A stretch of 25,104 nt of DNA from a virus: IMG/VR virus record IMGVR_UViG_3300030117_002070, positions 1 to 25,104 of that record. The stretch is one strand, 5' to 3'. Of this stretch, positions 1-25,104 are shown in pieces. The translations under genes and the position numbers were made by a program. The number at the start of each line of letters is the position of its first letter. Position 1 is the first letter of the stretch. Below the pieces are notes generated by a model. That model saw only the letters and a list, made by a program, of their open reading frames with translations. It was not told the origin of the DNA and did no database searches.

Positions 1-2
1 TA

Positions 3-392
3 AAGGAAAGAATACAAGAAGCAAGAGACGGTATGGTTACTGGACTTGAAAAATATGGATGGAGTGATTTATCAGAACAATTTGATGCTGTTAAAAGTAA
101 AGGAAAATTAGTATCTGATTGGGGTAAATTTGACAACATAAGCGTAAAGGCAAATGTTGAAGGTGTTGATGAAACATTTAGTGTAAATATTCAAGAAGCA
201 GATGCTAATGGAAGAATTAGATTCCTTGGTTATTCTGATGAAAATGGTCAATTTGAGTACGATTCACAAAGTGGACCACAAGATGTTAAAATAGGAGTAG
301 GGCCAAATAAACCTGTCTATGAAATAAATACAGGTAAACTTGATAACAGAGGACAACCAATTTTTGTTGTAAAAGGATTTAACGTACAATAA
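3..392 (+). CDS. Unrecognised virion-type protein, 5'-truncated
   Basis: The reading frame is open from the first complete codon at base 3, so the gene most likely starts left of the window. The first internal ATG is at 33 and has no clear ribosome-binding site. The visible ~129 residues are polar, beta-rich-looking and free of cysteine, with no signal peptide or membrane segment and no motif I recognise. The stop overlaps the start of the 1105-aa gene (TAATG at 391-395), so the two are translationally coupled and probably serve the same structure. The position ahead of a run of large structural-type proteins suggests a tail or internal virion component, which is inference only. Confidence 0.7.
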   Translation, partial: KERIQEARDGMVTGLEKYGWSDLSEQFDAVKSKGKLVSDWGKFDNISVKANVEGVDETFSVNIQEADANGRIRFLGYSDENGQFEYDSQSGPQDVKIGVGPNKPVYEINTGKLDNRGQPIFVVKGFNVQ

Positions 393-3300
393 TGGCTAAA
401 ACAATTGATCAAATAGCAAATGAAGAAATAAATAAACAAAACAGACGTGATGCAGAATTTGGTTATTTAAGTGGTGTTGGTCAATCTTCCGACCAACCAG
501 ATAAAAATTTAGCAACCGCTCAAGATGCAAAATCCACTGATGCGGATGCGGTAGTAACTCCAAGTCTTGAAAGAGTAATTGAAACAGGTTTTGATTACAA
601 TGCCGCTATAAATGATATAAATAAAGAGTATGAGGATCTTCAAAAAAGAATAGATGAACCCGGTCTTTTTTTACCGGAACCGGGAGATTATCAATTACAG
701 CAACAAAAAACTGAAAAGATAAGAGATGCTAAATTAAAATATGTAGAAAGTAAAGTAGGAGTGCCAGTAAATAACCATAATGAAATGGGTTTTTGGATAT
801 CAACTTTATTACAACGTTATAAAACACCAGAAGTAAAAGAAAACGCTTTTAAATATTTTTATCCAGATGGTGATATGATGGAAGTTCCTATCATTGGAAC
901 AGATGGTAAGAAAAAAGTTATATCAATTTATAGAAGAAATCAAGATGAAGAATATGGTTTATTGTATCCTATGGGAAGAGACATTAATGAGTTTGGTGTC
1001 GTCGGTGCAGAACTTTTAAGTGCTAGAACAGTAGGCGCAACATTAGCTTTTTTAGCTGATCCAACAAAAAATCCAGCAATAGCAGCCGGTGTTGGTGATT
1101 ATATGGGTATTAAAGTTGATAAACTTATTAACTGGGGATTGGGTAAAGCTTTGGGTTTTGAAGGCGGAGAAGGTGAATTTTATAAAGTAGATAAATTAAG
1201 TGATTTAAAACCAACAGAATTTTTACCTTTACAATTTGGTCCAGAACAAGGTTATTATGGAATAGGTATGGACGAAGATGTTTTTGGTGCTGCCTTAACT
1301 TCATTATTTACAAAAGGTATTGGCATTGGAACTAATTTAGTAACAGGTCAATCTAGACCAACTTTAATTAAAATATCAAAAGAATTAGATTTACCTCCTG
1401 CTGTAGTAGCACAAATGGCTGCTAATCCATTGATACAAAAAATGTTTTTTCGTGCAGGAGACATTACAGGATGGACGAATAAAAAAACACTACCTCAAAG
1501 AGCAGAGTTATATAATAAATTTAAAGCTTACGGCATAGGAATGAAAAATGCAGACGATGTAGCTGCTATTGAAAAATCAATCAATGCACAGTATTTAAAT
1601 GGTGACTTTGGTAAAAAAGGTAGCATTGAAGCCATAGGTGCAAAGAATAAAGCACTTAATAAAGCACTTAAAGACGCAAGTGAAACAAATCAAATTACTT
1701 GGCAAGATTGGAGTGACCTTGTTGAAATACAAACACAAAAACTTGCTGAAGCAATGAAACCATTTAGAATGGTGGGAGACGACGGAGTTCCTTACTATGT
1801 AACTCCAACAGAAGGTTATGTTGCATTAAAAAACGCTTTTCAAGAATGGGATGAAGTAATAACAAAAGGAATAGATAAAACAAGAGCAGCAGCAATAAAT
1901 AATTCTACTGGAGTATCTTACGTCATAGGGGGTAAAGATAGCTTAAAAGGTTTGATTAATGAACTTGAAACAGGGACCGGTGTTTTTCAAGGAAGTGGTG
2001 CCTCTAATGTTAGTGGAGTAGGGACAAGTAAATTTTTTAATGAAGCGGGTGAATTAGTAACTTCAAAAATTGCAATTGATTTAACAAAAAAATCTAACAA
2101 ACCATTACTTGAACTCATTAATGATATTAAAGCACTTGATGATGTAATTATAAATCCAAAAACTAACACACCAAATTTAGGAGCAATAAAAGGAAAAAAC
2201 TCACAATGGGATGCGTTTAGTCAATTAGAAGTTTTAAGAAATAAAGCGTTTACTTTAATGAATAACGAAGATGCCGCGGTAAGAGGCGCTGCTAGAAAGA
2301 TTCATCAAAAAATTGTAAACATTATGGAAGATAACACTGGTAAATTTAAAAATGGTGGTAGTTCAAAATATAACGACTCAATGTCACTTTATCTTAAAAA
2401 TATAAAAGATTATGAAGATGTAGTTGGTTTAAAAGACATGATGACAGCTATGTCAAATAAAGTTGACCCGGAACAATTTGCTGCTAAATATTTTCAACCG
2501 GGCAGTGGTTACAATTTAACTTTACTAAAAAATCAATTAGGTCCAGATAATGTTAATTGGACTACTTTTGAAAAATCTTTTAAAGCTAGTTTGTTACGTG
2601 ATCCTACCAATATAAAAGCAACAATTAAAAAATGGCAAACTCAAGATCCCGATGGATTAAAAACTTTATTAGATGACACAGAAATAGAAGATTTAATAAA
2701 ATTAGGTAACACCGCTGAAACAATGAATAATAGCATTGTTATAAAAGCTTTTGAAAATCAAAGTAGTAACACTGTTGCAAATACAAAAGAACTTGTTAAC
2801 ACTTTGTTAAAACAAGCAGAGGGAAAAAACTTAGGTGATGCAAAGGTAATAGAAAAATTTATCCAAAGTTCTGGTGGCATGGATGGAAAAGTGATGAACA
2901 ATGTTCGTTCTGGAATTATTGAAGATATATTAAATAGATCTAGCGTTGTGGACACTAAAACAGGTTCTTTAGTTATTCAACCAAAAAAATTAATGGCTGA
3001 ACTTAAAACGTTAGGTGATGATCCTCATTTAAAAATGTTTTTTACTCCAGAAAATTTATCTACTTTAGGTAAGTTTGAATTATATACTAACGTTATAGGT
3101 GCGTCATCAGATTTTGGTGGTCAACTTGCAGCGGCAGAAATAGGAACTGAAGTAACTAAATCCTTATTAGATCCTAGCAAAATTTTACCAACCTTAAAAA
3201 CAATGCTTACTTTTGATATAACCGCTCGTATTTTAGGAAGAGATGTAACTCCTAAAATGTTACAAAATTTATTTCAACCCGGTTTAAATACTAATGTTAA

Positions 3301-3709
3301 TTATACCGCTATAAGATCAATGTTAGGTTCTATAATGAGTGAATTTATGGAAGGTGACTATGAACAGCAAAGAGAAATTAATATTAAAGATGATGTTCCA
3401 GATGGTGTATTTTCTAAAAGTGTGGATTATCCCGGAAAAGAATTTTTTCCTTCTAACCCAGAATCTCGTTTTGCTACAACAACATCTCAAATTAAAATGG
3501 GAGAAGAGTTACAAAATATAAAAGAAGATGAAAATAGACCTGTTGAATCGTCTAGTTTATCAAATCAAAATCTTGGATTTAGAAACATAAGCATGAATGA
3601 TAGAGCGAGAACAAAAGAACTTGGAAAAGAATTATTTAAAGATGATATTACATTTGCCGCTAAAGGTGGAATCATGAACGCACGTAAACCAATGCAGAGG
3701 GTAGCGTAA
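392..3709 (+). CDS. Large (1105 aa) virion protein, probably internal/ejection-type
   Basis: At 1105 aa this is the longest gene in the window. It starts inside the stop of the previous gene (TAATG). The N-terminal ~120 residues are charged and probably coiled. A Gly/Ala-rich, weakly hydrophobic stretch lies around residues 205-255 and another around 290-320; the rest is helical, Lys/Asn/Asp-rich and cysteine-free. The C-terminus ends in the short tail AAKGGIMNARKPMQRVA. I find no catalytic motif such as a transglycosylase ESGF-type site. Length, helical character and location next to other structural-type genes fit podovirus internal-core or DNA-ejection proteins, or a tail-associated protein. 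The coding assignment is certain; the virion role is inference. Confidence 0.85.
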   Translation: MAKTIDQIANEEINKQNRRDAEFGYLSGVGQSSDQPDKNLATAQDAKSTDADAVVTPSLERVIETGFDYNAAINDINKEYEDLQKRIDEPGLFLPEPGDYQLQQQKTEKIRDAKLKYVESKVGVPVNNHNEMGFWISTLLQRYKTPEVKENAFKYFYPDGDMMEVPIIGTDGKKKVISIYRRNQDEEYGLLYPMGRDINEFGVVGAELLSARTVGATLAFLADPTKNPAIAAGVGDYMGIKVDKLINWGLGKALGFEGGEGEFYKVDKLSDLKPTEFLPLQFGPEQGYYGIGMDEDVFGAALTSLFTKGIGIGTNLVTGQSRPTLIKISKELDLPPAVVAQMAANPLIQKMFFRAGDITGWTNKKTLPQRAELYNKFKAYGIGMKNADDVAAIEKSINAQYLNGDFGKKGSIEAIGAKNKALNKALKDASETNQITWQDWSDLVEIQTQKLAEAMKPFRMVGDDGVPYYVTPTEGYVALKNAFQEWDEVITKGIDKTRAAAINNSTGVSYVIGGKDSLKGLINELETGTGVFQGSGASNVSGVGTSKFFNEAGELVTSKIAIDLTKKSNKPLLELINDIKALDDVIINPKTNTPNLGAIKGKNSQWDAFSQLEVLRNKAFTLMNNEDAAVRGAARKIHQKIVNIMEDNTGKFKNGGSSKYNDSMSLYLKNIKDYEDVVGLKDMMTAMSNKVDPEQFAAKYFQPGSGYNLTLLKNQLGPDNVNWTTFEKSFKASLLRDPTNIKATIKKWQTQDPDGLKTLLDDTEIEDLIKLGNTAETMNNSIVIKAFENQSSNTVANTKELVNTLLKQAEGKNLGDAKVIEKFIQSSGGMDGKVMNNVRSGIIEDILNRSSVVDTKTGSLVIQPKKLMAELKTLGDDPHLKMFFTPENLSTLGKFELYTNVIGASSDFGGQLAAAEIGTEVTKSLLDPSKILPTLKTMLTFDITARILGRDVTPKMLQNLFQPGLNTNVNYTAIRSMLGSIMSEFMEGDYEQQREINIKDDVPDGVFSKSVDYPGKEFFPSNPESRFATTTSQIKMGEELQNIKEDENRPVESSSLSNQNLGFRNISMNDRARTKELGKELFKDDITFAAKGGIMNARKPMQRVA

Positions 3710-4842
3710 TGCCACACGGAGGATATCACGGAGTAGTAAAAGTAGGTAATACCATAGTTCAACAAGGTAGTCCTGCTGGCGCACCGCCGGGACAAGGTGG
3801 ACGATACAATCCAGATGGTTATGCAACAGAAATGGCTGGTAGTCCTGCACCAGCACAGAATAATCAAACTGCTAAACAATTAGAAGAGCAGATAAAACAA
3901 CAAATGGCTAAAGATGAAGATCCTAGGTCAGCATACATAGCCGCACAAGCAGATGCCGCAAGATTAACTAATTTAATAAAAAAAGAACAAGAAGAAGCTT
4001 TTAGAAGACGTATTATTGATAGAGCTACACCCGATGGACTTTCTTCTATAACGCGACTTACATCTGACCCTGTTGATATTGAGCAAGGTTTTGTAAGAAC
4101 AGAACCCGGAAGATTAAGAAAATCAGATTTATTGGGGTACAGTGATGGATTATTTGGTTTAAATATAGGTGCAACACCTGTTGTTGGTTTAGCAAATATT
4201 GATGTAAATCCTATTACAGGTGAAAGAATAACTACAGCAAAAGCGAGAGAGGGCTTAACCACACCGGAATATAATGAGTTCATACAAAAATTATATGATA
4301 CAAATCCACAATTATTTGAAGAACAATTTCCTGTTGCTAGTGGTCAAGCATTAAAACCACTTCTTGTAAGAATAGGTGAAGGTATAATGGGATTACCGGG
4401 AGCAAGTCAAATGGGTCAATTAGCTAGTAGCGTAATCAGCCCATTATCTAATTTATTTACAGGAAAAACTGCGGCAACAAGTTTTGTTAATCCTAAAGCT
4501 CCAACAGGTGGTAGTGGCATAGTAGAGGCAATCCCAACAGACATGGACATGAGTATCTATGGTTCGTTTATCGGGAAGCCCGGACCTTTCACGGCAGATT
4601 TTATTGATCAAGATCAAGACGGTGTTGATGATAGATTTCAATCTGGTCCCGGAGAAGCTAAAGCTCCGCCTTATAGTCCTCCTAAACAACCATTTGAAAT
4701 TACTACACCACAGTTTAAAACAGTTGACCTACCAGCATTAACTGATTACGCATCTATGGCACCACAGTTTACAGGTTCACAATACACCAACCAAGGTATA
4801 TCACCTGCATTTTTAGAAAATTTAAGAAGATTTTATGGCTGA
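3709..4842 (+). CDS. Virion-associated protein with Gly/Pro-rich N-terminus and EF-hand-like loop
   Basis: 377 aa. The start overlaps the preceding stop (TAATG) and has a GAGGG Shine-Dalgarno at about 3698. The N-terminal ~50 residues are Gly/Pro/Gln-rich (GVVKVGNTIVQQG, PPGQGG), followed by a helical Lys/Glu/Arg segment (residues ~65-105), then a Gly-rich domain. Near residues 300-308 there is a D-x-D-x-D-G-x-D-D loop (DQDQDGVDD) typical of EF-hand, dockerin or thrombospondin type-3 calcium loops. The last ~60 residues are Pro/Gln/Tyr-rich. It sits directly behind the 1105-aa protein and overlaps the next gene by 8 bases. A structural or tail-appendage role is inferred from context. Confidence 0.8.
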   Translation: MPHGGYHGVVKVGNTIVQQGSPAGAPPGQGGRYNPDGYATEMAGSPAPAQNNQTAKQLEEQIKQQMAKDEDPRSAYIAAQADAARLTNLIKKEQEEAFRRRIIDRATPDGLSSITRLTSDPVDIEQGFVRTEPGRLRKSDLLGYSDGLFGLNIGATPVVGLANIDVNPITGERITTAKAREGLTTPEYNEFIQKLYDTNPQLFEEQFPVASGQALKPLLVRIGEGIMGLPGASQMGQLASSVISPLSNLFTGKTAATSFVNPKAPTGGSGIVEAIPTDMDMSIYGSFIGKPGPFTADFIDQDQDGVDDRFQSGPGEAKAPPYSPPKQPFEITTPQFKTVDLPALTDYASMAPQFTGSQYTNQGISPAFLENLRRFYG

Positions 4843-5035
4843 GTGGGAAAAAGAAATAGCTGAACTTAAAACGGATGTGAAATACATTCGTGAAGATGTG
4901 AACATCATGCAAAAACAAATACGCGATCTTAATAAACACACGAACATGGGACTTGGGGGGATTAAAGTTTTATTAATTGTAGGCGCTGTAGTAGGCGCTA
5001 TATGGACATTAATGAAAATTATGGGTGGTAGATAA
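4835..5035 (+). CDS. Small coiled-coil plus transmembrane protein, XhlA/holin-accessory-like
   Basis: 66 aa. Residues 1-38 form a charged heptad-like helix (EIAELKTDVKYIREDVNIMQKQI) and residues 42-62 one hydrophobic span (GGIKVLLIVGAVVGAIWTLMKI), with a basic end (GGR). This soluble-coil-then-C-terminal-TM layout is that of the haemolysin XhlA family, which works with holin/endolysin pairs, but similarly built proteins exist among phage virion accessory proteins. It overlaps the previous gene by 8 bases and ends one base into the next start (TAATG). A purine-rich AAGAAG lies about 8 bases upstream of the ATG. Function is tentative. Confidence 0.75.
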   Translation: MAEWEKEIAELKTDVKYIREDVNIMQKQIRDLNKHTNMGLGGIKVLLIVGAVVGAIWTLMKIMGGR

Positions 5036-5601
5036 TGAAAAATATAATTTTAATAATACTATTAACTATAGTAGTATTTATATCTAAACCTTTATTTGCA
5101 GCAGATACAAACACAGTTTCTTCTACGGTAGTTACAAATAATACACCAAGCACGGCCAACGCACCAAGCGTTGTAGTTAATAATTCAGACATCTGTAAGA
5201 CAGCGGCATCGACCGCGGTTCAAACACAAATACTAGGTTTAGCGACCGGCGTAACAATCACAGACGAAAACTGTGAACGTATAAAACTATCACGGTCATT
5301 ATATTCTATGGGCATGAAAGTTGCCGCGGTGTCAACATTATGTGCTGATCCTAGAGTATGGGACGCAATGTATATGGCAGGCACGTATTGTCCGTATATG
5401 GGTGCTATTGGCGAAGAAGCAAAAGACGGATGGGAAAAAAACCCGGAACTCGTACCAGAAGGTAGTGTGGTATTTGCAAAAGTAGAACAAGATATTATAG
5501 ATCAACAAAAAACAACAGGATTAACCGATGGGCAAAAGTTTGCGAAGTTTGTTTTATTTGGCATGGCTATGCATTCTGGCATCGTGGCCTTCTTCCCTTA
5601 G
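5035..5601 (+). CDS. Exported cysteine-containing phage protein
   Basis: 188 aa with a classical signal peptide: MKN, a hydrophobic core at residues 4-20, and a likely cleavage after LFA at residue 22. The mature part opens with a Thr/Ser/Asn/Val-rich linker, then a domain with four cysteines (in SDIC, ENC, STLC and TYC) that could form disulfides in the periplasm, and ends with a hydrophobic C-terminus (LFGMAMHSGIVAFFP) that may be a membrane anchor. I do not recognise a named family; similar proteins are, to my memory, frequent in uncultured marine phage contigs. Its last 74 bases are shared, in another frame, with the signal peptide of the next gene. Confidence 0.8.
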   Translation: MKNIILIILLTIVVFISKPLFAADTNTVSSTVVTNNTPSTANAPSVVVNNSDICKTAASTAVQTQILGLATGVTITDENCERIKLSRSLYSMGMKVAAVSTLCADPRVWDAMYMAGTYCPYMGAIGEEAKDGWEKNPELVPEGSVVFAKVEQDIIDQQKTTGLTDGQKFAKFVLFGMAMHSGIVAFFP

Positions 5602-7315
5602 AGCAGTAGATTGTTCAACAGATACTGTTGGGCTTTGTTCTCCTACTATAGAAGAAATAATAGATGAAACATCGACAGAGACAATACAATATGAAGCTGA
5701 TGGTTACACAGTAACTACAGAAACCACTACCAATACAACGACAACTACTGTCACTAATGAAGACAGTGGTGATATTCTTGACGGTGACAATGACTATGTT
5801 GCTACTAGTAAAGAGGGAGACATGGACGTGGATTGGGGCGGCCAAGGACCTGCTAGTATGCCGTCTGGCAATAGCTGTTTTGGTCTAGGAGCTGATAAAT
5901 GCGCACAGATTACAGGTAGTGGTAATAGCACATCAACAATGGGTGTATCTGGTATGGGTACAACTTTTATTAATACTGTAGATATATCTGATCTTGATAT
6001 TACTCACGGTGGTAAAGCAAACTATACAATTAAAGTAGATAAACAGGATGCGCAAGACCGTATCTATATGCACATTACAGGTCGTAATGGTAATACAAAC
6101 GTGTTCCAAGGAACAGACATATTATCAGAGTCTGGTGTAGCAAGTGGATATCAAGCATACGAAGGTGGCTTTGACTTCGCTGGTACAATAAACAAGCTTA
6201 TAATTGAAGTGGGTGGCCGTGATATAAACTTGGCTATCGGACCACTCTTTGATGATGTAACGGTCAATGTTCTATACAACACGGTAAATACAATCGTACA
6301 ACAATCTATTACAAGTGTAGAAATGTGGGTAGCTTACGGTGGCAGCACAGAGACAGAAGTTATCACGGTAGTAGAAAATATATTTGAACATAATGATGTT
6401 ATAGAAACACCAGAGGGTGATATGTACTTTGAGCCAGAGTTTGATGAACCCGATATGAATATGTCATATGAAACTGTAGAAATAGAAATGGAATTTGAGA
6501 TGGATTTCGAGATGGACTTTGAGTTTGATATGCCAGATTTGGAAATGCCAGAGATGGAAATGAACATGGAAATTGCCACTGTAGAGATGGAAATGGAAAT
6601 GGAAATGAGTATGGAAATGGATTTTGAGATGGATATGGAAATGCCAGAACCAATGGAAATGGCTGAAATGGATATGGAGATAGAGATGCCAGAAATGGAT
6701 ATGGAAATGCCAGAACCGGACATGGATATGGAAATGCCAGAACCGGACATGGAACCAGAGATGGACATAGAACCAGAACCTAATCCGGAATCCGAACCAG
6801 AAATGGAGGAACCAGTAAATGAACCAGAAACTGAACCCGAAGCTGAAGTTGAGCCAGAACCCGTGGAAGAGCCTGCTGAAGAGCCTGCTGAAGAAAGTGC
6901 AGACGATGTGGCAGAAGAGCCAGAAGCGGAAGAAAGCGTTTCAGAGACTGAAGCAGATGAGGAGCAACCAGAAGATATGGAAGAACCAGAGGATAAGGGT
7001 GAAGCCGAAGAGAAACCTGTAAAGAAACCAGTATCTAAAAAAGAAAAAGCGGCTAAAAAAATAGTAAAAAAAATGGGAGATAAAGGTAGATATGATTCAA
7101 ACAATCAGTTAAAAACACTTATTGTGATGCAAGTTTTAGGTAACACAAAGACCTTTTTTGAATCACAGCAACAACTAAACGATAGGATAGGATTCTTTAC
7201 AGATGAGAGTTTGCCTGATGCGTTTATAAATGATAATAATATAGCTAGTTATTTCTTGTTCGCAGGAAGTGATGGTTTAATGGATGAAATGGTAATGCAA
7301 CAATGGCAGAAGTAG
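5528..7315 (+). CDS. Exported Met/Asp/Glu-repeat protein
   Basis: 595 aa. The ATG at 5528 is preceded by AGGA seven bases upstream and begins a signal peptide (basic MGKSLRS, hydrophobic LFYLAWLCILASW, cleavage likely after LRA, residue 26). Residues ~27-300 form a beta-rich, Gly/Thr/Asp-rich domain with two cysteine pairs (DCSTDTVGLC; SCFGLGADKC). Residues ~300-425 alternate Met with Glu/Asp (EMEMEMEM, MPEPDMDMEMPEPD). Residues ~425-495 are Glu/Pro-rich, ~497-517 Lys-rich, and ~518-595 form a compact C-terminal domain. It overlaps the gene before by 74 bases and the one after by 13. The function is unknown; metal binding, envelope spanning or adhesion are possibilities. The C-terminal domain after the linker suggests a tethered two-domain protein. 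Confidence 0.85.
   Translation: MGKSLRSLFYLAWLCILASWPSSLRAVDCSTDTVGLCSPTIEEIIDETSTETIQYEADGYTVTTETTTNTTTTTVTNEDSGDILDGDNDYVATSKEGDMDVDWGGQGPASMPSGNSCFGLGADKCAQITGSGNSTSTMGVSGMGTTFINTVDISDLDITHGGKANYTIKVDKQDAQDRIYMHITGRNGNTNVFQGTDILSESGVASGYQAYEGGFDFAGTINKLIIEVGGRDINLAIGPLFDDVTVNVLYNTVNTIVQQSITSVEMWVAYGGSTETEVITVVENIFEHNDVIETPEGDMYFEPEFDEPDMNMSYETVEIEMEFEMDFEMDFEFDMPDLEMPEMEMNMEIATVEMEMEMEMSMEMDFEMDMEMPEPMEMAEMDMEIEMPEMDMEMPEPDMDMEMPEPDMEPEMDIEPEPNPESEPEMEEPVNEPETEPEAEVEPEPVEEPAEEPAEESADDVAEEPEAEESVSETEADEEQPEDMEEPEDKGEAEEKPVKKPVSKKEKAAKKIVKKMGDKGRYDSNNQLKTLIVMQVLGNTKTFFESQQQLNDRIGFFTDESLPDAFINDNNIASYFLFAGSDGLMDEMVMQQWQK
6485..6800 (+). repeat. In-frame GARATG-type repeats encoding the Met/acidic tract
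   Basis: This stretch is built from degenerate 6-base units (GAAATG, GAGATG, GATATG, GACATG). It contains a perfect 27-base tandem duplication: copy one is 6695-6721 and copy two 6722-6748, each encoding MDMEMPEPD, with a 23-base partial third copy at 6629-6651. All units are multiples of three, so gain or loss keeps the frame. The complementary strand is an accidental long Ser/Ile/Gly-rich open frame and is not a gene. Confidence 0.9.
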
Positions 7316-7854
7316 AAGTAGGCGGTATAAAGTTTCGCGGTGGCAAGATATTTGTCATAATTACGGCACTAACCACAGCAGGTGGTGCACTATGGGGTGG
7401 CTTTGAATTTTACAAAGACTATCTTACAATGAAAGAACAAATACAAGAATACGTCGCACCGGACTTATCTGGCTTTGATAAAGAGATTGCGCTTACAAAA
7501 GAAGAAATGTCTGGTAAGACAGATTTGTTGCAAACAGAAATTGAAATGTTGATGGGCGAAATGGAAATGATGATGCAAGAAATAAGACTTGTATCAGATG
7601 TTGCAAACGAGTTGAAGAATGATCTTAGACAAGATGTAAGACGTGTTGAAAAGATTGTTAACGATGTTGAGCAGCAAGTAAAAGAAGATTCTAGAGATAA
7701 TGCTAAAGATTTAAAAGTCACTATTGATACTATCGAAGATGATATGAAAAAATTAGAGAGCAGTATAAAAGAATCACAAAAAGAATTAGAGGAAAAAATG
7801 GACAAACGTATTAAAAAAGCTTTAGAAAATCCTCTTGGAGCAATGGGAGGTTAA
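7303..7854 (+). CDS. N-terminally anchored coiled-coil protein
   Basis: 183 aa. One transmembrane segment lies at about residues 14-36 (FVIITALTTAGGALWGGFEFY), followed by ~140 residues of charged heptad repeats rich in Lys/Glu/Asp/Met (for example KLESSIKESQKELEEKMD) and a short GAMGG end. The layout (single N-terminal membrane helix, long coiled-coil ectodomain) matches inner-membrane spanins and some virion membrane proteins. It starts 13 bases before the end of the previous gene and ends immediately before the next ATG, which uses the GGGAGG in its 3' end as ribosome-binding site. No family name is supported. Confidence 0.8.
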   Translation: MAEVEVGGIKFRGGKIFVIITALTTAGGALWGGFEFYKDYLTMKEQIQEYVAPDLSGFDKEIALTKEEMSGKTDLLQTEIEMLMGEMEMMMQEIRLVSDVANELKNDLRQDVRRVEKIVNDVEQQVKEDSRDNAKDLKVTIDTIEDDMKKLESSIKESQKELEEKMDKRIKKALENPLGAMGG

Positions 7855-8247
7855 ATGAAAATATCAGATAATACAAGCGTGAGCATGCCTATGAGAAATC
7901 TTCTCTCTATACTTGGAGCTACAGCTCTGGGTGTGTGGGCCTACTTCGGCGTAATTGAAAGGCTAAATAATATTGAGACCCAAGGTAAGTTAATGTTATC
8001 CGACGTCGAGAAAAATACAGAATTTAGAATTAAATGGCCTCGTGGAGAAATGGGTAATTTGCCGGCAGATAGTCAGCAGGATATGTTAATCGAGTTTATG
8101 GCCACGCAAATTGAGGCTATGCAAGAAGAAATGGAGGGTATGATGAGTAATACCGTAAATATAAAAAGAGCACAGCAGGATATTGAAAAATTAATTACAG
8201 ATACAGAAAAACTAGAAGACAAAGTGAGGGCAAATGGAAGTCATTAG
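7855..8247 (+). CDS. Second N-terminally anchored coiled-coil protein
   Basis: 130 aa, starting directly after the previous stop with GGGAGG about five bases upstream. A transmembrane helix is at residues ~15-37 (NLLSILGATALGVWAYFGVIE), then a Pro/Gly-containing linker (WPRGEMGNLPADSQQD) and a C-terminal coiled coil (Met/Glu/Lys/Asp-rich, residues ~80-128). It shares topology with the preceding 183-aa protein, so the two may interact or be distant paralogues. It overlaps the next gene by 14 bases. Possible roles are spanin-like lysis factor or virion membrane protein; neither is proven. Confidence 0.8.
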   Translation: MKISDNTSVSMPMRNLLSILGATALGVWAYFGVIERLNNIETQGKLMLSDVEKNTEFRIKWPRGEMGNLPADSQQDMLIEFMATQIEAMQEEMEGMMSNTVNIKRAQQDIEKLITDTEKLEDKVRANGSH

Positions 8248-8542
8248 TGTAATACTTATGTTTGTTTTTGGTAATATGAATGACCAAGCAAATCAAATGA
8301 CACAATATATTCCTATGGAGTCATTATCTAAATGTATGAAAGAAGTACGATTACTTAAAAAGAAGAATACAGGATATGACAAGGATGCTTTTTGTGGACC
8401 GGGCATTGTACATATAGAGGATGGTGAAGTCATTGCTCTTTACAATGAAGTACCAGAAGGTGCGACGATGGTAAAAAAAGATATAGATGCTAAAGCATTT
8501 GAAAGATGGACACTGAGAGCAAAAGCAAAATGGAACCAATAA
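8234..8542 (+). CDS. Small protein with hydrophobic N-terminus
   Basis: 102 aa. The ATG at 8234 has GAGGG about six bases upstream. The first 13 residues (MEVISVILMFVFG) are hydrophobic and could be a short signal or anchor. The rest is soluble-looking with two cysteines (SKCMKE, DAFCGPG) that could pair if exported. I recognise no family. It lies in the run of small membrane or exported proteins 4835-8601, overlaps the previous gene by 14 bases and carries the start of a 23-aa microprotein in its last 13 bases. Confidence 0.75.
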   Translation: MEVISVILMFVFGNMNDQANQMTQYIPMESLSKCMKEVRLLKKKNTGYDKDAFCGPGIVHIEDGEVIALYNEVPEGATMVKKDIDAKAFERWTLRAKAKWNQ

Positions 8543-8601
8543 CAATAGCGTACATATTTTTTGGTGCCCTTTGGGTAGCAGGCGCGATAACGTATTTATA
8601 G
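8530..8601 (+). CDS. 23-aa single-span membrane microprotein
   Basis: This short frame begins inside the last codons of the 102-aa gene and ends four bases before the next ATG at 8605, exactly filling what would otherwise be a gap. It reads MEPITIAYIFFGALWVAGAI then TYL: almost entirely one hydrophobic helix with a single acidic residue at the N-terminus. A weak GAGAG lies about 11 bases upstream, and translation could be coupled to the upstream stop. The size resembles holin-like or assembly-accessory microproteins. Coding status rests on its fit in the gene chain and its composition, so confidence is moderate. Confidence 0.5.
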   Translation: MEPITIAYIFFGALWVAGAITYL

Positions 8602-8604
8602 ATT

Positions 8605-10590
8605 ATGGCTCAGATACAACAATTTTCCGGTTTGGGAATGTATGATAAGGGTGGTAAGTTTGAAGTTAAACAAGAATTTATAGACGCCGCTAGAGCTAAA
8701 GCTATTGAAGAAGGTAAGAAATATTATGGTGACACTACTAATTTTGAAGTATTTAGAGATCGTGTACTAAATTTACCAGACGCCGCAATTAATTTTGTTG
8801 CAAGAGGAGCAGAGGGCACTGGAGAGTATTTTGCAGGACTTGCATCATTATTAATGAAAGGTGGACAATTAGCAACCACAACTGATCCAGATAGACTTAC
8901 ACAACTAATGTCTGAACCATCTTTTACAAAATACATGGGTGCTTTCAGAGATAAAATTCCTACACCAAATTTATACGAAAGTGATATATCTGGAATGGAA
9001 GACACAGAAAAAGCATTTGGTACAGCAGCATATTACACCTCACCTGTTCCAATGGCACCCTTTGCAAAAGGTATTCCTTATTTATTTAAAGCAGGTAAAG
9101 CGGCAAAAGAAGGAACAGAAAATATAATAAAAGATGTAGCAAATACTCTTACAAAAGGAGATTCAAAATTTAGAGCGAGCGCTGGTGGTAAAAATCAATT
9201 TACAAACAATCCAACTTTTACATCAGAGGGGGAACAGTTTATTAAAGATAATTTTATGAAAATGTCAGATAATGCAATAGTCGATGCTTTAAATCAAAAC
9301 CCTGAAAAATTTTTAAATAGAATAGATGTAGCAACTAAAAATACAGTAACAGGTTTTAGAGATAGAAATAAACTTATAAAATCTGCAAAAGGTGGTGCAG
9401 ATGAAAAAGGTGCAGGTGGGGATTTTCAATCACTCACACCAGCAGTTATACTTAGAAATAAAAATTTAGATAAGATTACAAATAATTTTAAAAGTAAAAT
9501 TGGTGAAGGTAAGATTGACATTAACAATCCAGATCAAATGTATGATGAATTTTCAAAAATATACAGATCAGTTACAGGAGACAATAGACCAAAATTACAT
9601 ACAGGGTCTGGTCACAAAGAATATTTCAAGTATGTTGATGAATACAATAAATTAAATCCAGAAGCCACAGTAGCTAGGTCTGAGCCAGATTTACTTAAAA
9701 TGAAAAAGAAAAAGTATATGTCAGAACAAGGAGCGGGAATATCTGATACATTTGATAAGTTTTTAACACAAGAGTTTATGAAAGCTGTAAGGAAAGAGGC
9801 TTCAACATCGTTAGATCCTGCTTTTATAAGTAACATAAATAAAATGAGAGATAATGACTCTATGGCTCGTTATTTAAATTTTATAAGAAGAACACGCACT
9901 GACTTAGTAGATGTTTTTAAGGATCCAAATTTTAAAGAATTTTTTTCTGTTTATAATCCAAAAGATTTAAACGTTCCCGGATCTAAATTTTACAAAGATT
10001 ATGAAAAGTTTGTTAAATTAGATAAACAAAGATTAGCCATCGGTAAAAAATTAAATCCTATATTAAAAAAATTGTTTCCAAAAGATACAAAATTTTCAAT
10101 AAATGTAGCACATAAATTTGAATCTTCTGGTATTGGTGAGTACGTCAGTAAAGCTAAAGCAGGGAAAGGTGGCGATCCATCTGAAATATATCTAGACATT
10201 AATGTAATTAACACAAAGACACAAAGAAAATTAGAAGCAAGAGCAAGATTATTAAATGAAAGATATTATGATCCTAAAAAGGGAGGTAATAGAGAGGATT
10301 TAATTGAGCTTACTCAAATTGATAATATATTAAGAGGTTACGGAAGTGAAGGTCAAGTTGTTATTCCCATAAAAGATGTTAAAGGTAATATAATCATGGA
10401 ACCCGGTTTTAAATTAGGTCAAGCTGAAACAAATATAGTTAAAAAAATTATTAACATTGGTGAAAATAAAGGATATAATTTTACAAATAAAGAAAAAGAA
10501 ATTTTATCAGAAGTTTTAGAAATAATAGACCCACAAAAATTTTTTAAAGGCGGATTGGTAGGAATAGACTATCTAACACGACCTCTGTAA
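8605..10590 (+). CDS. 661-aa virion-type protein with Gly-Gly tail
   Basis: Cysteine-free, Lys/Asn-rich and mostly helical, with a hydrophobic-tinged N-terminal third (residues ~65-90 and 130-160, containing INFVARGAEGTGEYFAGLAS). Near the N-terminus is a GMYDKGGKF element and at the C-terminus FKGGLVGIDYLTRPL, reminiscent of the GGIMNARKPMQRV tail on the 1105-aa protein. I see no enzymatic motif. Long unrecognised proteins like this are commonly internal virion or tail proteins in marine podovirus-like phages (inference from context). It is the last gene of the left plus-strand block and converges on the SNF2 helicase gene. Confidence 0.8.
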   Translation: MAQIQQFSGLGMYDKGGKFEVKQEFIDAARAKAIEEGKKYYGDTTNFEVFRDRVLNLPDAAINFVARGAEGTGEYFAGLASLLMKGGQLATTTDPDRLTQLMSEPSFTKYMGAFRDKIPTPNLYESDISGMEDTEKAFGTAAYYTSPVPMAPFAKGIPYLFKAGKAAKEGTENIIKDVANTLTKGDSKFRASAGGKNQFTNNPTFTSEGEQFIKDNFMKMSDNAIVDALNQNPEKFLNRIDVATKNTVTGFRDRNKLIKSAKGGADEKGAGGDFQSLTPAVILRNKNLDKITNNFKSKIGEGKIDINNPDQMYDEFSKIYRSVTGDNRPKLHTGSGHKEYFKYVDEYNKLNPEATVARSEPDLLKMKKKKYMSEQGAGISDTFDKFLTQEFMKAVRKEASTSLDPAFISNINKMRDNDSMARYLNFIRRTRTDLVDVFKDPNFKEFFSVYNPKDLNVPGSKFYKDYEKFVKLDKQRLAIGKKLNPILKKLFPKDTKFSINVAHKFESSGIGEYVSKAKAGKGGDPSEIYLDINVINTKTQRKLEARARLLNERYYDPKKGGNREDLIELTQIDNILRGYGSEGQVVIPIKDVKGNIIMEPGFKLGQAETNIVKKIINIGENKGYNFTNKEKEILSEVLEIIDPQKFFKGGLVGIDYLTRPL

Positions 10591-10698
10591 AAATTTTAAC
10601 CCCACAATTAAGCGAGAACGAACGAATTAACACCTCCTAGGGTGATAGTACCTAAGAATTAATTTTCTTCGTCAGCGTGTAAAAAAACAGGGTTTATG
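10591..10698. terminator. Convergent intergenic spacer with small hairpins, possible bidirectional terminator
   Basis: The 108-base gap separates two convergent genes, where termination from both sides is expected. I see CACC-TCCTAG-GGTG at 10631-10644 and AAGAA-TTAATT-TTCTT at 10654-10669, enclosed by AATTAA/TTAATT arms; a T-run for minus-strand transcripts lies at 10681-10687 (A-run on the plus strand). Stems are short (4-6 bp) and AT-rich, so neither is a textbook intrinsic terminator. Confidence 0.35.
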
Positions 10699-12135
10699 TT
10701 AAATTAGCCATTTTTTGAGTTCTTCACCCAGTACTTTTGTTGCTAAGTTGATTTTACCTCTTAAATTCTTCACAATGAACTCATCTATCGTGCCATCTGA
10801 TATCAAATCAATATAAGTTACCTTTTTTGTTTGGCTAATACGATGCGCTCTATCTTCTGATTGCAATCTAATTTCTAAATCGTAGCTATTGCTGTAATAA
10901 ACAACAGTATTACTAGCAGTGAGAGTGAGACCATACCCTCCGGTTCTAGGATTGCCAACGAAAAATCGTAGAGAGCTTTCTCTATCTTGGAAACGACTAA
11001 CAATATCTTGGCGATCACTATCAGCAGTGTCACCAAAGAAAGATTCCACACTGTCCTTTCCATATCTTTCTGAAAGTACGTTTGTAATTTCCTTAATATC
11101 ATGACGGTATACCGCCCAAATAATAACTTTTCCATCTACCTCCTCCAATATGTTTAGTAGTTCGTTTATTCTATTATTCTTCAATGGTTTTACCTCACCA
11201 TCATCGGTAGCTAAGTGTCCACAAGTGATTTGATGTAATCGTATCATCTGTGCCAAGGCACTAGCCGCTGTTGTTTGTGACCCCTCTAGTTCTGTGAGTG
11301 CATGTTTTTTCATTTCTACATATGCTTTGAGTTGTTCTGGTGTTAGTGGCACACTTCGTTTCATATACACCTTGTCTGGTAAATCTAGACAATCTTCTTT
11401 TAATACACGATACGAAAACTTTTCTAATTTAGAATTCAGTTCATCTAATCGTATATATCCTGTCACTAATTTAAAACTGTGACTACCTACATTACGATCC
11501 ACCATCATCGCATATCTGTTTTTAAATGTGTAGTATGAAGAAAAGTCCAAGTACAACGGATCAAGAAAGTAACACTGTGTATATAAATCTAACGGTGACT
11601 TTGTTACAGGCGACCCTGTTAGTATTCGTCTATACTTTGCATAATCTCTTAGTTTTAATACGTTTTTTGTTCTTGACGCTGTGGGTGATTTTATTGTTGT
11701 AGATTCATCAATCGCCATCAATGCTTGATGTCCTAACAAAAACTTCTGTGCTATTATCAAACCTTTTTTTGTACTAAATGCCTCAATATTCATCAAGAAT
11801 ATCGTAAGTTCTTCACCATGTTTAAATAATTTTTTATTTTCTTTTTCTTGTTTTTTTGTTGTAGCAGGTGACCAAGTCACTACATTATACAATACATGCT
11901 CTGGCATGTGTGTAGGTATTTCTTGACGTTCCCAGTTTCTGTATACACCTTTTGGTGCAACGATTAACGCCGCATTTATTTTACCTTTATCATACAGCAT
12001 CGCAATATTATCAACTAATACTTTAGATTTACCTGTACCCATTTCCATAAACAATGCGTAATTTTCTTTGTTATGGCTTGCACCTAACGCATGTAATTGA
12101 TGAGCGTATGGCTCTGTCTTAAACTTATAATCCAT
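10699..12135 (-). CDS. SNF2-family DEAD/DEAH-type helicase
   Basis: 478 aa superfamily 2 ATPase. Walker A is MGTGKSK (GTGKS, residues 33-37), motif Ia VAPKGVYRNW (~60-69), motif II the DEST variant (143-146, AIDESTTIKSP), motif III LTGSP (172-176). In the second RecA lobe, motif V is GGYGLTLTASN and motif VI LQSEDRAHRISQ (~424-435), both diagnostic of the SNF2 group. Phage members are short and lack chromatin-remodeller insertions; they act as DNA translocases in replication, recombination or transcription control. It is the only minus-strand gene among the replication genes. The start has AAGGAC about 8 bases upstream and a TTGACA promoter candidate within 60 bases. Confidence 0.93.
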   Translation of the reverse strand: MDYKFKTEPYAHQLHALGASHNKENYALFMEMGTGKSKVLVDNIAMLYDKGKINAALIVAPKGVYRNWERQEIPTHMPEHVLYNVVTWSPATTKKQEKENKKLFKHGEELTIFLMNIEAFSTKKGLIIAQKFLLGHQALMAIDESTTIKSPTASRTKNVLKLRDYAKYRRILTGSPVTKSPLDLYTQCYFLDPLYLDFSSYYTFKNRYAMMVDRNVGSHSFKLVTGYIRLDELNSKLEKFSYRVLKEDCLDLPDKVYMKRSVPLTPEQLKAYVEMKKHALTELEGSQTTAASALAQMIRLHQITCGHLATDDGEVKPLKNNRINELLNILEEVDGKVIIWAVYRHDIKEITNVLSERYGKDSVESFFGDTADSDRQDIVSRFQDRESSLRFFVGNPRTGGYGLTLTASNTVVYYSNSYDLEIRLQSEDRAHRISQTKKVTYIDLISDGTIDEFIVKNLRGKINLATKVLGEELKKWLI

Positions 12136-12164
12136 AATGTCGTCCTTCTTTAATTCTTATTTTG

Positions 12165-12193
12165 TAAATAACACTTGCAAAATGTTTTGTCAA
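12165..12193 (-). promoter_or_regulatory. Sigma70-like promoter for the SNF2 helicase gene
   Basis: On the minus strand a perfect TTGACA (plus-strand TGTCAA, 12188-12193) is followed after 17 bases by TATTTA (12165-12170). A transcript starting near 12158 would have a ~22-base leader with AAGGAC before the ATG at 12135. The -10 box is poor, so this is a candidate only. Confidence 0.45.
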
Positions 12194-12202
12194 TGGTATA
12201 TG
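12175..12202 (+). promoter_or_regulatory. Possible opposing sigma70-like promoter for the replication block
   Basis: TTGCAA at 12175-12180, a 16-base spacer and TATATG at 12197-12202 face right toward the gene at 12221. The box sequences interleave with the minus-strand promoter candidate, so the two polymerases could not bind together. The leader would be very short, with the ribosome-binding site at its 5' end, which lowers confidence. Confidence 0.3.
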
Positions 12203-12220
12203 CAAATCAAAGGAGAAAGA

Positions 12221-12547
12221 ATGACTGTATATGTAGTACAAGAAGTTCCGGGTAGAAATATACTCAGTGCAGAAAAGTTTGGTGATTTAGAATTATTATT
12301 GCCAGAAGGTTCTCAATTAGTTTTGAGCACAGGTCCAACAGTAAGAAGACTAAATTATAAACTACGAAATTTTAACGATGATGATTATTTATTATTAATG
12401 GGTGATCCATCTGCTATCGGTATTGCATGTGCAATAGCGGCCACGCAAAACCGTGGAAAATTTAAATGCTTGAAGTGGGATAGGAGAGAGTATAAATACT
12501 ATCCTATTGAAGTTAACTTATATGAGAGAGGAGAAATTGATGAATAA
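12221..12547 (+). CDS. Conserved phage protein of unknown function
   Basis: 108 aa. I place the start at 12221 because a strong AAAGGAGA lies six bases upstream, the same consensus used before the genes at 13111, 17175 and 20381; the in-frame ATG at 12137 has none and would cover the divergent promoter region. The sequence (start MTVYVVQEVPGRNILSAEKF, then LLPEGSQLVLSTGPTVRRL, ending KCLKWDRREYKYYPIEVNL) belongs to a family I remember as widespread in phage replication regions without known function. It contains the segment DDYLLLMGDPSAIGIACAIA (residues ~48-67), a beta strand then Gly/Ala helix. First gene of the plus-strand replication block; it overlaps the next gene by 8 bases. Confidence 0.8.
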   Translation: MTVYVVQEVPGRNILSAEKFGDLELLLPEGSQLVLSTGPTVRRLNYKLRNFNDDDYLLLMGDPSAIGIACAIAATQNRGKFKCLKWDRREYKYYPIEVNLYERGEIDE

Positions 12548-13097
12548 CTTACTCGACGAAATGGAAAGTGATGTAAAGACGCCTACGATTGGTGATAATT
12601 CTTTAAAAGAAATGTCTGATTTGTGCGCGGAACAAGCGTCACTAGAAGAAGAAATGAGACAATTAGAAGAACAGTTGAAAGCAAAAGCAAAAGCTGTTCG
12701 TAAGTTGTCACAAGAAATAATTCCGGCAAAAATGTCAGAATTAGGATTAGAAAGTTTGACACTAAAAGATGGTTCATCTGTAAAGGTGAAACAATTAGTA
12801 CAAGCTTCTATTCCGGTAAGACATCGCGAAGAAGCATTTCAATGGCTTCGTGATAACGGACATGGCGACTTGATTAAAAACCAAGTATCTGCCACGTTTG
12901 GTAAAGGTGAGGATCAATCCGCAAATGAATTTATTGACAACATAAATTCATTAGGATATGAGCATACACAGAAGGTCTGGGTGGAACCCATGACTCTCAA
13001 AGCGTTTGTTAGAGAACAAATAGAAGAGGGGACTGAGTTACCGATGGACAAGTTCGGAGTCTTTGTTGGCGCCGAAACAAAAATAAGTAAAACGTAA
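12540..13097 (+). CDS. Phage replication-region protein with N-terminal coiled coil
   Basis: 185 aa. The start at 12540 is set by AGAGGAGA eight bases upstream. Residues ~20-62 form a strongly charged coiled coil (ASLEEEMRQLEEQLKAKAKA), followed by a mixed alpha/beta domain with LTLKDGSSVKVKQLVQASIP, then HREEAFQWLRDNGHGDLI and a conserved-looking FVREQIEEGTELP near the end. I do not recognise a named family. It sits between a conserved unknown and the putative ssDNA-binding protein in tight overlap, so a DNA-replication or recombination accessory role is likely but unproven. Confidence 0.75.
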   Translation: MNNLLDEMESDVKTPTIGDNSLKEMSDLCAEQASLEEEMRQLEEQLKAKAKAVRKLSQEIIPAKMSELGLESLTLKDGSSVKVKQLVQASIPVRHREEAFQWLRDNGHGDLIKNQVSATFGKGEDQSANEFIDNINSLGYEHTQKVWVEPMTLKAFVREQIEEGTELPMDKFGVFVGAETKISKT

Positions 13098-13110
13098 AAA
13101 GGAGAAACAT

Positions 13111-13881
13111 ATGGCAAATGCTAATGTTGCAAAAAAAGAAGAAAGTAAACTACCTGCACTAAGTTTGGATTTGATGGAAGGGGACGCACATAGCGGACTT
13201 GAAAACATATCACAAGATGACTTAGCAACACCAAGACTAAAAGTCTTGATGCAGTTATCACCAGAGATAGAAGAGATCGAAGGTGCTAAATCCGGTATGA
13301 TTTATAATACGGTGACTAATGATCTGTATGATGGATCAAAAGGTATTCGTGTTCTACCGTGTGCGTATCAACGTCAATACGTTGAGTGGGCTGACAGAGG
13401 GCAAGGATCGGGTGCGCCGATTAATGTCTATGATGCTTCTAGTGACATCTTGACAAAAACTACAAGGGATGACAACAACAAAGATCGTTTAGAAAACGGA
13501 AACTATGTTGAAACTTGTGGTAACCACTATGTACTACTTGTTACTGAGCAAGGGGATGCAACTCCTGCTTTGATAACAATGAAAGCTACACAGCTTAAAA
13601 AGAGTAGAAAGTGGAACTCTATGTTACTAAATCTAAAATTAAACGGTAAGAATGGATTGTTTACTCCACCATCTTACAGCCACTACTATCGCCTTAAAAC
13701 TACCAAAGAAGGTAATGATAAAGGTAACTGGTGGGGCTGGGAGGTCAGTAGAGAATCTCAACTTGAAGATGCTAACCTTTACAGTATCGCTAAGGCATTT
13801 GCTGAAAGCGTGAACAAAGGTGAAGTTAAAGTCAAGTATGAAGAAGAGTCTTCTACAGGTGAACAAAAGGTTCCGTTTTAA
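13111..13881 (+). CDS. Possible ssDNA-binding / replication accessory protein
   Basis: 256 aa behind a strong AAAAAGGAGAAA ribosome-binding site. A variable N-terminus (MANANVAKKEESKLPALSLD) precedes a beta-rich core containing ATPRLKVLMQLSPE, GIRVLPCAYQRQYVEW, HYVLLVTEQG and GNWWGWEVSRESQ. The acidic C-terminus ends EESSTGEQKVPF, like the acidic tail with terminal Pro-Phe of bacterial SSB, which recruits partner enzymes. Gene order (just ahead of primase, helicase and polymerase) and high-expression features (strong RBS, own terminator) fit an ssDNA-binding protein. I cannot confirm an OB fold from sequence alone. Confidence 0.55.
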   Translation: MANANVAKKEESKLPALSLDLMEGDAHSGLENISQDDLATPRLKVLMQLSPEIEEIEGAKSGMIYNTVTNDLYDGSKGIRVLPCAYQRQYVEWADRGQGSGAPINVYDASSDILTKTTRDDNNKDRLENGNYVETCGNHYVLLVTEQGDATPALITMKATQLKKSRKWNSMLLNLKLNGKNGLFTPPSYSHYYRLKTTKEGNDKGNWWGWEVSRESQLEDANLYSIAKAFAESVNKGEVKVKYEEESSTGEQKVPF

Positions 13882-13888
13882 CCAACAC

Positions 13889-13915
13889 GGGGCGGGCGAC
13901 CGCCCCTTTAATTTT
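13889..13915 (+). terminator. Strong intrinsic terminator
   Basis: A perfect 7-bp G/C stem GGGGCGG / CCGCCCC (13889-13895 and 13900-13906) closes a GCGA tetraloop (GNRA class) and is followed by TTTAATTTT. It lies 7 bases after the stop of the putative ssDNA-binding protein gene and stands out in this AT-rich sequence. It should end or attenuate transcripts before the primase gene, leaving the upstream genes more abundant. Confidence 0.9.
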
Positions 13916-13926
13916 AGTGAGTGCAC

Positions 13927-15477
13927 ATGGAAGAAAGAGTAAAGAAGTTTAAGAGCATATTTTATGGATTAGACCGCGCTTATGGTCAATATAAAAGTGA
14001 TGGCGAGTCAATAAATGGTAAAGCTAGTGGTAAAGCTTTTATAAAAAAAGCACCTGTTACAGATCAATTATGGATAGATCATATAGAGGGTAAGGATCCT
14101 AGTCTTGGTATTATACCAATAAGAGATAATTCAAAATGTATATGGGGTTGTATAGATATAGATACATACCCGTTAGATCATAAAAAGATTGTTAGAAAGA
14201 TAAGAGATTTAGAACTACCGCTTGTTATGTGTAGATCAAAGAGTGGTGGAGCACACGTATTTTTATTTACAAAAGAACCCGTGCAAGCAAAGCTTGTTCG
14301 TGATAAACTACAAGAATGGGCAGGAGAATTAGGTTATGCAAATTGTGAAATATTTCCAAAACAAATTGAAATACAAGCGGATCGTGGAGATACTGGAAAC
14401 TTTCTTAATCTTCCCTATCACGGTGGTGATGATTCTATGCGCCATGGCTATAGTGACGATGGGAGCGCTAGTAGTCTTGATGATTTCTTTTCTTTATATG
14501 ACACTTATTGTACGACCGAAGAAAGTTTAAAACAATTTAAAGTAAAAAGAAAGAATGATGTTGAATTAAATGATGGACCTCCGTGTTTATCAACATTGAT
14601 GTCACAAGGTATACCACCCGGCGGAAGAGATAACACATTATATCAATACGCAGTATACGCAAAAAAGAAGTGGCCAGAAGATTGGTCAACAAAAATAGAA
14701 GAGTTTAATTATAAGTATATGGAAACACCATTACCCGCACAACAAGTTTTAAAAACAATAAGACAACATGAGAAAAAAGATTATCAATACAAATGTAAAG
14801 ATCAACCTATGTGTGCTGTGTGTTCACAAAATTTATGTAGAGGAAAACAATATGGTATTGGTAATTCTTTTGAACATCAAGTAAGTGACTTAACAAAATT
14901 TGAAAGTGATGAATCAACTTGGTTTTTAAATATAGATGGTAGAAGATTAAAGTTATCGACCGATCAATTGTATAATCAACATAAATTTAGACAAGCATGT
15001 ATGAATGAAATAAATGTAATGCCTAACATGATGAGACCGGCTGATTGGGACAGTAGATTACAAGCATTATTAGATAGTGTTGAAGTTATACAGATGCCAC
15101 ATGAAATTACAAAGACAGGTAGATTTGAAAGTTTACTAGAACGTTTCTTAGAAGATCAAGGAATAGCAGAACACATAGATGAAATAGATATGGGTAAAGC
15201 ATTGTTTGAAGAAAAAGAATATGAAGAAAAAGAAGGTAAAGTAAAAAGAGAAACTGCATATTTTAAATCAGAATGGTTGCAGAAGTTCTTGAAAAAGAAT
15301 GATTTTAAAGATTTTAGTACCACACAAATGTTGGCACATATAAGAAGTAAATTGAACGGCGGGGATGGTAGAAGAAAAATAAAAGGTAAGACAGCATATC
15401 TTTGGTATGTGCCTTGGATAAGAAAAAACAGCGATGAATTTTCTACACCAGACATGGGAGAGGAGACACCGTTTTGA
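13927..15477 (+). CDS. Archaeo-eukaryotic-type (AEP) DNA primase
   Basis: 516 aa. It has the AEP catalytic signature: motif I IDIDTYPLDH with D77-I-D79, motif II SKSGGAHVFLF (H110), then GNFLNLPYHGGD (~157-168). A PriCT-like helical segment (GGRDNTLYQYAVYAKKKW, ~232-249) and a four-cysteine cluster C-x5-C-x2-C-x4-C (290-304, in KCKDQPMCAVCSQNLC) follow. The C-terminal ~180 residues are helical and end DMGEETPF. It synthesises primers for PolA. I prefer ATG 13927 (GTGAG upstream); an in-frame GTG at 13921 would add two residues. The gene starts 21 bases after the terminator hairpin, so it depends on read-through or its own weak promoter. Confidence 0.88.
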   Translation: MEERVKKFKSIFYGLDRAYGQYKSDGESINGKASGKAFIKKAPVTDQLWIDHIEGKDPSLGIIPIRDNSKCIWGCIDIDTYPLDHKKIVRKIRDLELPLVMCRSKSGGAHVFLFTKEPVQAKLVRDKLQEWAGELGYANCEIFPKQIEIQADRGDTGNFLNLPYHGGDDSMRHGYSDDGSASSLDDFFSLYDTYCTTEESLKQFKVKRKNDVELNDGPPCLSTLMSQGIPPGGRDNTLYQYAVYAKKKWPEDWSTKIEEFNYKYMETPLPAQQVLKTIRQHEKKDYQYKCKDQPMCAVCSQNLCRGKQYGIGNSFEHQVSDLTKFESDESTWFLNIDGRRLKLSTDQLYNQHKFRQACMNEINVMPNMMRPADWDSRLQALLDSVEVIQMPHEITKTGRFESLLERFLEDQGIAEHIDEIDMGKALFEEKEYEEKEGKVKRETAYFKSEWLQKFLKKNDFKDFSTTQMLAHIRSKLNGGDGRRKIKGKTAYLWYVPWIRKNSDEFSTPDMGEETPF

Positions 15478-16997
15478 GAAACATTATTTTTGGACCACCG
15501 GGAACAGGTAAGACAACTTATTTACTACGCATAGTAGAAAAAGAGTTGCGTGAAAATAAAGTTAATCCTAATAAAATTGCTTACCTTGCTTTTACAAATC
15601 AAGCGGCAGATGAAGCATTGGCTCGTGCTATTTCACAATTAAGTTATGACTCAAAAGAGTTTTCAAACTTTCGTACACTGCATAGTTTAGCATACAGAGA
15701 GCTACATTTAAAAGAAGAAAACATTATGAGTGATGATGATTACAAAAAAGTTTCTGATAAGACACAAATAAAATTAAGTAATCCAAATAATAATATTAAA
15801 TCATATGGTGCAGGTTTTCCAGATGATGTGTTTATGCAAGTAATAGATGGTGCAAAGATAAGAGGTATTACACCAGAAAATTATTTTAATGATCCAGACA
15901 TAGGAAACATAGAAGGTGGTTTGCGAAAATTAAAATACATAGATAAGTCTTTGATTGATTATAAAAGAGAAAGAAACAAGTACGATATGACAGACATGAT
16001 TATAGATTTTAATAAAAAACATTATGACCTTATGCCAAACTTTGATGTAGTTATTATTGATGAAGCACAAGATCTTAGTTGGTTACAATGGAAAATGGTT
16101 GAGCGTGTTGTGACAAAAGCAAAGCGTGTGTATGTTGCAGGTGATGATGATCAAGCGATTTATCGTTGGGCAGGTGCAAGACCAGAGTTCTTAATGAACA
16201 TGGAAGGCACAAGAACAATATTAAATAAATCATATCGTTTAGCAGAGTCTATTCATGCAAAAGCAAATAAATTAATTAAGCGTGTAAAAGATAGAGTAGA
16301 TAAAGAATGGACAGCGCGTGATGAAAAAGGTCAAGTAAACATACATCCAATAGAACAATTACAAAAAATGAAAGAGGGTCAGTGGTTGATATTGGCAAGA
16401 GACGGATACCGTTTAGATAAGTTAGAAGATGAATTAAAAATTTACGGTTACTTCTATGAAAGAGGAGATCGTACTTCTATTAATAAACGTGTGCATGAAG
16501 CTATACTTGCATGGGAAGATGTTCGTAGAGGTAAAGAATTAGATATTAGAAGAGTAAAATCATTTTATAATTATGTTAAAACAGGAGAAGGTGTTGATAA
16601 AAAATTTAAATCAATGAAGAATGTAGATAAAGATAAAACATTTACCTTTGATACATTAACATCTGATTATGGATTAAAGTTAGATAAAGAATTACCTTGG
16701 TTCAAAGCATTAGAAAATATTGAACCACAAAAGAAAACTTATGTACGTATGTGTTTACGTCGTAAAGAAAACATTAGACGCGCACCACGGATCAAACTAT
16801 CTACGATACATGGATCAAAAGGTGGTGAAGCAGATAATGTAATGTTATTAACAGATTTAACTCGTAAAGCCGATGCATCGTATTGGAAACAACGAGACGA
16901 AGAGCGACGCGTATTCTATGTGGGAATGACGCGTGCAAGAAACACCTTGAACATTGTGAGATCACAATCGGATAGAGAATTTTCGGAGGCATTTTAA
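15474..16997 (+). CDS. UvrD/PcrA-like superfamily 1 helicase
   Basis: 507 aa. The TTG start at 15474 (TTGA overlap with the primase stop) is fixed by the GAGAGGAGA Shine-Dalgarno about 9 bases upstream and by Walker A lying at residues 7-14 (GPPGTGKT); no ATG exists ahead of it. Motif Ia is LAFTNQAADEA, motif II DEAQ (~196-199), motif III AGDDDQAIYRWAGA (~222-235), motif V STIHGSKGGEAD and motif VI YVGMTRARN (~482). The order is that of UvrD/Rep helicases, 3'-5' ssDNA translocases, though it is shorter than full UvrD (~700 aa). No DnaB-type helicase is in the window, so this may be the fork helicase. Confidence 0.93.
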   Translation: MRNIIFGPPGTGKTTYLLRIVEKELRENKVNPNKIAYLAFTNQAADEALARAISQLSYDSKEFSNFRTLHSLAYRELHLKEENIMSDDDYKKVSDKTQIKLSNPNNNIKSYGAGFPDDVFMQVIDGAKIRGITPENYFNDPDIGNIEGGLRKLKYIDKSLIDYKRERNKYDMTDMIIDFNKKHYDLMPNFDVVIIDEAQDLSWLQWKMVERVVTKAKRVYVAGDDDQAIYRWAGARPEFLMNMEGTRTILNKSYRLAESIHAKANKLIKRVKDRVDKEWTARDEKGQVNIHPIEQLQKMKEGQWLILARDGYRLDKLEDELKIYGYFYERGDRTSINKRVHEAILAWEDVRRGKELDIRRVKSFYNYVKTGEGVDKKFKSMKNVDKDKTFTFDTLTSDYGLKLDKELPWFKALENIEPQKKTYVRMCLRRKENIRRAPRIKLSTIHGSKGGEADNVMLLTDLTRKADASYWKQRDEERRVFYVGMTRARNTLNIVRSQSDREFSEAF

Positions 16998-17185
16998 TGT
17001 TTACAATAGAGACTGCATTGAAACAAGTTAGTGTAACAGAAAAACAAGTGCGTAAAATACGTGCTGAGTTACCAAAACTAAATCGTGAAAAAGTTGATAA
17101 GGAGCTTAAAATATTACTACTTGATTTACAACTTCTTGCAAATGATTTACGATCTATTAGCAAAAAGGAGAAAGATGAGAACTAG
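16997..17185 (+). CDS. Small helical protein of unknown function
   Basis: 62 aa, starting on the last base of the helicase stop (TAATG) with CGGAGGC seven bases upstream. It is nearly all charged amphipathic helix (VTEKQVRKIRAELPKL; LLLDLQLLANDLRSI), with no cysteine and no membrane segment. Its position between helicase and polymerase suggests a replication accessory subunit or adapter, which is only an inference. It overlaps the next gene by 11 bases. Confidence 0.65.
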   Translation: MFTIETALKQVSVTEKQVRKIRAELPKLNREKVDKELKILLLDLQLLANDLRSISKKEKDEN

Positions 17186-17471
17186 AGAGTATTTAGATAC
17201 AGCGGCAAAGATTGTTACTGGTCAACGCCAACATGATTACGGTGATAAATATCAAAATCATGAAAACATTGCAAAGTTATGGAGTGCATATTTAGATTAT
17301 AATATATCAGCACATGATGTGGCGATATGTATGTTGCTTGTAAAAGTAGCAAGACTTAAACACAGACCTACAGAAGATTGTTACATAGACATGGCGGGAT
17401 ATGCGGCGATTGCAGGCGAAATACAGGATAAAGATAATGACACAGATACCACTATTTCAACCACCAAGTGA
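17175..17471 (+). CDS. DUF6378-like phage protein
   Basis: 98 aa. The start is set by AAAAAGGAGAAAG directly upstream of ATG 17175; an in-frame ATG at 17085 lacks one and lies deep inside the previous gene. The all-alpha sequence carries RQHDYGDKYQNHENIAKLWS and AHDVAICMLLVKVARLKH, then DCYIDMAGYAAIAGEI. I recognise this pattern as the DUF6378 family of phage and prophage proteins, function unknown. The compact four-helix style with acidic and His residues recalls MazG-type nucleotide hydrolases, but I see no full MazG motif. It overlaps polA by 35 bases. Confidence 0.8.
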   Translation: MRTREYLDTAAKIVTGQRQHDYGDKYQNHENIAKLWSAYLDYNISAHDVAICMLLVKVARLKHRPTEDCYIDMAGYAAIAGEIQDKDNDTDTTISTTK

Positions 17472-19302
17472 GTGGACACCACCGGAAAAAGTTCCTAATC
17501 TTTCTGAAGCGAAAGAGATAGCTGTAGACTTAGAAACATACGATCCAGACATTAAAACAAATGGTCCGGGCTGGGCGATAGATAATGGATATGTAGCAGG
17601 AATTGCGATAGCTGTAGAAGGTTGGAAAGGTTATTTTCCTATACGTCATGAGGGTGGTGGTAACTTTGATGAAGGTATACTTAAAAGACAAATACAAAAA
17701 ATCATGGATTTACCATGTGATAAAATATTTCATAACGCGGCTTACGATGTAGGTTGGCTTAGATGGTGGGGTGTAGAAGTCAAAGGTAAAATTATAGATA
17801 CCTTGATTGCCGCGCCACTTATAGATGAAAATAGATTTAGATACTCGCTAAACGAACTTGGTAAAGATTATTTAAAAGATACAAAGTCAGAGGCATTACT
17901 ATATGAAGCCGCAAGAGAATGGGGTGTTGATGCGAAAGCAGAAATGTACAAGCTACCTGCTATGTATGTTGGTCCTTATGCAGAACAGGACGCGGATCTT
18001 ACACTTAGATTGTGGCAACATTTTAAATTAGAATTAATTAAACAAGAGTTATCAAATATCTTTGACCTCGAAACACGGCTCTTTCCATGTTTACTTGACA
18101 TGAAAACAAAAGGTGTGCGTGTTGATTTAAACAAAGCAGATAGAATAAAAAAAGATTTACAAAAAAAAGAAACACAACTTTTATCACAAATAAAAAAAGA
18201 CACAGGTGTTGATGTTGATATTTGGGCGGCAGTAAGTGTAGCAAAAGCATTTGATAAATTAAATATTAGATACGAGCGCACTGAAAAGTCCGGGCAACCA
18301 AAGTTTGATAAAAACTTTTTATCTACACATAAACATCCATTAGCTAAAATGGTAGTGCAAGCAAGAGAGTTTAATAAAGCACGTACAACTTTTATTGACA
18401 CAATACTTACACATTCTTATCACAGCAGAATTCACGCCGATATCAATCAAATGCGTGGTGAAACAGGAGGAACGGTCACAGGACGGTTCAGTTATAGTAA
18501 TCCAAACCTACAACAAATTCCTGCACGTAATAAAGATATCGGGCCGTTGATACGATCAATCTTCGTCCCAGACGAGGGTTGCAAGTGGGGTAGTTTCGAC
18601 TACTCTCAGCAAGAGCCACGCGTTCTTGTGCACTTCGCCGCGCTTACCGGCGGTGGCTTGAAAGGCGCCGACGAGGTCATAGAGTCTTATAAGACACAGG
18701 ACCCCGACTTTCACCAAGCTGTCGCCGATATGGCCGGCATAGACCGACGTACAGCCAAGACGATTAATCTTGGTATGATGTACGGTATGGGTAAAGGAAA
18801 ACTAGCTAGCGAGTTAGGTTTAGATAGAGAAGAAACAGAAGATTTATTCGCAAAGTTTCATGCTAATGTACCCTTCGTAAAACAGTTGATGGAACAAGCA
18901 ACTAGAAAAGCAGAGAATGTAGGTTTCTTACGTACACTGCTTGGTCGTAAGTGTCGTTTTGATTTATGGGAACCACGCGCTTTTGGTATTCATAAGGCAT
19001 TGCCATTGTGGGAAGCAGAGAAAGAGTATGGACGTGACTTAAAAAGGGCATGGACGTACAAGGCACTTAATAGATTGATACAAGGTTCTAGTGCTGACAT
19101 GACAAAGAAAGCGATGGTAGATCTATACGAAGAGGGTATTATTTCGCATATACAGGTTCATGATGAGTTAAACTGTTCTATTGAGAGCAAGGAACACGCA
19201 ACACGGATCAAAGAAGTAATGGAGAATACCGTAGAGTTAAAGGTTCCTCTTAAAGTAGACGCGGAAATAGGACCATCGTGGGGAGAAATAAAAAAGAAAT
19301 GA
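17437..19302 (+). CDS. polA: Family A DNA polymerase (PolA-type) with 3'-5' exonuclease
   Basis: 621 aa, about Klenow size. Start at 17437 with AGGATAAAG upstream. The proofreading exonuclease is intact: Exo I AVDLETYDP (D31, E33), Exo II HNAAYDVGW (N100, D104), Exo III YAEQD (Y181, D185). Polymerase motifs are TGRFSYSNPNLQQIP, motif A DYSQQEPRVLVHFA (D388), motif B RRTAKTINLGMMYGMG (~437-452) and motif C VHDE (H575-E577). No 5' nuclease domain is present. It is the likely replicative polymerase. Bases ~18541-18780 are about 55% G+C against ~30-37% on either side, a mosaic-like patch over motifs A-B. The stop overlaps the HNH gene start (ATGA). Confidence 0.97.
   Translation: MTQIPLFQPPSEWTPPEKVPNLSEAKEIAVDLETYDPDIKTNGPGWAIDNGYVAGIAIAVEGWKGYFPIRHEGGGNFDEGILKRQIQKIMDLPCDKIFHNAAYDVGWLRWWGVEVKGKIIDTLIAAPLIDENRFRYSLNELGKDYLKDTKSEALLYEAAREWGVDAKAEMYKLPAMYVGPYAEQDADLTLRLWQHFKLELIKQELSNIFDLETRLFPCLLDMKTKGVRVDLNKADRIKKDLQKKETQLLSQIKKDTGVDVDIWAAVSVAKAFDKLNIRYERTEKSGQPKFDKNFLSTHKHPLAKMVVQAREFNKARTTFIDTILTHSYHSRIHADINQMRGETGGTVTGRFSYSNPNLQQIPARNKDIGPLIRSIFVPDEGCKWGSFDYSQQEPRVLVHFAALTGGGLKGADEVIESYKTQDPDFHQAVADMAGIDRRTAKTINLGMMYGMGKGKLASELGLDREETEDLFAKFHANVPFVKQLMEQATRKAENVGFLRTLLGRKCRFDLWEPRAFGIHKALPLWEAEKEYGRDLKRAWTYKALNRLIQGSSADMTKKAMVDLYEEGIISHIQVHDELNCSIESKEHATRIKEVMENTVELKVPLKVDAEIGPSWGEIKKK
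18541..18780 (+). other. GC-rich island inside polA
   Basis: By hand count this 240-base stretch has 132 G/C (55%), peaking at 62% in 18601-18660, whereas 18301-18360 has 27% and 18841-18900 37%. Codons shift toward C/G endings (GCC, GAC, TTC, CCC) only here, and the reading frame is uninterrupted. It encodes residues ~369-448, polymerase motifs A to B. Likely a recombination or conversion tract from a GC-richer relative; a nucleic-acid-level constraint is the alternative. Confidence 0.75.
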
Positions 19303-19730
19303 GAAGACTTAATCCAAAAACAAATAAACCTTTTAAACATGGTGAAGCCAGAGAAGATGGATATATGTTTGATTGTTATATAAAAAAAGTGCAAAAAAAT
19401 GGATATTTTAAGGAAATGTGGAGGCATCCAGATAAATTTCTCAAAATGAAAGAAAGAAAAAAGAAAAGAAAAAAAGAAATATATGATGAAATAAAAAGAG
19501 ATTGTGATAAGTATAAATTAGAACGTGGATGTACTCATTGTGGGTACAAAGAACACGCTGTGGCATTAGATTTTCATCACATAAACCGAGAAGAAAAAAC
19601 TGTTGAGGTCTCTAGAGTTTGGAAAACAGGTTGGAAACAACAAGAAAAATTGAAAAAAGAGATAGAAAAATGTATTATTTTATGTGCAAATTGTCATCGC
19701 ATAGAGGAGGAAAGACTTAGAAATGTTTAA
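19299..19730 (+). CDS. HNH endonuclease
   Basis: 143 aa, start overlapping the polA stop (ATGA). The N-terminal ~70 residues are extremely basic (KERKKKRKKE) and likely DNA-binding. The HNH/zinc core follows: CTHC (C78, C81), LDFHHI (D91, H93, H94), then CIILCANCHR (C129, C132, H133), i.e. two zinc-binding pairs around the His-His catalytic centre. Such free-standing HNH enzymes in phages are often homing endonucleases, and DNA polymerase genes are a classic homing target (for example the SPO1 intron with I-HmuI). An in-frame GTG at 19278 would add seven residues; the ATGA-coupled start is preferred. Confidence 0.88.
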   Translation: MRRLNPKTNKPFKHGEAREDGYMFDCYIKKVQKNGYFKEMWRHPDKFLKMKERKKKRKKEIYDEIKRDCDKYKLERGCTHCGYKEHAVALDFHHINREEKTVEVSRVWKTGWKQQEKLKKEIEKCIILCANCHRIEEERLRNV

Positions 19731-20304
19731 AGAGTTATGCGCAACATTATTTATATTATGTAATCCGTTATTAAATGGATTTGATTTTAATTATAGTATG
19801 AATCCGCGAGATCAATTTGTAAAAGGTATAGCAGAATGCACAATATTAAATAATGCATTTGTACCTCCTAACGAAAGAGTTGTAGTTGCTGTTAGTGTAG
19901 CACAAGCAATACTAGAATCAGATTGGGGACGTTCTAGATTTGCTAAACAAGGTAATAATTTTTATGGTATTATACAAACAGATGAAACAGAACCACATAT
20001 GAAATCACTTAATAGTAATATTATGTTAAAAGTATACGGTAATAAGTGTGAAAGCGTTGCTGATTACATTGATTTACTTAATACTTCTAGTGCATTTGAA
20101 GAATATAGAGATCTACGTATAGGTCAATATATGAATGATAATGTTAATGTGTATGAACTTATTGAAACTTTAGAAAATTATGCTGTAGATCCAGAATATA
20201 CTAAAAAATTATTGGCTGTTACACTTGGTTTATTTGAAAAATATCCTCAAATATTTAGATCAGAAGAAATTTGGGAGTATTACAAAAACAATAAAAAGAC
20301 TTAA
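19723..20304 (+). CDS. Bax/GH73-type N-acetylglucosaminidase (peptidoglycan hydrolase)
   Basis: 193 aa with a very strong GAGGAGGAAAG ribosome-binding site; it overlaps the HNH gene by 8 bases. The short N-terminus (MFKELCATLFILCNPLL) is hydrophobic and may be a signal or anchor. The signature VAVSVAQAILESDWGRSRFA followed by KQGNNFYGI is that of glucosaminidase/FlgJ-C/Bax domains (Pfam PF01832), with E65 as the expected catalytic acid; later YADYI- and YA-type segments (KCESVADYIDLL, LENYAVDPEYTKKLL) also fit. It could serve lysis or local wall degradation at entry. A second muralytic enzyme (GH24) is on the other strand 2.5 kb away. Confidence 0.85.
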   Translation: MFKELCATLFILCNPLLNGFDFNYSMNPRDQFVKGIAECTILNNAFVPPNERVVVAVSVAQAILESDWGRSRFAKQGNNFYGIIQTDETEPHMKSLNSNIMLKVYGNKCESVADYIDLLNTSSAFEEYRDLRIGQYMNDNVNVYELIETLENYAVDPEYTKKLLAVTLGLFEKYPQIFRSEEIWEYYKNNKKT

Positions 20305-20309
20305 TTTCC

Positions 20310-20338
20310 TTGACAATTTGTTAAAATCCCATATGTAT
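20310..20338 (+). promoter_or_regulatory. Promoter candidate for the ribbon-helix-helix gene cluster
   Basis: A perfect TTGACA (20310-20315) lies 6 bases after the GH73 stop, in a 76-base gap that is the only plus-strand spacer in this region. After a 16-17-base spacer the -10 position is TATGTA/ATGTAT (20332-20338), a weak box embedded in repeated half-sites. A new transcript here would separate the downstream cluster from the polymerase operon. Confidence 0.5.
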
Positions 20339-20365
20339 GGGCATGTATGAATAAACATACTACAT
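20333..20365 (+). promoter_or_regulatory. Operator-like cluster upstream of the RHH gene
   Basis: Two direct ATGTATG copies at 20333-20339 and 20343-20349 are spaced exactly 10 bases apart. The second forms an inverted repeat GTATG-AATAAA-CATAC (20345-20360), followed by TACAT (20361-20365). Short half-sites at helical-turn spacing in the leader or -10 region are typical of ribbon-helix-helix autoregulators, and the next gene encodes one. Binding is inferred. Confidence 0.5.
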
Positions 20366-20380
20366 ATATAGGAGAAAGAA

Positions 20381-20569
20381 ATGACTGATATTAAAAAGTA
20401 TAAATCTGTCGCAATAAGTATAGATACGTACAAACGAGCCAAGCCTATAGCTGAAAAAAACTATATGTCCATGGCTTCATTTATACGTTATCTAGTCGAT
20501 AAAGAACAAGATAGACCTACACTAAAAAATGGAGAAGATCATGGAAGACACGAAGGACAGAAGAATTAA
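20381..20569 (+). CDS. Ribbon-helix-helix (Arc/MetJ/CopG-type) DNA-binding protein
   Basis: 62 aa with an ATAGGAGAAAG ribosome-binding site. The pattern YKSVAISIDTYKRAKPIAEK then MSMASFIRYLVDKE is a beta strand (alternating SVAISI) followed by two helices, the RHH fold; S/A-SFIRYLV is the usual second helix. The tail is polar (GEDHGRHEGQKN). Such dimers bind tandem short operators; the repeats at 20333-20365 are obvious candidates, and the 10-bp-phased GTAAC arrays near 23.7 and 24.3 kb are less likely ones. It is the first gene of a six-gene cluster that includes the 2OG oxygenase and could be its repressor. It overlaps the next gene by 29 bases. Confidence 0.75.
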   Translation: MTDIKKYKSVAISIDTYKRAKPIAEKNYMSMASFIRYLVDKEQDRPTLKNGEDHGRHEGQKN

Positions 20570-20828
20570 AGCCGCATTATATACAGCAGTTTTAAATAAA
20601 TTAAGCGGAGAGTTATCCGAACTTGAAGCAAAAGAAGTCTTACTAACAAATGCACCGACGTACATAACCAGTAAAGATCATGATCATGCAGATCATATTG
20701 AAGAACTGAAGAACATTATTGTAAGAAAAGTAGAGATAAAAGACGCTATAAAAGACGTTAAATCAATTTACTTTACACAACCAATGGCTCAAGGTCATGT
20801 CAAAGATGAAAAAAAATCTAATAGTTAG
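20541..20828 (+). CDS. Small helical protein, unknown
   Basis: 95 aa. ATG 20541 is chosen for TGGAGAAG four bases upstream; an in-frame ATG at 20529 would add four residues. The sequence is mostly amphipathic helix (KAALYTAVLNKLSGELSELE, HIEELKNIIVRKVEIKDAIK) around a His/Asp-rich turn KDHDHADH. I see no family match. It overlaps the RHH gene (29 bases) and the next gene (23 bases), so all are co-translated. Confidence 0.7.
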   Translation: MEDTKDRRIKAALYTAVLNKLSGELSELEAKEVLLTNAPTYITSKDHDHADHIEELKNIIVRKVEIKDAIKDVKSIYFTQPMAQGHVKDEKKSNS

Positions 20829-20988
20829 TGCCGTTAGAAAAGTAAAAGACAAAGTTGTTGTGCACTACACAGACGGAACAGTAAAAGAGTTTACCGTTCT
20901 TGAATGGGAATACTCTTACGGCCAAGGTCGTCGTCTGTGGGAGGAGCACGAAAAAGAATTTAAAAATCCGGAGAATTTTGATGGCTGA
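20806..20988 (+). CDS. Small basic beta-rich protein, unknown
   Basis: 60 aa. Start 20806 has AAGG at good spacing; ATG 20797 would add three residues but sits too close to it. The core VVVHYTDGTVKEFTVLEWEY is a beta-hairpin-like element, followed by a charged helix (RRLWEEHEKEFKN). No recognised motif. It overlaps the oxygenase start by 8 bases. It may be an accessory to that enzyme or an independent early protein. Confidence 0.65.
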   Translation: MKKNLIVSAVRKVKDKVVVHYTDGTVKEFTVLEWEYSYGQGRRLWEEHEKEFKNPENFDG

Positions 20989-21625
20989 AGAACAAGTATC
21001 TTTTGATATATACCAACCTTTTGGACCTAGTATATTAAAAACAAAACTACCTCAAGTGTATGTAGATGCACTGAATCAACAATCAGATAGCATATTAAAC
21101 GACGAGGAAAAGAGTAAAGAGAGAGATTGGAGTCACAATCTTGCCGGAAATGTTAAGAAAGAAATAAGCATAAATCACATGGAGATCAAAGGTTTTCCAG
21201 AGTTTCTTGCGACTTTATCGCAGGAATATGCGAAACGTGTGTTACCCGAATTTCTCCCCGAGGGTACTAAAGTTGCGTTTCGTGTTTGGACAGTCAGTCA
21301 ATGGGCGGGTGATTTTAACCCGATGCATATTCATGATTCAAACTTATCGGGTGTTTGTTTCCTTAAGATTCCTCCAGACTTCGAAGAAGAATACAAACGA
21401 GAGGATCATCACCCAACCGCTGGCTGTCTTGAATTTATAGGTTCAATACCAAATCATTTTGCACGTCATAGCTTTTTAGTGAAGCCAGAAGTAGGAGATT
21501 TTTATTTATTTCCTAGTTGGCTAGTGCACCAAGTCTATCCTTTTAGAAGCGAAGGAGAGAGACGTTCTATGGCGTTTAACGTGCATTTTACCATGGACCA
21601 ACCAACAAAAGGTGTTAATGTCTGA
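20981..21625 (+). CDS. 2OG-Fe(II) oxygenase
   Basis: 214 aa; start 20981 has CGGAGAA six bases upstream. The double-stranded beta-helix signature of the phage 2OG-FeII_Oxy_5 group (PF13759-like) is present: NPMHIHDSNLSGVCFLKIPP (iron ligands in H116-I-H118-D119), GDFYLFPSWLVHQVYPF (H183), then R189/R194-R195 for 2-oxoglutarate and SMAFNVHF closing the fold. These enzymes oxidise protein, nucleic acid or small-molecule substrates with 2-oxoglutarate and O2; they are common in marine phages, but the substrate is unknown. Neighbours are small unknowns, so context gives no substrate. Confidence 0.88.
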   Translation: MAEEQVSFDIYQPFGPSILKTKLPQVYVDALNQQSDSILNDEEKSKERDWSHNLAGNVKKEISINHMEIKGFPEFLATLSQEYAKRVLPEFLPEGTKVAFRVWTVSQWAGDFNPMHIHDSNLSGVCFLKIPPDFEEEYKREDHHPTAGCLEFIGSIPNHFARHSFLVKPEVGDFYLFPSWLVHQVYPFRSEGERRSMAFNVHFTMDQPTKGVNV

Positions 21626-21788
21626 AGAGACAAGATACGATAAGAGAGCAAAGAACTTACGTTATAGATTTGATAAAGAGGGCTTTAAACGCGCTCGTTG
21701 GGAACAATTAAACCGTAAAGAAAAAGATTACTGGCGTGGTCGTGTTCAACAATGGGAGCAAGATAAGAATGGGCAAAGCCGATCTTAA
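21618..21788 (+). CDS. 56-aa charged helical protein
   Basis: The ATG overlaps the oxygenase stop by 8 bases and has AAAGG five bases upstream. The product starts MSEETRYDKRAKNLRYRFD, is rich in Arg/Lys/Glu and aromatic residues (three Trp, three Tyr), and probably forms two amphipathic helices (RWEQLNRKEKDYWRGRVQQW). It overlaps the next small gene by 20 bases. No family is recognised. Good RBS, exact chaining and non-random composition support coding. Confidence 0.7.
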   Translation: MSEETRYDKRAKNLRYRFDKEGFKRARWEQLNRKEKDYWRGRVQQWEQDKNGQSRS

Positions 21789-21885
21789 ACGAAAAAGGCA
21801 CAAAGGCCGACGAAAAATAGGGTCGAGTAAAAGACGAAACAGGCGTAGAGTAAGACTTGGTTTGAAGGTGCGTCGAAAGAGGTAG
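21769..21885 (+). CDS. 38-aa hyperbasic microprotein
   Basis: It starts inside the previous gene (GGAG about 11 bases upstream) and stops one base before the convergent minus-strand gene's stop (TAGCTA junction). By my count 21 of 38 residues are Arg or Lys (e.g. LKRKRHKGRRKIGSSKRRNR), with two acidic-free Gly-containing turns and a single Asp. Composition matches protamine-like or ribosomal L34-like nucleic-acid binders. A role in DNA condensation, RNA binding or host take-over is speculative. The opposite-strand open frame here is its shadow. Confidence 0.6.
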   Translation: MGKADLKRKRHKGRRKIGSSKRRNRRRVRLGLKVRRKR

Positions 21886-22086
21886 CTAAGCCGAGCAAGA
21901 TATACACTCCTCATCTTCATCATAATTAGTTACAAATACCTCTCTTGGTGTTGCCTTGTATGTTACGGTAGGTTCTGATGGTCCTTCCGGAAGTTCTTCT
22001 GCACATTCACACATTTTCTTTGATTCTAATTCTTCTATTCTGCCTTGTAAATATACAATAACATCCTTCAATTCCTCTACCGTCAT
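21886..22086 (-). CDS. Small acidic protein with CxC and CxxC motifs
   Basis: 66 aa with an excellent AAGGAGAT ribosome-binding site 4-5 bases before the ATG. The N-terminal helix TVEELKDVIVYLQGRIEELE is coiled-coil-like; MCEC follows at ~residue 25-28, then a Pro/Glu linker and an acidic C-terminus DEDEECISCSA. Two cysteine pairs in 66 residues could bind a metal as a dimer or form disulfides. Last gene of the minus-strand run; its stop abuts the stop of the convergent hyperbasic gene without a spacer. Confidence 0.75.
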   Translation of the reverse strand: MTVEELKDVIVYLQGRIEELESKKMCECAEELPEGPSEPTVTYKATPREVFVTNYDEDEECISCSA

Positions 22087-22155
22087 ATAATCTCCTTATG
22101 GTTTGTTTTGGGGGTAAGCTTCTAGCTATACACCTAAACGTCGCATGGGATCAAG

Positions 22156-22257
22156 TTATTTTTTAGATAATTTATCTCCAATCGCATAAATCATCAACGC
22201 GATAAATAACAATATAACAATAATAGCAACTAGTCCTGTAAGTATGAGAATATTCAT
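22156..22257 (-). CDS. 33-aa single-span membrane protein, holin candidate
   Basis: The ATG overlaps the stop of the upstream Trp/poly-Lys gene (ATGA). The sequence starts MNILILTGLVAIIVILLFIA, continues LMIYAIGD and ends KLSKK: a single hydrophobic helix of ~24 residues with a short basic tail, so an N-out/C-in topology is likely. Ribosome-binding is provided by the purine-rich (AAG)n region. It sits two genes after the GH24 lysozyme, as expected for a class III-like or pin-holin, but other membrane microproteins look similar. Confidence 0.6.
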   Translation of the reverse strand: MNILILTGLVAIIVILLFIALMIYAIGDKLSKK

Positions 22258-22397
22258 TTCTTTTTCTTCTTCTTCTTCTTCTTCTTACGTTTTGTAAACA
22301 ATTTCATCCAGTCTAATCTAGGACCAAAGTATATAGCTTTGTATTTATTACCAAGCCAATCACGATCCCAAAACCACTGCCAGACGTATTTAGCCAA
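22254..22397 (-). CDS. 47-aa Trp-rich protein with decalysine tail
   Basis: No ATG exists in a useful position. A TTG at 22397, overlapping the lysozyme stop by 8 bases and preceded by TGAGGT six to seven bases upstream, gives MAKYVWQWFWDRDWLGNKYK, a middle AIYFGPRLDWMKLFTKR, and ten lysines. Six tryptophans plus a cationic tail in 47 residues resemble membrane-interfacial or nucleic-acid-binding peptides. The stop overlaps the start of the 33-aa membrane protein. The frame is open only between upstream TGA (22404-22406) and its stop. Its place between endolysin and holin candidate suggests a lysis role, which is inference. Confidence 0.6.
   Translation of the reverse strand: MAKYVWQWFWDRDWLGNKYKAIYFGPRLDWMKLFTKRKKKKKKKKKK
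22258..22286 (-). repeat. (AAG)n microsatellite encoding the lysine tail
   Basis: On the minus strand seven consecutive AAG codons (22266-22286) are followed by AAA-AAG-AAA, read as Lys10 just before the TGA. The same purine run probably serves as ribosome-binding region for the overlapping 33-aa gene. Slippage would change the lysine number in frame. Confidence 0.85.
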
Positions 22398-22827
22398 GCG
22401 ACCTCATAATATCTGCCATGCCATTGGCTCTGTTAGGTGTCTGTTTTGCCCAACGTGAATCTAACATTTGCTCCGCCGCCGTAGAATAATCTAGAGCAGA
22501 CAATGCTTTCCACATATTACGGAACTTTGATACACCTGTCTTGCCGAGCTGAAATACCATTTCTATAATTATTTCATGAGCTTTTTCATTCATATCCATA
22601 CAACCATTCTCTGCCAAGAGATCATTTGCACCTTTTATCGCGCCTGATAAATCCTTTTCTAATATTTCCATGAGAAAAGACTCTTCGTATTCTTTATCGT
22701 CTTCCCAAAAGTCTTCGACGCAGAGGTGTCCTACGCCCACCGTTCTCTTTCCTAGGGTATCTAGGTATACCTTATTTCTGTAGCCCTCGTGTTTTTTTAC
22801 GGAAGCTAGTAATCTATCCATGTCCAT
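22390..22827 (-). CDS. GH24 phage lysozyme (T4-type endolysin)
   Basis: 145 aa with AAGGAGAAC seven bases before the ATG. The catalytic triad matches T4 lysozyme in spacing: E14 (KKHEGYR), D23 (VYLDTLGK) and T29 (RTVGVGH). Near the C-terminus WAKQTPNRANGMADIMR corresponds to the T4 WYNQTPNRA segment. It hydrolyses the MurNAc-GlcNAc bond. I see no signal peptide, so release needs a holin; the small membrane protein at 22156-22257 is the nearest candidate. It overlaps the upstream gene by 14 bases and the downstream TTG-start gene by 8. Confidence 0.95.
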   Translation of the reverse strand: MDMDRLLASVKKHEGYRNKVYLDTLGKRTVGVGHLCVEDFWEDDKEYEESFLMEILEKDLSGAIKGANDLLAENGCMDMNEKAHEIIIEMVFQLGKTGVSKFRNMWKALSALDYSTAAEQMLDSRWAKQTPNRANGMADIMRSLG

Positions 22828-23092
22828 TTTCGTTCTCCTTATAATCTCCTTTGAGATATGTTATTGTTCGCACCCACCCTGTTGGTATTGCGATGTGACG
22901 CCCACCTTCTTTGTCGCCGTCAAATTCTGAGTAGTCTGCCATTACTACAGTTCTTACATCATCTTTATACATAAGCCAACCAATTGAATGACAGGTAGCT
23001 AATCTTTCTTTTGCTATGTCCTCTATTGCATGCCAACCGGTTGATCCGTCTTTGGCGTCTAACCACGTAACAAGGACCAATGGTTTATTCAC
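22814..23092 (-). CDS. Conserved small phage protein, unknown
   Basis: 92 aa, GTG start with AAGGAAG about eight bases upstream, overlapping the preceding gene by 8 bases. The sequence VLVTWLDAKDGSTGWHAIED then CHSIGWLMYKDDVRTVVMAD resembles a recurrent small phage family (Trp-containing beta hairpin followed by helix) to my memory, function unknown. The acidic/basic tail (KGDYKENENGHG) contains the ribosome-binding site of the lysozyme gene. Confidence 0.75.
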   Translation of the reverse strand: MNKPLVLVTWLDAKDGSTGWHAIEDIAKERLATCHSIGWLMYKDDVRTVVMADYSEFDGDKEGGRHIAIPTGWVRTITYLKGDYKENENGHG

Positions 23093-23237
23093 CGAGAAAC
23101 TTCCTTGCTTGTTCCATAACTTCTTTATAGCTCATTATTTTTTCTTGCTTTTTTCTCTTATCTTGGACCACGCGACTCTTATATTTAGGAGTGCGTAGGT
23201 CCTGTGCTATTGGATTTCTTTTTTTATCCTTGCTCAT
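23085..23237 (-). CDS. 50-aa basic protein
   Basis: I place the start at ATG 23237, inside the end of the upstream gene (14-base overlap); a GTG at 23267 in frame would add ten residues. No clear Shine-Dalgarno, so translation is probably coupled. The sequence MSKDKKRNPIAQDLRTPKYK then SRVVQDKRKKQEKI is very basic and carries the N-x-x-A-x-x-L-R-x-P-x-Y pattern that I remember from small phage proteins of unknown function; the C-terminus is helical (YKEVMEQARKFLGE). Confidence 0.65.
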   Translation of the reverse strand: MSKDKKRNPIAQDLRTPKYKSRVVQDKRKKQEKIMSYKEVMEQARKFLGE

Positions 23238-23376
23238 GATCTGCATAGTTTGGGTTATGATAGTCACGCCATATATCAGCGTTTACTTCCCCGTGTTTAG
23301 ATATAAACTCTAAATACTCCATTTCCTCTGCGTCTTCTTGCATGGTAATAATCCAATCTGTAAATTTTATACTCAT
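23224..23376 (-). CDS. 50-aa acidic protein
   Basis: ATG 23376 has AAAGGA seven bases upstream. The protein starts MSIKFTDWIITMQEDAEEME and ends with an Asp/His/Asn-rich segment (DIWRDYHNPNYADHEQG). It is acidic and helical with two Trp. No known motif. The gene exactly fills the space between the 84-aa gene and the next basic gene, which it overlaps by 14 bases. Opposite charge to its downstream neighbour could mean a complex, but nothing shows it. Confidence 0.7.
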   Translation of the reverse strand: MSIKFTDWIITMQEDAEEMEYLEFISKHGEVNADIWRDYHNPNYADHEQG

Positions 23377-23387
23377 GTTAGTCCTTT

Positions 23388-23642
23388 CTATGTTTCTAAA
23401 TACAAAGGCGTATAATCGCCCATGTGTGATCCTGCAATATTGTAATCAAAATACTCTACTGCTTCCTCATAAGACATTTCACTACGTCCCATGAGTAACT
23501 CTAAAATTAGTTCCATGTCGTAAACTACTCTTGTTCTTTCTCCGTCCCATACCACTCCCGCTATTGCCTCGTCGAAGCCCTCGGCAAAGCAGATATTCGG
23601 CTCGTCGTCTCCATAGAGATCTTCTATGTCCGCTCTGTTCAT
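23388..23642 (-). CDS. Conserved 84-aa phage protein of unknown function
   Basis: AAAGGA lies five bases before the ATG. The pattern PNICFAEGFDEAIAGVVWDG, RVVYDMELILELLM, MSYEEAVEYFDYNIAGSHMG is one I recognise as a very common phage hypothetical family (acidic, alpha/beta, ends in a short beta segment DYTPLYLE). Its role is unknown. It follows the 10-bp tandem repeats at 23680-23719, which lie in its upstream region and may control it. Confidence 0.85.
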   Translation of the reverse strand: MNRADIEDLYGDDEPNICFAEGFDEAIAGVVWDGERTRVVYDMELILELLMGRSEMSYEEAVEYFDYNIAGSHMGDYTPLYLET

Positions 23643-23679
23643 AGTCCTTTGATATCATGTTTTTTACGTTTGGACAAGT

Positions 23680-23719
23680 GTAACGGTTTGTAATGGTATG
23701 TAACGGTAAGTAACGGTTG
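23680..23719 (-). repeat. Four tandem 10-bp repeats, GTAACGGT core
   Basis: Plus-strand units are GTAACGGTTT, GTAATGGTAT, GTAACGGTAA and GTAACGGTTG, exactly 10 bases each, so all copies face the same side of the helix. They occupy the 83-base gap between two minus-strand genes, upstream of the 84-aa gene. The GTAAC core recurs in the intergenic region at 24216-24303. Confidence 0.9.
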
Positions 23720-23725
23720 ACATTC

Positions 23726-23875
23726 TTAGTCATATCTGCCGTACCGTTTTATAAGGATATTTCTTAATCTTTCCCAGATCATGCGGTGTAGTACTTGTTG
23801 CCCGGAACGCGGTTCACGGAGCGCAAGCTTATCGTACTTCATTTTTAGCTTAATAAGTCTAGTTTCTAGTGACAT
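23726..23875 (-). CDS. 49-aa basic helical protein
   Basis: Start 23875 is chosen because AAAGGAT lies about five bases upstream; longer in-frame starts would run into the repeat-rich leader. The protein (MSLETRLIKLKMKYDKLALR, then a middle EPRSGQQVLHRMIWERLRNI and end LIKRYGRYD) is basic and probably helix-turn-helix-like in outline, but no DNA-binding motif is certain. It is the first gene of the minus-strand run, next to the large non-coding region. Confidence 0.7.
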   Translation of the reverse strand: MSLETRLIKLKMKYDKLALREPRSGQQVLHRMIWERLRNILIKRYGRYD

Positions 23876-23958
23876 ATTATCCTTTCTTTTTGTGAGTAGG
23901 GGGATTCTTTGACTACCCCCAACCTTTTCCCGACAAATCAACCTATAAAAGTTAACTA

Positions 23959-23970
23959 GTACTTCAGTAC
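23959..23970. promoter_or_regulatory. Small dyad GTACT-TC-AGTAC
   Basis: A perfect inverted repeat with 5-bp arms and a 2-base centre lies where the -35 element of the minus-strand operon promoter would be if the TTATAG at 23943-23948 is its -10. It could be an operator or activator site. Confidence 0.4.
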
Positions 23971-24056
23971 CACCCTTGGTTACCTCAGACCCTTGTCCGT
24001 ACTTCCCCTCAAGTGTGCCTTACTACCTTGTTACAGTTGTTCAGCCATACTCCGAA

Positions 24057-24070
24057 GATGTTGCAACATC
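24057..24070. promoter_or_regulatory. 14-bp perfect palindrome
   Basis: GATGTTGCAACATC is a perfect 14-bp palindrome without spacer, suited to a symmetric dimeric DNA-binding protein rather than an RNA hairpin. It lies 18 bases before the plus-strand TATAAT and 61 bases before the DnaA boxes. Confidence 0.5.
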
Positions 24071-24130
24071 CTCATTTAATTATCTTTTATAATATATACA
24101 TGGGAAAGTAAAGGACTAAATAAGATTAAT

Positions 24131-24149
24131 TGTAGATAGTTGTGGATAA
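24131..24149 (-). promoter_or_regulatory. Pair of DnaA boxes
   Basis: TGTGGATAA (24141-24149) is the exact complement of the consensus DnaA box TTATCCACA. Ten bases left, TGTAGATAG (24131-24139) matches 7 of 9 positions in the same orientation, so the two are phased by one helical turn. Confidence 0.65.
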
Positions 24150-24165
24150 CTTTCGCTTTGTATAG

Positions 24166-24205
24166 TAATTTTAATTTAAAATAAAAAAAATAATTTTTAT
24201 TTTTA
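24166..24205. other. 40-bp pure A/T tract, candidate DNA-unwinding element
   Basis: No G or C occurs from 24166 to 24205, and the flanks to 24212 hold only one C. It lies between the DnaA boxes and the GTAAC iterons, the usual place of an unwinding element in an origin. Confidence 0.6.
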
Positions 24206-24215
24206 CAAATATGAC

Positions 24216-24303
24216 GTAACCACGTAACTTTAGCATTAATCTATTGAAATATAACAATAATATCGTTACTTTGACCACGTAACCAGACGTAACCAGACGT
24301 AAC
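24216..24303 (+). repeat. GTAAC iteron cluster upstream of terS
   Basis: GTAAC occurs at 24216, 24224, 24279, 24289 and 24299, plus inverted GTTAC at 24265. The last three copies are in near-identical 10-base units (ACGTAACCAG type) phased exactly 10 bases apart; the first two share ACGTAAC 8 bases apart. The group ends 100 bases before the terminase small-subunit ATG. Confidence 0.85.
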
Positions 24304-24403
24304 CACCCTATATACCTTTTTCAAATGCAATTTAATATATTATATTATAAATAGTAAATAAATAATACTATACAGAGATGCTAAAGTGTATTAAAATGAA
24401 AAC

Positions 24404-24916
24404 ATGCCTAAAATAAGAGATGGTGCATTAACACCTAAACAGAGAGCTTTTGTAGAGATATTTGTTAAAGAGAATGGTAGATTGACTGCTACAGAATGTG
24501 CTAAACAGGCAGGCTATTCAGAGAAGTCTGCTATTTCACAAGCGTGTAATCTTAGAAATCCAAAGTATTTCCCTAAAGTTGTAGAAGCCATAGAGGATTT
24601 ACAGCGTGAATATGCAGAAGCAAGTAAAATAGATTTTGTTAAACACTCAAGAGAATTGTCTCGTTTAAGAGATCATGCTGTGACAAATGGTCAATTAGGA
24701 CCTGCTGTCCAAGCTGAATACCGTCGTGGTCAGTTAGCAGGATTCTATGTTGATAGAAAAGAGGTTGTAACAGCCTCGCTTGACAACATGACTAGACCAG
24801 AACTTGAAGCTAAACTCAAAGAGATTAGAGATCATAATGTTATCAATGGCGAAGCTATTGGTGTTGAAGTTAAAGAAGTGATAGAATTAGAAGACATATC
24901 AAAGCCCAAAAAATAA
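24404..24916 (+). CDS. terS: Terminase small subunit
   Basis: 170 aa. The N-terminal LTPKQRAFVEIFVKENGRLT then ATECAKQAGYSEKSAISQAC and NLRNPKYFPKVVEAI is the helix-turn-helix DNA-binding domain of the Terminase_2-type small subunits (PF03592-like). The middle is helical (YAEASKIDFVKHSRELSRLR, oligomerisation-type) and the C-terminus acidic (VKEVIELEDISKPKK). TerS recognises the phage DNA and hands it to the large terminase, which is not in the window. The leader is very AT-rich with a poor Shine-Dalgarno (TTAAAATGAAAAC). Repeats and the candidate origin lie immediately upstream. Confidence 0.85.
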   Translation: MPKIRDGALTPKQRAFVEIFVKENGRLTATECAKQAGYSEKSAISQACNLRNPKYFPKVVEAIEDLQREYAEASKIDFVKHSRELSRLRDHAVTNGQLGPAVQAEYRRGQLAGFYVDRKEVVTASLDNMTRPELEAKLKEIRDHNVINGEAIGVEVKEVIELEDISKPKK

Positions 24917-24957
24917 ACTCTGAAAATTTTAATAGTAAGCCAATTAAAAAAAACATA

Positions 24958-25104
24958 CTACCAAATTATACTGCTTGGTGTCTGATAATATCTTGTAGCT
25001 CTTGATCTACAGCTATCACAACAATATCTTTCAAACTTACCCATTTCTTTTTCTTTGCCACACGCAAAACATTTTCTTTTAATTAATTTTTCTTCTGCTT
25101 TTGG
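24958..25104 (-). CDS. Zinc-finger protein, 5'-truncated by the window edge
   Basis: The frame is open from the right edge to a TAG at 24958-24960, giving the last 48 residues. They contain KRKCFACGKEKE and FERYCCDSCRSRATRYY, i.e. C-x2-C then C-C-x2-C 13 residues later, a zinc-binding knuckle pair as in small phage zinc-finger or HNH-related proteins. The Cys motif lies upstream of the only visible Met, so the true start is beyond the window. It converges on terS with a 41-base spacer. Confidence 0.65.
   Translation of the reverse strand, partial: PKAEEKLIKRKCFACGKEKEMGKFERYCCDSCRSRATRYYQTPSSIIW

Follow-up and report, generated by a model that had tools for sequence, protein, structure and literature searches.

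A conserved non-coding block upstream of terS

The window, meaning the whole 25,104-bp stretch of DNA analyzed here, is an IMG/VR virus fragment that is kin to HTVC023P-type marine phages. Its plus-strand genes include an AEP primase (AEP-TOTE; 13921–15477), which is the candidate initiator and carries a predicted winged helix at about 15199–15414; an SF1 (UvrD-like) helicase (15474–16997), a probable replisome partner; a family A DNA polymerase with a 3ʹ to 5ʹ exonuclease domain (17401–19302); and the small terminase gene terS (24404–24916). The polymerase shares 50% to 60% identity with those of psg01, DSL-LC04, HTVC023P, and HTVC027P. The window also encodes a 595-amino acid protein with long, acidic MEM/MEP-rich repeats (5528–7315). 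Both the primase (15438–15474, GEETPF) and a Pam3_Gp34-like protein (13840–13878, EQKVPF) end in PF tips that recall the C-terminal tail of SSB.

Upstream of terS lies a conserved, non-coding core block of about 220 bases (approximately 24156–24377), bounded by two tips (GTATAG and CTATACAG). The left tip, CTTTGTATAGTA (24156–24167, plus strand), forms a sharp edge at TATAG, beyond which most relatives carry unrelated sequence. It recurs in inverted form, with 11 of 12 bases matching, as the right tip TACTATACAGAG (24366–24377, minus strand), and CTATACAG is present in psg01 too. Between the tips, an A/T-only tract of exactly 40 bp (24166–24205) constitutes a candidate unwinding element of the kind that adjoins the repeats of iteron-type origins; an A/T run of even 36 bases was absent from all 100 shuffles, and relatives have an A/T-rich stretch likewise placed. 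Next come a word pair, ACGTAACC and ACGTAAC, set 8 bp apart (24214–24228, plus strand), and a core formed by the imperfect palindrome TATTGAAATATAACAATA (24242–24259), of which TTGATATACAACA-like forms occur in HTVC023P-type and G014-type phages. An inverted copy of the word (24265–24269, minus strand; GTTAC on the plus strand) precedes three ACGTAACC words in exact 10-bp phase (24277–24304, plus strand). On the plus strand, GTAAC thus starts at 24216, 24224, 24279, 24289, and 24299, with the inverted GTTAC at 24265. The 10-bp GTAACC triple did not occur once in 100 shuffles. To the right of the words, the box CTATATACCTTTTT (24308–24321, plus strand) repeats part of the left tip region in direct orientation.

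A preliminary description had proposed a replication origin at 24131–24303, and every element that it listed is present: an exact DnaA box, a partner matching at seven of nine positions, the 40-base A/T tract, the GTAACC triple, two further GTAAC copies, and the inverted copy. Its boundaries take in only part of the feature, since the tips, the palindrome at 24242–24259, and a second phased array at 23679–23718 were missed. In this second array, TGTAACGGTT occurs four times at a 10-bp phase, and the GTAAC core is common to both arrays; one relative (L007) has two similar copies in opposite orientation near 3640–3670.

The terminal inverted repeats were compared with local shuffles and differed from them in psg01 and DSL-LC04 (p 0.001 in each) and at the borderline in HTVC023P (0.035), with no significance in the window (0.29) or G015 (0.20). 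They were dropped as a defining feature. When arms were matched within and between phages, without a control for relatedness, clade 1 gave a significant result for inverted repeats, whereas the HTVC023P clade gave one for direct repeats only. A structured RNA was also rejected as an explanation of the block: no Rfam match was found in the window, and the phasing suggests duplex DNA.

A fixed frame carrying different words

The comparison drew on eighty retrieved contigs whose terS is related, and conservation was counted over 76 loci. The 8-bp word pair is retained in 75 of these, and 69 have at least three copies at 10- or 11-bp spacing; control windows further upstream contain no run of three or more. 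Relative to terS, the forward GTAAC copies of relatives lie at about −189, −181, −126, −116, and −106, and the inverted copy near −140. Copy number in the phased set varies by whole 10-bp units (two in L078, four in L016), and in three loci (L011, L016, and L037) all direct copies have switched jointly from GTAAC to GTTAC; in a scan for the GTTAC pattern, only these three were true elements, as judged by flanking sequence. No other non-coding array of this type was found in G001, which is near-complete, or in the 58-kb G014, which is probably complete, its ends overlapping by 94 bp. Iteron-type origins are marked by phased direct repeats that relatives share, and this part of the earlier expectation, retention of the phasing among relatives, was borne out.

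The DnaA box fared differently. The exact box TTATCCACA (24141–24149, minus strand) is expected 0.31 times per window and appears in 23 of 100 shuffles, and its weak partner CTATCTACA (24131–24139; pair at 24131–24149), with two mismatches, belongs to a class of matches found at chance level (116 against 106 expected). Both lie outside the conserved block and are specific to the subclade. An origin opened by host DnaA, with the repeats incidental, would account for an exact box beside an A/T tract and for its presence in 12 of the 16 closest relatives. However, conserved DnaA boxes are not seen: the box occurs in 23 of 76 relatives, mainly the nearest kin of the window, and is absent from the other 53, nearly all of which have the array, and the partner is neither conserved nor above chance. 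This makes a DnaA-dependent origin very improbable, and the opening role that the preliminary description had given to host DnaA is not upheld.

Beyond the close relatives, the layout persists with other words. The word positions in the window have offsets of 0, 8, 63, 73, and 83 (GTAACC), whereas those in HTVC027P have offsets of 0, 8, 62, 72, and 82 (TGTTWCA/TGTGACA). In HTVC023P-type phages, the word is CTAGGAAA, with a pair 8 bp apart and more copies at about 52, 63, and 84; in psg01-type phages, it is TGGCACA in a similar layout. As far as the sequences indicate, the geometry of the block is kept across the clades of a large and abundant group of phages while the word changes. HTVC023P and HTVC027P infect one host, HTCC1062, yet have different words. 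A host protein is therefore unlikely to read the word, and the reader is probably a phage protein.

Several loci depart from the common arrangement. In two G014-type contigs (L093 and L114), the words on the right-hand side run in inverse orientation, with the palindrome GGTTACGTAACC at their end, and each contig contains the core twice. Another (L051) has an intact terS and has lost most of the element, the left pair running straight into what precedes the start of terS. In L039, an insertion of about 213 bp separates the element from terS and contains a reading frame that, by eye, looks GcrA-like. The intergenic regions of L005, L014, L021, and L045 have a recurrent GGACAATGGACAAA upstream of small leftward genes and also beside some elements. 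Furthermore, four HTVC023P-type contigs (L532, L553, L577, and L595) carry tandem repeats of about 30 bp just after terS, with a phage-specific unit.

The primase tail as candidate reader of the word

The phages G015 and G016 carry the same word as the window, although their proteins are as distant from those of the window as the proteins of psg01 are. Residues 1–360 of the window-type primase score 407 bits against G015 (same word) and 436 bits against psg01 (other word). From residue 361 to the end, the scores are 58 bits to G015, 79 bits to DSL-LC04, and 16 bits to psg01. The psg01 primase tail matches the HTVC027P tail (39–41 bits) despite distant N-terminal parts. A ranking of 36 segments from seven shared proteins, by the gap between same-word G015 and the best of three other-word phages, placed primase residues 451–518 first (0.19), with the primase tail again second (0.11). 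When ranked against psg01 alone, TerS residues 76–150 came first (0.21 versus 0.19); the gap of this segment to the other two phages was 0.05.

Primase class equals word class in all 25 sequences with both. This comparison omits the GTTAC variant, whose contigs are without a primase. Because the N- and C-terminal parts of the primase agree within clades, G015 and psg01 are the only discriminating cases, and few independent lineages lie behind the link: a single pair that shares the word (window type and G015) and a single discordance between N- and C-terminal parts (psg01). Two observations count against it, namely that the psg01 and HTVC027P tails are related while their words differ, and that DSL-LC04 has a window-like tail and ambiguous words.

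For primase residues 425–496, AlphaFold gives a strand-strand-helix-helix-strand-strand arrangement with a pLDDT of about 85 to 91; the tail is thereby predicted to fold as a winged helix, whose recognition helix would lie at about residues 465–475. A Foldseek search with the tail alone returned no significant match; the model of the whole primase resembles SaPIbov1 Rep weakly in fold (8tch; probability 0.97–0.99, E value 0.1–0.2). PriCT_1 was not detected in the primase of the window and is present in that of psg01. C-terminal winged helices of AEP primases have been proposed to function in origin recognition, as in ColE2 Rep (PMC5862659); SaPI Rep reads iterons through its C-terminal domain (PMC7581432), and NrS-1 PrimPol recognizes TTTGGTTA (PMC8718748). 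On these comparisons, the predicted winged helix at the C-terminal end of the AEP primase is the best candidate for the word reader. The preliminary description had seen no evident phage initiator; the primase is now a concrete one to consider.

Packaging, regulation, or replication

The proximity to terS raises the possibility of a pac site, which the preliminary description did not consider although the neighboring terS is of the SPP1/SF6 type. As the main rival explanation, the small and large terminases would recognize the block on the concatemer and cut it, and headful packaging would start there, as in SPP1. A scan with the words only, with no terS in the query, returned 93 stretches, and wherever the contig was long enough, terS started 183 to 243 bp downstream in the same orientation. 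The association extends to phages in which TerS identity is as low as 40%, and in L065-type contigs, the block and terS are inverted together. Moreover, TerS belongs to Terminase_2 and matches the solved small terminases of SF6 and SPP1 (E 0.012–0.025), and in SPP1, pac has three sets of direct repeats that cover the promoters as well as the beginning of terS (PMC4737164, PMC6316719). Against this, the TerS proteins of L037 and L039 are identical over residues 1–150, yet their arrays are GTTAC and GTAAC, respectively, and the TerS HTH domain is not tied to the word (window type to G015, 47 bits; to psg01, 47 bits; to HTVC027P, 57 bits). TerS is thus an unlikely reader of the word. In psg01 and HTVC027P, terS is on the other strand and convergent with the block, which precedes another gene. 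The DNA-binding domain of SF6 TerS binds without sequence preference (PMC4737164), so a mismatch between word and TerS is compatible with a pac site. Overall, a pac site is a serious but less likely reading, and the block may have a double role as origin and pac.

The stretch of about 750 bp before terS is enriched in contig ends, which are scattered with no single fixed coordinate; breaks in the assembly of a variable region are just as likely a cause. The distribution of ends also bears on a lambda-like cos site, whose cohesive ends would be fixed and for which the position upstream of terS and the resemblance of the palindromic core and repeats to cosN and cosB could be cited. Fixed genome ends, as found at a lambda-type cos, were not seen at the site: most contigs, including the circular-looking G014, pass through the block, and the nearby ends are scattered. 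A cos site is extremely improbable.

Alternatively, the block could be a regulatory region in which a phage activator or repressor on the phased words controls terS or late transcription. The 10-bp phasing fits a regulator on one helix face, the distance to terS is fixed in most relatives, and the second array with a GTAAC core (23679–23718) lies beside another gene start. However, the block does not precede terS in psg01 and HTVC027P, which led to rejection of a terS promoter as its general function. Promoter-like matches are at chance level, and the 40-bp A/T tract, tips, and core exceed what an operator needs. We consider regulation improbable.

The reading that we prefer, with a probability of roughly 60%, is that the block at 24156–24377 is an iteron origin, with the primase acting as the initiator that opens it. 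The earlier identification of a phage origin thus stands in part: the conserved geometry, a word class that follows the C-terminal domain of the primase, and the sole such array in G014 and G001 speak for it, and the DnaA role is not supported. In this mechanism, the C-terminal winged helix of the primase would bind the GTAACC words, those spaced by 10 bp lying on one helix face, and primase binding would bend and open the adjacent 40-bp A/T tract. The SF1 helicase would then enter, the primase would prime in place, and the family A polymerase would extend, as the gene content suggests. The geometry would be set by the fit of several primase copies on the DNA and the word by the winged helix, and the word and the winged helix would change together upon domain exchange. 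Host DnaA would be at most an extra in the subclade of the window. Counted against a primase-initiated origin is the distance of about 8.7 kb between the primase gene and the block. Additionally, GC skew, suggested earlier as a check, showed no significant turn at fourfold sites in G014 (p 0.51) or HTVC023P (p 0.15); raw GC skew tracks gene direction.

For the HTVC023P-type group as a whole, we tentatively suggest, at somewhat less than even odds, that the primase is the origin-recognition protein and that word and winged helix are swapped together, as matched partners, while the frame stays fixed, giving each phage a private origin even on a shared host. No replication origin for this group was found in the literature searched. 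If the proposal is true, origin and initiator would be testable in two cultured phages of one host, and the several words on one frame would constitute a natural experiment in the co-evolution of an initiator DNA-binding domain and its site.

Known systems share parts of this arrangement. The Rep/iteron origin of SaPIs, and also of Cch2 of SCCmec, is like the arrangement proposed here in that a mobile-element initiator reads short repeats via its C-terminal domain (PMC7581432); that initiator is a self-loading helicase with the origin just downstream of rep, whereas here it would be a distant primase. ColE2 Rep is an AEP primase whose C-terminal PriCT-1/HTH module opens its origin (PMC5862659); the psg01 primase has PriCT_1, which was not detected in that of the window. 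SPP1 oriL and oriR likewise combine direct repeats with an A/T-rich unwinding element, which in SPP1 are bound by a phage protein (PMC6316719), but the SPP1 initiator is gp38 and the helicase is of the DnaB type. The SPP1/SF6 pac similarly places direct repeats where the gene for a related small terminase begins; here, in contrast, the word does not follow TerS, and the strand relation to terS is variable. Finally, NrS-1 PrimPol, also an AEP enzyme encoded by a phage, recognizes a specific 8-nt word, and a pair of such words has been proposed as the origin (PMC8718748, PMC7102993). It differs in that the template it reads is single-stranded and a phased array is absent, although its word, TTTGGTTA, appears to resemble TGGTTACG.
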